A DNA stretch of 64,000 nucleotides from an uncultured bacterium (GTDB taxonomy: Bacteria > Calescibacteriota > Calescibacteriia > Calescibacteriales > Calescibacteriaceae). The stretch covers positions 1 through 64,000 of the forward strand of contig CALHPK010000007.1 of the NCBI GenBank assembly GCA_938036315.1, read 5' to 3'. The position numbers and the translations under genes are program-made. A model generated the notes under the pieces. It made no database searches and was not told the origin of the DNA. It worked only from the letters and a program-made list of their open reading frames with translations. Of the stretch, positions 1 to 64,000 are shown in pieces. Numbering within the stretch: position 1 is the first letter of the stretch; each line of letters begins with the position of its first letter.

Positions 1-583
1 TAGCTTTCAACACCTCCTTCTCTCTGCCTACCAATTTTGATAGTATAAATATTTTATTGACTATAGATGAAAATTTCTCTTGCTCAAGATTATATTTGAG
101 GATTCTCTCTACCAGAGTTTTGATGTCAGATCCCTTACCGAGAATCCCCAGAGCATTGATATTTGGATTGGGAACCTCCAAATATTTTTCAAAAGGGATT
201 TCATTCAGATCCACCACTTTGAATCCAAAATTGATAAAGCTTTCTAACTTTTCTTTTTGTTGAAGCCTTGAGGTGAACTTTATTCCGCAGGTCAGAACTA
301 TCTGAACAATATCATAATCTGGAAATCTTGATTTGAGCATCACCCAGTATTCAAGCATTCTTATGTGAAAATCCTGCTGGTATTGTAGCTGGAACTCGAT
401 GTGAATCAGGGTTTTTTCGCCCTCAACGATAGCTTTGAAGACCTTATCTACTCTTCTTTCTTTGACTGCAGGGAATTCAACATTTGTGATCTCCATAATT
501 TGAGCATTGATGCCCAAAAATGTCAGGAATTCAGGTTCAGTTCCTAGTACAAGCTCCTTCAAGGATGTATCATATCTACCCAT
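1..583 (-). CDS. Rpn-family PD-(D/E)XK nuclease / transposase-like protein, partial
   Basis: An open frame runs on the minus strand from an ATG at 583 to the window edge without a stop, so about 194 N-terminal residues are visible and the C-terminus is missing. The residues Asp46, Glu63 and Gln65 (in HIEFQ) match the D...ExQ core of Rpn (RpnC/YhgA-like) recombination-promoting nucleases, a PD-(D/E)XK family often annotated as putative transposase. The motif FHIRMLEYW just after it is also typical. These proteins are commonly present in many copies per genome and cleave DNA non-specifically in tested members. No inverted repeats are visible at this end. The start is followed by a good family N-terminus (MGRYDTSLKEL). 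The family call is from recognition of motifs only. Confidence 0.75.
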   Translation of the reverse strand, partial: MGRYDTSLKELVLGTEPEFLTFLGINAQIMEITNVEFPAVKERRVDKVFKAIVEGEKTLIHIEFQLQYQQDFHIRMLEYWVMLKSRFPDYDIVQIVLTCGIKFTSRLQQKEKLESFINFGFKVVDLNEIPFEKYLEVPNPNINALGILGKGSDIKTLVERILKYNLEQEKFSSIVNKIFILSKLVGREKEVLKA

Positions 584-782
584 TCTTTCAGATTACTCTG
601 GTTCAAACAATTCTAAAAGGTTTTTTTTCTTATTAAAAGATAGAGATTGAAGAAGATTTAGAAAAAATTTCCAATGGTGAAAAAATTTTTTGATTTACTT
701 AAAAGAAGCTGAAAAATCTGAAAAAATATATATTAAATCAAAGGATTTATTCATAGAAACATTAAAAGGCAAAGCTAAGACG

Positions 783-1883
783 ATGGGAAAAAATGGTAAA
801 ATAAGGGTGGGTATTGTAGGAGTTGGTAATTGTGCTAGTGCCTTAGTTCAGGCTATATCCTATTACACAAAAAACCCTGAAGCTCCTGGTCTGATTCATA
901 GAAGGATAAAAGGATGGGAGGTAAAGGATATAGAAATAGTGTGTGCTTTTGACATAGACAAAAGAAAGGTAGGCAACCCCTTGAAAGAAGCTATATTTGC
1001 AAAACCCAACTGCACCATAGTCTTTGAGCCGAATATCCTGAATGGCGATGTAGAAGTTATGATGGGACCAATACTAGACGGCATTGCTCCGCATATGAGA
1101 GATTATCCTGAAGATAAAACTTTCATACCAGCAGATAAAAAACCAGTAGATGTTGCCAAAGTTCTAAAAGAAACAGGAACAGAGGTGCTCGTTAACTTCT
1201 TACCAGTTGGATCGGAACAAGCTGCGGGATTTTATGCTTCAGCAGCTCTTGAAGCAGGATGTGCATTCATAAATTGTATGCCAGTTTTTATAGTCTCTGA
1301 TGAAGAATGGGGGAAAAAATTCAAAGAAAGGGGACTCCCAGCAATAGGCGATGATATAAAATCTCAGCTTGGAGCCACAATTCTCCACAGAGCCATAGCT
1401 AATCTCTTTAGCATAAGAGGAATAATGCCTGAGCAGAGCTACCAACTAAACTTTGGAGGGAATACTGATTTCCTCAATATGTTGGATCGATCCCGGCTCA
1501 GAACAAAAAAAATCTCAAAAACATCAGCAGTTACATCTGCTCTCAATAACGAAATACCAAGTGACAAAATACATATAGGTCCGTCTGACTATGTTGAATT
1601 CTTGAATGACACAAAAATATGTTATATTAGAATGGAAGGAAGAGGATTAGGAGGGGCAAAAATAGAAATAGATGTAAAACTTAAAGTTGAAGATTCCCCA
1701 AATTCTGCCGGAGTTGTGATAGATGCTATAAGATTCGCAAAGGTAGCTATGGAAGAGAAAATAGCAGGTCCTGTGTATATAGTCTCAGCATTTACTATGA
1801 AACACCCACCAGTACAGCTTCCAGATGAAGAAGCTTACCAGCATATACAGAGATACTTGAATGGTGATGGGAAACTCTGGTAA
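783..1883 (+). CDS. ino1: Inositol-3-phosphate synthase
   Basis: This enzyme converts glucose-6-phosphate to 1L-myo-inositol-1-phosphate using an internal NAD+ redox cycle in the cytoplasm. The protein begins with the Rossmann motif GIVGVGNCAS near residue 10 and continues with the family segment around GDDIKSQLGAT, where the catalytic lysine region lies. Length from the ATG at 783 is 366 residues, normal for the short archaeal/actinobacterial type. The frame is open back to a TTG at 690, but the extra 31 residues are lysine-rich and lack family similarity, so the ATG giving MGKNGKIRVG was chosen. In thermophiles the product can feed di-inositol-phosphate solutes or phosphatidylinositol; nothing nearby decides which. 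It converges on birA. Confidence 0.9.
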   Translation: MGKNGKIRVGIVGVGNCASALVQAISYYTKNPEAPGLIHRRIKGWEVKDIEIVCAFDIDKRKVGNPLKEAIFAKPNCTIVFEPNILNGDVEVMMGPILDGIAPHMRDYPEDKTFIPADKKPVDVAKVLKETGTEVLVNFLPVGSEQAAGFYASAALEAGCAFINCMPVFIVSDEEWGKKFKERGLPAIGDDIKSQLGATILHRAIANLFSIRGIMPEQSYQLNFGGNTDFLNMLDRSRLRTKKISKTSAVTSALNNEIPSDKIHIGPSDYVEFLNDTKICYIRMEGRGLGGAKIEIDVKLKVEDSPNSAGVVIDAIRFAKVAMEEKIAGPVYIVSAFTMKHPPVQLPDEEAYQHIQRYLNGDGKLW

Positions 1884-1946
1884 GAAGTCATTGTAGTGTC
1901 CTAAACCCATTTGCTAAGAGCGTATTCAGATTTCTTTCAGATTTTA

Positions 1947-2915
1947 TTATGTCCAGATGAATACATCTCCATAATACACTTCTTCGTAGGATGCATCCTC
2001 TCTTTGCACAATAAGGCTACCATCTTTTCCGATACCTACAGCTGTACCTACAAATTCTGAATGACCCTTCGATACTTTAACTCTTCCTCTCCACATATTA
2101 TTCTCAATCTCTGCTCTTATTTTTCCCCAGCCTTCCCCCATGTTGAATTCCATCCATATATATTCGAATGTTTTGAGAAGCTTTTGCGTAAAATCTATGA
2201 GTGATACACTTTGTTCAGAAATATCTGTTAGGGAAATCGATATATCTTGCAGTGGTGAATTTTTGACATTTACTCCAACACCTAAAATAACAAAATCGGT
2301 TCGGTCTAGCTCTCCATATAACTCTGCTATACATCCTGAGATTTTTTTAGGTTTGTCAGTAATGACCCATACATCATTCGGCCACTTTAATTTGATATCA
2401 TATTTTAGACTGTAAAGTTTGAGAGTCCTAAAAACAGAAAGCCCACCCAAAAGCGGAATTTTGGTAATCTCCTTCAGAGGAATATCAATTTTCAAAAGTA
2501 CAGAGCCATAGAAATTTCCAGGCGGAGATTCCCATCTTCTACCAAGTCTTCCTCTCCCCTGTGATTGAGTAATAGCCAAAACCCATTGACCATTCCCGAT
2601 CTTACCTTTTTTCAGAAGCTCCTGACACTTTAGCTGAGTGCTATCTACACTCTCGAAAAATATAACATTTTTCCCAACTTCCCACGGAAGAGGAATATCT
2701 GGAGATTCAAGCAGTTTGTATTTCTTCCTAATTTCAAATTTGTATCCTAAATTTTTCAGATTTTTGATCATTTTCGAAACATAAGCTCGAGTTACTCCTA
2801 TCTTTTGTGCAATGCTTTCTCCAGACATTCCATCTGAATTTTCTTTTAGTAAATTAATTAAGTTGTATACCTTCTCATCAAAGTAAATACCTCTCTGAGT
2901 CTTAGAACTATCCAT
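1947..2915 (-). CDS. birA: Biotin-protein ligase with N-terminal helix-turn-helix (BirA)
   Basis: BirA activates biotin with ATP and transfers it to the carrier lysine of biotin-dependent carboxylases. Residues about 15-60 form a winged helix-turn-helix (SGESIAQKIGVTRAYVSKMI), so this is the two-domain, repressor-type enzyme. The biotin/AMP loop GRGRLGRRW is at 120-128 and the catalytic KWPNDV at 177-182; a short C-terminal SH3-like domain follows. Length, 322 residues, is usual. By family knowledge it may repress biotin genes, and a bioD gene is present in this window at 21756, though no operator was identified. It lies about 100 bases downstream of glgB on the same strand. Confidence 0.93.
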   Translation of the reverse strand: MDSSKTQRGIYFDEKVYNLINLLKENSDGMSGESIAQKIGVTRAYVSKMIKNLKNLGYKFEIRKKYKLLESPDIPLPWEVGKNVIFFESVDSTQLKCQELLKKGKIGNGQWVLAITQSQGRGRLGRRWESPPGNFYGSVLLKIDIPLKEITKIPLLGGLSVFRTLKLYSLKYDIKLKWPNDVWVITDKPKKISGCIAELYGELDRTDFVILGVGVNVKNSPLQDISISLTDISEQSVSLIDFTQKLLKTFEYIWMEFNMGEGWGKIRAEIENNMWRGRVKVSKGHSEFVGTAVGIGKDGSLIVQREDASYEEVYYGDVFIWT

Positions 2916-3015
2916 AAGATTAACCCTTTTTACAATGTAGTAGATTATAGATCAAAAACTACAAAATAGTAATCTCAAAAAATTTTTTGCTGATCTGAAA
3001 TAATCTAAGCTGATC

Positions 3016-4944
3016 TCAAGAGGTGAACTCAAAAATCAGGGCAGCAAGAGGTGGTAGAGTAAGCGAAATAGAATATGGTCTGCCATGAAAAGGTATATCA
3101 TCTGTGTTACAACCTCCGAAGTTTCCCATACCACTCCCGCCATATTCTTTAGCGTCGGAGTTTAAAATCTCTCTCCAAAAACCACGAAACGGAACTCCAA
3201 CTCTATAATTGAATCTGGGAACTGGAGTGAAATTACAAACAACAAGTATGACTTCTTTCCCTTTGCTATCTTTCCTTATAAAGCTCAAGATACTTTGCTC
3301 AGCGTCAGAGAAATCAATCCATTCAAATCCATCTGGAGAGAAATCAAGCTCGTAAAGTGCTCGTTTATTTCTGTACAATAAATTAAGATCCTTGATAAGC
3401 GTTTTCAATCCTCTGTGAAAGTGCGAATCCAGATTACTTTCATCCACAAGATGCCAATCAAGACTTTTGTCAACATTCCACTCAGACCACTGTCCGAATT
3501 CTCCTCCTGAAAAAAGTAGCTTTTTCCCAGGATGTGTCCACATATATGAAAAAAGGAGGCGCAGGTTAGCAAACTTTTGCCATGTATCTCCTGGCATTTT
3601 AGATATGAGTGAACCCTTGCCATGAACAACTTCATCATGCGAAAGTGGGAGAATGAAGTTTTCGGAAAAAGCATACCATATGCTAAATGTTATGCAATTG
3701 TGGTGATATTTTCTATATATTGGATCTTTCGAGAAGTAAAAGAGGGTATCGTGCATCCACCCCATATTCCACTTCATCCCGAATCCAAGACCCCCAATAT
3801 AAGTTGGACGCGAAACCATCGGAAATGCAGTAGATTCCTCGGCTATAGTCTGAACACCCTGGAAATACCTGTATATTGTCTCATTTAATTTTTTTATAAA
3901 TTCTATCGCTTCAAGGTTCTCTTTCCCACCATAGATATTTGGAACCCATTCCCCAGGCTTTCGTGAATAATCAAGATATAGCATAGATGCAACTGCATCC
4001 ACTCTTATGCCATCTATATGATACACATCAAACCAAAAATATGCAGAACTTAGGAGGAAGGATCTGACCTCTCCCTTTGAGTAGTCGAAAACAAAACTTT
4101 CCCAGTCCGGGTGCCATCTTTTCCTCCAATCATCATATTCGTAAAGGTAAGTCCCATCAAACATAGCGAGAGCATGCTGATCTGTTGGGAAATGTGACGG
4201 AACCCAATCTAAGATGACCCCGATGTTGTTCCTGTGAAGTTCGTTTATAAGATACATAAAGTCTTGCGGGATACCATATCTTGATGTTGGAGCAAAGTAT
4301 CCGGTTATCTGATAACCCCAGGAACCATAAAACGGATGCTCCATAACGGGCAAGAATTCAACATGAGTGAACCCCATCTCCTTTATATACTCTACCAGAT
4401 ATTTTGCAAGCTCTCTGTATGTTAGGAAACGATTGCCTTCTTCTGGAACTCGCCTCCATGACCCAATGTGAAGCTCGTATATAGATATAGGAGAAGAGAG
4501 AGAATTAAACTTTTCTCTTTTGCTCATCCAATCATCATCTGACCAATCAAAATCCAAATTCCATACAAAGGAAGCGGTTCTTGGGGGAGTTTCGAAGAAA
4601 AATCCATATGGATCTGATCTTTCATAAGAGCTCCCCCATTTTGTTATTATGTGATATTTATATTTTGTCCCGCTTTTAACCGCTGGTATGAAGCCTTCCC
4701 ATATTCCCGAATTTTCATTCTTTTTGAGCTCATGTGAGAATTTGTCCCATCCATTGAAATCTCCCATAACGTACACTTTTTGAGCGTTCGGAGCCCATAC
4801 CGCAAAGTAAACTCCATCGACTCCTTCAAAATTTACAAGATGTGCCCCAAACTTTTTGTAAAGCTGAGTATGAGAGCCTTCCTTGAAAAGATAAATGTCA
4901 TATTCAGTAAAGAGAGAGAAATCATATATCACCTTCCCTTCCAT
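3016..4944 (-). CDS. glgB: 1,4-alpha-glucan (glycogen) branching enzyme, GH13
   Basis: This enzyme makes alpha-1,6 branches in glycogen by cleaving and transferring alpha-1,4 chains. The N-terminal carbohydrate-binding module 48 (about residues 25-120, with [21 protein letters not shown]) is followed by the GH13 barrel. Catalytic signatures are visible: DWVPSHFP near 247, the nucleophile Asp316 in DGIRVDAV, the acid/base Glu in IAEEST near 369, and the transition-state Asp437 in LSHDEVVHG. The length of 642 residues matches bacterial GlgB lacking the extra N1 domain. The next gene upstream encodes a lipoprotein, and no glgA or glgC is present here. Confidence 0.95.
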
Positions 4945-5049
4945 AGCTAAAATCTATATGTTTTACATAGTCTTACTTACATGCATCCCCAAACCTTTTG
5001 TAACCATCCTAAACGTATCTATAGAAGAATTCGGCTGAAAACTCTATCC

Positions 5050-7053
5050 TTAAAATTCATCGGCATATATAGTAGAAAGAATTGAGGCAACTGTCCATCC
5101 TATTGCACTCAGTGGAGCATAACTCCCCTTACCATACAAACCATAATCCCACCAGGTCTGCTGTATAACCTCTGGAACTATACCTAACTTAACTCCCTTA
5201 CTGTCACCTTCTACCGGAACAACAGAAAGTATAGAATGAAAAATCATCTCAGCCATATTTTCTAATCTCTTTCTATCATGCTCATCTTCTTGAATTTTGG
5301 CAATCTCTTTGAGAATCTTTACAAAGAAGAACGAATAAACATCCAGATGATTGTTTTCTACACTTACCGCTCCAAGTCCTTTTGTTCTAAGTTTAATTTT
5401 GCCGAAAAGTTGGTCCTGCGAAAATGGAACATCCCATAAGAAAAACCATGAAAGCGAAGCGTAAAGGGAGTTTTTCACACACCTTCTGTACTTTTCATTT
5501 TTTGTTGACTTGAAGAGGAGATAGCAGGAATAGAGAGCCCACATCGCAGCTTCTTTATCTTCTGAATTGGCATCAATTGTGGCACCATAGTACTCAAAGT
5601 TATCTGAAAATCTTACAATAATCTCTCCGGCTTTCTCAGCGGAGGAGAGAAAAATTTGATCCCCAGTCAGTTCAAATGCTTTCACAAAAACCGGAACGGC
5701 AAACAAAGTACCAGCCGGACTAGAATCTTCCACTCCCCCATCAAATGAGTATCTTCTCGCAAAACTACCATCCGATCTCTGAAACATCAGAAGATTTCTC
5801 GCTCCATCAACAAAGGCTTTTTTCCATCTTTCTCTGCTAATTCCTCTTTTTTCTTCAGCAGAAAAAGCCATATACAGTGCCAAAAGCGATTCGAAAGCTC
5901 TCCTTGTAAAGAATGAATCTCTAAAAAATATCGGTGGCAGATCACAGATGGACGATCTGGAAACATCCCAGCAATCTATGAATATTCCATTCTTAGTCCC
6001 AAAATCTATCCAGGAGTCGATTATCTGTTCTCCCATTTTTACAAGTTCTTGATCCCCAAGATCCCTTCCAAGCTCTATTGAATTTCTTGCATTCATAAGA
6101 ACCATACCGGTAAAGCCTGCCTCTAAAAACATCAGGGTTATTTTACCTTCATAGGTATCAACAAATGGGAAAAAGCCGGAGATCTTGTCCTGGTGGAAAT
6201 AATTTCTGAAATATAATGCTAAAGCTTTTTTCACCTTTTCTTTTAGGATATCATCTATTTCTAAAGTGTTTTCACCTACTAATATGTCGTATGCTGTTTT
6301 CCAGATTGCCTCAACAGCCGAGCTAAAAGAATCCGTTTTCCCCAAAATGATGAAAAATTCCAAACTCTTATCCTTCCCTTTCTCTATAAATGTGAATGCT
6401 TTTTTGCCTTTCTGTGTCATCTGGGTAAAAATTTTTCTTCTGTATACAACGGGATACTCTTCGAATGGGAAAGTTAGAATGAGCTTTTTATTTCCGTAAT
6501 CAAATCCAAAACCAGATATATCTGTGCTATCTTTATAGATTATCTCCTCTTTTTCATCTTCGTCCATGCCGGCTGATGAATCATAAGTTGGCGAAAATTT
6601 CAGCAGAGCAAACGTCTCCCCATTTTTACCTCTTGCCATAACACAAGGAATTGACAATCGATCCTCCCTTACTATCCACCTTTTTGACACTGATGTAGAA
6701 TAAATCTTATCCTGCGAGAATTTGTTATCCTTTATCCATATGGAGGGCAGGAGGAATTCTGGCTCCTCGAGATCTAAGTCAAATGATATAACAAGCCTTG
6801 CTACTGCGGTTTTAGTCTCTGAAAAGAAAGTTACACCAACTTTGTAAATATCAAGATAATATCTTTTGGGTGTTTCTGAAGACGAAGTTTTTTCTATGGT
6901 TAATTTTGTACCTATTCTACCATAAATCTCATCCTTGCTGATCTTCATTTTTTCTACAACATAGGCAACTTTTGCTACTTCCCCCACAACGTTACAACTT
7001 GGGGTACAAAGCAGCAGAAGTACCGGTGTAATTTTGTGTAAGATTTTACTCAT
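5050..7053 (-). CDS. Large predicted lipoprotein, possibly with an alpha/alpha-barrel domain
   Basis: I do not recognise the family. The protein starts with a lipoprotein signal whose lipobox ends TPSC, giving Cys20 as the likely lipidated residue. Residues about 30-250 look beta-rich. From about 270 to the end the sequence is mostly helical and contains aromatic-rich helix pairs reminiscent of six-hairpin (alpha/alpha) glycosidases. Examples are AAMWALYSCYLLFKS and the C-terminal QQTWWDYGLYGKGSYAP. No catalytic acid pair can be assigned with confidence. Its start overlaps the end of ccmH by 8 bases, so translational coupling is likely. An envelope glycan-processing role is only a guess from the fold impression. 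Confidence 0.6.
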   Translation of the reverse strand: MSKILHKITPVLLLLCTPSCNVVGEVAKVAYVVEKMKISKDEIYGRIGTKLTIEKTSSSETPKRYYLDIYKVGVTFFSETKTAVARLVISFDLDLEEPEFLLPSIWIKDNKFSQDKIYSTSVSKRWIVREDRLSIPCVMARGKNGETFALLKFSPTYDSSAGMDEDEKEEIIYKDSTDISGFGFDYGNKKLILTFPFEEYPVVYRRKIFTQMTQKGKKAFTFIEKGKDKSLEFFIILGKTDSFSSAVEAIWKTAYDILVGENTLEIDDILKEKVKKALALYFRNYFHQDKISGFFPFVDTYEGKITLMFLEAGFTGMVLMNARNSIELGRDLGDQELVKMGEQIIDSWIDFGTKNGIFIDCWDVSRSSICDLPPIFFRDSFFTRRAFESLLALYMAFSAEEKRGISRERWKKAFVDGARNLLMFQRSDGSFARRYSFDGGVEDSSPAGTLFAVPVFVKAFELTGDQIFLSSAEKAGEIIVRFSDNFEYYGATIDANSEDKEAAMWALYSCYLLFKSTKNEKYRRCVKNSLYASLSWFFLWDVPFSQDQLFGKIKLRTKGLGAVSVENNHLDVYSFFFVKILKEIAKIQEDEHDRKRLENMAEMIFHSILSVVPVEGDSKGVKLGIVPEVIQQTWWDYGLYGKGSYAPLSAIGWTVASILSTIYADEF

Positions 7054-7435
7054 TCGTTTTAGAGTAATAATTCTCTTCCCGCCTCTTCCATATCATAAAA
7101 ATCAGGAGTAAGGTCCCGAATCCTATAAAGAAGAATATAAAAGGTAGGTAGTTCAAAAACTTACTTTTTGGATAAAGAAGGATTTCATTACCGTATCTTT
7201 CGGTGAAGTACTGGATTATCTGCTCATCAGACCATCCTTCTTTTAGCTTCTCCAGGATGATTTTTTTCATAGCTTCTGCTACTTCCGTGTGCGAGTCCTT
7301 TATTGGTATGTTCTGGCATGTAGGACACCTTAATATTTCGTAAAGATACTCAGCTCTTTTTTTTATCTGGGTATCAGATGTTGAAAGGAGGAGGGAGAGA
7401 GAAATGACATGAGTTATTAGGCTGGGTGGAGTCAC
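7046..7435 (-). CDS. ccmH: Cytochrome c biogenesis protein CcmH (haem-lyase thiol reductase subunit)
   Basis: CcmH/CycL proteins reduce or hold the CXXCH haem-binding cysteines of apocytochrome c during system I maturation. The signature LRCPTCQN follows a short N-terminal hydrophobic signal, then the family segment EGWSDEQIIQYFTERYG and a single C-terminal transmembrane helix (LPFIFFFIGFGTLLLIF). The frame is open back to 7483, inside the tmRNA gene. The GTG at 7435, giving MTPPSLITHVISLSLLLS, is the likely start because it lies just outside the tmRNA 3' end; its Shine-Dalgarno sequence is poor. No other ccm genes are in the window. A TlpA-like thioredoxin gene (41588) could belong to the same pathway. 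Confidence 0.85.
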   Translation of the reverse strand: MTPPSLITHVISLSLLLSTSDTQIKKRAEYLYEILRCPTCQNIPIKDSHTEVAEAMKKIILEKLKEGWSDEQIIQYFTERYGNEILLYPKSKFLNYLPFIFFFIGFGTLLLIFMIWKRREENYYSKTNE

Positions 7436-7442
7436 TAAATAG

Positions 7443-7809
7443 TGGTGGAGATGGGGGGATTCGAACCCCCGTCCGGTGCACAAAGGTATAGGAAGTTTAC
7501 ATGCGTAGCCTGCAGTTAATCTTGAGGTGGGTTCCCTGCAGGCACGGACTCTCCACCCCAGAGCCCCTTAGTTTTCAGAACTCCTCCCAGGGCAAGGAGA
7601 AGTTCCTAGCCCTCTGGTTGGCGCCACTTGACTCCGAGAGCGAGAAATCAAGTGACGTCCCTGCTTTTATGCAGGGAGAACGTTCCAAGCTCTGGCAACC
7701 TTTTTCTCCCCTAAAAGGCGGGAGCCACCCGCACCGGGAACAAAATGAACCCGGCACTTCATGAGTTCCTATACCCTCGCACTGCACCGTCAAGCCCAAT
7801 ATCATCCCC
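7443..7809 (-). ncRNA. ssrA: tmRNA (ssrA)
   Basis: This is transfer-messenger RNA, which rescues stalled ribosomes by alanine donation and tagging. The 5' end GGGGATG pairs with CATCTCC at the 3' end, followed by encoded ACCA (7446-7443). The T arm GGGGGTTCGAATCCCCC sits at the 3' end. A long P2 helix is supported by complementary segments 7766-7775 and 7485-7494. The likely tag frame resumes at GCC 7696 and reads ARAWNVLPA then TAA (7669-7667), with the stop in the loop of a CCCTGC/GCAGGG hairpin as in other tmRNAs. That tag lacks the usual C-terminal ALAA. The RNA is much more G+C-rich than surrounding genes. Confidence 0.92.
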
Positions 7810-7817
7810 AATTATAA

Positions 7818-7846
7818 ATTAAATCCAAAAGTCCACCACTACTCAA
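7818..7846 (-). promoter_or_regulatory. Probable sigma-70 promoter of ssrA
   Basis: On the minus strand TTGAGT (7846-7841) and TTTAAT (7823-7818) are separated by 17 bases, placing the start site about at the mature 5' end of tmRNA (7809). A closer TATAAT (7816-7811) is only two bases from that end and so is less suitable. Assignment is by consensus inspection only. Confidence 0.45.
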
Positions 7847-7876
7847 AAAATCGGAAAATTCCCCTTTATAAAGCCC

Positions 7877-8659
7877 CTACTTTCCATAGGTACTTCTGAA
7901 ACTCTTTTCCTTCTTATACATATCACATATGTCTTGTCCTCCTAACTCACAAGCCCTTTCAAAGTAATCATCTTTATCTGTTTCTCTCCAAAGTTCAAAA
8001 CACGCCTGGTGATGTCCCCAGCTACAAGCTTTCTCAAGATAGCGGAGTTTCTCCTTGCTTTTGTCGCTGAAAAAACCCGACAGTATAAAACAACCGACTG
8101 GGAATCCAAAGTCATCGCAACTTCTCTTGATAAGCTCAAATGCTTTGTTTCTATCTTGAGTTACTCCCTTCCCATAAAAGTACATCTGACCCAAAGCTAA
8201 ACAGCCCTCCCCATCTGACCTCTTACACAATTCCTCGGCAAAATTTTTTGCCCTGCTATAGTAAGTTTGGGCTCCTTTGCTATCTCCATACTCTTCCTTG
8301 TAGTTACCAAAGTACAGGCAACCGAACGGACTCCCCCTGTTACACATCAGCTCATTTGCGGTGTGTCCAAGAATTTTCACAGCTCTTTTGGAATATTCCA
8401 ATGAAGTCTTTAGGTTCAGTGAAGATTTTTCTATCCCCCAAAGTGTTTTACCATATACATACGAAAGTATTGCGCATGACTCACCGTCTTCAAGTATACA
8501 TGCTGCATCGTAGAAAATCAATGCTTTCTTGTATTCTTTTTTCTGTTCATATAATCTTCCTAGCCTCACACATGAAGTTACAACTTGTTCGAAACATCTC
8601 AATTCTTCAGAATGTAAATCTATCTGAAATAGCATTACTGCTATGAGAATGCTTAGCAT
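7877..8659 (-). CDS. Secreted Sel1-like (TPR-related) repeat protein
   Basis: An N-terminal hydrophobic signal (MLSILIAVMLFQIDL) is followed by tandem Sel1-like repeats over most of the 260 residues. Repeat hallmarks include EGCLALGQMYFYGKGV and further copies with paired cysteines (CFILSGFF, ACFELW, CDMYKKE). The regularly spaced cysteines resemble the HcpA-type cysteine-rich Sel1 proteins of the periplasm, where each repeat is locked by a disulfide. Such proteins act as protein-interaction scaffolds; a partner cannot be inferred. The gene lies 67 bases upstream of tmRNA on the same strand. Confidence 0.8.
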   Translation of the reverse strand: MLSILIAVMLFQIDLHSEELRCFEQVVTSCVRLGRLYEQKKEYKKALIFYDAACILEDGESCAILSYVYGKTLWGIEKSSLNLKTSLEYSKRAVKILGHTANELMCNRGSPFGCLYFGNYKEEYGDSKGAQTYYSRAKNFAEELCKRSDGEGCLALGQMYFYGKGVTQDRNKAFELIKRSCDDFGFPVGCFILSGFFSDKSKEKLRYLEKACSWGHHQACFELWRETDKDDYFERACELGGQDICDMYKKEKSFRSTYGK

Positions 8660-9180
8660 ATGTTATGATTGATTAAGCTACAATTTAATATAATCACTCA
8701 ATTACTTAAAAGTCATTTTTCTTCCGTATACCTTGTAGGGGTTTTCTCTCTAATTGGGAAGTATTACTAGCTATGTTCTATACCTTTTATCTAAGTAAGA
8801 GTGAATTTTAAAAATGTATTATCCATTTAGCATCTGATTTTTATCTTCTTTCTATCATTTATATAAATTTTTAATATGTTTTATTAGGTCGGTGAGATCT
8901 TATATATTTTGAATAAGACCTTATGCAAAATTTCTTATAGACTAAAAAATAAAGAAATAAATGATAAATACTAAAATTAGATGAGAAAACTAGGTGCTTC
9001 TTAACTTTCTCTCTTGCTACTAAGAGAGAACCTTTATTGAAAATAGAGAGCAAAAATACTCAAAAAACATTCCTTTAATTTAATATAAGCATACACCTTT
9101 ACTTATTTTCTAGATACTCTGAAATCCATTGATATTCCTTAAAAATTCTCAGACAAACTTTATAAAATAAGTAAGAAAGA
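8660..9180. other. AT-rich intergenic region upstream of the HU gene
   Basis: About 520 bases with no convincing gene. Short open frames here have low-complexity AT-driven composition and no ribosome-binding site. The one clear structure is a 9-bp inverted repeat, TTCTCTCTT (9007-9015) and AAGAGAGAA (9022-9030), with a 6-base loop and no following T-run on either strand. It may be a leader structure of the HU transcript. I could not place a convincing promoter. Confidence 0.5.
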
Positions 9181-9197
9181 AAGGAGGTGGGAAGCCT

Positions 9198-9470
9198 ATG
9201 AACAAGGCAGAACTCATAGATGCAATAGCAAAAAAGACAAAGCAAACAAAAACGGCGGTAACAACTGTGATAAACTCGTTCATTGATACAATAGGAGCAG
9301 CGCTCAAAAAGGGGGACAAAGTAGCTATCCCAGGCTTCGGAACATGGAGCGTAGTTAAAAGACAAGCAAGGAAAGGAAGAAACCCCAAAACTGGAGAAAC
9401 AATACAGATCCCCGGCGGAAAAGTCCCTAAATTCAAAGCCGGGAACAAATTAAAAGCCGCCGTAAAATAA
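9198..9470 (+). CDS. hup: HU-family DNA-binding protein
   Basis: This is a small histone-like dimer that bends DNA and compacts the nucleoid. All 90 residues match the family: MNKAELIDAIAKKT at the start, the GFGTW turn before the beta arms, and the arm sequence RKGRNPKTGETI with the conserved intercalating proline region. A strong AGGAGGTGG Shine-Dalgarno precedes the ATG at 9198, and a G+C-rich terminator follows immediately, so the gene is monocistronic. High expression is expected from the ribosome-binding site and family. Confidence 0.96.
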   Translation: MNKAELIDAIAKKTKQTKTAVTTVINSFIDTIGAALKKGDKVAIPGFGTWSVVKRQARKGRNPKTGETIQIPGGKVPKFKAGNKLKAAVK

Positions 9471-9476
9471 TAAAAA

Positions 9477-9513
9477 GGAGCTCCCAATTGGGAGCTCCCC
9501 TCTCCCCTTTTTC
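9477..9513 (+). terminator. Rho-independent terminator after hup
   Basis: A perfect palindrome GGAGCTCCCAATTGGGAGCTCC occupies 9477-9498 and is followed by CCTCTCCCC and a run of five T. It begins seven bases past the HU stop codon. Confidence 0.8.
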
Positions 9514-9696
9514 ATTTACCTCTTCCGCATCTACCTTCAGCTGCTATAGATAGGTAAAGGTCTCATATCTTACATCCCGTATCTCACAAGGACATATATT
9601 TCTGAATTACGAATTATAAAAAACCTTTCAGTTTGAAAATTCTAATTCCCTCTGAAAGGAGCTTATAATATCTCAATTGATATAGCGCCTAACTCA

Positions 9697-11094
9697 ATGC
9701 GAAAAGTTTTGATTGTTGATGATAACGTAGACCTCCTTGAGACATGTAAGGAGGTCCTTGAAAATACAAATTACAGAGTAAAAACATTTTCAGATCCAAA
9801 AGACGCACTGGAGATACTCCGGAAGGAAAATTTTGATATAGCCCTTGTGGATATCTATATGCCTGAAATAGATGGACTTGAGCTTGCAAGAAATATAAAA
9901 GAGCTATCCCCGTCAACCGTAACAATAATTATGACCGCATTCCCATCACTAGATTCAGCCATAAAAGCAATAAGACTATCAGCTTATGATTACTTAATAA
10001 AGCCATTTACACCTGATGTTCTTGTAGAAGTTGTAAAAAGAGCGGATCTATTCCTATCACTCCTTGAAGAAAATGCAATGCTCAAAGCAAAACTGCCAGC
10101 CCGCTACGGTGAAGATGATCAAATTATCTTCGCAAGCGAAGCAATGAGAAAAGTTATGGAAATTTCCGAAAGAGTTGCAAAGACTAACGTAGACGTCCTT
10201 ATTACAGGAGAGAGCGGTGTTGGGAAAGAACTCATCGGGAAAAGAATCCACAAACTAAGTCCAAGAAGGGAGAAAAAATTCGTCGCGGTAAACCTTAGTG
10301 CAATCCCAGACACCCTGATAGAGTCGGAACTTTTCGGGTATGAAAAAGGAGCTTTCACAGATGCCAGAATACTAAAACCCGGGCTCATAGAAATCGCAGA
10401 TGGAGGAACATTATTCCTTGATGAGATAACTGAAATATCCCCCGCAGTTCAAGTAAAGCTTCTCAGATTCCTACAAGAAAGAACTATAAGGAAACTCGGT
10501 GGAGTGAAGGAAGTAAAATTAGATGTTAGGGTAATTTGCGCTTCAAACAAAGATGTGAAAAAAGAGGTGAAAGAAGGAAGATTCAGAGAAGATCTATACT
10601 GGCGAATAAATACAATCGAAATATATATACCGCCCCTCCGTGAAAGGAGAGAAGATATACCAGTCCTTATAAACTATTTTCTGAAAAAATACTCAGATGA
10701 ACTTGGGAAAAAAGTAGATGGAATAGAAGACGAAGTTATGGAAGTGCTCTTTAAATATAGATGGAGCGGAAATGTGAGGGAACTACAGAATGTAGTAAAA
10801 AGAGCGATAGTGATAACTCAAGGAAGAATAATAAAAGTGGAAGATCTACCAGAATATATAATAGAGGATAATACTTCTTTAGAGAAACTTCCCGAACCAA
10901 ACGGCTTCCACCCACAAGATGAAGAAAACTTCTGGACATTGAAGAAAATCAAGGTCGAGGAATTTGAAAAAAACTATCTTGAAAAACTCTTGACAAAGTA
11001 CAGTGGTAATATATCGAAAATAGTGGAAGTCTCAGGTATACCCAGAGCTACATTATATAGGCTACTTAAAAAATATAATCTAACAAGAAGATGA
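9697..11094 (+). CDS. Sigma-54-dependent response regulator (NtrC family)
   Basis: The protein has a receiver domain, an AAA+ sigma-54 activator domain and a Fis-type helix-turn-helix. The receiver has Asp8/Asp9 and phospho-acceptor Asp52, with Lys102. The ATPase has Walker A GESGVGKE at 171-178 and Walker B GGTLFLDEI near 236-244. The C-terminal DNA-binding motif is SGNISKIVEVSGIPRATLYRLLKKY. The sigma-54 contact loop reads GAFTDA (218-223) rather than the common GAFTGA, a variant seen in some members. Length 465 residues is usual. No sensor kinase adjoins it, so the signal is unknown; flagellar or nitrogen-oxide control are possible. Promoter binding sites were not identified. Confidence 0.92.
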   Translation: MRKVLIVDDNVDLLETCKEVLENTNYRVKTFSDPKDALEILRKENFDIALVDIYMPEIDGLELARNIKELSPSTVTIIMTAFPSLDSAIKAIRLSAYDYLIKPFTPDVLVEVVKRADLFLSLLEENAMLKAKLPARYGEDDQIIFASEAMRKVMEISERVAKTNVDVLITGESGVGKELIGKRIHKLSPRREKKFVAVNLSAIPDTLIESELFGYEKGAFTDARILKPGLIEIADGGTLFLDEITEISPAVQVKLLRFLQERTIRKLGGVKEVKLDVRVICASNKDVKKEVKEGRFREDLYWRINTIEIYIPPLRERREDIPVLINYFLKKYSDELGKKVDGIEDEVMEVLFKYRWSGNVRELQNVVKRAIVITQGRIIKVEDLPEYIIEDNTSLEKLPEPNGFHPQDEENFWTLKKIKVEEFEKNYLEKLLTKYSGNISKIVEVSGIPRATLYRLLKKYNLTRR

Positions 11095-11151
11095 AAACAA
11101 TATCAAAGGTGTGCAAATGGTACATATTTTGCTCGTCTATTACCGCTACCG

Positions 11152-11760
11152 ATGGAACCAGCTGCAGCCATTTTAGCTGGAGGGAGATCCAAAAGATTTG
11201 GTCAAGATAAAAGATTCTTTGAAATCGAGGGAAAAAGCTTGATCCAAATCACATTTGAGAAAATCCAGAAAATCTTTGAAAAAATCTACATCATATGTGA
11301 TAACAAAACAGAGCTGAGAAGAAAATTCCCATATATAGGACCTGTATTTTTAGAAGATATCGTAAAATATCATGGACCACTGATGGGTATATTCTCATTT
11401 TTTAAATTAACCTCGGAAGAAAAAGGATTGTTTTTTCCAGTCGATATGCCATTTTTAACTATAGAGTTTATTCTCTTCCTCAGGAAACTGGCTGAAAGAG
11501 GAGAATATCACATCATTACAATAGAAAATAAACCACTCCCAATATATGTAAGCAGAAAGGTTTTCCCTCTCATTGAAAAATATATCGGAGATGGTGGACA
11601 TTCAATAAAGGGTTTAATACAGATTGCCAGTGGTAAATATCGAGTTTATATCGTAGATAAAAAAAGCCTCAAGTTGTTCGGCTCACCTTCCAGATATATG
11701 AAGAATATAAACTCCCCTCGAGACCTCAAAAACATAGATAGAAAATTATATATCCCTTAG
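11152..11760 (+). CDS. mobA: Molybdenum cofactor guanylyltransferase (MobA-like)
   Basis: MobA attaches GMP to molybdopterin to form the MGD cofactor used by DMSO-reductase-family enzymes. The nucleotidyltransferase signature AAAILAGGRSKRFGQDK is at residues 4-20. The segment FFPVDMPFL near residue 102 supplies the metal-binding Asp expected in this family. Length 202 residues is normal. The start at 11152 has no clear Shine-Dalgarno sequence. No molybdoenzyme is encoded in the window. Related nucleotidyltransferases (for example MocA-like CTP enzymes) share the first motif, so the substrate is inferred. Confidence 0.8.
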   Translation: MEPAAAILAGGRSKRFGQDKRFFEIEGKSLIQITFEKIQKIFEKIYIICDNKTELRRKFPYIGPVFLEDIVKYHGPLMGIFSFFKLTSEEKGLFFPVDMPFLTIEFILFLRKLAERGEYHIITIENKPLPIYVSRKVFPLIEKYIGDGGHSIKGLIQIASGKYRVYIVDKKSLKLFGSPSRYMKNINSPRDLKNIDRKLYIP

Positions 11761-12089
11761 CTTAACTCATAGGGCAAAAAAAATTTCTAACCTATTCTGT
11801 ATCTGAACTTTTGCAATTTTTGGTCTATTATGCTTTTACGCTACAGTTGAAGCTACACTCTAAAAATGATTCCGACTGCACAGGATCTAAAATTGTGTAT
11901 CAGAAGTAAGACTATTGTTTCATAAATGAGAAGATCTCCCATGTAAATAGCCTCAAATCTCTTATCTTCCATAAAAACTGTATCCTATCAACTTACATCC
12001 CAAATCTTTTCAAAAAGAGCGCTTATCAATAAAATCTTGAAAAAATAGAAAAAGTTTTTACTTTTTACTAAAACACAATGGAATAAATA
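11761..12089. other. Intergenic region between mobA and the transaldolase gene
   Basis: About 330 AT-rich bases. I see no gene, RNA gene or strong hairpin in either strand, only AT-rich sequence that presumably includes the promoter of the downstream gene. Confidence 0.5.
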
Positions 12090-12749
12090 ATGAAGATATT
12101 TCTCGACACAGCCAACATAGAGGAGATAAAGAAAGCGGTAGAAACTGGACTGATAGATGGCGTCACAACAAATCCTTCCCTACTCTCTCAAGAAGCATCC
12201 GACCCTATCTCCCACATAAAGGAAATAGTTAGAATCGTAAATGGACCTGTCAGCGTTGAGGTCACCGCAACTAATAAAGCAGAAATGATAACCCAGGCAA
12301 AGTATATATCAGAAATCTCTCCCCACATTATTGTGAAAATTCCTATCACAGAAGAAGGAATAAAAGCAACCTGGGAATTATCCAAAAATAACATAAAAGT
12401 TAATGTAACCCTGATCTTCTCTGCTTCGCAGGCTCTTGTTGCAATGAAAGCCGGAGCATATTACATATCTCCATTTATAGGAAGGATAGATGACATATCT
12501 TCGGATGGGCTTAAACTAATTGAGGAGATAGTCCAGATTAAAAGAAATTATGGATTTACCTCGGAAATTCTCGCAGCATCCATAAGAAATCCCTTGCATT
12601 TTATCCAAGCATCAAAACTAGGAGCGGATATCGTGACTCTTCCTCCCAAAGTTTTCTGGCAACTTTTTAAGCATCCTTTGACAGACATTGGACTCAAAAA
12701 GTTCCTTGATGACTGGAACTCAAAATTTAAAAACGGAATCGGAAGATAA
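12090..12749 (+). CDS. tal: Transaldolase / fructose-6-phosphate aldolase family (TalC/FSA type)
   Basis: This is the short class of transaldolase, which moves a dihydroxyacetone unit between sugar phosphates in the non-oxidative pentose phosphate pathway through a Schiff base. The start MKIFLDTANIEEI, the segment GVTTNPSLL, and the catalytic Lys83 in VKIPIT are all as in the family; GRIDD near residue 131 is also conserved. At 219 residues it matches the FSA/TalC subgroup. Sequence alone does not separate transaldolase from fructose-6-phosphate aldolase, but the transketolase gene in the same window (19176) favours a pentose phosphate role. Confidence 0.92.
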   Translation: MKIFLDTANIEEIKKAVETGLIDGVTTNPSLLSQEASDPISHIKEIVRIVNGPVSVEVTATNKAEMITQAKYISEISPHIIVKIPITEEGIKATWELSKNNIKVNVTLIFSASQALVAMKAGAYYISPFIGRIDDISSDGLKLIEEIVQIKRNYGFTSEILAASIRNPLHFIQASKLGADIVTLPPKVFWQLFKHPLTDIGLKKFLDDWNSKFKNGIGR

Positions 12750-12887
12750 AATCCAATTTGCAAGAGCCTTTCTTATCAAATCAACAATAAATCAAGGTCA
12801 AATTGTCTAAAATTCCAAATTCAAAAACCTGCTAAACCAGCCAGTTAGTAAAATATAAATTAGAATAAAATATTTGGATAAGCTGGG

Positions 12888-13124
12888 ATGCTTGTTCTAA
12901 AAAGAAAAGAAGGACAGAGCATAATAATAGGGCAAAAGATAGTCGTGAAAGTTGTCGAAATAGAAGGCAGAAGTGTGAAAATAGGCATAGAGGCTCCAAA
13001 AGATGTGAATATAGTTAGAGAAGAACTTCTACAGAAGGCTAAGGAAAAAATAGCAAGCGCATCAATCAAACCAGAAGCCATAGAAGATATCAGGATCAAA
13101 GACAACAGCAAAAAAGAAGAATAA
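12888..13124 (+). CDS. csrA: Carbon storage regulator CsrA
   Basis: CsrA is a small dimeric RNA-binding protein that controls translation by binding GGA motifs near ribosome-binding sites, commonly of flagellar and carbon-storage genes. The N-terminal [15 protein letters not shown] and the RNA-binding [15 protein letters not shown] are textbook. The 78 residues include a short charged C-terminal tail. Elsewhere csrA often neighbours flagellar genes; here it sits 11 bases upstream of a cysteine desulfurase gene. Confidence 0.95.
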
Positions 13125-13135
13125 AACTTTATTCA

Positions 13136-14290
13136 ATGGCAAAAGAATTCGAGAAAAAGTTTGTATACCTTGACTATAACTCAACAACCCCCCTCCGTGA
13201 TGAAGTATTCGAAGAAATAGCAGAGTGCATATCAGCTGGGAACCCATCATCCCCTCACTGGTCAGGGAGAGAGGCAAGAGGCTATCTTGACTCAGCAAGA
13301 GGAAGGATTGCCAAAATTCTGTCGGTAGACCCCCACCAGATAATTTTCAACTCGGGTGCAACTGAAGGCAACAATACCGTAATAAAAGGTATAGCATTTT
13401 ACGAACTCAAAAGAGGAAAAACTCCATACATAATCTCAACAAAAGTCGAACACAGCTCAGTAATAAGACCTCTTGAGTTCGTAAAAGCGATAGGGGGAAA
13501 GGTAGATCTTGTCGGTGTAGATAAGTACGGTATCCCAGACCCAGATGATTTTGTAAAACTTATAAAAAAAAATGGTAAACCATCACTAATATCGGTAATG
13601 CATGTCAATAATGAGACCGGCGTCATAATGCCGATAAAGGAAATAGTAAAAATAGCAAAAGAACACGACGTACTTGTCCATGTGGATATGGTCCAGAGTA
13701 TAGGCAAAATAAAAATAGATCTGAAAGAAATTGATGTAGACTTTGCAACCTTTACAGCACACAAGATTTATGGTCCGAAGGGAATTGGAGTTTTATTTGT
13801 TAGGAAGGGTGCACCACTCGAGCCACTGCTTCATGGGGGTAAGCAAGAGGATGGACTACGAGCTGGAACTCAAAATGTGGCCGGGGCAGTAGGATTTGCA
13901 AAAGCAGTTGAAATCTGCACAGCAGAAATGAAAGAAGAAATGGATAGACTCAGTAAAATTCAAAAACTCTTTGAATCAGAAGTTCAAAAAATATGGGATG
14001 TGAAAATAAACGGACACCCCCAGCTTAGAATACCAACAACTTCAAATGTTACCTTCACAGGTATAGAAGGAGAAACCTTACTAATTGCTTTAGATCTAGA
14101 GGGAGTAGCTGTATCCATTGGATCTGCATGCTCAGCCGAATCCAAAACCCCTTCACATGTTCTACTTGCAATGGGACTTACCCCTGAAGAAGCAAAAAGC
14201 TCAATCAGAGTATCTTTCGGAAAATTCACTCAAGAAGAAGATATCGAATATACAATAGAAAAACTGAAAAGCCTGCTTAAAAGGTTGTAA
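13136..14290 (+). CDS. iscS: Cysteine desulfurase (NifS/IscS family)
   Basis: This PLP enzyme takes sulfur from L-cysteine as a persulfide for Fe-S cluster and thio-cofactor synthesis. The start FVYLDYNSTTPL, the cofactor lysine Lys210 in AHKIYGPKG, and the active-site cysteine Cys332 in SIGSACSAES are all visible. Length 384 residues is usual for the class I enzyme. It follows csrA closely and is probably cotranscribed with it. No scaffold gene is adjacent, but a NifU-like pair is at 52456-53249, which could receive the sulfur. Confidence 0.94.
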   Translation: MAKEFEKKFVYLDYNSTTPLRDEVFEEIAECISAGNPSSPHWSGREARGYLDSARGRIAKILSVDPHQIIFNSGATEGNNTVIKGIAFYELKRGKTPYIISTKVEHSSVIRPLEFVKAIGGKVDLVGVDKYGIPDPDDFVKLIKKNGKPSLISVMHVNNETGVIMPIKEIVKIAKEHDVLVHVDMVQSIGKIKIDLKEIDVDFATFTAHKIYGPKGIGVLFVRKGAPLEPLLHGGKQEDGLRAGTQNVAGAVGFAKAVEICTAEMKEEMDRLSKIQKLFESEVQKIWDVKINGHPQLRIPTTSNVTFTGIEGETLLIALDLEGVAVSIGSACSAESKTPSHVLLAMGLTPEEAKSSIRVSFGKFTQEEDIEYTIEKLKSLLKRL

Positions 14291-14342
14291 CCTTAGTTTT
14301 TTGTTTCCACAACAGCTTGAAGTATAGCTTATTAGAGATTAA

Positions 14343-15059
14343 TCAGAAAAAGAGAATGGACAAGCCAAGATTCAAAGTTATACCAAATATTACCCCGAGA
14401 CTTACAGATTTTCTGACAGCTTCTGAAATCCCTAAAGCTCCTTCCTTTGCAGTCCATCCATAGTATGTTGATAACAGAGCATTTGAGATACCTATAATTA
14501 GGCATTTCAAAAAAGCAACAGATATATCGTATACTCCTGCACTCTTTTCTACCTCATCCCAAAATGTTCCAATTGATACCCCGTAAAAATCAACAATCAA
14601 AAATCTGGCAGACAATATACAAACAACTATTGAGATAGAGGCGAAAATTACAGAACCAAAGACAATAGCCCAGAACCTCGGCAGAACCACAAAAGAGAAA
14701 GAGTCGATCGGGAAAACCTCAAGCGCAAGAAGAATCCCCCTATCTTTCATAGAAGCTATCTCAGATGTAATCCTTGTTCCCGATCTTACAAGAACCATCG
14801 TTCCAGCAGTCATAGGACCGATCTCTCTTACTATCGAGAGCGAAGAAAAATATGGAGAAAGTTGTTCTGCCCCAACAACTTTCATAGATAATATAAACTC
14901 CATAGCAATACTGACCCCCAGGGCGATCCCGAAAATTAACACAGGAGGAATTGATTCCACAACAACATTTGCTACAGAAAGAAGAAATTCTCTCAAGCTC
15001 ATCCTTGGAGTACTTCTAAAGATCTCAGTAAAAAATATAAAGATTCCCTCAGAATTCAT
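14343..15059 (-). CDS. mlaE: MlaE-family ABC transporter permease
   Basis: This is an integral membrane subunit of Mla/MCE-type lipid transporters, which move phospholipids between inner and outer membranes. Several long hydrophobic segments are present, and the core MTAGTMVLVRSGTRITSEIASMK matches the conserved cytoplasmic coupling region. Length is 238 residues. No mlaF ATPase or mlaD MCE gene adjoins it. Upstream, at 15076-15099, lies a tandem duplication of ATCTTATATAAA that may contain the promoter. Confidence 0.85.
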   Translation of the reverse strand: MNSEGIFIFFTEIFRSTPRMSLREFLLSVANVVVESIPPVLIFGIALGVSIAMEFILSMKVVGAEQLSPYFSSLSIVREIGPMTAGTMVLVRSGTRITSEIASMKDRGILLALEVFPIDSFSFVVLPRFWAIVFGSVIFASISIVVCILSARFLIVDFYGVSIGTFWDEVEKSAGVYDISVAFLKCLIIGISNALLSTYYGWTAKEGALGISEAVRKSVSLGVIFGITLNLGLSILFF

Positions 15060-15075
15060 TTCATCAAGAATTAAG

Positions 15076-15099
15076 ATCTTATATAAAATCTTATATAAA
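15076..15099. repeat. Tandem 12-base duplication upstream of mlaE
   Basis: ATCTTATATAAA occurs twice in direct tandem. Both copies contain a TATA-like hexamer on either strand, so it may be a duplicated promoter element for the minus-strand mlaE gene, whose start codon is 17 bases away. This function is inferred. Confidence 0.5.
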
Positions 15100-15211
15100 A
15101 TAGAATAAAATTATATTATAATATACTTCAATAATTTTATGTCTTTGCTCATTTAGATGATTTGCACCTTTGATCCTATACTCACTTAATCATTATTATT
15201 ATTTTTTTATT

Positions 15212-17353
15212 TTATCTTCTTTTTTTACGATGGAACTCATACCTTCTTTCCTGACCGGCTCCTTCAAGAACTTCTTTTCTGGATACGTAAATCTTTCCGT
15301 CGTCCTCAATTCTTATAACTTTTACTTCTATTTCTTCTCCTAATTTCAGTACATCCGAAGATTTGGAGATCCTCTTGTCGGTGATCTGGGAGATATGCAT
15401 AAAGGCATACTGAAGTGTTGGTAGGAGTTGAACTAAAACCCCATTCTGTAGGAATCTCTTTACCCGTGCCCTGTATACTTTACCCACCTCAACATCACTT
15501 GTATAATAATTTATAAGCTCTATGGTTTCTCTCAATTTTTCCTCTGATTTAGAAAATATTCTTACATTCCCATCTTGATCCAACTCTATGTCTGATCCTG
15601 TCTTTTCTGTTATCTGCTTTATGTTTCTGCCACTGGGACCTATGAGAATACCTATTTTGTCAACATCTATTTTTAACTTTGCAAATCTAGGGGCGTGTAT
15701 GGAAATAGGTTTTGGCACGCTTATTTCATTTTCCATAATAGAGAGGATTTTCTCCCGGGCCCTTTTTGCCCTTTCTACAGCATCCTGAATCACCTTGAAT
15801 GAAAGTCCGAAAGTTTTCAAATCCATCTGAACAGCACTTATACCTTTCCGAGAACCTGCAATTTTGAAATCCATATCACCTATGTGATCTTCATCTCCCA
15901 AAATATCTGTTATAACTTCATACTTAGATCCTTCCTGAATAACTCCCATAGCAACTCCAGCAACATGGAACGGGACAGGAACTCCAGCGTCAAATAGCGC
16001 TAAACTTCCACCGCACACAGAAGCCATAGATGTCGAACCATTTGAAGAAAGAATATCCGAAACCAATCTCACTGTGTATGGGAATTTATCCTCGCTCGGG
16101 ATAAGAGGCAAAAGAGCTTTCTCCGCAAGATACCCATGCCCTATCTCCCTTCTTGATGGTCCTTTTATGGGTTTTACCTCACCGGAGGAGAATGGCGGGA
16201 AGTTATAATGAAACATAAATCTTTTCACTTCGGTAGGGGATATAATTCCGAAAGTTTCAATAAATTGGACATCTTTGCGGGTTCCTAATGTTGCTGTGAC
16301 CATAGCTTGGGTTTCGCCCCTGATAAAAATAGCCGATCCATGAACCCGGGGAAGAACTCCAAGCTTTATTCTTATCTCCCTTATATCATCCGGACCTCTC
16401 CCATCTATTCTTTTCCCGGAATTTATTATCTCATACCTCATTGCTCTTCTTATTAATTCAAAGAAAGATTGGGTAAGGATGGATTCCCTCTCTTCTTGTG
16501 AGTATTTGTCTTGCAATGGGATCAAGTCATCTATTTTTTCCAGAAGTTTTTCATAACATTCTTTCTCCTTATTCTTTCTGGCTATCTTTGGTTGAGTGTA
16601 AATTATATCTTTTGGGTCTACAATTTTGGCTATCTTTTCTATAACTTCTTCTGAGAAAGTTATAGGTTTAAATTCTCTTTTAGGCTTACCAACAGCTCTT
16701 GCAACCTTGATCTGAAAATCAATCAACTTTTTTATGTGCTCGTGTGCAAATTGCAGAGCTTCTATGAACTTTTCTTCGGGTATAAAATTAGCTCTACCTT
16801 CAACCATAACAATTCCGTTTTCGACTCCAGCGACAACAAGCTCGAGTTCGTTTTCCTCACCAGAACTTGGGTTCAAGATAAACTTATCATTTCTTATGCC
16901 AACTTTAACTGCAGCGACTGGTATATTAAATGGGATATCAGATACGAGCAAAGAAATAGCAGTGGCATTTATAGCTACGACATCTTCGATGAGGCTACCG
17001 TCTGAAGAGAGCACATAGGATATAACCTGAGTATCTTCACAGAAACCATCAGCAAAAAGAGGTCTCACAGATCTATCTATGAGACGTGAAGTGAGAATCT
17101 CCTCCTCGGTAGGTTTACCTTCCCTTTTGTAGAAGCCTCCGGGGATCTCCCCTACTGCGTAAGATTTTTGCCTGAACTCAACTGTGAGTGGGAGAAAATC
17201 GATTCCAGTAACATTTGTTTTTGATGACACAACTGAAGACAGTACAACGGTATCTCCATATCTGAGAAGAGCTGAGCCATCCGCCTGAGTTGCCAACTCA
17301 CCTATGTCCACCTCGATTTCCAATCCGTTTTCGAGTTTTGTTCCTATCTTCAT
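15212..17353 (-). CDS. pnp: Polyribonucleotide nucleotidyltransferase (PNPase)
   Basis: PNPase degrades RNA 3' to 5' with phosphate and is part of the RNA degradosome. Two RNase PH domains are visible; the first includes the ISYVLSSDG region and the second includes GRGPDDIREI. They are followed by a KH domain with the GPSG loop (IGILIGPSGRNIKQI) and an S1 domain (GKVYRARVKRFLQNGVLVQL). Length 713 residues is standard. A basic tail (RYEFHRKKRR) ends the protein. The tRNA genes start divergently about 100 bases upstream. Confidence 0.96.
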   Translation of the reverse strand: MKIGTKLENGLEIEVDIGELATQADGSALLRYGDTVVLSSVVSSKTNVTGIDFLPLTVEFRQKSYAVGEIPGGFYKREGKPTEEEILTSRLIDRSVRPLFADGFCEDTQVISYVLSSDGSLIEDVVAINATAISLLVSDIPFNIPVAAVKVGIRNDKFILNPSSGEENELELVVAGVENGIVMVEGRANFIPEEKFIEALQFAHEHIKKLIDFQIKVARAVGKPKREFKPITFSEEVIEKIAKIVDPKDIIYTQPKIARKNKEKECYEKLLEKIDDLIPLQDKYSQEERESILTQSFFELIRRAMRYEIINSGKRIDGRGPDDIREIRIKLGVLPRVHGSAIFIRGETQAMVTATLGTRKDVQFIETFGIISPTEVKRFMFHYNFPPFSSGEVKPIKGPSRREIGHGYLAEKALLPLIPSEDKFPYTVRLVSDILSSNGSTSMASVCGGSLALFDAGVPVPFHVAGVAMGVIQEGSKYEVITDILGDEDHIGDMDFKIAGSRKGISAVQMDLKTFGLSFKVIQDAVERAKRAREKILSIMENEISVPKPISIHAPRFAKLKIDVDKIGILIGPSGRNIKQITEKTGSDIELDQDGNVRIFSKSEEKLRETIELINYYTSDVEVGKVYRARVKRFLQNGVLVQLLPTLQYAFMHISQITDKRISKSSDVLKLGEEIEVKVIRIEDDGKIYVSRKEVLEGAGQERRYEFHRKKRR

Positions 17354-17458
17354 AGTTTTACTGATCTTTTACAAAAATGGTTTTTGTTCAATAGAAAATA
17401 ATATTATTATTATTTGTGAATTATAATTTTATATGGGGAAAAAACAGGAATAGAGGAG

Positions 17459-17530
17459 GCGGGCATAGCTCAGGGGTAGAGCGGGAGCTTCCCGAGCTCC
17501 AGGTCGCGGGTTCGAATCCCGTTGCCCGCT
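17459..17530 (+). tRNA. tRNA-Gly (CCC)
   Basis: A full cloverleaf is visible. The acceptor arms are GCGGGCA and TGCCCGC, the anticodon stem GGAGC/GCTCC encloses the loop TTCCCGA with anticodon CCC, and the T arm is GCGGGTTCGAATCCCGT. The 3' CCA is not encoded, because the discriminator T is followed by CCG. A tRNA-Leu gene follows eight bases downstream. Confidence 0.95.
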
Positions 17531-17538
17531 CCGAAGAT

Positions 17539-17627
17539 GCCGAGGTGGCGGAATTTGGCAGACGCGCTGGACTTAGGATCCAGTGGGGCTCAATCCCGTG
17601 CGGGTTCAAGTCCCGCCCTCGGCACCA
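17539..17627 (+). tRNA. tRNA-Leu (TAG)
   Basis: A type II tRNA with a long variable arm. The acceptor arms are GCCGAGG and CCTCGGC, the anticodon stem CTGGA/TCCAG encloses loop CTTAGGA with anticodon TAG, and the T arm is GCGGGTTCAAGTCCCGC. CCA is encoded (17625-17627), unlike the neighbouring tRNA-Gly. The bamD start lies 28 bases downstream, implying a tRNA-mRNA cotranscript. Confidence 0.96.
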
Positions 17628-17655
17628 AAATCACCCCTCCCAAAGCCAAAAGATA

Positions 17656-18309
17656 TTGTTGACCGCCATACTGATATTGGGAATCGTAAAAAGTCTTTCC
17701 TGCACAACTTACGATATCCCAGATGATCCCCAAAAACTTTACGAAGAAGCAATGAAAAAAACGGAGGGGGGAATATTTACACGTGACTACGAAGGCGCCG
17801 AAAAACTACTTCTCAGAATAATCGAAATATTCCCAGCATCAAAATATGTCCCAGACGCCTACTTTGGAATAGCTTATGTAAAAATGAAAAAGGGAGATCA
17901 TGCAGAAGCTTGCATCCTCTTTGAAAAATTTTTTATGCAGTACAATTCCCATCCCAAAGCCCCAGAAGCACTCTATCTTGCTATACAGTGTAACATCAAA
18001 TTCGTAGATACTCCAGACAGAGACATAACCTATGCAGAAAAGACCCTCCAGCTTTCCAAAGAGTTCCTGAAAAATTATCCAACACACCAGAGAGCAGATG
18101 AAATATACCAAATTAAAGATAAAATGTTAACAGTAATCGCAGAGCATCACTATCTGATCGCAGAGTTCTATCTTAGAAGAAAGGCTTTAAGTCCAGCTTC
18201 GGAAAGGTTAAACATCATCCTAAACGATAAAGATCTGGTGAAAACAAAAATAGCACAAAAAGCAGAAGCACTAAAAATAAAAATAGAAAATTCCCTACCT
18301 AAATATTGA
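17656..18309 (+). CDS. bamD: Outer membrane assembly lipoprotein BamD-like
   Basis: BamD is the TPR lipoprotein of the BAM complex that inserts outer-membrane beta-barrels. The signal is short and ends in lipobox KSLSC, then comes DIPDDPQKLYEEAMKK and TPR motifs such as ASKYVPDAYFGIAYVKMKKGD and PEALYLAIQC. The open frame extends upstream through both tRNA genes, so the translation start must be later. TTG at 17656 (or 17659), just before the hydrophobic segment, is the only sensible start; the Shine-Dalgarno sequence is weak. The protein is about 217 residues, slightly short for BamD. It ends in convergence with argF, overlapping 11 bases. Confidence 0.8.
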   Translation: MLTAILILGIVKSLSCTTYDIPDDPQKLYEEAMKKTEGGIFTRDYEGAEKLLLRIIEIFPASKYVPDAYFGIAYVKMKKGDHAEACILFEKFFMQYNSHPKAPEALYLAIQCNIKFVDTPDRDITYAEKTLQLSKEFLKNYPTHQRADEIYQIKDKMLTVIAEHHYLIAEFYLRRKALSPASERLNIILNDKDLVKTKIAQKAEALKIKIENSLPKY

Positions 18310-19174
18310 GCCTTTCTATCACCGAGATAGCTCCTGCTAATTTGAAGTGAGCTTGTGTGATGATAACTTCTTCAAACTTTTTATACACCTCTTCCGAGAT
18401 CTCCTTTCCTTTATAAGCCGGAAGACAATGCATAACTATTTTACCATCGAAATTTTTTGTTGAATCAAGCGAATATTTCCTGAGCAATTCTTCCTTCTTC
18501 TGCGAAAATTCCTCCCCCATAGAAAACCAAGCATCGGTATAAACCACATCAGCTTTCTTCAGCGCTCTTTCTAGATCGTCATCAAACTCAAAGTTTCCGG
18601 GAAAATCTGGCTTGAACTCAGGAGGTGCTGAAAATACAAGCCTAAAATTTCCTAAAATTGAACTCGCCTCAGCCCAAGATCTAGCAACATTATTTCTAAC
18701 ATCGCCTACAAATAAAATAGTTCTCCCTTCATATCCACCTAGTATATATTCTATGGATGCAAGGTCTGAAATAATTTGAGTTGGATGGCCTAAATTACTC
18801 AGTGCATTTATAACAGGAATTTTGGCTACCTCCCAAAATACCTCAAGAACTCTATGATCATAAACCCTTGCTACAATAAAATCTACATAACCAAAGACAG
18901 ATTTTGCAAAGTCCTCAGGAGATTCTCCTCGTGACATCTGAGTATCCTTGGGAGAAACGTATATAGCTTTCCCCCCCAGTCTCTCTATAGCTGACTCAAA
19001 CGAAATTCTTGTCCTTGTCGAAGCTTTTTCAAAGTAAATGAGCCCAACCTTGCCCTTGAGTTTATCACTTCGGAAATTCTTAGATTTTATATCCTTGAAA
19101 ACTTCTACAGCCCTTTTTATCAAACCTTCTAATTCATCTTTGTTGACGTCGTAAAGTTCCAAAAGTCTCTTCAT
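18299..19174 (-). CDS. argF: Ornithine carbamoyltransferase
   Basis: The enzyme joins carbamoyl phosphate to ornithine to give citrulline in arginine synthesis. The carbamoyl-phosphate motif STRTRISFE is near residue 53, HPTQIISD near 131, and the ornithine-specific MHCLPAYKG near 251; the last separates it from aspartate carbamoyltransferase. Length 291 residues is near normal. It starts one base after the stop of the transketolase gene, so the two are cotranscribed, an unusual pairing. Confidence 0.93.
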   Translation of the reverse strand: MKRLLELYDVNKDELEGLIKRAVEVFKDIKSKNFRSDKLKGKVGLIYFEKASTRTRISFESAIERLGGKAIYVSPKDTQMSRGESPEDFAKSVFGYVDFIVARVYDHRVLEVFWEVAKIPVINALSNLGHPTQIISDLASIEYILGGYEGRTILFVGDVRNNVARSWAEASSILGNFRLVFSAPPEFKPDFPGNFEFDDDLERALKKADVVYTDAWFSMGEEFSQKKEELLRKYSLDSTKNFDGKIVMHCLPAYKGKEISEEVYKKFEEVIITQAHFKLAGAISVIERLNI

Positions 19175-19175
19175 A

Positions 19176-21188
19176 TCAGCTCTTCTTCAGAGACGGCCAC
19201 TTTTCAAAAATTTTCTGAACAATCTTTTCAGCTGTAAACCCGAGTTTCTCCTTTATGATTTTGTATGGTGCTGACTTCCCAAAGTCGTCAACTGTAATGT
19301 AAAGCGCATCCGGACCAGCATACTTTGATAATCCGAAGGAAACTCCAGCTTCGATAAAGACCCTTCGTGGAACAACAGAGTAATCTGGATTAATCCTTTT
19401 GATATACTCTTCCTGTTGCTCCTCGAAAATCTCCCAACTTGCCATATTGACGACTCTTGCATAAACTCCATTCTGTTTTAAAAGCTCGTAAACATCAAGG
19501 GAAAGAGAAACTTCCGACCCAGACGAGAAAATAATAAGATCCGTAGGCTCTTCACTATCTCCTGCTATAATATATCCTCCATACCTTATGAGGCTTGCTG
19601 AAGCGTACTTTGTTCTATCTATAACCTTGACACCTTGACGTGAGAGTACTATAGCGGTAGGGCCTTCTCTTTTTATGGCAATCTCCCAAGCATAAGGAAC
19701 TTCATTCGCATCCGCAGGTCTTATAACAGTAAGATTGGGAATCGCTCTCAATGACGCAAGATGCTCAACAGGCTGATGCGTTGGTCCGTCCTCACCTACA
19801 AACACACTATCATGGGAGAAAACATAAATCACCTTAGTACTCATCAGTGCAGAAATCCTAATAGCTGGTCTTAAGTAATCACTGAAAACAAGGAAAGTAC
19901 CACCGAAGGGAATAAGTCCGCCGTAAAGTGCAATGCCGTTGAGGATTCCACCCATCGCATGCTCTCTCACTCCAAAATGTATATTCCTACCCTTGAAATT
20001 CCCTCGCTCGATGAACCCATACTTTTTCATCACCGTCTTAACTGACCCGGCAAGATCCGCAGACCCTCCGACCAGATTCTTGATTTTCTCTGCCAGAATC
20101 TGAATAACATCTCCTGATGCCTCCCGTGTAGCTATCTCTCTACCAGCCTCATATTTTGGAAAGTATCTTTCAAGATCCTCAGGAATCTTTTTTGAAAAGA
20201 AATCATTCCACATACTTGCTTCTTCCTTAAATTTATTTGAATATTCACCGAACTTTTGTAGCCACTTCTCGTACTCATGCTTCCATTCAAGTCTTCTCTT
20301 CTCAAAGAATTTTTTCACTGGCTCTGGAAACTCATATGGGGGAAGCTCCCATCCAAATTTTTGCTTCAATGCTTCTACTTCTTCCTCCCCAAGCGGTGAG
20401 CCATGAGTTATGTGAGATCCTTCCTTGGTCGGACTCCCCTTACCTATCTTTGTGTGAGCAATAATTAGCGATGGTCTATCTGTAACAAGTTGAGCTTCCT
20501 TTATAGCTTGGTAAATAGCTGAAACATCGTGACCATCTATCTCTTCTGTATGCCACCCCATCCCATCGAAGACCTTCATTATATCTTCTGAGAAAGTAAG
20601 ATTAGTTGAACCATCTATGGTAACCCCATTACTATCGTAGATGTATATAAGTTCACCAAGACCGAGGTGGCCTGCAATTGACGAAGCTTCCCTTGAAACT
20701 CCCTCCATAAGATCTCCGTCACTTACGATAGCGTATACATAATGGTCTAAAAGTTCATAACCTGGCTTATTAAAAATTTCTGATAAGATCCTTTTTGCGA
20801 TTGCCATTCCAACGCCCATAGCAAAACCTTGTCCGAGCGGTCCAGTTGTACATTCAATACCAAGCCGTTGGTTTACTTCAGGGTGTCCTGGGGTTTTGCT
20901 TTCCCACTGTCTAAAATTCATCAAATCCTCTTTTTTTATATCAAATCCAGCAAGATGCAAAATCGAATACAAAAGAGCAGAAGCATGCCCCGCAGAGAGT
21001 ATGAATCTATCTCTGTTTTGCCATAGTGGGTCTTCAGGATTAACTTTTATTATCTTGCCCCAAAGAGTCGCTACAATCTCAGCCATACCCATAGGAGCTC
21101 CGGGATGTCCGGATTTTGCTCTCTCCACCATCTCGGCAGAAACAATTCGCAAAGCATTAGCAATAAGATGAATGATATCCTCCCTCAT
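19176..21188 (-). CDS. tkt: Transketolase
   Basis: Transketolase transfers two-carbon ketol units between sugar phosphates, with thiamine diphosphate and a divalent metal. The pyrophosphate-binding motif SDGDLMEG...DSNGVTIDG is near 155-190; SAGHASALLYSILHLAGF near 69 supplies catalytic histidines. Later segments ATREASGDVIQIL and FSHDSVFVGEDGPTHQPVEHL belong to the pyrimidine domain. Length 670 residues is complete. Together with the transaldolase at 12090 it covers the non-oxidative pentose phosphate pathway. Confidence 0.96.
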   Translation of the reverse strand: MREDIIHLIANALRIVSAEMVERAKSGHPGAPMGMAEIVATLWGKIIKVNPEDPLWQNRDRFILSAGHASALLYSILHLAGFDIKKEDLMNFRQWESKTPGHPEVNQRLGIECTTGPLGQGFAMGVGMAIAKRILSEIFNKPGYELLDHYVYAIVSDGDLMEGVSREASSIAGHLGLGELIYIYDSNGVTIDGSTNLTFSEDIMKVFDGMGWHTEEIDGHDVSAIYQAIKEAQLVTDRPSLIIAHTKIGKGSPTKEGSHITHGSPLGEEEVEALKQKFGWELPPYEFPEPVKKFFEKRRLEWKHEYEKWLQKFGEYSNKFKEEASMWNDFFSKKIPEDLERYFPKYEAGREIATREASGDVIQILAEKIKNLVGGSADLAGSVKTVMKKYGFIERGNFKGRNIHFGVREHAMGGILNGIALYGGLIPFGGTFLVFSDYLRPAIRISALMSTKVIYVFSHDSVFVGEDGPTHQPVEHLASLRAIPNLTVIRPADANEVPYAWEIAIKREGPTAIVLSRQGVKVIDRTKYASASLIRYGGYIIAGDSEEPTDLIIFSSGSEVSLSLDVYELLKQNGVYARVVNMASWEIFEEQQEEYIKRINPDYSVVPRRVFIEAGVSFGLSKYAGPDALYITVDDFGKSAPYKIIKEKLGFTAEKIVQKIFEKWPSLKKS

Positions 21189-21341
21189 AAATAAAAATCA
21201 TTAGTATCTTGGAAAAATTATTCCATTATTCCGTCATTGTTTATCTTATTATTATTGTAACAGCATGGTAAGCTTTCCTACACTTCAGTTTAATTTTTGG
21301 ATAAATATCAAAATTCTACATATTACATTGCATTACTGAAC

Positions 21342-21755
21342 ATGAAATCTGTGACAAAGTATCTTTGGTTTAAGACAAAATCAAAAAGAGAACTTATAAG
21401 AATTACAGAAGAAGTAAAAAAAGTAGTCGCAGAATCTGGAGTAAAAGAAGGATTGTGCCTTATATCATCTATGCACCTGACATCAAGCATCATAATACAA
21501 GACGATGAAAAAGGTCTACACGAAGATATATGGGAATGGCTGGAGAAATTAACCCCTTACAAAAAAGATTACAAACACCACAGAACAGGAGAAGACAATG
21601 CAGATGCTCACCTTAAAAACCTTGTCACTCATCTGCAGGTAGTACTTCCAATAACTCAGGGTAAGTTAGACCTTGGTCCTTGGCAGGAAATATTTTACGC
21701 TGAATTCGATGGACAGAGAGAAAAAAGAGTAGTGATAAAGATCATCGGAGAGTAA
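21342..21755 (+). CDS. yjbQ: YjbQ family protein (UPF0047)
   Basis: This is a small conserved trimeric beta-sandwich protein. E. coli YjbQ can substitute weakly for thiamine phosphate synthase, but its main function is unsettled. Hallmarks are [17 protein letters not shown], then [13 protein letters not shown] and the metal-type histidines, and the end [14 protein letters not shown]. The frame is open from a TTG at 21297, but the ATG at 21342 gives the usual start [12 protein letters not shown] and 137 residues, so it is preferred. The bioD start codon directly follows its stop. Confidence 0.87.
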
Positions 21756-22514
21756 GTGCGTATGATCAAGAATAAAATATTTATCACGGGGATAGGAACC
21801 GGAGTAGGGAAAACTATATTCTCAGCTTTGCTTCTCGAAGGTTTATCAGCAGAAGGAATGGTATCTGTGTATTTCAAACCTGTTGAAACTGGGGGAAATC
21901 ACCCTCAAGATTATTTGTTCTGTTCGAAATTTGCAGATATATCGGTCAAACCGTTATACCACTTCAGAACCCCTGCTTCACCTCACATCTCAGCAAAACT
22001 CGAAGGTGGGAGAATAGATCTAGAAAAGATAAAAAGAAAGATAAGTGAAATCGAGAAAGAACTGAGCGGAAATGGGGTTATAGTTATTGAAGGAGCGGGG
22101 GGGATACTTGTCCCGCTTAAAGATAAACCTTTATACACCTGGGCTGACTTAATTTCAGAAATCAGGATTCCGGTTGTGGTTGTCTCAGCTTCATATCTTG
22201 GCGCCATAAATCATACACTATGTACCATTGAGGTCTTAGAAAAAAGAATGATAAAAATTATAGGAATTATTCTGAACTTCCCACACAAACCAGAATCTGT
22301 TGCAGAGAAAACGAACGAATACACCCTGAAAAAGATCTTAGGAGGACTTTATTTAGGGAAAATCCCTTATATAAAAGGGATAAAAAAATATCTACAAAAT
22401 ATAAAGACGATAAAAAAACATTCACAAATGGAGAAAATCTTAGGAAAACAACTACGGAGGAAAATTCTTAAATTCTTCTGGGAAAGTCAGGGGTCTTCTC
22501 CAACCAGGGGATAG
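21756..22514 (+). CDS. bioD: Dethiobiotin synthetase (BioD)
   Basis: BioD closes the ureido ring of dethiobiotin from diaminopelargonic acid, CO2 and ATP. The P-loop GIGTGVGKT is at residues 11-19, KPVETGG near 42, and VIEGAGGILVPL near 110. The annotated start is GTG 21756, preceded by GGAG five bases away; ATG 21762 is a possible alternative. Length 252 residues is slightly long owing to a basic C-terminal tail, and its last 63 bases run antisense through the 3' end of the next, convergent gene. No other biotin genes adjoin, but birA is at 1947. Confidence 0.9.
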   Translation: MRMIKNKIFITGIGTGVGKTIFSALLLEGLSAEGMVSVYFKPVETGGNHPQDYLFCSKFADISVKPLYHFRTPASPHISAKLEGGRIDLEKIKRKISEIEKELSGNGVIVIEGAGGILVPLKDKPLYTWADLISEIRIPVVVVSASYLGAINHTLCTIEVLEKRMIKIIGIILNFPHKPESVAEKTNEYTLKKILGGLYLGKIPYIKGIKKYLQNIKTIKKHSQMEKILGKQLRRKILKFFWESQGSSPTRG

Positions 22515-23036
22515 CTTCTCTCTTTTTGAGAATGTGAATCCTTTAGTCAAAAACAAAATTCCCTGGGTAAAGGCTGGAACGGTAGCAATTCCTGTCCTTA
22601 CTGTTACGCCCCATATCTCTTTTTCAAATTGCGTTATATCTGCAGTAAATCCGAACCTTCCTTGAATATCATATAGGTATCCAAGAATTTCTACCTGATA
22701 CATCTTATTTCCTGCTGGACAGGATATATTTTTTATCTCGACGATAACTCTACTTATGTGATCAGCCCAATACGCGGTACCGCCTGCGTAACAACCGGAC
22801 ATATCGACAAATCCATCGGCGGGGGTAAAAAATCCATCTTCTATCCTAAAGACAACTGGGCCAGGGTCAACCACAACGCCTGGCAGAGCAACAGAAATTC
22901 CTGTAAGAAGTGTACCTGTAGCAAATGCTCCCTGTGGAACACTATATACAACACCCTGGCCATACATTAAGGATAACGGCAGAAACAGAAAGCTAAAAGT
23001 ATAAGGCAGGGCAAACAACAATTTCTTTCCTATCAT
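22452..23036 (-). CDS. Secreted protein of unknown function
   Basis: The family is not recognised. From the ATG at 23036 (preferred over TTG 23051) the 194-residue protein begins with basic residues and a long hydrophobic signal segment ending LSLMYGQG, a likely signal-peptidase I site. The mature part is beta-rich with three cysteines (DMSGCYAGG, ISCPAG). It contains DIQGRFGFTADI and a strongly basic, proline-containing C-terminal segment. That C-terminal segment is encoded in the 63-base convergent overlap with bioD, so the end may be poorly constrained. Periplasmic or surface location is inferred from the signal only. Confidence 0.65.
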   Translation of the reverse strand: MIGKKLLFALPYTFSFLFLPLSLMYGQGVVYSVPQGAFATGTLLTGISVALPGVVVDPGPVVFRIEDGFFTPADGFVDMSGCYAGGTAYWADHISRVIVEIKNISCPAGNKMYQVEILGYLYDIQGRFGFTADITQFEKEIWGVTVRTGIATVPAFTQGILFLTKGFTFSKREKLSPGWRRPLTFPEEFKNFPP

Positions 23037-23165
23037 ACTCTTTAATACCAATATACCAACCTAATCGGAATAGCTTTGTTTTTTTACACACTTTTATGAA
23101 GGTGGAATGAAAAATGGTAAAAAATGGAAATTTACAAAAAGAGTGATTAATATTATTTTTGTTTG

Positions 23166-23339
23166 ATGGCTAGTAGGATCGACAGCGTGAGGAATTTAGA
23201 TAGAGCTGTTTCCTCACCTCCTCCGCGGGGGGAGGCTCTACCCCCTCGCGAAACTCCTCGCGAGCCCCCGCGGCAGCAACCCCCTCCCCCCCCTCCTCAG
23301 CAGAGACAACCACAGAGACTAATAGATGCATTTGCATAA
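23166..23339 (+). CDS. Possible small proline/arginine-rich protein (57 aa)
   Basis: An ATG-initiated frame of 57 codons ends at TAA 23337. It reads MASRIDSVRNLDRA, then a stretch dominated by Pro, Arg, Glu and Gln including PPPPPPQQRQPQ, and ends RLIDAFA. The DNA is far more G+C-rich than anything around it apart from RNA genes. It contains a perfect 7-bp inverted repeat CTCGCGA (23245-23251) / TCGCGAG (23258-23264). There is no obvious Shine-Dalgarno sequence. The non-repetitive N- and C-terminal ends favour a real protein, but a structured RNA or low-complexity DNA is possible. It lies 26 bases upstream of the GMC gene. Confidence 0.4.
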   Translation: MASRIDSVRNLDRAVSSPPPRGEALPPRETPREPPRQQPPPPPPQQRQPQRLIDAFA

Positions 23340-23365
23340 CACCCGATTTTTAAAATTAAGGATGA

Positions 23366-25300
23366 ATGACAGAAAAAGATATAGCCAAAATAAGAAAATT
23401 CTCAAGAATCGTCTTCCCATTTGACTTCACAAGAAAAGAAGATGAAATAGAAAAGACAGAAATCCAAACACAAATAATAATTGAAGTATTAAAGAAAGGA
23501 GATGAAGGATTAAGGAAACTCATCATCAGCACACTATATCTGCTTGATATCGCCGGATTTTTCAAACAAGGCGGAGAAATCCTCTCACTCGATGACACCC
23601 GAATGAAAAAGTTCATAACAGAACTCTCTTTATCACAGAGAAAAATATTATACAACGCATTCAGAATCCTAAGATTCTTATCAACATCATCATTCTGGGA
23701 TGCCTTCGGCAATGAAAAATTAGGATTCAGATGGAACGGAGAATATGATATCCCTCAGATAGCCTGGGAAACTCCCCTAAACTCTAAAGAAGCCATCGAG
23801 GAGGGGAAAAGAAAAATAGAAGGGTTCACAGGAATAAAATGGAATATCGAGAGAATAAGATTCGGCAAATACATAAGGGGTGATCTAAGAGTTGTATCGG
23901 ATGTTATAATCGTTGGCTCGGGAATGTCAGCAGGATATCTCGCAGAACTTTTATCACGCCTGGATATTTCCGTCTCCATCTTAGAAAAAGGATATTTTGT
24001 ATCTGGAGAGCTACCGTCAGTATTTTTGGCACAAACAACAAACCAGCTTGGTATTATTCCTGTTCTCTCTTCCGCTAATATGAATTTGATAAGCGGACGA
24101 GGAGTTGGTGGACTTACAAATATGTACTTTTCACTTCTCCATAGACTGCCAGACCAGGCCAAGGAAAATTGGAGAAAATTTCACGGTATCAATACAAAAG
24201 AAATAATGTATGACTACGCAGAGCAAGAAGCTGAGAAAATAATAAACTCACGAGCAGACGGAAAAGATGAACAAGAAAGCAAAACTATAAAAGATATTGG
24301 AGAAATAGTCGGAACTGAACAGAAATTCTTCACCAAACTTATCGGGAGAAAATCTAACCCAATTTCAGGAGATAAAGCTTTATCTTCAGAACTTTTCATA
24401 AAGTATGCAGTTCACTTTGGAGCAAATCTGTACCTTGGCTTTGAAGTTGAAAAAATATCAAGAAGTAGCAGAAAATGGTTCGTAGAGGGCAAGATAAAAG
24501 ACGAGTTTGGGAATGTAAAAGGAACATTTATTGCTGAGTCAAAAGCTTTATTCCTGTGTTCAGGAAGTTACGGCAACACCAAAATACTTATGAACTCCGG
24601 ATTCAAAGAAAATATGCTCGGCAGAAAGTTAAAACTCAACCCTGCTGGATTTATCATTGCATACTATAAATCGGCTCAAAATCAATTCAACTCCCCAAAT
24701 TACATTGAATTCAACAACGGAATAATGGTAAAAGAAGTGAAATTTGCTCCGAGCATATGGTCTGGATTCATCACTGAATCGGGGGGAGAAGACCTTGTAA
24801 AGAAGACAAAACAGTATCCATTCACAAAGACATTAATGTTCTGGTTTAGAGAAGATGGAAACTCTTACTTTGTCAGAACTCCTTTCGGAATTTTTCCAAA
24901 GGCAAACTTCAATGGCGAGGATATAGCAAAGTTTCTCTTTGCTGTAAGGGAACTTTCTCTTGCTCTTCTTGCAACAGGAGCTAGACTTGTCATCCCCCCC
25001 GTAAGAGGAATCCCAACCTTTGAAAAGCCTGATGATGTAGATGATTCAAACATAGAGAAAGTGAAGCCATCTCAGCTTGAGATGTTCAGCTTGTTTGCCA
25101 CGGGTGGATGTCCAGCAAGCTTCAGTTCCCAAAATGGTATCGTTGATTCATCTGGAAGAGTATTTGGAGAAAATTCGCTTTTCATATGCGATGGAAGTGC
25201 TCTACCTGACTCAACTTTAACACCCCCAATTCTTCCCGCTGTCTCCTTCACCCAAATCTGTGCATATGCATTTATGGAAAGAAAAAAGTTTATAATGTAA
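23366..25300 (+). CDS. GMC-family flavin oxidoreductase with N-terminal helical domain
   Basis: The protein is a membrane-free FAD oxidoreductase of the glucose-methanol-choline family. The FAD dinucleotide motif VIIVGSGMSAGYLAELL begins near residue 180, GRGVGGLTNMYF near 248, and the C-terminal active region FATGGCPASFSSQNG with FICDGSALPDS near 590-620. The first 150 residues are helical, with FKQGGEILSLDD and FWDAFGNEKLGFRWNGEY. They resemble gluconate 2-dehydrogenase subunit 3-type domains found fused to some bacterial GMC enzymes. Substrate is unknown; an alcohol or polyol is the family expectation. A short AAGGA precedes the ATG. Confidence 0.8.
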   Translation: MTEKDIAKIRKFSRIVFPFDFTRKEDEIEKTEIQTQIIIEVLKKGDEGLRKLIISTLYLLDIAGFFKQGGEILSLDDTRMKKFITELSLSQRKILYNAFRILRFLSTSSFWDAFGNEKLGFRWNGEYDIPQIAWETPLNSKEAIEEGKRKIEGFTGIKWNIERIRFGKYIRGDLRVVSDVIIVGSGMSAGYLAELLSRLDISVSILEKGYFVSGELPSVFLAQTTNQLGIIPVLSSANMNLISGRGVGGLTNMYFSLLHRLPDQAKENWRKFHGINTKEIMYDYAEQEAEKIINSRADGKDEQESKTIKDIGEIVGTEQKFFTKLIGRKSNPISGDKALSSELFIKYAVHFGANLYLGFEVEKISRSSRKWFVEGKIKDEFGNVKGTFIAESKALFLCSGSYGNTKILMNSGFKENMLGRKLKLNPAGFIIAYYKSAQNQFNSPNYIEFNNGIMVKEVKFAPSIWSGFITESGGEDLVKKTKQYPFTKTLMFWFREDGNSYFVRTPFGIFPKANFNGEDIAKFLFAVRELSLALLATGARLVIPPVRGIPTFEKPDDVDDSNIEKVKPSQLEMFSLFATGGCPASFSSQNGIVDSSGRVFGENSLFICDGSALPDSTLTPPILPAVSFTQICAYAFMERKKFIM

Positions 25301-25519
25301 TGTGAAAATAAAGATAAGCTTTCACGCTATTGAACGTTCTATACTCTATCCTATATCTCCTTTTTTTATTCATCTTCGGATTCAAGAACAAATCTCATTT
25401 ACACTCAAAATCTTGTTTTATATCTCAAAAGAAAGTGATTTGAAATGATATGGGCAGATATGATGTATCTATGAAAGAGCTGATTTTGGAATCTGAACCC
25501 GAGCTCCTCTTTTTGGCAG

Positions 25520-26305
25520 TCAAACTTTCTGTTTTGTGAAAATAAAGTAAGATATGGTCAAAATCAAAATCCCAAGAAAAAGTATAACAGAAGAAGATAT
25601 AGGGAAAATTAGATTTCCAAGCTTTGAGTATAGGTAAAGTCCGAAAGGTCCCAAAACATCCAGAGATTTTGAGAATAGTGAAATTGCAGAGACTCTGAAA
25701 AGTTCTATTGGATTAAGAAAATAAAAAGCTAAAAACTCCCAAGTTGGTATTTTCGCAAAGGAGATATATCCGAATAATCCTAGTTCTCCGCCGAAGGTAA
25801 ATACTGCCCACAAAATCAAAGCAAAAGCCAAACTCCTACTTTTCTGCCGTGTCAGAACAGAAATGAATAATCCCAAAGAAACAAAAAAGAATGCCAAAAT
25901 CAACAGCAACAGCACCACAAAGAAAATTTCCAATCTTACAACCTTGAGGAAAAAAGCTGAAACAATAACAGAAACAACAGGTGGGAAAACTACGCTTACA
26001 AAACTGCTGAAAAACTTTGAAAAGAAAATGGACGATTTCTTAATCGGAAAGGATAGAATATATTCCAAAGAGAGATTTTCCCTGCTCCCGGAAATTGATA
26101 TACTTGATGGTATAAGAGAAAAAAGCGGAACAAACACTATAGAAGCATTTATAAGAGAAGCCATAAAATGACCAACCCCAGAGAATTCATATATCAGCTC
26201 AGAACGTACCGCAAACACAAAACCAAGCACTATTCCTGAGAACAAAACAAAATAGATCAAAAACCACCGAGATCTAAAAGACTCCTTAAGCTCTATGAAA
26301 AACAT
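25520..26305 (-). CDS. nosY: NosY-like ABC transporter permease
   Basis: NosY is the membrane subunit of the NosFY transporter that works with NosD to assemble the CuZ site of nitrous oxide reductase. The 261 residues contain about six hydrophobic helices, beginning with WFLIYFVLFSGIVLGFVFA. The family segment SREN-L-LEYILSFPIKKSSIFFSKFFSS follows. It is the last gene of the nos operon, 12 bases after nosL. Substrate (probably a sulfur species) is inferred from studies of other organisms. Confidence 0.88.
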   Translation of the reverse strand: MFFIELKESFRSRWFLIYFVLFSGIVLGFVFAVRSELIYEFSGVGHFMASLINASIVFVPLFSLIPSSISISGSRENLSLEYILSFPIKKSSIFFSKFFSSFVSVVFPPVVSVIVSAFFLKVVRLEIFFVVLLLLILAFFFVSLGLFISVLTRQKSRSLAFALILWAVFTFGGELGLFGYISFAKIPTWEFLAFYFLNPIELFRVSAISLFSKSLDVLGPFGLYLYSKLGNLIFPISSSVILFLGILILTISYFIFTKQKV

Positions 26306-26317
26306 CAGAAAAATTGG

Positions 26318-26767
26318 TTATTCCCTTATCATCCCCTTGATCTTATTTACAAATTCTTCAAAACTCAATCCATCCCTCTTACCCCTCCGAAAAGCAACAA
26401 AACCGTAGTTCATAGGTGTTGTAAAACCTTCAACAAAAACAGCTTCGTCAGATCCTATCCATACCCCTGTGTCAAAATCTTTTACCCAAATATTAACCAC
26501 CTTATCCTTCTCCTTAATGTAGGACTCAACTAAACACCCTAAATCATCAAACTTTTTCACTCTACCATCAGAAGTCACATACTCCCCAGCAAACTTCACG
26601 TCTGTGATGTGCATACCACACTCTGAACAAGTTTCACCCGGCAAGATATCAACGGGACCTCCCACCTTCTTTCGTGGACAACTATCACAAGACAACACAA
26701 AAGCAAAAGAAAAAATGACAATAGCTATCCGCATAGCACCCTTGATAATTTTACCGTCTCCCATCAT
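26318..26767 (-). CDS. nosL: NosL copper-chaperone lipoprotein
   Basis: NosL delivers Cu(I) to apo-NosZ through the NosDFY complex. The signal ends in lipobox FVLSC and the mature protein carries the family motif TCSECGMHI, followed by KFDDLGCLVESY and TPMNYGFVAFR. The ATG chosen gives MMGDGK; an internal ATG at 26734 (MRIAIVIFSFAFVLSC) would give a compact lipoprotein signal and may be the true start. Length about 138-149 residues is normal. It lies 74 bases downstream of nosF. Confidence 0.9.
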   Translation of the reverse strand: MMGDGKIIKGAMRIAIVIFSFAFVLSCDSCPRKKVGGPVDILPGETCSECGMHITDVKFAGEYVTSDGRVKKFDDLGCLVESYIKEKDKVVNIWVKDFDTGVWIGSDEAVFVEGFTTPMNYGFVAFRRGKRDGLSFEEFVNKIKGMIRE

Positions 26768-26841
26768 ATCATATCTTACCTATCACCAATGTTTCGAATC
26801 GATTTATCAAATCTATTTGATTTACTGTATATCTTCCCAAA

Positions 26842-27516
26842 TTAACTTACTTTTTCCTTTCTTTCCTCAACATTAACAATCTTTCCTTTGCTGAGATGAA
26901 TAACTTTTTGTGCGAAAGAAACATCTTCTACTCTGTGTGTTGAAATAATCTGAGTAGTACCACTTGAGTTTTTCAGGAATTCAAATAATTTCTCCTGAGC
27001 GTCAATATCTAAATTTGAGAAGGGTTCGTCAAGAAGCAAAATCTTAGGCCTTCCTAAAAATGCAAAAATCAGAAGGATTTTCTGTCTCATACCACCTGAA
27101 AGCTGAGTGAATTTTTTTCTTTTGATTGTTTCCAGAGGAATTTTAAAATAATCGCTCCACTGTTCAAACTTTTCTAAAGTAGCTTCCCTTAACTTTAGTG
27201 CGAACTTCACAAGATCTAAAATATCAATATTCCAAAGAGGGTGAACCTGGGGGACATATCCAATATATCTTTTTAAATGATTAGCATTATCAGCATTCAC
27301 TCCCAAAATTTTTATCACTCCGGAATAATTTTCATAATTAAGAATACATCTGAGAAGGGTTGTTTTTCCTGAACCATTATAACCGAAGAGAACAACTTTT
27401 TCGCAGTCAAAAATATGAAAGCTTATACCATCTAACACTACCTCCCCGTTGAAGGTTTTTCGCAAGTTCTCAACCTCTAGAATCCTTTCGGCTTCAACTT
27501 TATTATACTCACCCAT
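26842..27516 (-). CDS. nosF: NosF ABC transporter ATPase
   Basis: This cytoplasmic ATPase powers NosDFY during maturation of nitrous oxide reductase. The Walker A GYNGSGKTTL is near residue 44, the ABC signature LSGGMRQKIL near 140, and Walker B ILLLDEPFSNLD near 160; the switch histidine is in ISTHRVED. At 224 residues it is shorter than the NosF of denitrifying proteobacteria, as expected for the compact Sec-type nos clusters. It follows nosD by 12 bases. Confidence 0.9.
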   Translation of the reverse strand: MGEYNKVEAERILEVENLRKTFNGEVVLDGISFHIFDCEKVVLFGYNGSGKTTLLRCILNYENYSGVIKILGVNADNANHLKRYIGYVPQVHPLWNIDILDLVKFALKLREATLEKFEQWSDYFKIPLETIKRKKFTQLSGGMRQKILLIFAFLGRPKILLLDEPFSNLDIDAQEKLFEFLKNSSGTTQIISTHRVEDVSFAQKVIHLSKGKIVNVEERKEKVS

Positions 27517-27528
27517 TGTTTATCATCA

Positions 27529-28815
27529 TTAATTCTTCCAACCAAAAAAGTTAGGTATTACGGAAGGGAAGGGATCGGAAAAAATGGGAGTTCCCAAACC
27601 TAAAACTGGGAATATATAAATCACCTGCTCAATAATAAAGCGCAGAGGAGAAAAGTAAAAGAATCTAAGTTCAGGAAATTTCACAAGAACCCTGAGAAAA
27701 GAAGAATAGTATTCTAAAGGGATGTCCCCTATTCCATCTTTATCTAAATCAAATCCTCTGTAAAAATCATAGTAATTGAAGAACCATGAGTTTTTATCTT
27801 CCGGAACCTGCTCATAATCAATAAGCATAATGTTTCCCAAAAACGTATTAGAAGTTATAAGATTTGGAAATGAAGGAGGAAGGATTCTAAAACCAAACGA
27901 ATTATAAGCTATGACATTATTTCTTATCACATTGCCGTAAGATTTCCCTTCCAAAACATCATCATCTGAAAGATCTTGCAGAATCTTATCCAATGTCATA
28001 AATTCAGGAGAATTTGCAAAGTATATCCCAACCGTATTATCAACAATAAGATTATTCCTTATAACGAGAAAAGAAGCATCTTTGAGACCTATTCCCATAC
28101 CAGATAACTCTTTTGATGAACCAAAAATATTCCGCTCAACCAGTAGATTCTTTGAATACATAATGAAAGATCCCACAACATTCCCTCTAAAATCGTTTTC
28201 CACAAGGAAATTGCCATCACTGTACATATAGTGCAATCCATATCTTGAATTATAAACCTTATTCCTCCTCACCATAACCCCGGTAGAATACCATATAACA
28301 ACATCTCTAACATTTTTGACATTGTTCCCTTCTATCAGAACATCCCGCGAATACCACAACCTTATACCATCCCCTTTCTCACCTACCCTTATATCTTCCT
28401 TCCCCTCAATTTGATTATTTTTGATTACAACACCGGAAGAGTTCTTGAGGTATATTCCGAAAAGAGCATCATATATTCTGCAGTTCTCAACAGTTACTTT
28501 TTCTGTATTTTCAATAAGCACTGCGGAATCTTCCTGAAGGAGTGAATCACCTGTGCCCTTTATGATAAAACCGCTTATCACCGAAGGAGATCTAACTATA
28601 ACAACGCTTCCCTTTCCTCCCCCATCTAAAACCGGCTCTCCTTTTCCCAAAATCCTGACAGATTTTGTAATCTGAATGTTCCCTTTGAAGTATCCTCCTA
28701 AAACAATTATGGTATCCCCATCCTGGGCTTTATCAAGGATATAATTCAAATTTTCTGCTGGTACTTCGTGAACCTCTAAGATAAAAAAGAGTGAGAGAGA
28801 AAAAATCAGCATCAA
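27529..28815 (-). CDS. nosD: NosD copper-site maturation protein
   Basis: NosD is a periplasmic right-handed beta-helix protein required for CuZ assembly, acting with NosF and NosY. A signal peptide (MMLIFSLSLFFILEV) precedes repeated beta-helix turns such as VTVENCRIYDALFGIYLKN, VVIKNNQIEGKEDIR and VLIEGNNVKNVRDVV. The C-terminal part carries another hydrophobic region near FYFSPLRFIIEQVIYIFPVLGL. The length of 428 residues is normal. It starts 23 bases after the preceding small secreted-protein gene. Confidence 0.93.
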   Translation of the reverse strand: MMLIFSLSLFFILEVHEVPAENLNYILDKAQDGDTIIVLGGYFKGNIQITKSVRILGKGEPVLDGGGKGSVVIVRSPSVISGFIIKGTGDSLLQEDSAVLIENTEKVTVENCRIYDALFGIYLKNSSGVVIKNNQIEGKEDIRVGEKGDGIRLWYSRDVLIEGNNVKNVRDVVIWYSTGVMVRRNKVYNSRYGLHYMYSDGNFLVENDFRGNVVGSFIMYSKNLLVERNIFGSSKELSGMGIGLKDASFLVIRNNLIVDNTVGIYFANSPEFMTLDKILQDLSDDDVLEGKSYGNVIRNNVIAYNSFGFRILPPSFPNLITSNTFLGNIMLIDYEQVPEDKNSWFFNYYDFYRGFDLDKDGIGDIPLEYYSSFLRVLVKFPELRFFYFSPLRFIIEQVIYIFPVLGLGTPIFSDPFPSVIPNFFGWKN

Positions 28816-28838
28816 GAGAAAATTAGCATCAGATATGA

Positions 28839-29234
28839 TTATTTCAGACCTGCTGATCTTCCAGCATTCAAAGCTGCTGTTGCAGCCTTAACAAGGTACT
28901 GCCAAGACTCATTCGCTATATCTGAGCACTCTTTCCATTTTTTCTGCTCACAGAGTTTCCTTGCTTCACTCAGTTTCTTCTTAGCAAGATCAAGCCACTC
29001 TCCTGCCGAACTCCACTCCCCCTTAACTTCTTCTCGTGTTATCTTTTCTATTCCTGCATCTATTAGTTCTTTTGCGGTTTGCTCGACAAGCGCTAAGGTA
29101 TCTTCAGCTGTCTTGAGCCATTTTTTAGCATCCGATTCTCTCGCCTCCTCCGCTGATATCGCTGAGATACACACAAGCCCTAAAACCAAACTAAAAACTA
29201 TTAATTTTTTTACAGTTTCTATAGCCATAGCCAT
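28839..29234 (-). CDS. Small helical secreted protein of the nos operon, unknown function
   Basis: The 131-residue product has a clean signal peptide with probable cleavage after AISA, near residue 28. The mature part is about 100 residues and strongly helical, with acidic and lysine-rich amphipathic stretches, and one CEQKKWKEC pair spaced eight residues apart. It does not match any nos protein I know (NosB, NosG, NosH, NosC or NosX). It has no haem CXXCH or cupredoxin motif. A good Shine-Dalgarno (AAGGGGGTGT) precedes the ATG. It sits between nosZ and nosD behind a hairpin, so coexpression with the cluster is likely. A role as chaperone or Cu/redox partner is only speculation. Confidence 0.7.
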   Translation of the reverse strand: MAMAIETVKKLIVFSLVLGLVCISAISAEEARESDAKKWLKTAEDTLALVEQTAKELIDAGIEKITREEVKGEWSSAGEWLDLAKKKLSEARKLCEQKKWKECSDIANESWQYLVKAATAALNAGRSAGLK

Positions 29235-29252
29235 ACACCCCCTTTTTTAAAA

Positions 29253-29281
29253 GGAGAGGAGGCAATCAATACCCCCTCCCC
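29253..29281 (-). terminator. Hairpin after nosZ, probable partial terminator or attenuator
   Basis: On the minus strand GGGGAGGGGG (29281-29272) can pair with CCTCCTCTCC (29262-29253) through ten base pairs including two G-U wobbles, with a 9-base loop. TTTT follows directly. The next gene's ribosome-binding site starts just beyond, so partial readthrough would give more nosZ transcript than downstream transcript. Confidence 0.55.
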
Positions 29282-29288
29282 TACCCTC

Positions 29289-31283
29289 TTATTTTTTAGG
29301 TTTTACAAGTAAATATCCCGCCATCTCCAAATGCAAAGCTGAACAGAACTCAGAGCAGTAGAATGGGAATACACCCGGAACATCCGCTTTTATAGTGAAA
29401 ACCCCTGTCTCTCCAGGTTCGAGCGAAAGATTTACATTATATCCCCCGAGTGAGAAGCCATGAGTAGCCTCCCGAGCTCTCTCAACATTGGTAATGTAAA
29501 ATGTCACAATATCTCCTTGATCAACCTCTACAATTTCTGGAGTAAACCTTGAACGTATAGCAGTCATATAAACTTCAACTCGGTTTCCCTTTTTGATTAC
29601 CTTCTCCTCTCCGAGCTTTATACCTTTTGGAGATTTCCTCATCTCGACAGGTGAAAATCCAACCTCAGGATACACAAGCCATGGAGACAATCTATCTGCC
29701 CTTATAATTTGTGCGTAATGAGGCTCACCGAGGGGAATCGGAAGATCATAAAGGAGTTTCATTTTATCCCCCGATATATCAATCAACTGGAAGTTCTGAG
29801 GGTGAAGAGGTCCCACGGGATTGAACCTATCGATTGACCACTTGTTCAAAGCCACAACATATTTCCCAGCGGGTCTGACTGTATCTCCCTCAGCTGATGC
29901 TATATGTCCAATATTGTAGTGTACTGGGATTTTTTCAACGAGTTTCCACTCACCGAGCTTCCACTTTGCAACAACGGATTCAATAAACACTGAAGTATAG
30001 CCATGCCCTTTATCGTCAAAAACAGTATGCAGAGGTCCAAGCCCAATCTGAACCTGTGCTTCCAGAGAATCTTTGAACGCAATTATTGGAACCCCATATC
30101 TGTCTTTACCTTCAAATTTATTCTCATCAATCGCCTTTTTTATTTTTTCAATAGAAAACACAGAGACGTGCGTATCAAGTTTTCCTCCGACGACAATCCA
30201 TTTGCCATCGGGAGAGACATCAACACCATGGGGAGATTTCGGCTCAGGAGTGAGAACAAGAATTTTCTCCTTCACAGCAACATCCAGAGGGATAACTTTA
30301 AACTCAAAACCTCCAGCACCCTTGACAGTTTTATATTTTCCTTGTTTCACGAGTTCTTCGGCTTTCTTCCAGTTCACAATGTGTAAGTAATCCATATCAT
30401 TTGCTGATGCACCAACCTCAATTGGAGGTTCTTTCCCACCGATAGCTCTCCCTGTAGCCATCTCTGAGTTAAATGAATTACAGAATGCATATCCATAGCT
30501 TGCAAGTTTTCCGGCGTCACATAGATCTTGCCAATATGGTGGAGCCTCTATAGCAAAAGAACGACTAATATCTATTTTGCCTTTAGCTCTATCGAATGCC
30601 CAGAAGGTAATATATCCCCTGTATTTCTCTGCATACTCCTTTATGGGAGCATATGCTCCACCTTGAGGAACAGCATACTGAGATGGTTCAATTATGTATT
30701 CTGAATTCGGAGTCACAAATGCAGCTCCATGATTTGAATATCCCAATGGATTACACACTATCTGTTTTGTTTCAAAGTCTTTCAAAGATATAACAGCAAG
30801 CCTTGAATTAGCCTTATCTCCAATAAAGAGAAACTGTCCATCATATTCTCCATTAGTTTCAGATAGGGCGGGATGATGAGTATCTGCCCAGGTGAGTTTT
30901 GCCCTAAGTGGGTCACATAGCTCACCTTGAAGAACTTTTTTGTTCTCATCATCAAAACCCCAACCCTGCCAAGGTTCAGGAGTAAACACTGCTATATACT
31001 TTAATATTCTCATGGAAGGAATCCCAATAACTATAACTTGCCCAGAATGTCCTCCCGATGAGAACATTATGAATTCATCTTTTACACCTGTTGGATGATA
31101 AGTTTTGAGTGCTGCTTCTATGTGTTCAGATGTAAGACCACGAGCACGTGCTATCTCTAAGAACTTATCAGCTTCTCTCTGAGCAGTAACATTCGTAATA
31201 AAGATTGTTCCCACAATCAATCCAGCAATAAAGAAACTAACTGCCGCTAATATCCACCTAAAAGAAGTCAGTTTCCTTCCCAT
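29289..31283 (-). CDS. nosZ: Nitrous oxide reductase NosZ, Sec-type
   Basis: NosZ reduces N2O to N2 in the periplasm using copper centres CuA and CuZ. The N-terminus is a hydrophobic Sec-type anchor or signal (residues 9-30) with no twin-arginine motif, placing it in the atypical (clade II) group. CuZ histidine segments are visible: GGHSGQV, DTHHPALSE, SNHGAAF, SPHGVDV, GPLHTVF and IGHIASAEGD. The C-terminal cupredoxin domain has the CuA ligands Cys643, Cys647, His651 and Met654 in YCSEFCSALHLEM. Length 664 residues is complete. A strong AAGGAGG ribosome-binding site precedes the start. Confidence 0.97.
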   Translation of the reverse strand: MGRKLTSFRWILAAVSFFIAGLIVGTIFITNVTAQREADKFLEIARARGLTSEHIEAALKTYHPTGVKDEFIMFSSGGHSGQVIVIGIPSMRILKYIAVFTPEPWQGWGFDDENKKVLQGELCDPLRAKLTWADTHHPALSETNGEYDGQFLFIGDKANSRLAVISLKDFETKQIVCNPLGYSNHGAAFVTPNSEYIIEPSQYAVPQGGAYAPIKEYAEKYRGYITFWAFDRAKGKIDISRSFAIEAPPYWQDLCDAGKLASYGYAFCNSFNSEMATGRAIGGKEPPIEVGASANDMDYLHIVNWKKAEELVKQGKYKTVKGAGGFEFKVIPLDVAVKEKILVLTPEPKSPHGVDVSPDGKWIVVGGKLDTHVSVFSIEKIKKAIDENKFEGKDRYGVPIIAFKDSLEAQVQIGLGPLHTVFDDKGHGYTSVFIESVVAKWKLGEWKLVEKIPVHYNIGHIASAEGDTVRPAGKYVVALNKWSIDRFNPVGPLHPQNFQLIDISGDKMKLLYDLPIPLGEPHYAQIIRADRLSPWLVYPEVGFSPVEMRKSPKGIKLGEEKVIKKGNRVEVYMTAIRSRFTPEIVEVDQGDIVTFYITNVERAREATHGFSLGGYNVNLSLEPGETGVFTIKADVPGVFPFYCSEFCSALHLEMAGYLLVKPKK

Positions 31284-31338
31284 ACCGCAATACCTCCTTT
31301 TTAATTATGTTTCTAATTTATATTAATTATTATTTCTT

Positions 31339-31986
31339 TTACTTATTTTTCCCGCAGGGAATTCTTCCCCACGAGAAAATTCCTAAAATTGCCTTACCAT
31401 TCTCCATTTTGGTTTCTTTAGAAGAAGGCAAAATAAGACAGCTGATTATTCCCAGAATTGAAGCAGCTAAAGCGATGAAAAAACCAGTATCAAACATAGC
31501 AAATGTTTTAAACTGCGCTACACTTCCCCATCCTAACAACTTGGGAGTAAATGGCTGAATTTTTATGGGTGCAGATGGATTGAGATCGTGTCCGAACCGC
31601 CAGAGCCAATAGAACAAGCCCGCAACAAATCCGCCAAGAAATCCAGCCGGTGCAAGACAAAATAGTGCAAAAAATCTTCTTATTAATGTATTTCCCCTCA
31701 GCCGAAGTAAGGAAACAAATGGTAAAAATGCAACTACAACTACTGATGGAAAAGCTATTTTTCTTTCAAACTTCGCTGCTTCCTCTAACTTTTTCATACC
31801 TATATAATGATTAAGAATATCTATCTCTGAAACATCTCCTTTTACATTGTTGAGATAAACTTTCAGGTAAAGTCCGTCTGGATACTGTGGAGCGTAAAGC
31901 TTGAACCTCCACCATGGAAAGAAAAAAGATATAAATAACAGCCCGGAAGAGATCAACATCATCAAAATTATAACTTTATTTCTCAT
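31339..31986 (-). CDS. nos-associated membrane protein
   Basis: This 215-residue protein has an N-terminal transmembrane helix followed by PWWRFKLYAPQYPDGLYLKVYLNNVKGDVS in two parts, then NHYIGMKKLEEAAKFE and three or four further hydrophobic segments. The pattern APxYPxGL plus NHYIGM is one I associate with membrane proteins beside Sec-type nosZ genes in other bacteria, though no function is established to my knowledge. It is the first gene of the operon, 55 bases upstream of nosZ, with AAGGAG before its ATG. It might be the equivalent of NosB. Confidence 0.7.
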   Translation of the reverse strand: MRNKVIILMMLISSGLLFISFFFPWWRFKLYAPQYPDGLYLKVYLNNVKGDVSEIDILNHYIGMKKLEEAAKFERKIAFPSVVVVAFLPFVSLLRLRGNTLIRRFFALFCLAPAGFLGGFVAGLFYWLWRFGHDLNPSAPIKIQPFTPKLLGWGSVAQFKTFAMFDTGFFIALAASILGIISCLILPSSKETKMENGKAILGIFSWGRIPCGKNK

Positions 31987-32039
31987 AGCTTTTACTCCTT
32001 AATCTTATCCCCCCTCCTTACTGCAGAACACAAGCAAAA

Positions 32040-32157
32040 CTTATACCACCTCTCTTTCTCTTCTTTACATTAAGCTGACTTTACCCAAATTGACTCACAA
32101 ATGAGACACTGTATCAAAATTAAGACTCATTCTCAATCCAAGTATCAAAATTGAGAC
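32040..32157 (-). promoter_or_regulatory. Probable nos operon control region with three operator-like repeats
   Basis: Two 16-base direct repeats GTATCAAAATT(A/G)AGAC lie at 32111-32126 and 32142-32157 (plus-strand reading), exactly 31 bases apart, about three helical turns. A third, diverged copy (GACTCACAAATGAGAC, 12 of 16 matches) is at 32092-32107. On the minus strand a -10-like TATAAG is at 32045-32040, with no good -35 hexamer. This arrangement suits activator binding upstream of the first nos gene. The identity of the regulator is unknown, and the sites do not match an FNR/CRP palindrome. Confidence 0.5.
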
Positions 32158-32196
32158 AATCATAGTAAAACAAGAGTAAAATTTAGCATAAGAAAA

Positions 32197-34272
32197 TTAG
32201 CCTTGAATCTTTACGATACCCAAAACCTTTATCTTAGCCTTGGGATCTATCTCCTGATAGGAAAGGACCTGAATCATAGGGAAGTAGTTTTCAATGAGCT
32301 TTTTTACATACCTTCTAATTTGAGCTGAGACAACAATAACCGGATTCGCCTTATACTTTGCAAACTTCGGGACAATCTCACTTATAGAATTAATAAGAGA
32401 CTGGACAAGCTGTGGAGGAAACTTCAGTCGTATTACTCCGTTCTTCTCCTCTATACCCTCGAGAATTTTTTCTTCCCCAGACGGATCTAAAGTCATACAT
32501 ATTACCTCACCATTGAACGAAAACATCTTAGTTATAAGCCTCCAGAGTGATTGCCTCACGTATTCGGTAAGCTGATCTGGATCCTTTATTGTCTGAGCGT
32601 AATCACCTATGGCTTCCAAGATAGTTATCGTATCTTTTATGGGTATTCCCTCGCGGAGAAGATTTTGCAAAACTCTATGTATAACCGAGACCGAAGCCGA
32701 GTTCAATACATCTTCAACGAGCTTTGGATAATTTTTCTTAGCGATATCAAGAAGCTTTTGAGTGTCCTGTCTTGTCAGAATCTCATAAGCATTCCTTCTT
32801 ATTATTTCAGAAAGATGAGTTATTATAACAGATTCAACGTCAACAACTGTATATCCCTTAGCTACAGCTTCACTTTTTTTGCTTTCATCTATCCACACAG
32901 TTTCAACGCCAAAGACAGGATCTCTACTGGGTGTTCCTTCAATATCCACCTTCTCCGTGCCTATAACGAGATACTTGCCCGGATGAACTTCTCCTCTTAC
33001 CACCTCAACTCCCTTCAGTATTATTGAGTATTCATTCGGTCTGAGCATAAGATTATCCCTTATATGTACTGGTGGCAGGATTATTCCGAGCTCATCCGCC
33101 AAGGTTCTTCGTAAACCCTTTATCCTCCTCACAACTTCTCCTCCCTGAGTTTCATCAACATAAGGGATAAGGAGATAACCGACTTCAAGTCCAAGAACAT
33201 CCGGCTGTAGTATAGATTCAAGCTGTTTTTCCTCTTCCTCAGGGGTAATCTTTGGGACCTCTTGCAATTTTGCTGTGGATAAAGATTTTTCTTCTTCTCT
33301 TTTTTCGGATCGTCTTACACTTCTGAATGCATAAAAGAAAAGCCCCGTAGCAATCATAAGGAAAAACGGAGTTGCCCAATTCATAAACAAAAGTCCCAAA
33401 AGCGCGATGACTATTGAGGATGCAAGAACAGCCTTGGGATATGCAGTAAACTGCCGGGTTATATCTTGAGTAAAATCCGCTTCCGCAGAAGACCTGGATA
33501 TTATAATCCCAGCAGAGGTTGACACAATTAACGCTGGTATCTGAGCTACAAGCCCATCCCCAACAGTAAGTTTTGTATATGTCGATAAAGCCTCAGCTAA
33601 ACCTAATCCCTTCTGCAGAACACCTATTCCGAGCCCCCCTAATATATTGACAAAAAGAATAATTACCGATGATACCGCTTCTCCTCTGATAAATTTTGAA
33701 GCCCCATCCATAGCACCGTAAAAGTCAGCCTCACGCGTCAGTCTCTGTCTCTTCTCCTTCGCCTCCTCAACAGTTATGAGTCCAGCACTAAGATCTGCAT
33801 CTATTGAAAGCTGTTTTCCCGGGAGTGAATCCAAAGTGAATCTTGCTGCAACTTCTGCTATCCTACCAGCACCTCTTGTTATAACAATAAGGTTTATAAT
33901 TGTCAGAACCAAAAATATAATAAGCCCTATGGCAAAGTTACCAGCCATCACCACACTACCAAAAAACTCTATTATGAACGAAACTCTACCCGCTATCTCT
34001 CCAGTCACAAATTCATGCCCATAAGCTAAAATTCTCCTTGTTGTTGCTACATTCAGACACAATCTGTACAAGGTTATAATCAAAAGTACCGTAGGATAGG
34101 CAGAAAATTCAATAGGCTGCCTTATATAAAGGGAAGTAAAAAGAATCATCACAGAAGCCGAAAAACTGATAATTATCAAAAGATCAATAAGCAAAGAAGG
34201 CAATGGTAAAAGTATTATAAGAAGTATGGAAAAAATTACCAGCGCCACAAAGATATCCAAATTTCTACGCAT
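32197..34272 (-). CDS. flhA: Flagellar biosynthesis protein FlhA
   Basis: FlhA is the nonameric export gate of the flagellar type III secretion system. The N-terminal half has eight hydrophobic helices. The conserved FHIPEP-family segment GRIAEVAARFTLDSLPGKQLSIDADL follows in two parts near residue 140-175. The cytoplasmic C-terminal domain ends with SAQIRRYVKKLIENYFPMIQVLSY. Length 691 residues is complete. It is separated from flhG by a divergent intergenic region and has no flhB or fliQ beside it. Confidence 0.95.
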   Translation of the reverse strand: MRRNLDIFVALVIFSILLIILLPLPSLLIDLLIIISFSASVMILFTSLYIRQPIEFSAYPTVLLIITLYRLCLNVATTRRILAYGHEFVTGEIAGRVSFIIEFFGSVVMAGNFAIGLIIFLVLTIINLIVITRGAGRIAEVAARFTLDSLPGKQLSIDADLSAGLITVEEAKEKRQRLTREADFYGAMDGASKFIRGEAVSSVIILFVNILGGLGIGVLQKGLGLAEALSTYTKLTVGDGLVAQIPALIVSTSAGIIISRSSAEADFTQDITRQFTAYPKAVLASSIVIALLGLLFMNWATPFFLMIATGLFFYAFRSVRRSEKREEEKSLSTAKLQEVPKITPEEEEKQLESILQPDVLGLEVGYLLIPYVDETQGGEVVRRIKGLRRTLADELGIILPPVHIRDNLMLRPNEYSIILKGVEVVRGEVHPGKYLVIGTEKVDIEGTPSRDPVFGVETVWIDESKKSEAVAKGYTVVDVESVIITHLSEIIRRNAYEILTRQDTQKLLDIAKKNYPKLVEDVLNSASVSVIHRVLQNLLREGIPIKDTITILEAIGDYAQTIKDPDQLTEYVRQSLWRLITKMFSFNGEVICMTLDPSGEEKILEGIEEKNGVIRLKFPPQLVQSLINSISEIVPKFAKYKANPVIVVSAQIRRYVKKLIENYFPMIQVLSYQEIDPKAKIKVLGIVKIQG

Positions 34273-34463
34273 CTTGGTATAAATTTTAGAAATCTAAAAA
34301 AGCCCTAAGTTCAACAAACAAAATTCATCCTTACAACCAAAAGACAGTAAATCCAACAAGAAATACAATAAAGTTAAAAAATTTGAAGAATTTTTTAGTG
34401 AGATTAAAAAACTAAAATTAAAGCATTAGCTAATTACGATTTTTCTTAGCAGAGGGAAAAAAC

Positions 34464-35243
34464 ATGGAAGATCAAGCCAAGAGACTCAGAGAGATAATGG
34501 GGAAAAAAGTCATAACCATATGTTCTGGCAAAGGAGGTGTAGGGAAAACAACTATATCTGTAGCCCTATCAATTGAACTGAGCAAATTAAATCGAAAGGT
34601 TCTCCTTATCGATGCAGATTTATCTCTGGCAAACGCAGATCTACTTCTTGGTGTGGTTCCAAAATTTCACATAGGGAACTACCTTGAAGGAAACGTGAAC
34701 CTGAACTCAATCATAGAGGAAATAAACCCGAACTTGGAATTCATCCCCGCAGCAAGCGGAATAACAAAATTTACAAATCTCACCGATGCTCAGCTAAGAA
34801 AAATAAAAAATCTAATTAGCTCAAGAAATCCTCAGATAGTCATCTTCGACGCACCAGCAGGAATAGGAGAAAATGTTATAAACTTCTGCAAAATGGCTTC
34901 TCACATCGTGCTCGTTATCACACCAGATCCAGTATCAATAACAGATGCATATGCCCTTATGAAAATCATAAAAAAGGAAGTCATGAGCAATAAAAATATC
35001 TTCACAATAGTGAATATGATATCAAAACTATCTGAAAAAGATATAGCACACTCGACTATTAGCAAAGTAGCTGAAAAATATTTAGGAATAGTTCCTAAGC
35101 TACTTGGCAGTATTCCTTATGATGAAAGTGTAAGAGAATCATTCAGACTGCAAAAACCATTCAACATTGTATTCCCGAAATCAAAAGCATCCGAAAGCAT
35201 AAGACAAATCGCAAAAGATCTCCTCCATTCATTACATCTATAA
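34464..35243 (+). CDS. flhG: FlhG/MinD-like P-loop ATPase
   Basis: FlhG (YlxH, FleN) is a MinD-type ATPase that sets flagellar number and placement. The deviant Walker A CSGKGGVGKTT is near residue 20, IDADLSLANADLLLG near 50, and IFDAPAGIGENVI near 130. The N-terminal DQAKRLREIM resembles the DQA(xx)LR motif that FlhG uses to activate FlhF, which argues against a chromosomal ParA or cell-division MinD. Length 259 residues. GAGGGA precedes the ATG. No flhF is present nearby. The upstream gap holds a 9-bp AT-only inverted repeat around 34375-34397. Confidence 0.87.
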   Translation: MEDQAKRLREIMGKKVITICSGKGGVGKTTISVALSIELSKLNRKVLLIDADLSLANADLLLGVVPKFHIGNYLEGNVNLNSIIEEINPNLEFIPAASGITKFTNLTDAQLRKIKNLISSRNPQIVIFDAPAGIGENVINFCKMASHIVLVITPDPVSITDAYALMKIIKKEVMSNKNIFTIVNMISKLSEKDIAHSTISKVAEKYLGIVPKLLGSIPYDESVRESFRLQKPFNIVFPKSKASESIRQIAKDLLHSLHL

Positions 35244-35385
35244 CTTATCCATCTCCAAATATCCCCAATCCGATATATAAAGCAATAACTTAAATTGCTC
35301 AAATCTAAACCAACACATAAAAATCAGAAAACAAAAATTCGCTAATGAAGCAACTAACTACTATAGGATTGGCAATCATCCTCCT

Positions 35386-36360
35386 ATGGAAAATCTTAGA
35401 TTGGCTTTAGAGAAATATCAAGGTATCATTTACTTAGCTTTTATAGTTCTCGGTGTGGTTTTAGGAAGTCTTTTCCCAAACTTTGCAAAATCTTTAGAAA
35501 CTTCACTTGTACCTACTTTAGCTTTCCTTCTTTATTCTACCTTTTGTCAAGTACCTTTAGCCCATCTACCAAAAGCTTTCTCAGATTATAGATTTGCTAT
35601 AGCTATTCTCACAGGAAATTTTATAATTATCCCGATTTTCGTTGCAATTCTTCTTACTTTTATGAATTCTTTTGATGCAGCTACAAAACTTGGTGTAGCT
35701 TTGGTTCTTTTAGTTCCATGTACAGACTGGTTTGTAACCTTCAGTCATTTGGGTAAGGCTGACACCAAATACGCAATTGCTTCAATTCCAACATTACTAC
35801 TCCTTCAATTCATACTGTTGCCTCTTTTTATCTTCTTGATGTTCCCAGAAATAATAGATGTAAAAATTGAAAAGGAGAGGTTCACAAAGATTTTTTTAGG
35901 ACTGATAGTTTTCCCTCTGCTTTTGGCTTTATTGACTCAAAAACTTGCAGACCATAATCCTGTAGGAAAAAATGTGATAAACCTTGTAGCGTGGTTTCCC
36001 ATTCCCTTACTCAGTATAATAGTCTTTACAATATTTAGCACTCAAGTAAATGTTATTGTACATCTGAAGGGACTTTTAATCTTTTTAACCTTTATATTTT
36101 CTATCTTTCTAGTCTTCGCTCTTATTGTAAGCAAGATTCTTTCTAAAATAACAAAATTGCCAAACCCTATAGGAAGAGTCTTGGCTTTCTCATTTGGCAC
36201 AAGAAATTCGTTTTTAGTTCTCCCCATAGCTATAGCTTTACCTGAAGAATTCAAAATAACTTCAATAATTATCGCCTACCAGATTCTCATAGAACTTCTC
36301 GGTATGCTCGTATTTATAAAAGCTGTTCCACAAAAATTCTTCCCTCAGCACAACAACTAA
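35386..36360 (+). CDS. ACR3/bile acid:sodium symporter-family transporter, possible arsenite efflux pump
   Basis: About ten transmembrane helices span 324 residues. The fourth-helix motif LVPCTDWFVTFSHLG corresponds to the PCT motif with conserved cysteine seen in ACR3-type arsenite exporters and their relatives, and RNSFLVLPIAIALP is the matching C-terminal repeat signature. No arsR or arsC gene adjoins it; it stands between two flagellar genes. Without these partners, arsenite is the best guess, but another anion is possible. The start has no clear ribosome-binding site. Confidence 0.75.
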   Translation: MENLRLALEKYQGIIYLAFIVLGVVLGSLFPNFAKSLETSLVPTLAFLLYSTFCQVPLAHLPKAFSDYRFAIAILTGNFIIIPIFVAILLTFMNSFDAATKLGVALVLLVPCTDWFVTFSHLGKADTKYAIASIPTLLLLQFILLPLFIFLMFPEIIDVKIEKERFTKIFLGLIVFPLLLALLTQKLADHNPVGKNVINLVAWFPIPLLSIIVFTIFSTQVNVIVHLKGLLIFLTFIFSIFLVFALIVSKILSKITKLPNPIGRVLAFSFGTRNSFLVLPIAIALPEEFKITSIIIAYQILIELLGMLVFIKAVPQKFFPQHNN

Positions 36361-36413
36361 AAGTGTAAGATGAGATTATCTCTGATAGATCTCAGTATAT
36401 GGATAATATCGGC

Positions 36414-36442
36414 CCCATCTTAAAATGATCCCATCTTAAAAT
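36414..36442. repeat. Tandem duplication upstream of fliR
   Basis: CCCATCTTAAAAT occurs at 36414-36426 and again at 36430-36442, with the spacing GAT. The ATG of fliR is 62 bases beyond the second copy. It could be a paired operator site or a chance slippage duplication. Confidence 0.5.
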
Positions 36443-36503
36443 TTATCTTATAACTGAAATATTCCAATACGATCGCACGGAATTGGAATTTTAAAATTAC
36501 ATA

Positions 36504-37283
36504 ATGGAGATTTTCAACATATTTTGGGATCCCCAGAAATATCTGGAGTTTTTACCAATCTTGATAAGATGCATGTTTTTACTTATGGCGGTTCCTATGT
36601 TCTCATCCCCAATCATATCTTTTCCAATAAAGGCCGGTATGAGTTTTGCTGTTGCAGTCGGAATATATTCTGGGCTCAAAATTTCCGAGATTCCGGTCAA
36701 TCCAGCGGAGATCATAGCAGGCATAATTTCTGAATTTGTATTGGCGCTTATTATATTTATAACCATACGAGCTTTTTTTCTTGGTCCACAGCTTGCCGGA
36801 GAAACTGCGGGATTCCAAATCGGATTTGGACTTGTAGCTCTCACCAGACCACTTGAAGAAGAAAGTAGCTCAATTATAGGAGAATTCTTCTTTCTTATAG
36901 CTGTGGTCATCTTTTTCATCTTAGATCTACACATAGGATTCTTGTGGGGAATCAAAAAAAGCTTTGAACTTATCCCTCCATTTGCTATGATTCAGCCTCA
37001 TCAAGCTGAAGAAATAGTAATGATAAGGATGCGTGAGGCTTTCTCAGCAGCTGTTCAGATATCTTTGCCCATTCTGATAGTCCTTTTCATACTAGAAATC
37101 CAAATAGCAATAGTATCAAGAACAATCCCACAATTCAATATCTTCGTTGTCGGATTCCCAGCAAAAATACTCGTAGGAATCTTAATCTTAACCTTCCTGT
37201 TTGATAGAATTGCCTTCCTAATAGGAGAATTTATTAAAAAGTTTATTGATACTTTCTCGGATATCCTCAAAGTCGCTCTATAG
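36504..37283 (+). CDS. fliR: Flagellar biosynthetic protein FliR
   Basis: FliR forms the export-gate core with FliP and FliQ in the flagellar type III apparatus. It has about six hydrophobic helices, the family segment FFLGPQLAGETAGFQIGFGL in the third, and the C-terminal PQFNIFVVGFPAKILVGILIL. Length 259 residues matches the family. FliP and FliQ are not in the window. An ATG (36504) follows AATTACATA with a weak Shine-Dalgarno. Confidence 0.92.
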   Translation: MEIFNIFWDPQKYLEFLPILIRCMFLLMAVPMFSSPIISFPIKAGMSFAVAVGIYSGLKISEIPVNPAEIIAGIISEFVLALIIFITIRAFFLGPQLAGETAGFQIGFGLVALTRPLEEESSSIIGEFFFLIAVVIFFILDLHIGFLWGIKKSFELIPPFAMIQPHQAEEIVMIRMREAFSAAVQISLPILIVLFILEIQIAIVSRTIPQFNIFVVGFPAKILVGILILTFLFDRIAFLIGEFIKKFIDTFSDILKVAL

Positions 37284-37351
37284 TGTAGTTTGAGAAAATT
37301 AAAATTTCTTGAAATATAAACCTTTTTCCTGATGTTCAAAAGATTTAAAGA

Positions 37352-39364
37352 ATGTTAGCGGGTAAAGGTGGAATCTTTGCCCTAATCTTCGGTTCTCTAT
37401 TCGCAATCTCAATGTTTTTCCTTGCAGTCCATAAAGGAGAGACAATAAATGCCCTATGGATCCTCACAGTTGCCATATCATCTTACCTTTTAGGATATAG
37501 ATTCTATGCCAGATTTATAGGTTTTAAAGTATTCCGTTTATCCACTGAAAATCTAACTCCTGCTCACAGATTTAGAAACAACTACGACTTTGTGCCAACA
37601 AATAGATTTGTTCTTTTTGGTCACCATTTCGCAGCCATATCTGGAGCGGGACCACTTGTTGGTCCTGTTCTTGCCGCACAAATGGGATTTCTCCCAGCAA
37701 CACTATGGATCGTCTTTGGTGTTATATTTGCCGGAGCGGTTCAAGATATGATAATATTGATCATCTCAACACGAAAAGGAGGAAGATCCTTGGGCGAAAT
37801 CATCTCCGAAGAGCTCGGCAAAATACCAGGAACAATAGCTCTTTTCGGAATATACACAATTCTTATAATTCTCATTGCGGTTTTATCTTTGGTAGTCGTG
37901 AAAGCATTATTCAACAGTCCCTGGGGAACCTTTACCTTTCTTATGACCATCCCTATAGCTATGGTTATGGGAATTATGATATATAAATTCAAAGCAAATG
38001 TTCCTGCTTTAATATTTGGAATAAGTTCTCTTATTGTATCCCTCATCGCGGGAAGATATGTAGCCATAAATCCGGATATAGCCAAATTTTTTTCTTTTTC
38101 TGAAAAGAGTCTTGCCATTGTTATCATCGCTTATGGATTTACCGCATCAGTTCTTCCTGTATGGCTTCTTATGGTTCCAAGGGACTATCTGAGCACATTT
38201 TTGAAAGTCGGGACTGTCTTCCTTCTTGCCTTCGGTATAGTTTTTGTCCTGCCCGAAGTTAAGATGCCAGCTATAACCGAATTCATAAGCGGATATGGAC
38301 CTGTCTGGAAAGGAGAAGTTTTCCCCTTTTTATTCATAACTGTTGCCTGCGGGGCGGTATCTGGTTTCCACTCCCTTGTTGCGTCTGGGACCACTCCAAA
38401 ACTCATAGATAAAGAGGTTGATTCTCCCTTTGTCGGATACGGTTCAATGCTTACCGAATCCTTCGTAGCAATTATGGCCTTGATCTCGGCAGTAACTATG
38501 GATCCAGGAATTTACTTTGCAATAAATTCACCTGCAAGCGAAATCGGGAAAACAGTAGAAGATGCTATCACCAAAATAAGATCATGGGGATTTAGCATCT
38601 CAGCCGAAGATATCAAAACCTTAGCTCAAATGATAGAAGAAGAAACAATCCTTTCAAGAACAGGAGGGGCACCATCTTTAGCAATAGGAATGGCACTAAT
38701 ATTTTCAAAATTTTTCGGCCATAGTCTTATCTCCTTCTGGTACCACTTCATAATCTTGTTCGAAGCTCTTTTCATCTTAACAACAATAGATACCGGAACA
38801 AGGATAGGAAGATATATACTACAGGATCTTGTCGGAAAAGCTATTCCCTTTATGAAAGATTATGAATCAAAAGTTGCAGCTTTTATAGCAACATTGTTCA
38901 CCACGTCTTTATGGGGATACTTCCTCTATGCTGGTGTTACAGATCCATACGGAGGTATAAAGACATTCTGGCCTATTTTTGGTATCGCAAATCAGCTCCT
39001 TGCAAGCATGGCCCTACTCACTGCAACAGCATATATGATAAATCATGGGATGATAAAATATGCCCCTATCGCCGGAATCCCAGCATTACTCCTTTCATTC
39101 AATACCATAACCGCAGGATTGTTCAAAATATTCCATACATCAAAGGATATAGGTTTTCTTTCACATGCAAGATTTTTGAAAGAGGGACTCGAAAGCGGGA
39201 TTCTTCCTTCAGGTTTCACTCCAGATATAGCCCGCAAGCTTATCTTTAGTGATTACATAAATTCAGCTCTGATATCTATTTACGTATCAGTTGTGATAGT
39301 AATTTTTATCGCTACAATTCTCTCACTAAAAAAATCTATAACTCAAAATGTACCAAAGATTTGA
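37352..39364 (+). CDS. cstA: Carbon starvation protein CstA-type transporter
   Basis: CstA transporters take up peptides or pyruvate and have about 16-18 membrane helices. Family marks include FVPTNRFVLFGHHFAAISGAG (in two parts near residue 75-95), GPLVGPVLAAQMGFLP, and VSGFHSLVASGTTPK near 335. The length of 670 residues is normal. Its last 22 bases overlap convergently with the GspE/PilB gene. The substrate is not determined by sequence. Confidence 0.93.
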   Translation: MLAGKGGIFALIFGSLFAISMFFLAVHKGETINALWILTVAISSYLLGYRFYARFIGFKVFRLSTENLTPAHRFRNNYDFVPTNRFVLFGHHFAAISGAGPLVGPVLAAQMGFLPATLWIVFGVIFAGAVQDMIILIISTRKGGRSLGEIISEELGKIPGTIALFGIYTILIILIAVLSLVVVKALFNSPWGTFTFLMTIPIAMVMGIMIYKFKANVPALIFGISSLIVSLIAGRYVAINPDIAKFFSFSEKSLAIVIIAYGFTASVLPVWLLMVPRDYLSTFLKVGTVFLLAFGIVFVLPEVKMPAITEFISGYGPVWKGEVFPFLFITVACGAVSGFHSLVASGTTPKLIDKEVDSPFVGYGSMLTESFVAIMALISAVTMDPGIYFAINSPASEIGKTVEDAITKIRSWGFSISAEDIKTLAQMIEEETILSRTGGAPSLAIGMALIFSKFFGHSLISFWYHFIILFEALFILTTIDTGTRIGRYILQDLVGKAIPFMKDYESKVAAFIATLFTTSLWGYFLYAGVTDPYGGIKTFWPIFGIANQLLASMALLTATAYMINHGMIKYAPIAGIPALLLSFNTITAGLFKIFHTSKDIGFLSHARFLKEGLESGILPSGFTPDIARKLIFSDYINSALISIYVSVVIVIFIATILSLKKSITQNVPKI

Positions 39365-40833
39365 AGCTCCTCTTCCCTTATCTTCCCTTGTGATATTTTT
39401 CTTTTAATCTCATCTTCAAGGAGAACATATCCGCATTCTCTAAAGATCTCCTTTATCGCCTCTTCTGTTAAACTCCTGAGTTTACGTATTTGATTTTTCA
39501 CATAGGAGGAAAATTCTACAACCTCAAACACTCCCTCCCTACCCGAAAAGCCTCTGCCATCGCACTTCTCACACCCTACGCCTCCACAAATCTGACATAT
39601 CAGCCTCACAAGTCTTTGCGATATCCCTACACTCAGAGCAGAAAGAAGAATATTTTCTGGAATCCCTAAATCCACAAGCCTTATTATAGCTGATGCTATA
39701 TCTTTTGAATGCAAAGTTGCAAAGACAAGATGCCCCGTAAGGGCAGATTTTATAGCTATATCTGCAGATTCAGAATCTCTTATCTCTCCAACAAATATAA
39801 CATCCGGATCTTGGCGTAAAATGTGTCTTAGCACCTTAGGAAATATCAGACCTATATCCTCATTTACCTGTATCTGATTAACCTTATCTATCTTGTATTC
39901 AACTGGGTCTTCAACAGAAAACACATTAAGAGAGTCCCTATCTATTTTCTCAATCAAGGAGTATATTGTTGTTGTTTTTCCTGAACCAGTTGGTCCCGCG
40001 ACAAAGATGAACCCGCTTTGCTTTTTTATTGCGGAAAGCAATATACTAACCTGTGATTCAGATAATCCCAGATCTTCGAGAGAAAACTTTTTCTCTCTCC
40101 TGAGAATCCTCAATGCTACCTTTTCACCTTCTGTTGTTGGGACAATAGAAACTCTTACATCATATCCTTTGAATGAGAATCTACCATCTTGTGGCATCCT
40201 CTTTTCTCCCACGTTAAGATGAGATATGACTTTTATTCTATTTGTAAATAGGTTAAAAACTAGTGAAGATACCGTTGAGAAATCCCTAAGAATTCCATCG
40301 ATCCTGAATTTTATCTTACCGCAAGAGCGCGCTGGGATAATGTGAATGTCAGTAGCATTTTGCTTTAAAGCTTCCTCCAAGACAGAATCCACAAATTTTT
40401 CTATCCCACCATCTTCATCACCACTGAAAAATCTTGTCAATACTTCCTTTATTAGTGAGAATGGGCAAACCTTTACTTCTATCCTATCTATCCCGCATAT
40501 CTCGGAAATCTTCCGAAGGGATACCTCAAAAGGGTCTGGAGAAGCAATTTCCAACTTTTCATTATCAGCTCTCACAGGAATAAACATCATATCCTCGATT
40601 AATCTTTTAGGGAAGAGTTTTACCAAAGAAACATCTATGTCGCTAAGATTTCCTTCAAATATCTCAAATCCAAATCTTCTTTTTATCCACTCACAGTATG
40701 ATAGGTCCCCCAAAAAACCCCTACTTATAAGAAATTCTGGAATCACAAGTTTGTCTTTCCTGAGAAGCTCCTTTGCTAAATTTTTGGGAATTATTCCATC
40801 CTCTTCAAGCGCTCGAATTACAATTTCCTTCAT
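39343..40833 (-). CDS. GspE/PilB-family secretion or type IV pilus assembly ATPase
   Basis: This hexameric ATPase drives pseudopilus or pilus assembly. An N-terminal MshEN-like domain (about 1-150) is followed by Walker A GPTGSGKTTT near 280, VGEIRDSESADIAIKSALTGH near 342 (Walker B/Asp-His boxes), and the zinc-binding tetracysteine segment CQICGGVGCEKCDGRGF near 418-434. Length 496 residues is within the family range. No pilin, PilC or GspF gene lies nearby, so whether it serves a pilus, type II secretion or DNA uptake is open. Confidence 0.88.
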   Translation of the reverse strand: MKEIVIRALEEDGIIPKNLAKELLRKDKLVIPEFLISRGFLGDLSYCEWIKRRFGFEIFEGNLSDIDVSLVKLFPKRLIEDMMFIPVRADNEKLEIASPDPFEVSLRKISEICGIDRIEVKVCPFSLIKEVLTRFFSGDEDGGIEKFVDSVLEEALKQNATDIHIIPARSCGKIKFRIDGILRDFSTVSSLVFNLFTNRIKVISHLNVGEKRMPQDGRFSFKGYDVRVSIVPTTEGEKVALRILRREKKFSLEDLGLSESQVSILLSAIKKQSGFIFVAGPTGSGKTTTIYSLIEKIDRDSLNVFSVEDPVEYKIDKVNQIQVNEDIGLIFPKVLRHILRQDPDVIFVGEIRDSESADIAIKSALTGHLVFATLHSKDIASAIIRLVDLGIPENILLSALSVGISQRLVRLICQICGGVGCEKCDGRGFSGREGVFEVVEFSSYVKNQIRKLRSLTEEAIKEIFRECGYVLLEDEIKRKISQGKIREEELQIFGTF

Positions 40834-40944
40834 ATGCGCAGAAGAATAAAAAGAATCCTTGCAAAGGTATTTTAGGATGAACCTCTACTTCAAGATTATC
40901 TCCAAAATACTTATACATAAACCACAAGAATTTCCGAACTCCAT

Positions 40945-41580
40945 TTATTTTTTTCCTACCTGAACTAAGCCCCTCTCAAGGGTGTCTACTACGGTTTTAA
41001 CTATAATATCTGGTTCGAAATTTACCTCATCACCCTCTTTTCTAAACCTAAGATTAGTTAACTTCAAAGTTGTAGGTATTATGTCTACAAAAAAAACTGA
41101 TTCATCTTTTATTTCGGATACAGTAAGAGATATGCCATCTATCGCAACAAAGGATTTTTCTATAACATATTTTCTGATTTCTGGTTTTATCTCAAAGCCA
41201 AAACGTAAAAATTCGCTTTCCTGATTCTTCCGAGAAATCTCTACGATTTTCAGAGTTGAGAGAACATGCCCTTGGACAAGATGACCAGATATTCCTTGAT
41301 TTAGCCTGAGGGCACGCTCAAAGTTTACAAAGTCACCCACCTTGATAAATTTCAGGTTTGACCTGCTGAGAGTTTCTGGAGACAGATCGAACTTCATGAT
41401 AGTCTGGTTTTTCTTCTCTCTCTTTGAAGTAACCGTAAGACACACTCCATTTACGCTTATTGAATCACCTACTTTCACATCTCGCAATCTCTTAGGGAAG
41501 CTCAGAAGTATTTCCTTCCCTTCTCCTTTCTTCTCTACACAGATTACACAAGCAGTCCCTTCTACAATTCCGGAAAACAT
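40945..41580 (-). CDS. ribE: Riboflavin synthase alpha chain
   Basis: The enzyme dismutates two 6,7-dimethyl-8-ribityllumazines to riboflavin. Two lumazine-binding beta-barrel repeats are visible, beginning MFSGIVEGTA (with VGDSISVNGVCLTVTS) and GHLVQGHVLS (with EKSFVAIDGISLTVSE). The start MFSGIV at 41580 is the family norm; a frame extension to 41598 would overlap the upstream gene. Length 211 residues. No other rib gene or FMN riboswitch is seen. It lies seven bases downstream of the thioredoxin-like gene and is probably coupled to it. Confidence 0.93.
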   Translation of the reverse strand: MFSGIVEGTACVICVEKKGEGKEILLSFPKRLRDVKVGDSISVNGVCLTVTSKREKKNQTIMKFDLSPETLSRSNLKFIKVGDFVNFERALRLNQGISGHLVQGHVLSTLKIVEISRKNQESEFLRFGFEIKPEIRKYVIEKSFVAIDGISLTVSEIKDESVFFVDIIPTTLKLTNLRFRKEGDEVNFEPDIIVKTVVDTLERGLVQVGKK

Positions 41581-41587
41581 ATAAGGA

Positions 41588-42091
41588 TTATTGCACAAGT
41601 TTGCTCAACTTTAGAATGTCTAATGGCCCGATAAACTTTTGGGATATCCTTCCATCTTTTACTACGAAAGTTTCTGGAACTCCTGTGACACCATAGTCTA
41701 TAGCAGTCTGCCCCTTATCAAAAAATACATAGTCGTACGGATTAAGCTCCTTGAGATAACTTTCCACATTTTCTCTTTCATCTTGGAACACAACCCCAAC
41801 AATTATGAATCTATCTTTAAGAACAGCTAATTTTTTTCTGTCCTCTCTACATTCCTGACACCAGGAAGCGAAAAAATTAATAATCACCGGTTTACCTTTA
41901 TTCTCTTCAATTACATCATGAAGGCTTTTCTCACCAATAAGGAAATTTGGAGGTTCTTTCCCCAAAAGAGGAGAAACCTCGAACAACCCCTTTGATTTAA
42001 ATATAGATGGGAAGAACATAGCAATTATAATACCAGCAATGAGCGAAGATAACAAAATACCCTTTGTTCTTTTATTATTATTTAGCTTCAT
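41588..42091 (-). CDS. TlpA/ResA-like thioredoxin, membrane anchored
   Basis: A single N-terminal transmembrane helix (residues about 12-30) is followed by a thioredoxin fold facing the periplasm. The active site is FFASWCQECREDR, with a CQEC variant of the CXXC motif, and the cis-proline segment GVTGVPETFVV is near residue 137. Length 167 residues suits CcmG/ResA/TlpA proteins that reduce apocytochrome c or copper-site cysteines. The CQEC sequence differs from the usual CPxC. A link to CcmH (7046) or NosZ maturation is possible but unproven. Confidence 0.83.
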   Translation of the reverse strand: MKLNNNKRTKGILLSSLIAGIIIAMFFPSIFKSKGLFEVSPLLGKEPPNFLIGEKSLHDVIEENKGKPVIINFFASWCQECREDRKKLAVLKDRFIIVGVVFQDERENVESYLKELNPYDYVFFDKGQTAIDYGVTGVPETFVVKDGRISQKFIGPLDILKLSKLVQ

Positions 42092-42111
42092 ATTTATTCT
42101 CTTTTTCCTTT

Positions 42112-43245
42112 TCAGCTATCATGTAATTCTTTTCTGTATATCCTGTAAATTTTGTAGCGTTCTGCACCAGAAATTGTAATAAGCTTATTTATTCTTTCAT
42201 TATCTTCAAGCGTCCACGAAAGCTCTGCTTCTTTGTACCCTTTAGCTTTACCTCGTTTCACCAATTCCCCAACCATAAACATCGGCAAATAAGGATATCT
42301 TGCTCTGAAATCCTTTTTAACTCCAAGAATCAAGAGTCTAAAACTTTTCACTTTTTTTGCTCCTTTGAATATCTTTATATAATCTGAAAGTTTCATACCC
42401 CCAGATGTATTTCTCAAAACTTCATTCAGATTTGGAATAGCAATACACACCCCAGCAGGTTTTTCTCCATCAACCAAAGCAAAAAACGCTATTTCTTCAT
42501 CCAATACAAACCTCAAAGAATCGGCAAGCTGTTTTCCTTCTTCTTCCGTCACAGGGGTAAATCCCCAGTTGTCGTACCAAGCATCGTTGAAGATGTCCAA
42601 AGCAGTTTTTATATCCTCAGCTAAAGTTTTCTTTGATATGTTCTTTACTTTTACTTTACCTGATGCTTCTTTCCATATGAGCTTGATAAAAGATGAAGTT
42701 TTCTTCTCAACAAGCTCCGAATCTATGCGCCACGCATACAAATCCTTTGCTTTTGAAAATCCCAAACTTTCAATAAGCTGTGAATAGTAAGGGGGATTGT
42801 GAGGCATCATAATATATGGGGGATAGTCAAATCCTTCTACGAGAATTCCAGATTCGCCATTTATATTGAATGAAAACGGTCCCATAACACTTTTAGCACC
42901 CTGAGATTTCACAAATTTTTCAGCCGCGCTAAAGAGCTCCTTAGCCACATCCTCCGAATCAACAGATTCAAAGAATCCGAAAAATCCAGCCATATCATTC
43001 CACCTTTTTATATAAAGATAGTCAATTTGTGCAGATATTCTCCCGAGTACCTCCTTTCCCTTAGAGGCTAAAAAGAGCTTTACTTTTCCATGCTTGTAGA
43101 ACGCATTAGCTCGTAAATTCAGGAATCTTTCTACAATGAAAGGCGGAACAAAACTTTTGTCAGCCTTTTTTATGTCAAACTCAACTTTGATAAATCTGAA
43201 GATGTCAAAGATATTCCTAACTTCGCATATTTTAACTTCACCCAC
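42112..43245 (-). CDS. GNAT-like N-acetyltransferase family protein
   Basis: The 377-residue cytoplasmic protein resembles the YghO-like acyl/acetyltransferase group. Characteristic segments are FFGFFESVDSEDVAKELF, AKSVMGPFSFNINGESGILVEGF (in two parts) and PYIMMPHNPPYY near 130-150. The C-terminal half has GWSLEDNE-like WTLEDNERINKLI, also typical. Substrates are not known for the group. The ribosome-binding context is weak. It lies about 20 bases upstream of the thioredoxin-like gene. Confidence 0.6.
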   Translation of the reverse strand: MGEVKICEVRNIFDIFRFIKVEFDIKKADKSFVPPFIVERFLNLRANAFYKHGKVKLFLASKGKEVLGRISAQIDYLYIKRWNDMAGFFGFFESVDSEDVAKELFSAAEKFVKSQGAKSVMGPFSFNINGESGILVEGFDYPPYIMMPHNPPYYSQLIESLGFSKAKDLYAWRIDSELVEKKTSSFIKLIWKEASGKVKVKNISKKTLAEDIKTALDIFNDAWYDNWGFTPVTEEEGKQLADSLRFVLDEEIAFFALVDGEKPAGVCIAIPNLNEVLRNTSGGMKLSDYIKIFKGAKKVKSFRLLILGVKKDFRARYPYLPMFMVGELVKRGKAKGYKEAELSWTLEDNERINKLITISGAERYKIYRIYRKELHDS

Positions 43246-43288
43246 AGCAAGCCCTTCAGAACAAAATCCCCCTAAAAGAATTATTCAA

Positions 43289-43924
43289 TCACACATATTT
43301 TTCGAGATTATCTAAATTTATAGAAAATACTTTTTCTCTCCAGCCCAATTTTGTATCCCCTATCTTACCCTCCATCCCTGCCACTATAACAATCACTTTA
43401 TCAAATATGTCCGGAGATCCCCTTGGTGGGGGATATATCTCTGCATTTTTATTTTCCTCAACTTCAAAAATCTCAAGAAGTTCGTCTATAAGAATTCCTA
43501 TATAGTCATTCTTCAGAGAAACAATGAGGAAAATTTTCCGCTTTCGCAATATATCTTCTCCTGACCTTGGATCATCTGCACTACCACTAATTACTGTATA
43601 TTCCTTTCCTTTGCTTTCACCACTTTCTTTGCTTCCCCCCTCTTCTACAACCATCTTCCCATCATCAGTACTACTGTCCTGCCCATTCTCCAAACCCTCT
43701 ACATCTATTATCTTTCTTAGATCAATAAAAGGGATCAATCTTTTATCGTTCTGAGCAACTTCTATCTCTCCAATACCTATAACATAATTCTTAGCCCCTT
43801 CAACAGGAACTATACCCAAACTATTACCTTTATCCTTTTCTACCTTCTTAACCCTTCCTATGTCTATGGCAAACTTCCTCCCTTGCACACTAAACAGTAT
43901 ATATTTCCCTTTTCCTCTCTCCAT
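43289..43924 (-). CDS. CheW-like protein with an internal insertion
   Basis: CheW scaffolds link chemoreceptors to the CheA kinase. Both beta-barrel halves can be read: YILFSVQGRKFAIDIGRVKKV and RLIPFIDLRKIIDV at 8-75, then KIFLIVSLKNDYIGILIDELLEI from 130. Between them, residues 76-129 are an acidic, serine- and glycine-rich insertion absent from normal CheW, making 211 instead of about 160 residues. This could be a surface loop or a linker. No cheA gene is nearby. The gene diverges from the cold-shock gene. Confidence 0.72.
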   Translation of the reverse strand: MERGKGKYILFSVQGRKFAIDIGRVKKVEKDKGNSLGIVPVEGAKNYVIGIGEIEVAQNDKRLIPFIDLRKIIDVEGLENGQDSSTDDGKMVVEEGGSKESGESKGKEYTVISGSADDPRSGEDILRKRKIFLIVSLKNDYIGILIDELLEIFEVEENKNAEIYPPPRGSPDIFDKVIVIVAGMEGKIGDTKLGWREKVFSINLDNLEKYV

Positions 43925-44077
43925 GCGTATAGCCCAAAATTAAATTTAAAAATTTACTTCAAAGATATAGGGAAATTTCAAAGATATGGGAAAATCCCCC
44001 AAAACAAACCTTTCCAAAAATCAGATAAGCTTTTTCAAAAATTACTATTGTGTATGGGAAAATAAATAATATTGGTT

Positions 44078-44142
44078 GATTTCTGAAGATGAATTTTGAT
44101 ACAGATTTTGGAATCAAAGGTCAAGATTTATCTTCAGAAATC
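44078..44142 (+). promoter_or_regulatory. Long hairpin in the leader of the cold-shock gene
   Basis: Segments 44078-44100 and 44120-44142 can form a 23-bp helix with a 19-base loop, ending 34 bases before the cold-shock protein ATG. The first 13 pairs are perfect. The three non-identical positions are all G-U pairs in the plus-strand RNA but would be A-C mismatches in a minus-strand RNA, which points to an RNA element of the csp transcript. No T-run follows, so it is not an ordinary terminator. Confidence 0.65.
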
Positions 44143-44176
44143 TAAGAAATAAGAAAAAAAAAGAGGTAAAAAGACA

Positions 44177-44467
44177 ATGAAAGGTAAGGTAAAGTGGTTT
44201 AATTCAAAAAAAGGGTTTGGCTTTATAACATCTGAGGATGGACGCGATGTCTTTGTCCACTGGAGTGATATAAATAAGGAAGGTTTCAAATCTCTAAATG
44301 AAGGCGATGAAGTAACATTCGAAGTAAAAGAAACTGAGAAAGGGACAAAAGCTACAGACGTAAAAATAGTAAAGAGGGTGGGAGGAGGAAGAACCACAGG
44401 GGAAGAAGGAGGTAGAAGCCAGCCAAGGTTCAAAAAGCAAGGCGGAAAGGAAAGGAGAAGATTCTAA
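44177..44467 (+). CDS. csp: Cold-shock domain protein (CspA family) with basic tail
   Basis: A cold-shock domain occupies residues 1-67, with RNP1 KGFGFI, RNP2 VFVHWSDI and start [13 protein letters not shown]. It binds single-stranded RNA or DNA and acts as an RNA chaperone. Beyond the domain, about 29 residues are rich in Gly, Arg and Lys ([23 protein letters not shown]), an extension not found in classic 70-residue CspA and likely to add RNA affinity. AGAGG precedes the ATG. The leader carries a long hairpin. The stop is three bases from the end of the convergent ugd gene. Confidence 0.94.
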
Positions 44468-44470
44468 AAA

Positions 44471-45805
44471 TCAGGGTTTCCCAATCGGGAAATAAAGGTA
44501 TCCGAGCTCTCTAACCTTTGCTGGCTCAAAAATATTCCTCCCATCTATTATAATGGGGGTTATCATCAGCTCCCTTATCTTTCTCAGGTCAGCTGATTTA
44601 AACTCCCCCCATTCAGTAGCTATCACTATAGCATGAGCTCCTGTTACCGACTTCTCAAGATTTTCAGCATATCTTATACTCTCCGACTCTGGGAAAATCT
44701 GCTTTGTATTTTCCATAGCTTTGGGATCATACAAATTTAGCTTAGCTCCCTCTTTCAGTAACTCGGATATAATCTTCAACGCTGGAGCTTCTCTTATATC
44801 ATCAGTATCCGGCTTGAAAGCAAGTCCCCATATAGCTATAACTTTGCCCTTTACTACCCAGAGAGCTTTCTTTATTTTATCAAGAATAACCGCAATCCTT
44901 CTTTCATTTATATCATGCGCCACTTTCAGAAGTGAGAAATCAACCTGAACTTCCTCTCCCATCTTTATGAACGCCTTCACATCCTTTGGAAAACAACTAC
45001 CACCCCATCCAATCCCGGCCTTCAAGAAAGCAGTGCCTATCCGCTTATCTAGCCCGATTCCTTCCGCAACTTTGTCAACATCCACACCCACTTTCTCACA
45101 GAAATCAGCAATCATATTTATATACGAAATTTTTAATGCCAAAAATGAATTTGAAGCATGCTTTATAACCTCTGCTGTCTTCACGTCAGTAACAACCTTG
45201 GGACAAACAAAATCTTTTTCGTTATAAATCTCAAGCAGAATTTTCTTAGCTCTCTCAGAGGACATCCCAATGACAATTCTATCGGGTTTGAAAAAATCCC
45301 GTATAGCTGTTCCTTCTCTCAAAAACTCTGGATTAGACGCAATATCAAAATCCGCAGACGGATTATAGAGCTTAATTGTTCTTTCTATCCATTCTGCAGT
45401 CCTTATAGGTACAGTACTTTTTTCGACAATAAGTTTATAACCGTTAAGATATTTCGAAATCTCTATTGCACAGGCTTCTATATAAGATAGATCGGGTCTA
45501 CCATCAGGTAGAGACGGAGTCCCAACGCATACAAAAATAACATCTGATTCAGAATAGACCTCAGCTGGACTGTCTGAGAAAAACAAAGTTTTCCCATAAT
45601 TTTTTTGAATAAGCTCCTCAATCCCCGGTTCGTATATGTGAGATTTTCCCCTTCTCAAAAGTTCTATCTTATTCTTATCACTGTCGTAACATATCACCCT
45701 GTAACCGAGATCGGCAAACGCAGACGCAGTTGTAAGCCCAACATACCCCGCTCCTACAACCCCAAGCTTATAATTTCTCTTTACCATACTATCCCCCGCA
45801 GACAT
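44471..45805 (-). CDS. ugd: UDP-glucose/GDP-mannose dehydrogenase family (UDP-glucose 6-dehydrogenase)
   Basis: The enzyme oxidises a nucleotide sugar to its uronic acid for polysaccharide synthesis. The Rossmann motif VVGAGYVGLTTASAFADLGY is near residue 15, the catalytic cysteine lies in GIGWGGSCFPKDVKAF near 265, and ATEWGEF near 405 closes the sequence. Length 444 residues is usual. The ATG at 45805 is used; an ATG at 45787 (MVKRNYKLGVVG) has GGGGGA in front and is a good alternative. Next to it is an SGNH-type membrane protein, suggesting a cell-surface polysaccharide context. Confidence 0.92.
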   Translation of the reverse strand: MSAGDSMVKRNYKLGVVGAGYVGLTTASAFADLGYRVICYDSDKNKIELLRRGKSHIYEPGIEELIQKNYGKTLFFSDSPAEVYSESDVIFVCVGTPSLPDGRPDLSYIEACAIEISKYLNGYKLIVEKSTVPIRTAEWIERTIKLYNPSADFDIASNPEFLREGTAIRDFFKPDRIVIGMSSERAKKILLEIYNEKDFVCPKVVTDVKTAEVIKHASNSFLALKISYINMIADFCEKVGVDVDKVAEGIGLDKRIGTAFLKAGIGWGGSCFPKDVKAFIKMGEEVQVDFSLLKVAHDINERRIAVILDKIKKALWVVKGKVIAIWGLAFKPDTDDIREAPALKIISELLKEGAKLNLYDPKAMENTKQIFPESESIRYAENLEKSVTGAHAIVIATEWGEFKSADLRKIRELMITPIIIDGRNIFEPAKVRELGYLYFPIGKP

Positions 45806-45828
45806 AATTTTTCAACCTCAATCCAACC

Positions 45829-47247
45829 TCAATCTCCACTGAAAATATGGTTACTCTCACCTAATTTACTTCTTAATATTTCCAAAATATCTTCTGCCAC
45901 AATTTCGTGTCCCCCCTTACTTACATACAATCTCCCAGGATATAGCTCTTCAAGATCTCCCCTTACCTTCAATCTGAATAATCTGATCCCACGGTTTTTG
46001 AGCAAGCCCTGAATCTTATCATATAAAGATTTCTCTCCTGGAAATTCTACATACACAAATACAAATGCACTATTTTTCCCTACCTCCATCATTTTATCAA
46101 TAGCAATCTTGGAGAGGATAAGATTTTCATCTCCAAACATACTCTTTCTCTGAAAAACCTTCGCAATAAGTGATGAATTAAAGATATCTTCATATTTTTC
46201 AGCAATTCTTTCCGTCCATTTTTTCTTCTTTTTTCTGGCCGGTCCCACAAATTTATCAATCAAGCCTTTAGTTTCATTCTCCAATTTCTTTTTTATCTCT
46301 CTGTCAACTAGTGATTTGATATCAGGTATAGTTATCGCTTGTGAAAAATTTTCTTTGGTTGCATATAATCTAACTATATAATTTGCCCACACATTTGCCA
46401 ATTCGTAGAATCCATAATTTGAAAAAATAAGAAGCACTATATTCGGATTTACCACTTTACTGAACTCAACGAACTTAACCATGGCTGACAGTATATTATC
46501 ATTTCTGCCGGCGAGATTTATAATTCTAAATCCATCTCCTATATTATATCTGACGGCATCTACAAATGTATCACCATCTCTGACACAATCTCCGAATGCA
46601 AAACTATCTCCAAGAACTACTACAGTTTTTTTCCCTTCGATTGTGTCCCACACAGTATCAGGGTTCCTGAGTCCGAATCTATCGCTTTTGTATATTACTG
46701 GATACCTGTCTTCACTACAAAGCACAACTATAGAATTTGATGGCTGAGCAATAGCGTAGATATCAACATATTTGGGAAGGTCTGGAACCTTCAAGCCCTC
46801 CGGAACCTCTATTGTGAATTTTGTCGACAATAAGTAATTTTCAGATAAATAAGGGAAGACCCCAAAAATAGTCGTATCTGCTAATCTTGATATTTTTTGT
46901 CCGACATAAACGGCTGCTATATCTTTTGAATAATCTATGTAGGACTTACCTCTGTTTCCCCCAAGAAAAAAAGGAATTATAGATAGGAATAATGCTCCAA
47001 AAAAGATCCGAAGTACTGAAAAAATACTTCTATTAGGTGAGAGGAAAAATACAAAAGCAGATAAAATTATAATAAGTAACATATAGCCTTTTATGTGTAA
47101 AAGGTTTATCCCTGTCAAAATAGAATAACTATCAACTAAATTAACCCAAAGTATGGTATAAATAGGGAAGAGTATATAAAAAATCCCTATAAACCTTTCT
47201 ATAATTCTGAATAAAGATGAGCGAGTAAAATTTAGCAATAATTTCAT
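45829..47247 (-). CDS. Membrane-anchored SGNH/GDSL-like hydrolase
   Basis: Three hydrophobic helices occupy about residues 15-95, followed by an extracytoplasmic domain. The SGNH block I is VVVLGDSFAFGDCVRDGDTF near 205, with conserved Asn in the following NLAGRNDN region. The C-terminal GGHEIVAEDILEIL supplies the candidate catalytic histidine. Proteins of this shape often acetylate or deacetylate surface polysaccharides. The 472-residue length is unusual. It lies 23 bases upstream of ugd on the same strand, consistent with polysaccharide work. Confidence 0.65.
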   Translation of the reverse strand: MKLLLNFTRSSLFRIIERFIGIFYILFPIYTILWVNLVDSYSILTGINLLHIKGYMLLIIILSAFVFFLSPNRSIFSVLRIFFGALFLSIIPFFLGGNRGKSYIDYSKDIAAVYVGQKISRLADTTIFGVFPYLSENYLLSTKFTIEVPEGLKVPDLPKYVDIYAIAQPSNSIVVLCSEDRYPVIYKSDRFGLRNPDTVWDTIEGKKTVVVLGDSFAFGDCVRDGDTFVDAVRYNIGDGFRIINLAGRNDNILSAMVKFVEFSKVVNPNIVLLIFSNYGFYELANVWANYIVRLYATKENFSQAITIPDIKSLVDREIKKKLENETKGLIDKFVGPARKKKKKWTERIAEKYEDIFNSSLIAKVFQRKSMFGDENLILSKIAIDKMMEVGKNSAFVFVYVEFPGEKSLYDKIQGLLKNRGIRLFRLKVRGDLEELYPGRLYVSKGGHEIVAEDILEILRSKLGESNHIFSGD

Positions 47248-47300
47248 GATCTAGCAAAACTACCTTAATAATTTATAGACCTTTATGAATAAACAGAAAT

Positions 47301-48002
47301 ATGAATAGAGAATTTACAAAAAATTATTTCAGGAAAAAGAAAATAAAGGGGGAATTTGAGGAACTCTGGGCAATCATAAAGATCTTGAGGAAATCCTGCC
47401 CATGGGATAAATCGCAAACAGTAGATTCACTAAAATTCAAACTCATAGAAGAAGCATATGAAGCGGTAGATTCCGTACCAGATGTAGAAAAATTTTCAAA
47501 AGAAATAGGAGATGTAATCTTGGTTGCGCTGTTTTTAGTACGGATACTCGAAGATGAAAAAAAACTCAACTTAAAAGATGTATTGAAAAAACTCATAGAA
47601 AAACTCATAGAAAAACACCCACATGTATTTGGAGAAACCAAAGTCAAAACAGCCGAAGAAGTTCTCAGAAATTGGGAAAAGAATAAACCAGAAATAAAAG
47701 AAGATAATATCCCCCTATCTACTCCAGCTCTGTACCTTTCTTTCAGAATAGGCTCCAAATTAAAATACACCGAAAAATTTCAAAAAATATTTGGGACTCC
47801 CGAAACTACCGAAAATAGCTCTGAGATAATTCTCCAAGAGAAAATTAAAAATAATCTTACTGAATTTCTATCAGGGGATAAGTCAAAGCTTGGAGAGCTT
47901 CTCCTGAACTTAGGAATGCTAAGCGCCATAATAGATGTCAATCCAGAAGAAGCACTGCGTGAAAGAATAATAAGATTCATGGAAGAATTAAAGGATAAGT
48001 AA
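47301..48002 (+). CDS. mazG: MazG nucleoside triphosphate pyrophosphohydrolase
   Basis: MazG hydrolyses nucleoside triphosphates to monophosphates and pyrophosphate, a house-cleaning and (p)ppGpp-modulating role. The signature CPWDKSQTVDSLKFKLIEEAYE (in two parts near residue 33-54) is followed by EIGDVILVALFLVRI and EKHPHVFGE; metal ligands are the E...E...D residues of this motif. Length 233 residues suggests one full and one degenerate MazG repeat. It diverges from the SGNH gene, with a start-to-start distance of about 53 bases. Confidence 0.9.
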   Translation: MNREFTKNYFRKKKIKGEFEELWAIIKILRKSCPWDKSQTVDSLKFKLIEEAYEAVDSVPDVEKFSKEIGDVILVALFLVRILEDEKKLNLKDVLKKLIEKLIEKHPHVFGETKVKTAEEVLRNWEKNKPEIKEDNIPLSTPALYLSFRIGSKLKYTEKFQKIFGTPETTENSSEIILQEKIKNNLTEFLSGDKSKLGELLLNLGMLSAIIDVNPEEALRERIIRFMEELKDK

Positions 48003-48029
48003 TCTGCAACGAATGAATTAGTACGAAAT

Positions 48030-48100
48030 TGCTCCAACTTCAGTAGGTAAGTGCTCCAACATTATAAGTGCTCCAATCTTTATTGGGTAATTGCTCCAAC
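48030..48100. repeat. Four degenerate copies of the ilvD 3' end
   Basis: TGCTCCAA(C/T) occurs at 48030, 48052, 48070 and 48092 in plus-strand reading. Read on the minus strand these are (G/A)TTGGAGCA(A/C)TT, copies of the last codons of ilvD (Val-Gly-Ala-Ile), spaced 18-22 bases apart. The first copy lies inside ilvD; the others follow its stop codon. Two of the repeats are at phases not multiple of three, so they are not extra in-frame codons. Confidence 0.75.
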
Positions 48101-49765
48101 TGAAGCGGACTTGACCAGCTTTATATACTTTGCAAGAACACCTGATGTAAATTTTGGTTGCGGAGTGGGAAGAAGAGATAATCTCCTTTTGATTTCATCC
48201 GGAGGGAGCTCGAGCTCGATTTTGCCCTCATCGGCATCAATATATATTATGTCTCCATCCTGCACAACTGCAATTGGTCCCCTATCATAAGCCTCTGGTG
48301 AGACGTGACCTATCATAAGTCCCCTAGTTGCCCCCGAGAATCTGCCATCGGTTACCAAAGCCACATCATTTATAAGTCCCTGGCCGACCAAAGCGGCAGT
48401 CACCTGAAGCATCTCTGGCATCCCGGGTGCGCCCTTTGGACCTTCATTTCTTATCACCACAACATCGCCAGCCTTTATTCTTCTTTGAGAAATAGCAGAG
48501 AAACAATCAAGCTCACTTTCAAAAACTTTAGCAGGCCCTCTGTGTTTCCTTTTTGCCAGAATTCCAGATATCTTCATAACCGCCCCTTCAGGAGCAAGTG
48601 AACCACGCAAAATTACTATGCCTCCATCAGATCTGAGAGGATCTGTAACCGGCCTTATAACCTCTGAGTACTTTACTTCAAGATCTTTCAGATTCTCCTC
48701 CACCGTTTTACCCGTGATTGTCAAAGCATCTCCGTGAATAAGCCCCGCAGACAATAATATTTTCATAATCGCTGGAACCCCTCCAGCATTGTGCAGATCA
48801 TACATCACAAACCTTCCACCAGGCTTTAGGTCGGCAATAAGCGGGACTCTTTTGCTTATTTTTGCAAAGTCATCAAGGGTAAGCTCTACCCCAGCCTCAT
48901 AGGCTATCGCAAGAAGATGCAAAATAGCATTCGTAGAACCACCCGTAGCTGACACCACTGCTATAGCATTCTCGAAAGCTTTTTTAGTAAGTATATCCCT
49001 AGGCTTTATATCTTTCTCCAACGCGTTGACAATAGCTTTCGCAACTTGGTAATACACAGATCTTCTCTGAGGATCTACCGCTGGAAAAGATGATGTACCA
49101 GGCAGTGCTATCCCTAAAGCCTCAGCAACACAGGCCATCGTATTGGCCGTATACTGTCCCCCACAAGATCCAACAGTAGGACAAGCATTACACTCAATCT
49201 CATACAATTCTTCAAGAGTGATCTTGCCTACCTGATATGCTCCCACCGCCTCATAGACATCTTGAATTGTGATCTTCTGCCCTTTGTACTCTCCAGGCAT
49301 TATTGTCCCACCGTAAAGAAAAACAGACGGAATATTCAGCCTAGCCATAGCCATTATAAATCCTGGGAGAGATTTATCGCATCCTGCTATTCCAACAAAT
49401 CCATCATAAAAATGTGCATTAATTACTGCCTCAACAGAATCAGCTATTATCTCCCTTGATACAAGGGAATATCTCATACCTTCATGTCCCATTCCTATCC
49501 CATCACTTACAGATATTGTTGTAAACTCTATTGGAACCCCACCGAGGTTTCTTATCTCATTCTTTATATGTTGGGCCTGCTCATGCAGATTATAGTTGCA
49601 AGGCGTGACTTCATTTGAGACGGATCCAACAGCTATAAATGGTTTTTCAAAATCTTCATCTTTATACCCCATAGCTCGCATAAAAGCCCTGTGAGGTGCC
49701 CGCTCAATTCCACCCTTTATCTTATTACTCCTTGATTTATAATATCTTGCCGAATCGAATTTCAT
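48080..49765 (-). CDS. ilvD: Dihydroxy-acid dehydratase
   Basis: The Fe-S enzyme dehydrates dihydroxy acids in valine, isoleucine and pantothenate synthesis. Cluster and active-site segments are GCDKSLPGF near 128, [17 protein letters not shown] near 192, and [19 protein letters not shown] (in the C-terminal half near 497). Length 561 residues is complete. The start [13 protein letters not shown] fits the family. It diverges from the methyltransferase/ATP-grasp gene; other ilv genes are absent. Confidence 0.96.
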
Positions 49766-49948
49766 AATGAATAAAATGTTGTAGATAAATAGAAAAATAT
49801 AAGAAACAAGAAAACAAAATAACGCCTTTGCAACACCAACCTGAAAAGCGAAAATTCTTGAAAATCGATTCCAACTAAGTTTATCAAATTTATTAAATTA
49901 GTAAATAAAAAGTAAAAAAATAAAAAAGAAATAACACCAAGAAGGAAA

Positions 49949-51886
49949 ATGAAAGACAGGCTTTCTGTCAGATCAAATAACAATTCGACAAATATAAAAA
50001 CGGCACCGAAAAGATCTCTCGGTCCTGTCAGTAATCTCGAAGAATATGTACAAGCTGACTGGTGGAGGCGAATCTTTGACTCAGTATACATCAAGACAGA
50101 TGGAGATGTTGTAGATGATGCTAAAATAACAAAAATGGAAGTTGATTATATAGAAAGAGTACTCAATCTCAAACCAGACGACAAGATACTTGACTTGTGC
50201 TGTGGACAAGGTAGGCATTCATTAGAACTTGCAAGAAGAGGCTTCAGAAATGTTGAGGGACTCGATCGCTCACACTACCTTATACAAAAAGCCAAAATGC
50301 AAGCAAAAAAGGAGGTTCTACCTGTAAAATTTAGAGAAGGTGACGCTAGAAAGCTCCCATATCCTGAAGATACTTTTGATGTCGTCCTTATTTTAGGCAA
50401 CTCATTTGGATACTTCGAGACCATAGAAGAAGATATAAAAGTACTCAAAGAGGTTTTCAAAGTACTCAAACCATGGGGAAGAATCCTTATTGATATAGCC
50501 GATGGTGAATACCTTGCCAGAAATTTTCAACCCCGCTCATGGGAATGGATGGACAAAAAACATTTTGTCTGTCGCGAACGTTCTCTCTCTGTGGACAAGA
50601 AAAAACTGATCTCCCGAGAAGTCGTGGTTCACGTAGAAAAAGGTGTCATAGCAGATAGATTCTATGCGGAAAGATTGTACACCAAAGAAGAGATAGACCA
50701 GCTTCTGAAAGCAACAGGCTTTTCAGATATTACCTTTCACGGCGAGATAAAAACAGAATCACAAAGAGGACAAGACCTTGGGATGATGGAAAGAAGAATC
50801 CTTGTTTCAGCTATAGCAAAAAAAGAATGGCAACCTTTCAAAATAAGAAAGAGAGAAAATACAAAGAATGTAATTGTACTACTTGGAGATCCATCAAAAC
50901 CTGACCCAATAAGACCAAACAGATTATTTGATGAAGATGACTTCTACACTATCGCAGAACTCAAAAATGCTCTAAAAGAACTGCAAAACACAGAAAACAG
51001 GCGGAACTTTTCATTCCTTGACAATCACTCCACCCTAATTTACGACCTTGTGAAATTAAAACCGAAAATCGATTATGTCTTTAACCTCTGCGATGAAGGA
51101 TTTGACAATGACCCAAGAAAAGAAGCCCATATCCCAGCACTACTTGAAATTCTCGGAATCCCCTACACAGGGGCAGGTCCCCAATGCCTTATATACTGCT
51201 ATGACAAAAGTGTTGTCAGAGGTGTAGCAAGAGAAATGGGAATCCCCACTGCTCCCGCATTCATAATAAAACCAGAAGATACCATCTTTGAACTCCAGAT
51301 AAACTTCCCTGTGATAGTAAAACCTAATTTTGGAGATTCAAGCTTCGGGATAAATCAAAAATCAGTTGCTTACAATATAGAAGAACTCATAAATGCAATA
51401 ATTGAGATAAGAGGTAAATTCGGATACGATAAACCAATACTTGTTGAAAAGTTTCTAACAGGGAAGGATTTGACCTGCGGCATCATTGGAAATCCACCAG
51501 ATGACTATATTGTTCTACCAATAGGAGAAGAAGATTATTCAGCTCTCCCCCCAGAATTTCCAAGAATATGCGGATATGAGGCAAAGTGGCTCCCTGATTC
51601 TCCATACCACAGTATCAGAACCATAAAAGCTGATCTACCCGAAAGAACTGCTCAATTTATAGTGGAATGCTCACTCAAACTTTTTGAACGTCTTGGATGC
51701 AGAGATTACGCAAGATTCGACTGGAGGCTCGACGAAGAAGGAAATCCCCACCTTCTTGAGGTTAACCCAAATCCAGGATGGTGCTGGGATGGACACTTAG
51801 CTAAACTCGGTGAACTAGCCGGATATTCTTACCCAGAAGTACTATCGCTTATATTGCGCTCAGCAGAAAAAAGGCTAAAATTGTAG
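49949..51886 (+). CDS. Fusion of SAM methyltransferase and D-Ala-D-Ala ligase-like ATP-grasp domain
   Basis: Two complete enzyme modules share one chain. Residues about 35-295 form a class I methyltransferase: the SAM motif ILDLCCGQGRHSLELA is near 80, followed by EGDARKLPYPEDTFDVVLI. Residues about 305-645 are an ATP-grasp ligase of the D-alanine-D-alanine type. They carry NLCDEGF, FPVIVKPNFGDSSFGI, and the metal-binding end ARFDWRLDEEGNPHLLEVNPNPGW. Such fusions are known but uncharacterised as far as I know; a peptide- or amino-acid-modifying product is inferred. Length 645 residues. It is followed four bases later by an archease gene, suggesting coupling. Confidence 0.82.
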   Translation: MKDRLSVRSNNNSTNIKTAPKRSLGPVSNLEEYVQADWWRRIFDSVYIKTDGDVVDDAKITKMEVDYIERVLNLKPDDKILDLCCGQGRHSLELARRGFRNVEGLDRSHYLIQKAKMQAKKEVLPVKFREGDARKLPYPEDTFDVVLILGNSFGYFETIEEDIKVLKEVFKVLKPWGRILIDIADGEYLARNFQPRSWEWMDKKHFVCRERSLSVDKKKLISREVVVHVEKGVIADRFYAERLYTKEEIDQLLKATGFSDITFHGEIKTESQRGQDLGMMERRILVSAIAKKEWQPFKIRKRENTKNVIVLLGDPSKPDPIRPNRLFDEDDFYTIAELKNALKELQNTENRRNFSFLDNHSTLIYDLVKLKPKIDYVFNLCDEGFDNDPRKEAHIPALLEILGIPYTGAGPQCLIYCYDKSVVRGVAREMGIPTAPAFIIKPEDTIFELQINFPVIVKPNFGDSSFGINQKSVAYNIEELINAIIEIRGKFGYDKPILVEKFLTGKDLTCGIIGNPPDDYIVLPIGEEDYSALPPEFPRICGYEAKWLPDSPYHSIRTIKADLPERTAQFIVECSLKLFERLGCRDYARFDWRLDEEGNPHLLEVNPNPGWCWDGHLAKLGELAGYSYPEVLSLILRSAEKRLKL

Positions 51887-51889
51887 ATA

Positions 51890-52321
51890 GTGTTCGAAGA
51901 AATAACTCACACCGGAGAAGTTGCATTTAAAATCGAAGGAGAAACTCTCGAAGAAATAGTCACGGACTCCATAAAAGCTCTGCAATACCTTTATTTCAAA
52001 AAAATTCCAAATAACGATGACGGATTTGAAAAAGAAGTCACAGTTCAAGGTATAGATTTCGAGGACACATTGATAACTCTCCTGAACGAAATCATCTTTC
52101 TTTTTGATGCCAAAAAAATAGTCCTTAAAAAGATAGTAAAATTGGAAATTGGAGAAACTTGTGGAGAGTACAAGTTATACATAAAACTAACGGGCATCTT
52201 TGATAATTTTTCATATGAAAAATATCCTCCACAAATATACGTCAAAGCTGTCTCATACGGTCAGGTAGGCCTGAAAAAAGAAAAAGAGAAATACTCATTA
52301 ACCCTGATAATAGATATATAG
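51890..52321 (+). CDS. Archease-family protein
   Basis: Archease activates the RNA ligase RtcB by helping guanylylation of its active site. The start ITHTGEVAFKIEGETLEEIV corresponds to the family HTADxG block but has Gly-Glu where Ala-Asp is usual. The middle DFEDTLITLLNEIIFLFDAKKIV matches the family helix, and the C-terminal ends near LTLIIDI. It starts with GTG four bases after the fusion gene. No rtcB is present. Length 143 residues is normal. The changed metal ligand position should be checked before assigning RtcB activation. Confidence 0.75.
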   Translation: MFEEITHTGEVAFKIEGETLEEIVTDSIKALQYLYFKKIPNNDDGFEKEVTVQGIDFEDTLITLLNEIIFLFDAKKIVLKKIVKLEIGETCGEYKLYIKLTGIFDNFSYEKYPPQIYVKAVSYGQVGLKKEKEKYSLTLIIDI

Positions 52322-52455
52322 CCTGATAAAAGGACATAACTACATCCTGCCCGCCATTCTCATGATTTAGTTCAAAAGATTTTTAAATAACACTAATTCT
52401 CAAAGAAAAATAATTATAATATTAAGAATGAACAGGAAAAAGGGAGGTATCCAAT

Positions 52456-52779
52456 ATGTTTGGAACAACAGAAAAAGAAAAGAAAATGAATGATTTTATC
52501 CTAAAAGATATAAGACCAAGAATCAAGGTAAGTCCCCAGATAAGTGACATTATGGTTTGGGTGAAAAAATACGAAGAGAGTACTTCAACAGTTTATTTGG
52601 GGTTGGCACTTGGAAACGGTGTCGGATGTAGTCCATTTTGCGGTTGCGCAGCAAATCAAATTGCAGATCTCATAGGGGAAGAACTCGCAGAAGCTTTTCC
52701 AGAAATAAAAAGGGTTGTCGGCCTTGCTGACATCCCCCCAGATGAGTTTGTAAAAGCATGGGAAACAGATCCCCTATAG
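52456..52779 (+). CDS. Small cysteine-rich protein, possibly DUF59/MIP18-like
   Basis: The protein has 107 residues with a central beta strand and the cluster GNGVGCSPFCGCAANQIAD, then two helices and the ending IPPDEFVKAWE. The order IRPRIKV...VYLGLALG...GC...AD loosely follows the DUF59 fold (SufT/PaaD-type Fe-S targeting), but I am not certain. The three close cysteines (CxxxCxC) could hold metal. A very strong AAGGAGGT ribosome-binding site precedes the ATG at 52456. Its end overlaps the next gene, a NifU-like protein, by 22 bases. Confidence 0.55.
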   Translation: MFGTTEKEKKMNDFILKDIRPRIKVSPQISDIMVWVKKYEESTSTVYLGLALGNGVGCSPFCGCAANQIADLIGEELAEAFPEIKRVVGLADIPPDEFVKAWETDPL

Positions 52780-53249
52780 ATCAGAACAGATCAGCAAAGC
52801 AAAATATCTATCTGAAGAAAATATATCTCATAGAAGAAAAAGAAGAAAAACTTATCTTTGGCGGAAGAATAGAACTAAACACACCCATCAGCAAAGATCT
52901 AGAAAGAATCAGAAAAATCATCCAGAGACTGTTTCGCAAATACTTTGGGAAGGATACATATCTGCTCCTGAGTGCTGAAGAAGAAGTAAATTATGTCATG
53001 GAAAAACTTAAAAATTACATAAAGTCACACGGAGGAGATATAAATGTCGTATCAGTAGATGATGAATCTGGCACAGTTGTGGTCTCTATGGGTGGAGCTT
53101 GCTCGCTCTGCCCATCTGCTGTAGTGACAATGAAAGCCGGAATAAGAAGATTGCTAAATCAGTTCCTCCCCTGGATCAAAAAGGTCGAACCAGCAGAAGA
53201 ACCCAAAGAACCTAAATTTGGCTTCAAACTTGCCCCAAAACCTAATTAA
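52758..53249 (+). CDS. NifU-like Fe-S scaffold protein
   Basis: Residues about 75-145 match the NifU C-terminal domain, an Fe-S cluster carrier: GGDINVVSVDDESGTVVVSM and then GACSLCPSAVVTMKAGI with the cluster cysteines in CSLC. The first 70 residues form an additional domain of helices and strands that I do not recognise. The start ATG overlaps the end of the preceding cysteine-rich gene by 22 bases, implying coupling. Together with the IscS-like desulfurase at 13136 it could form the Fe-S assembly route. Confidence 0.8.
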   Translation: MGNRSPIDQNRSAKQNIYLKKIYLIEEKEEKLIFGGRIELNTPISKDLERIRKIIQRLFRKYFGKDTYLLLSAEEEVNYVMEKLKNYIKSHGGDINVVSVDDESGTVVVSMGGACSLCPSAVVTMKAGIRRLLNQFLPWIKKVEPAEEPKEPKFGFKLAPKPN

Positions 53250-53476
53250 CACTTATCAGTCCAAAAACTCTGTAAAATCCTTAAGAAAGGTAACGCTCCT
53301 CTTTTCAAACCTTATGATCTCCTCCTTTACCCACCATAATAAGTATAGAAAAAAGATCTTACAACAACCAAGGCAGACCCCAAAACTAAATAGCAAAAAG
53401 TTTCACCCTCGATGAACAAAATCAAAAAATCTCTAACTTAAAAAGGCAATAAAAAATCGAGTAAAATTAAAAATCA

Positions 53477-54676
53477 ATGAAGAAAAATCTCACTCCATTT
53501 TGTATCTTAATTCTGCTTTCTTATTGTAGCAAAAATTCAAGCCAACCTACCCCTCCCACAACTCAATTCTTCACTCCCGTTTCATTTCCAATAGAAGTAG
53601 GAACAATCAATAACGGAAATCCCTTGTTCTTCTCAAAAAGCACAGATATATTTATAGCATTTGAGAACGGAGACATATTCCATTTCAACGTGACAGGATA
53701 TATCAGGAAGTACAAGGAAAATTTTTCTGGCAAACTTGTAGGCATCATAGAAAGTAATCTTATCATTGAAGATGATCAGAAAATCATCATCCAATCTCCA
53801 ATAGGAAAAAGGGAAGAAGTGATTTCTATGATTTCTAAAAATACCCTCTTCCACTTTATTTCCGCGTCCAAATTAGCGTATTACACAGATAAGAAAATAA
53901 TGTTAAAATATAAAGTTGCAGGCACTTGGACTGAAGAACTTCTCACAGAACTAAACACTGAAAGTGAACCTACAAAAATTTTCGCAATTGAAGATGATAA
54001 GGGGGATTTAATTCTGTTTTGGAATGTCAATGGAGAAAATTACTGGTGGAGATCTGGTCAGCAAGGAATATTAGGTAGACACATTGAGAAAGAAAGACTT
54101 TCATTTTACTACTCCCCGTCTGCAGGCGGATACGTAGCAATAGTAACAAAAGAAACCTTCGGGAGCAAAAAAGATATAAAAGTAATATCAGACAAAGGAG
54201 AACTAAAAGATTATCTAATTGAAATTGCAGGTAACACCGCAATAATTATCATCCCTGAGGAAAAGTTCCCAACAAATCTTACCATATACGCAGAGTATGA
54301 GGTCGTACCCGAAAGGCAAGATGATTTCATCATCTTCAAAACATCAAAAGATATTTACTTTATAGATATACATAAGGCAGATTTGGGTTTGTGCAAAACT
54401 TATCTCGGCAAGTATCACCAGTACTACTTCAAAAGAGAAATGGAGATCCCATATGCTTTATGCGACATCTCTGCTACAAGCAACTCTGTATTTTATGCTA
54501 TATCTTTGAAAACTTTTACAGATTTGGAACTTCTACTTTTCTGGGATTCTTATTTTCTCGGAAGCAAAATATTACCGCCTTCTACTATATTCCTGACTAT
54601 GTTAGAAGGAACTCCTTACATCTACTTAGTCAGAAACTCAAATCATAAAATATATTTAGATGTGTATAAGTGGTAA
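53477..54676 (+). CDS. Predicted lipoprotein, beta-rich, unknown function
   Basis: The signal MKKNLTPFCILILLSYC has a lipobox ending LSYC at Cys17. The mature 380 residues are mostly beta strands with repeated short turns (for example PLFFSKSTDIFIAFENGDIF, DLILFWNVNGENYWW), suggesting a beta-propeller or similar. No enzyme motif is seen. It starts a four-gene plus-strand run, and its end overlaps the next lipoprotein gene by 17 bases. I do not recognise the family. Confidence 0.65.
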   Translation: MKKNLTPFCILILLSYCSKNSSQPTPPTTQFFTPVSFPIEVGTINNGNPLFFSKSTDIFIAFENGDIFHFNVTGYIRKYKENFSGKLVGIIESNLIIEDDQKIIIQSPIGKREEVISMISKNTLFHFISASKLAYYTDKKIMLKYKVAGTWTEELLTELNTESEPTKIFAIEDDKGDLILFWNVNGENYWWRSGQQGILGRHIEKERLSFYYSPSAGGYVAIVTKETFGSKKDIKVISDKGELKDYLIEIAGNTAIIIIPEEKFPTNLTIYAEYEVVPERQDDFIIFKTSKDIYFIDIHKADLGLCKTYLGKYHQYYFKREMEIPYALCDISATSNSVFYAISLKTFTDLELLLFWDSYFLGSKILPPSTIFLTMLEGTPYIYLVRNSNHKIYLDVYKW

Positions 54677-55940
54677 AAATCGTAATATGATACTTCTCCT
54701 TTTATTATTTATCCTTGCATACCAGTCATGTGCTAAAACCACAAATGATCAAGATACTAAAATCAGATTTTACACTTTAAGAACAAGCGGACTCTACCCC
54801 AAAATATTCAGTTGTATTGGTAAAAAAGAAGCTCTATGTATTTATTTCACCGCTGAAGATGGAACAATAAGATTCACACCATTGGAAAGAATAGAGTTAG
54901 AGGAAGCTCCCCCTGCTTTCGTACCTGACAAAGGTTTAGCAATTCCTCTTATGTTCTCCGAAAAGATCACTGCAGTCATCCAAATTTCACAAGATCATAT
55001 GGCACTTGGATACAGATTGATTTCAGGGGGGACTATAAATCTATCTGAATTCGTATCGTTCGCCTCAGCCAAAAATGATGTTCTCCTGTTTGGGGATAAC
55101 ACCTATATAAAAATCGCATCCGAAAACACACAGATGCAAATCCCAAACGACAAAAACAACATAATAACAGATAAAGAACAAAAAACAATAGAAATAACAG
55201 GAAACTGGATGCCATGCTCAGATATTGTCATCACTAAAAAAGGTATCGAAGGAATTGTCTTCTCAAATACATTCTCAGGTATCCGTTATTTTCTCGTTCA
55301 AAGCAATTCGTTATCCACAGAATTTGTTGGTTGGAGAACATTCCAAGAAGACGCAACCTATACAGAATCTAAAATACCATATGTATTTTTAATAACTCTA
55401 AGCGAGGAAGCTTATCCATCCGTCGATTCGACAGATATCAATCCTTTATTCCCATTTGGATTTATCGACACAAAAAATGTATGGTTTTCTATCCAAAGAT
55501 ATGATATCCTACCGCCAAGGATAAAAATCAGGTACGTTGGAACTTCAAGAAAATTCGAACCTATCTGCTCCATATCTTCAGACGGATCGAAAACTTTCGT
55601 ATTTGCAGAAGATAAAACAGGCCTTTACATATTCCAAAGAAAGAGCAGATGGGAGTGGGTTGAAGAAAAAATAACAGATAACTCTTACGGCTATCTTAAC
55701 TCATTCATTTTCAACGGGACACCCTGCGCAATCTTCACGGGTAAAGATAATACTTTAAAGGTAACTTGTAAAATAAGTGGGGCATGGAAAATAAAAACTA
55801 TAGACCCAGATGAATTTTCGGGAATAAATCTTTATACGTTTCAAGAAAATTCAAGATTACACATTGTATATAATCTGATCAGAAGCAAGCCACTTATAAG
55901 ATATGCACAAATTTACATTGATAGCCTCTTTTCAGAGTGA
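54660..55940 (+). CDS. Second predicted lipoprotein, possible paralogue of the preceding one
   Basis: The lipobox AYQSC is at the end of a hydrophobic signal; either the overlapping ATG at 54660 (MCISGKNRNM) or ATG 54687 may start it. The 54660 start keeps positive charges before the hydrophobic core. The mature part is beta-rich with strand-turn patterns such as ALCIYFTAEDGTIRF and KTFVFAEDKTGLYIFQRK, similar in style to the preceding protein, so a duplication is plausible. No known domain is recognised. It precedes the SGNH gene by ten bases. Confidence 0.65.
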   Translation: MCISGKNRNMILLLLLFILAYQSCAKTTNDQDTKIRFYTLRTSGLYPKIFSCIGKKEALCIYFTAEDGTIRFTPLERIELEEAPPAFVPDKGLAIPLMFSEKITAVIQISQDHMALGYRLISGGTINLSEFVSFASAKNDVLLFGDNTYIKIASENTQMQIPNDKNNIITDKEQKTIEITGNWMPCSDIVITKKGIEGIVFSNTFSGIRYFLVQSNSLSTEFVGWRTFQEDATYTESKIPYVFLITLSEEAYPSVDSTDINPLFPFGFIDTKNVWFSIQRYDILPPRIKIRYVGTSRKFEPICSISSDGSKTFVFAEDKTGLYIFQRKSRWEWVEEKITDNSYGYLNSFIFNGTPCAIFTGKDNTLKVTCKISGAWKIKTIDPDEFSGINLYTFQENSRLHIVYNLIRSKPLIRYAQIYIDSLFSE

Positions 55941-55950
55941 GGATTAAAAT

Positions 55951-56949
55951 ATGCTCTTTATCACCCATCTGTTACTAATCAGTATCTATATATATGACGA
56001 TATTTTGGGATGGAGAATGGCTCCTAATATTAAAGAATATGCTCCACCGCATCTGGGATTTCCTCAATTTGTCCTTCAAACTAACTCTGATGGATTTAGA
56101 ATCCCCCATGAAGCTGATGATATCCCTTTAGAAAAGAAAAGATTAGCCATACTTGGAGATTCAGTCTGCTTAGGATATGGACTCAAATTAGAAGAAACAG
56201 TAGGTAAGGTAATAGAAACTCTGTCAGAAAACAAAATAATCTCATTGAATATGTCTGTAGTCGGATACTCTACTGATCAGCAACTACTCGTACTAGAAAG
56301 ATATGGGAAAAAATATAAACCTGATTATGTTTTATTTTGCTTGTTTACAAATGATATTACAACTTTACTTGACTCATATCCAACTGAGAATGGCAGGGGC
56401 AAACCAGTTTTTTCGCTTGAAAACGGTAAGCTTTTGTTAAAAAATGTTCCAGTTGAAGGTAAATCTTTGTATCCTGATAGATATTATGATATGGTCGAAT
56501 TCATTTATGGTAAGTACCCTGCTATACTATTCAAAAGGGGAAAAGAATTAAATCGTCTTGAGGTTATCCTTGATCTACTATCAAAAGAGATATTTAGAAA
56601 GTTTATCAGAATCAGGCATAAAAAACTTGTAGATTACTATATTGATCTTCTTTCTGCAATTATTTTGAGAGCAAAAAACTTCTGCGACGAAATTGGATGT
56701 AAGATAATTTTAGCCCTCATCCCGGATTCGAATCAAACTATAGGTAGACTTCCAAACGCAGATATGGTATACAACTTGATACACAGAAAAATAAACTTTG
56801 TTGATGTGATAAAAATCAAACTATCTTCAAAGGATTTCTTCCCTAAAAATCTCCACCCAAACTCATCTGGTCACAAAAAAATGGCTGAACAGATATTTCA
56901 GGTACTAAAAAACTTACTCAAAGACTATGAAAAAAATAATGGGAATTAA
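55951..56949 (+). CDS. SGNH/GDSL-type esterase or acetyltransferase-like hydrolase
   Basis: An N-terminal hydrophobic segment (MLFITHLLLISIYIYDDI) anchors the protein or acts as a signal. The GDS block ILGDSVCLGYG is near residue 70. The downstream conserved motifs are FTNDI near 125 and LHPNSSGHKKMAEQ near 305, with the catalytic His in HPN. The usual Asp of DxxH is not obvious. Length 332 residues. GAGG precedes the ATG. The preceding two lipoproteins and the following methyltransferase share its operon, consistent with surface glycan or lipid tailoring. Confidence 0.75.
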   Translation: MLFITHLLLISIYIYDDILGWRMAPNIKEYAPPHLGFPQFVLQTNSDGFRIPHEADDIPLEKKRLAILGDSVCLGYGLKLEETVGKVIETLSENKIISLNMSVVGYSTDQQLLVLERYGKKYKPDYVLFCLFTNDITTLLDSYPTENGRGKPVFSLENGKLLLKNVPVEGKSLYPDRYYDMVEFIYGKYPAILFKRGKELNRLEVILDLLSKEIFRKFIRIRHKKLVDYYIDLLSAIILRAKNFCDEIGCKIILALIPDSNQTIGRLPNADMVYNLIHRKINFVDVIKIKLSSKDFFPKNLHPNSSGHKKMAEQIFQVLKNLLKDYEKNNGN

Positions 56950-57787
56950 AGCTCTTCTGAAAAGATCAAGAAAAATGGCTTTTGATAAACTTAAATACAA
57001 TAGCTCTTACATAAGTGCAAAAGACAAAGAAATAATAATATACAAGGATTTACTCAACACCATAACGAGAAGAAAAAGAGCAAACTTAACTCTTGATATT
57101 GGCTGTGGATATGGAAGGTTCGCAAAATTATTGTCAGATAAAAAAGTGTCAACTACAATAATTTGTGCAGACATATCAAAGAATGCGTTAAAATCTTCAA
57201 TAAAATATCTGAAAAATAGAAAAAATATATTTTTTGTAAATGCTGATGCAGAAAACCTACCATTCAAAAATAATATCTTTGACTTAGTACTATGCATAGA
57301 AGTCATATCCTACACAGATAACCCAGGTAAAGTCCTCTCTCAGATATACAGAGTAATGAAAGAATACGGTACACTTCTTATCTCCGTAGAAAATAAATAT
57401 GGAGGAATAGTCTGTGACCCATATATAAAAAAGAAAGAATTAGAATCTATCATAACTAAAGGAGAAAGAAAAGATGTTAAATATTTTACAACTGCTGAAC
57501 TAGACAAACTTCTCAGAAAAAATGGCTTCAGAGTTATATCTTGCGAAAAATTCGGATTTACATACAGTGGTATCTTTCAGAGATTTCTTCCTCTGAAACA
57601 TACAGAGATCCTAAGGCTTGAGAGGATATGCAGAAAAGACAAGGTTTTGTCAGAACTTGGGAGAGGAATATTTTCTATCTGTTCTGCGGAGCCACCAGTG
57701 AACAAAACTACAAAAAGAAAGAAGGCTCTAAATTATTCATACCGGAATTCAAAAATTAAACCTAAAAGAAAATCACATTCAAGATAA
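56927..57787 (+). CDS. Class I SAM-dependent methyltransferase
   Basis: The SAM motif LDIGCGYGRFAKLL is near residue 56 and the acidic post-motif is IICADISKNAL; NADAENLPFKNNIFDLVLC follows as motif II/III. The C-terminal is basic (KTTKRKKALNYSYRNSKIK). Length 286 residues. The start overlaps the SGNH stop by 23 bases. Its substrate is unknown; quinone-type, sugar or lipid methylation are all possible. It overlaps the symporter gene convergently by 26 bases. Confidence 0.8.
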   Translation: MKKIMGIKALLKRSRKMAFDKLKYNSSYISAKDKEIIIYKDLLNTITRRKRANLTLDIGCGYGRFAKLLSDKKVSTTIICADISKNALKSSIKYLKNRKNIFFVNADAENLPFKNNIFDLVLCIEVISYTDNPGKVLSQIYRVMKEYGTLLISVENKYGGIVCDPYIKKKELESIITKGERKDVKYFTTAELDKLLRKNGFRVISCEKFGFTYSGIFQRFLPLKHTEILRLERICRKDKVLSELGRGIFSICSAEPPVNKTTKRKKALNYSYRNSKIKPKRKSHSR

Positions 57788-59450
57788 TAAGAACAACAAT
57801 AGATACAATAGCCCATAACTCTGGTCTTTTGTGAATAGGGACTTTGACAACTGAATATTTATTAATCTCCTCGGTTTCTTCTTTATCTTCTTCTAGTCCT
57901 CTCACCAGACCTCTCAATTCACTCACTGGTTTTGGCTTAGTAAAAGCTGAGATAACTATGGTAACGATAAATGTCGCAAGCCATCCCCACCATGCTCTCC
58001 ATAAATTCAAACTCATCTCGGACGGATTACTATAGAAGGTAATATATTCTGGCGGAATTAGTTTTACTCTCACACCCAGAAAAAGAAAAAATGAAACCAC
58101 CATCCCAACAACTAATCCCCAAAAAGCACCAGACGGAGTAATTCTCTTTGAAAACATACCAAGCAGAATAGTTGCAAATAAAGGAGCATTAACCCAAGAA
58201 AATATTGCCTGAATATAGTCCATAATTGTCGGGAATTTCATAGCCCAATAAGCAGCTACAACTGCTATCAAGATTCCAACTATAGTGGAAATCCTCCCAA
58301 CTAAAACTAGTTCTTTCTCTGACGCAGAAGGCCTAAAAAGTGGTTTGTAAATATCTTGAGCAAAAACAGTATTAAATGCTGTTATATTTCCTGCTTGCCC
58401 AGCCATAAATCCGGCAAGAAGAGCAGTAATCCCCAGACCAATAAGTCCCGGAGTGAAATATCTTGCCATAAGAGCGGGCAGAGCCGAATCAATGATCAAA
58501 TTTCCATTCTCATCCTGAAGCAATTGGATTTCGCCTTTTTCGATCATTAAAGCAACCATCATCCCACCGAAGGTAACGACAAAAGGAAGAGCAGCCTTGA
58601 AGAAAGATGCTATCACGGGAGCGAGCCGAGCCGAATTCATATCAGAGGCAGAAAAAACCCTTTGAATAACCAAAAAGTCAGTTGTCCAATATCCAAATGA
58701 AAGGACAAAAGCAAGCCCTAAAATTATCCCCCAAAAATCTATCCCCATAGGGTTCAGATCGGGAGATGAAATAGAACGCCAAAGTGAGGTAACATTCTCG
58801 GGAACCTCCTTAAAAAAGGAAAATCCACCAAAATCTAAAATGCCTAAAATCCCAACAAGCACCAGCCCGAACCACACCAGAAAAAACTGGATGACTTCTG
58901 TAAAAACCGCTGACATAAGTCCGCCCAACGCTACATATATAGCTACAGTTAGAGCAGAAACCCACATGCTAATATGCCAGTTCCACCCTAAAATTATCTT
59001 GAATATCAAAGCCATAAGATATATATTCACCCCTGACATAAGGAGTGTCATTATAGCAAATGAAAAAGCATTAACAATCCGTGTTCTCTCATCAAACCTA
59101 AACTTCAAGTAGGTTGGCACAGAAACTATCTTCTTTTTGTAATAAAACGGCATCATAAATATCCCCAAAAAGAGCATAGCAGGAACAGCTCCAATCCAAT
59201 AAAAGTGAGCAGTAAGTATCCCGTATTTGACCGAAGCACCGGTCCAACCTAATATTTCAAGAGAGCCAAGATTAGCAGAAAGGAAAGCAAAAGCGGTAAC
59301 CCACGCGGAGTTTCTCCTCCCAGCTAGAAAAAAATCCTCTTGGCCTCCAGTCCATCTTCTCAGATAAAACCCAACCCCCAATATAAGAACAAAATAAATA
59401 AAAATAATTAGCCAATCAACAAACTTCAACTCAATCAACATTGTTTCCAT
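57762..59450 (-). CDS. Sodium:solute symporter (SSS family)
   Basis: About thirteen to fourteen transmembrane helices cover 562 residues in the SGLT/PutP fold. Family marks include EDFFLAGRRNSAWVTAFAFLSAN (in two parts, near 40-60), the segment LGGLMSAVFTEVIQFF near 178, and the sodium-site region around TGALLAGFMAGQAGNI-like ALLAGFMAGQAGNI. The ATG at 59450 (METMLIELKF) is preferred to a TTG at 59501, whose 17-residue extension is not helical. Substrate (sugar, amino acid or organic acid) is not visible. Confidence 0.85.
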   Translation of the reverse strand: METMLIELKFVDWLIIFIYFVLILGVGFYLRRWTGGQEDFFLAGRRNSAWVTAFAFLSANLGSLEILGWTGASVKYGILTAHFYWIGAVPAMLFLGIFMMPFYYKKKIVSVPTYLKFRFDERTRIVNAFSFAIMTLLMSGVNIYLMALIFKIILGWNWHISMWVSALTVAIYVALGGLMSAVFTEVIQFFLVWFGLVLVGILGILDFGGFSFFKEVPENVTSLWRSISSPDLNPMGIDFWGIILGLAFVLSFGYWTTDFLVIQRVFSASDMNSARLAPVIASFFKAALPFVVTFGGMMVALMIEKGEIQLLQDENGNLIIDSALPALMARYFTPGLIGLGITALLAGFMAGQAGNITAFNTVFAQDIYKPLFRPSASEKELVLVGRISTIVGILIAVVAAYWAMKFPTIMDYIQAIFSWVNAPLFATILLGMFSKRITPSGAFWGLVVGMVVSFFLFLGVRVKLIPPEYITFYSNPSEMSLNLWRAWWGWLATFIVTIVISAFTKPKPVSELRGLVRGLEEDKEETEEINKYSVVKVPIHKRPELWAIVSIVVLIILNVIFF

Positions 59451-59592
59451 ATTTCTCAATTTAACATCTGAAATTAAAATTTTCGTAAACCTCAAATTCA
59501 AATCTTTATCTAAAGCTTAAGTTTTTTCCTAACATTCCGATCTTTTCATATTGGGGTGAAGGTTCTTTCCTCTGAAAAGGGGGAAAGAGCCA

Positions 59593-59832
59593 ATGAAGTG
59601 TGTAAGATGTGGAGGATTAGTTGTATCTGACTTTATAATGACTTATGAAGGAGGCCTAAACCTTCTAAAATGTACCTTATGCGGAAGAATTACTGATACT
59701 CTTTGCGAAATCAATAGAGCAAATCCACCGAGACCGCCAGAGAGAAGAGGAAGAAAACCAAACTTCGCGCTAAAAGAAATTAAAAGAAAACTTATATCTA
59801 GAAGAAGAAGAAAAATCTTCGCCAGCAATTAA
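59593..59832 (+). CDS. Small zinc-ribbon protein with basic tail
   Basis: Two CXXC pairs (CVRCGG near residue 3 and CTLCGR near 27) form a zinc ribbon. The C-terminal half is basic and Arg-rich (ERRGRKPN, KRKLISRRRRKIF), suggesting nucleic-acid contact. The 79-residue length and the strong purine-rich leader (GGGGGAAAGAG) support translation. Function is unknown; a transcription or ribosome-associated role is speculation. It follows a divergent gap after the symporter gene. Confidence 0.7.
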   Translation: MKCVRCGGLVVSDFIMTYEGGLNLLKCTLCGRITDTLCEINRANPPRPPERRGRKPNFALKEIKRKLISRRRRKIFASN

Positions 59833-59887
59833 ACAACTAAAAACAGAAATTAGCGCGTAGTCTCTAAAAATATTTAAAATTTGAGTT

Positions 59888-60802
59888 ATGATAATAATCT
59901 CTGGCGGAACAGGACTTATAGGAAGAAACATTCTAAAAAGATTAGAAAACGAGAGAATAATCCTTATAACACGCAGCAAAGAAAAAGCAGAAAAAATTAT
60001 AGGCAACCTTAAATCAGATATAGAATTTTTAGACTGGACTGAAATTCTTGAAGAAAGATGGATACAAAAAATAAGAACAGAAAAAGAAAAAATAATAATT
60101 AATCTCGCTGGCGAAAATATAGGAAGTCCCTGGAGATCTCCAAATAAAAAACTTAATGTGCTGAGAAGCAGAATTGAATCAACAGAAAGAATCGTCTACC
60201 TAGCCAACAACATAAATGCTCATAACCTTATAAACGCTTCAGCAATAGGATACTATGGAGATACAGGAGAAGAAGAAAAAGACGAAAACTCTCCGCCGGG
60301 GAACATGTTCCTTTCTGATGTCTGTGTGAAGTGGGAAAATGAAGCCAAAAAATCCAAAACCCCACTCACAATAACAAGAATAGGAGTTGTTATATCAAAA
60401 GAGGCAAAAATAATAACATCCTCCCTAACTCCATTTTTTGTAATCAATCCATTCGGAAAAGGAGAAAATTACATCTCATGGATACACATTGAAGACCTCA
60501 CCGAAATTTTCTTAAAGTGTATGAAAAATGAGATAGGTATCAGTGGCAAAACAAAAATTATAAACTGCGTAGCCCCACAGTATACTAAAGCAAAAGAGTT
60601 CATAAAAACCATAGCTAAAATAAAGAAGAAGCCAATCTTAAACATACCTCAGTTTATACTAGAAGTTATCCTCGGAAAAGATTTCGTCTCAGAAACAATA
60701 AAAGTAAGTCAAAAAATAAAATCAATATACCTTCAGAACAATTTTAAATTCAAGTTCCCAGGAATAAAAGAGGCATTAGAAAACATCCTATCGCGAAGCT
60801 AA
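59888..60802 (+). CDS. TIGR01777-family NAD(P)-dependent epimerase/SDR protein
   Basis: This is an extended short-chain dehydrogenase relative (YfcH/SulA-type) with Rossmann motif IIISGGTGLIGRNI at the start. The motif NLAGENIGSPWRSPNKK near residue 75 and INASAIGYYGDTGEE near 118 are the TIGR01777 marks, followed by PLTITRIGVVIS. Length 304 residues is typical. Its biochemical role is unassigned in most species; the catalytic Tyr in SAIGYYG is retained. The last bases overlap convergently with the lon gene by 15. Confidence 0.87.
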   Translation: MIIISGGTGLIGRNILKRLENERIILITRSKEKAEKIIGNLKSDIEFLDWTEILEERWIQKIRTEKEKIIINLAGENIGSPWRSPNKKLNVLRSRIESTERIVYLANNINAHNLINASAIGYYGDTGEEEKDENSPPGNMFLSDVCVKWENEAKKSKTPLTITRIGVVISKEAKIITSSLTPFFVINPFGKGENYISWIHIEDLTEIFLKCMKNEIGISGKTKIINCVAPQYTKAKEFIKTIAKIKKKPILNIPQFILEVILGKDFVSETIKVSQKIKSIYLQNNFKFKFPGIKEALENILSRS

Positions 60803-63223
60803 AACTTTCTTATTTCTGCGGGAAGATACCGATTTATGCGGAAATACTATATCCCATACCTGATCAAGGTGGTTCACAAAGAAAAACTGCATGTTACTTT
60901 TAACTTCGTCCGGAATCTTTTCAAGGTCTGATTTGTTAAGCTCTGGCAGAATCACTTTCCTGATACCGTATCTTGATGCTGCTAGAACTTTCTCTCTTAT
61001 ACCTCCAACAGGCAGAATCTTACCTCGCAGAGTTATTTCTCCTGTCATCGCTACATCCTGCACCACTGGAACTTGCGTCAACGCTGAAACTAATGCTACA
61101 GTTATTGCAACTCCGGCAGAAGGTCCATCTTTCGGAACGGCTCCTTCCGGAACATGTATGTGTATACCGTTTGAAAATTTTCTCTTGTCTATTCCCAGTT
61201 TTTTGTAATTTACCTTTGCATATGTTACAGCAGCTTGAGCTGATTCCTTCATCACATCCCCCAAACTTCCTGTCAAAGAGATTCCAGATCTTGCCGGGAT
61301 TATGGCAACCTCAATCTTCAAAATCTCACCACCGACCGGAGTCCAAGCAAGTCCCGTAGCAATCCCAACAAATTCCCCCTTTATATCTTCATATTCTTTA
61401 AACCTGGGAGCCCCTAAATACTTATGTATATCTTCCTTCTCCACGAAAATCTTCCCATTACTCAATTTCACACCTCCAAGAAGGATTTCCTTTCCCAATT
61501 TCCTTAAGACACTCTGGATCTTCCTTGAAAGCTCTCTCACACCGGCTTCTCTTGTATAGCCATTTATGATCTCAAGAATAGCAGAGTCAGAAATCTCAAC
61601 CTTGTACTTTACAAGACCCGTCTCTTCCAATCCTCGAGGGATAAAATATCTTTTCGCTATGTGAAGCTTATCTGTGTCAGTGTATCCTGGAATGTCAATA
61701 ATTTCCATTCTGTCGAGCAAAGGTAGCGGGATAGTTCCTGTGAAATTTGCGGTAGCTATAAACAAAACTTCTGAAAGGTCAAACGGTACTGATATATAGT
61801 GATCAACAAAGGAATTATTTTGTTCTGGATCCAGAACTTCTAAAAGAGCAGCTGACGGATCACCTCTAAAATCAGCAGATAACTTATCCACCTCGTCGAG
61901 CATAAAAACAGGATTTTTTGAGCCGGCTTGCTTCATTCCCATAATAATTTTCCCTGGCATCGCCCCAACATAAGTCCTTCTGTGTCCCCTTATTTCAGCC
62001 TCATCTCTTACCCCACCCAAAGATATCCTGACAAAACGCCTCCCAATCGCCCTTGCTATCGATTTACCTAAAGAGGTTTTCCCAACCCCTGGAGGTCCCA
62101 CAAGGCACAAAATCGTACCACGCGGTATTCCACCTTTTAAAGCCCCCTGTGAGAGGAACTCCAAAATTCTTTCCTTAACGTCCTGCAGATTCCAATGATC
62201 TTCATCAAGAACTTCTTTTGCCCTCCTAAGATCAAGATTATCCTGTGTCCTTTCCACCCACGGCAAAGCCAAAACTTCTTCAATCCAATTCATAACAACA
62301 GTGTGCTCTGGCGATTCCTTGGGAATCGATGATAATCGATCAATTTGCTTCAATACTTCCTTCTTCACATGATCCGGAAGCTTTTCCGCTTTTTCCCTAA
62401 GCTCATCAATCTCAGACCTGCCCCCTTCAATTTTCTCCAACTCCTTCTGCATCTCCTTTATCTCTTCTTGAAGTATCCTTATTCTCTGGGCTCTGTCTAT
62501 GTTCTCCTGAACCCTCTTTGAGATTTGCTGTTGTATCTTAGCAACCTCTATCTCTCTGATAAGAATTGATAAGAGTTTTTTAAACCTCTCATTCTGATCT
62601 ATGGTCTCAACAAAATCTTGAAACTCATGCGGTTTTAAAGGAAGATTTCCAGCAATTATATCTGCCAAATTTCCGGGGATCTGTATAGTTCTTAAAAAAT
62701 GAAGGAACTCTTGGGGGGGTTTTATCGGAAGATAAGATAAATATTCTCCAAAAAGACTCAACGCCTGCCGTGAGAGAGCTTCTAGTTCCGGATTAAAAAT
62801 TAATGGTTTTTTATCATCAAATATTCTGACTCTGACAAGATATGGTGGAGTTTCATTAGCAAAACTCTCTATCTTTCCCCGAAAGAGCCCACTGACCAAA
62901 GCCCTGTAAATTCCATCGAGCCCCCTCCCAGCCCTTATAATCGCAGCTACAACACCAAATTGATTTATCGCATCCTTTGGATTTTTAGCATCTTCCCTCA
63001 AAATGGATAAAAAGATGAATCTCGAATGATTCAGCGAATACTCAATCGCAGATATAGAACTCTCATCAGAAATGCTTATAGGTGCAAAGTTACCAGGAAG
63101 GACAGTAAAGCCAACTACAGTAAGAACCGGAATCGGGATATCTTCCCTGAAAGCCTGAGATACCCCCCTTAAATCTAAAGCAGGAAGAGATTTCGATTCC
63201 CCGAAATTATAGTTATCCTCCAT
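60788..63223 (-). CDS. lon: ATP-dependent Lon protease
   Basis: Lon degrades damaged and regulatory proteins in the cytoplasm. The N-terminal substrate domain (residues about 25-300) is followed by the AAA+ module with Walker A GPPGVGKTSLGKS near 370 and MLDEVDKL. The peptidase domain has the Ser-Lys dyad: Ser702 in KDGPSAG and Lys745 in GGIREKVLAA. Length 811 residues is complete. It lies between the epimerase and hisS genes on the minus strand. Confidence 0.96.
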   Translation of the reverse strand: MEDNYNFGESKSLPALDLRGVSQAFREDIPIPVLTVVGFTVLPGNFAPISISDESSISAIEYSLNHSRFIFLSILREDAKNPKDAINQFGVVAAIIRAGRGLDGIYRALVSGLFRGKIESFANETPPYLVRVRIFDDKKPLIFNPELEALSRQALSLFGEYLSYLPIKPPQEFLHFLRTIQIPGNLADIIAGNLPLKPHEFQDFVETIDQNERFKKLLSILIREIEVAKIQQQISKRVQENIDRAQRIRILQEEIKEMQKELEKIEGGRSEIDELREKAEKLPDHVKKEVLKQIDRLSSIPKESPEHTVVMNWIEEVLALPWVERTQDNLDLRRAKEVLDEDHWNLQDVKERILEFLSQGALKGGIPRGTILCLVGPPGVGKTSLGKSIARAIGRRFVRISLGGVRDEAEIRGHRRTYVGAMPGKIIMGMKQAGSKNPVFMLDEVDKLSADFRGDPSAALLEVLDPEQNNSFVDHYISVPFDLSEVLFIATANFTGTIPLPLLDRMEIIDIPGYTDTDKLHIAKRYFIPRGLEETGLVKYKVEISDSAILEIINGYTREAGVRELSRKIQSVLRKLGKEILLGGVKLSNGKIFVEKEDIHKYLGAPRFKEYEDIKGEFVGIATGLAWTPVGGEILKIEVAIIPARSGISLTGSLGDVMKESAQAAVTYAKVNYKKLGIDKRKFSNGIHIHVPEGAVPKDGPSAGVAITVALVSALTQVPVVQDVAMTGEITLRGKILPVGGIREKVLAASRYGIRKVILPELNKSDLEKIPDEVKSNMQFFFVNHLDQVWDIVFPHKSVSSRRNKKVLASR

Positions 63224-63273
63224 ATCCTAAAATTTTTAACCAAATATATTACTTATAGTATATCCGAGAATTC

Positions 63274-64000
63274 TTACTCAAAAAGCTCAGTAATCTTAAC
63301 TTCTTCCTGCTTTGATAATTCGAGATCCCTCACCACCACCTTGCCCCCCAACAGCTCACGCTTACCAACAATAAGAGCAAATCTGAAATTTTCAGAATCC
63401 GCAAACCTAAGCTGAGATTTTAAACTTTTAGTAAGGTCAAGATTTATATCCACCCTTTTTATCAACTCTCCCAATATCTCATTCTTGTTCTTGAATTCAA
63501 AAATAGTTCCATCTGATCTCATCTTTAGAATGTTTTTCAACAGCTTAAAAGACTCTCCAAAAGTTTCCTTCATTGAGGTTATAAATACTCCTGTTCTTTT
63601 AGCTTTCTCAAGATTCACAAATTCAGATAATCTTTCAACCCCAACAGCAAACCCACAAGCTGGAGTAGGTTTACCTCCCATAAATTGAGCAAGGAGATCA
63701 TATCTACCCCCAGCTGCGATGGCGTTCCCCCCAGATCTGTGGAATACCTCAAAAACAACCCCTGTATAGTAATCAAGACCTCTAACAAGCCTGGGATTAA
63801 CAGATAGAATTCCTTCATCTAACATATTTTTAGAAAAAGAAAGAAACTCAAGAAAGTGATTCTTACATCCTTCACACAAAAAATCAGTAATTTCTGGAGC
63901 ATTCTTTACTATTTCTGAGTCGACCTTACAATCGAGTATCCTCATTGGGTTTCTATCAATCCTCCTTTGACAATCACCACAAAGAGGTTTGCCACTGAAG
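63274..64000 (-). CDS. hisS: Histidyl-tRNA synthetase, C-terminal part (partial)
   Basis: The reading frame continues unbroken from the window edge (64000) to the stop, so this is the C-terminal about 242 residues of a class II synthetase; the N-terminus is outside the window. The visible part begins FSGKPLCGDCQRRIDRNPMR, followed by ILDCKVD, and includes RGLDYYTGVVFEV and the class II motif 3-like region AAGGRYDLLAQFMGG...ACGFAVGVERL. The C-terminal anticodon-binding domain follows. The ATG at 63945 is internal, not a start. Identity is secure; the missing start leaves length unknown. Confidence 0.95.
   Translation of the reverse strand, partial: FSGKPLCGDCQRRIDRNPMRILDCKVDSEIVKNAPEITDFLCEGCKNHFLEFLSFSKNMLDEGILSVNPRLVRGLDYYTGVVFEVFHRSGGNAIAAGGRYDLLAQFMGGKPTPACGFAVGVERLSEFVNLEKAKRTGVFITSMKETFGESFKLLKNILKMRSDGTIFEFKNKNEILGELIKRVDINLDLTKSLKSQLRFADSENFRFALIVGKRELLGGKVVVRDLELSKQEEVKITELFE

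Follow-up and report, generated by a model that had tools for sequence, protein, structure and literature searches.

The leader of the E. coli cspA messenger is an RNA thermosensor, and the mRNA is stabilised about 100-fold upon cold shock (PMC9947658). In S. aureus, the cspA leader forms an almost perfect 32-bp helix that is cut by RNase III; cleavage makes the mRNA more stable and promotes its translation, and the resulting shorter 5' hairpin goes with a half-life of >16 min as against <2.5 min (PMC3386247). A 5' stem-loop that blocks RppH and RNase E is an established means of mRNA stabilisation (PMC3997798; PMC7509114).

Little work has addressed the way in which hyperthermophilic bacteria perceive and respond to cooling. 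Here we describe a long hairpin located in front of a cold-shock gene (csp) in a 64-kb window (the whole stretch of DNA analysed, 64,000 nucleotides), together with its counterparts in other genomes of the phylum. The features of the locus are listed in the table.

The csp gene and its upstream hairpin

The gene downstream of the hairpin is a genuine csp. Its product matches the Pfam cold-shock domain (CSD) with 96.6 bits (E 7.8e-28), its best match in the PDB is TmCsp of T. maritima (1g6p, 2.1e-23) and it is the only csp match found in the genome. Since the left neighbour, a CheW-like gene, is divergent and the right neighbour convergent, the hairpin, if it lies in a messenger leader, belongs to csp.

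Features of the csp locus (positions are those of the window)
Feature	Position	Strand	Basis or remark
CheW-like gene, divergent from csp	43289-43924		
Candidate promoter, TTACTA - 17 nt - AATAAT	44042-44070	+	weak (8 of 12 matches), inferred
5' arm of hairpin, 23 nt	44078-44100	+	pairs with 44120-44142; mean pair probability 0.997 at 37 C
Loop, 19 nt, with possible 4-bp inner stem (GAUU/AAUC)	44101-44119	+	folding
3' arm of hairpin	44120-44142	+	sequence, folding
A/G-rich unpaired linker with Shine-Dalgarno (SD) AGAGGT (about 44162-44168)	44143-44176	+	0.72-1.0 unpaired at all temperatures folded
csp, 96-aa cold-shock protein, basic R/G/Q-rich tail	44177-44467	+	Pfam PF00313

The two arms (GATTTCTGAAGATGAATTTTGAT and GTCAAGATTTATCTTCAGAAATC) form a continuous stem of 23 pairs, 20 Watson-Crick and 3 G-U, which ends 34 nt before the csp ATG. 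The three remaining positions are G-T, T-G and T-G on the plus strand, and thus G-U in a plus-strand RNA and A-C in a minus-strand RNA. The original prediction had described the pairing, the nature of the three differences, the distance to the ATG and the identity of the gene in these terms, and all four are borne out. Taken alone, the three differences make a weak case for a strand bias, which chance would produce in 1 of 8 cases. The bias gains weight because the leaders of related genomes also fold better on the csp strand (see below).

Clearly, a stem of this size is exceptional. No other gap-free stem in the window is as long, nor is any in 444 kb of sampled sequence from this genome, where the runner-up has 18 bp. 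From base composition, 2e-5 to 1e-4 stems this long are expected per strand in 64 kb, and when the 252-nt intergenic region was dinucleotide-shuffled 2000 times, a stem of 23 was reached once (with G-U pairs unrestricted). The folding energy of region 44040-44180 is -35.8 kcal/mol (z = -6.87). A search of the hairpin region against Rfam gave only matches far under threshold.

An 18-codon ORF (MNFDTDFGIKGQDLSSEI, 44089-44145, plus strand) spans the hairpin, with its stop right behind the 3' arm. It has a 15-codon counterpart in one related genome (G002) and none in three others (G001, G003 and G004), and we have taken it as a chance occurrence.

A strong stem ahead of a gene might act as a transcription terminator or attenuator. 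Neither strand carries a T run behind the stem, either by inspection of the sequence or in a scan of it, and for this reason we do not consider the hairpin to be a terminator. The upstream gene is, in addition, divergent, and the equivalent hairpin that follows hisS in G002 likewise has no T run. This explanation is hardly credible.

Hairpins in the csp leaders of the phylum

We compared five genomes of the phylum (G000, that of the window, to G004) belonging to three genera. Each contains a single csp, in one of three types of neighbourhood: divergent from the CheW-like gene (G000), divergent from a gene of 143-150 aa beside metK (G001, G003 and G004) or after hisS on the same strand (G002). 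The Csp proteins (loci L003, L005, L007 and L008 in G001 to G004) all carry a basic R/G/Q-rich tail, which follows the cold-shock domain and FVHW and is shared with T. maritima TmCsp.

All five leaders include a strong hairpin or a tandem pair of hairpins (in G001 and G003, two of 11-13 bp). The first pair lies 80-99 nt and the last pair 23-35 nt before the ATG. For a window of 100 nt that stops 10 nt short of the ATG, the leader fold z was -5.9, -5.7, -3.8, -7.0 and -3.6 (G000 to G004, respectively). None of the other leaders sampled from the same genomes was as extreme as that of csp (0/203, 0/48, 0/37, 0/45 and 0/47, in the same order; 0/380 altogether); this set takes in tRNA, RNase P and riboswitch regions. 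As a further control, 80 csp leaders from other bacteria gave a mean z of -0.9, with only one below -4. The signal is weakest in G004, where z is -1.6 with a 120-nt window instead of -3.6 with 100 nt. The csp strand out-folds its complement by 8.1-14.4 kcal/mol in every genome, compared with a mean of 0.9 (sd 5.4) for other leaders.

Two other RNA features were noted in the genome of the window. One is a tmRNA gene (7443-7809, minus strand), whose predicted 29-residue tag, AGTSLDFSLSESSGANQRARNFSLPWEEF, is longer than usual and has an unusual ending. The other is a cobalamin riboswitch (L118:6268-6485, minus strand).

The sequences of the leaders have diverged extensively. Alignments among G000, G002, G001 and G004 are no better than chance, even within the genus that includes G001 and G004. 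One alignment, of G000 with G002, seemed acceptable by eye and included double compensatory changes; it was no better than those of shuffled sequences (z 0.48) and was dropped. Only G001 and G003 can be aligned. They differ by four substitutions in the stems, all of which keep the pair in plus-strand RNA while two of the four would break it in minus-strand RNA. The chance that four of four transitions keep their pairs is 0.12, or 0.0014 (0.194^4) when substitutions of every type are considered. Compensatory changes in orthologous leaders had been proposed as a check of the original prediction. The four pair-keeping changes are one-sided; two-sided changes were not seen among the csp leaders of the phylum, which are either too similar to one another or too divergent to be aligned.

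The recurrence of hairpins in five genomes, their extreme fold z, the strand bias and the pair-keeping substitutions lead us to conclude that the csp messenger retains a structure whose sequence can vary freely. The proposal that selection acts on the messenger itself is thus supported: the leader hairpin is present in each of the five genomes and in every case folds more stably on the csp strand.

These results also bear on a DNA-level origin (an operator dyad, a remnant of a mobile element or an assembly fold-back), as might be suspected of an intergenic inverted repeat between divergent genes. The repeat is single copy in its genome, an assembly artefact would pair perfectly, and a bias towards one RNA strand is found in all five genomes. 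The occurrence of other hairpins at the same place in the relatives largely refutes this explanation, which we regard as highly improbable.

Ribosome-site access, temperature and ribonucleases

The original prediction offered three functions: a thermosensor, an RNase III site or a stability element. As the gene is a csp and thermosensing is known for the cspA leader of E. coli (PMC9947658), an RNA thermometer governing access to the ribosome site must be considered. In G000, neither the SD nor the ATG is part of the stem; both are predicted to be mostly unpaired between 5 and 80 C (0.72-0.97 and 0.73-0.98, respectively), and the hairpin would therefore not be a thermometer that masks the SD. 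Predicted accessibility in the relatives shifts only modestly with temperature, and folding the csp leader over temperature revealed no alternative fold. The thermosensor function, in its ribosome-masking form, is therefore unsupported and we consider it unlikely.

Another possibility is that the hairpin sets the loading of Csp or of the 30S subunit on the open A/G-rich linker, that is, that it serves as a Csp autoregulation target or as a ribosome standby site or translation enhancer. The distance between hairpin and ATG is similar in the five genomes, and Csp proteins bind single strands and, in E. coli, influence the mRNA that encodes them (PMC9947658). This has to be set against leaders that cannot be aligned beyond chance among G000, G002, G001 and G004, and we consider the idea rather unlikely.

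Processing by RNase III, as in S. aureus cspA with its near-perfect leader helix, would fit the length of the stem in G000: the enzyme prefers about two helical turns, close to what 23 bp provides. The hairpins of G001 and G003, by contrast, are too short for it. Moreover, neither of two models (TIGR02191 and PF14622) detected RNase III in the five genomes, while controls were positive. The genomes are 82-86% complete and such absences are not absolute, although all five agree. An RNase III site is thus very unlikely. Full-length RNase Y or J was also not found in the five genomes, which gave only weak partial model matches. RNase E/G is present in all five (310-335 bits) and appears to be the main decay enzyme in these lineages.

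Reverse gyrase, a mark of hyperthermophiles, is found in each genome with >1100 bits, and on this evidence all five organisms are hyperthermophiles. Half of the hairpin pairs are predicted to be lost at about 85 C in G000, 83 C in G002, 90-91 C in G001 and G003 and 93 C in G004, values which are extrapolated from 37 C energy parameters. Predicted melting is therefore near plausible growth temperatures, and it is possible that the hairpins become firmer on cooling.

Messenger stability and comparison with known leaders

The stability element fits best among the three functions offered, with an SD and ATG predicted to be open, RNase E/G present and RNase III undetected. We give about an even chance to the reading that the hairpin is a 5'-leader stabiliser of the csp messenger, similar to that of ompA. 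A 5' stem-loop would deny RppH and RNase E access to the 5' end of the csp mRNA, resulting in a longer-lived messenger. Cooling from the growth temperature may strengthen this protection and would then provide more Csp in the cold without masking the ribosome site.

The ompA-like reading depends on the position of the transcription start. We infer this start, as well as the protection and its dependence on temperature, from sequence and folding. The candidate promoter of the table would place it at about the first base of the stem; none upstream of csp passes a stricter, standard promoter scan. In G001 and G003, a transcript from the best of the weak candidates would carry about 7 unpaired nt ahead of the stem, and these would weaken an ompA-like protection.

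A more specific version is that the hairpins are near melting at growth temperature (83-93 C), close on cooling, block RNase E/G and so raise the level of Csp. We consider this rather unlikely. If true, it would represent a thermometer acting on decay rather than on ribosome access, with its shape kept and its sequence turning over completely even within a genus. A csp leader hairpin kept by shape alone over the whole of a small, poorly known phylum provides a simple, testable cis element.

Comparison with the known systems is instructive. The E. coli cspA thermosensor is likewise in the leader of a csp gene but is a long, rearranging fold that covers the SD and ATG, whereas the present structure is a local hairpin; the Rfam cspA covariance model does not match the csp leader even at E up to 1. 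The suggestion that the hairpin is of a different design from E. coli cspA is thus confirmed, with the reservation that simple long hairpins in csp leaders were already known from S. aureus cspA (PMC3386247). The resemblance to the latter lies in a long, near-perfect helix in a csp leader, upstream of the SD, and in a 5' hairpin reported there to stabilise the mRNA (PMC3386247). The differences are 32 bp and RNase III in S. aureus, as against 23 bp, RNase III undetected (in five genomes, incomplete as stated above) and a hyperthermophile of another phylum. By this analogy, a csp leader with a simple hairpin is no novelty as such. The novel part is that the element occurs, and that its sequence turns over, in a phylum of hyperthermophiles in which RNase III could not be detected. 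With the E. coli ompA and papA stem-loops the hairpin shares a (predicted) stable stem-loop in the 5' part of the leader, a free ribosome site and the presence of an RNase of the E/G class to block; it differs from them in that the start is deduced, the gene is a csp and protection may depend on temperature.
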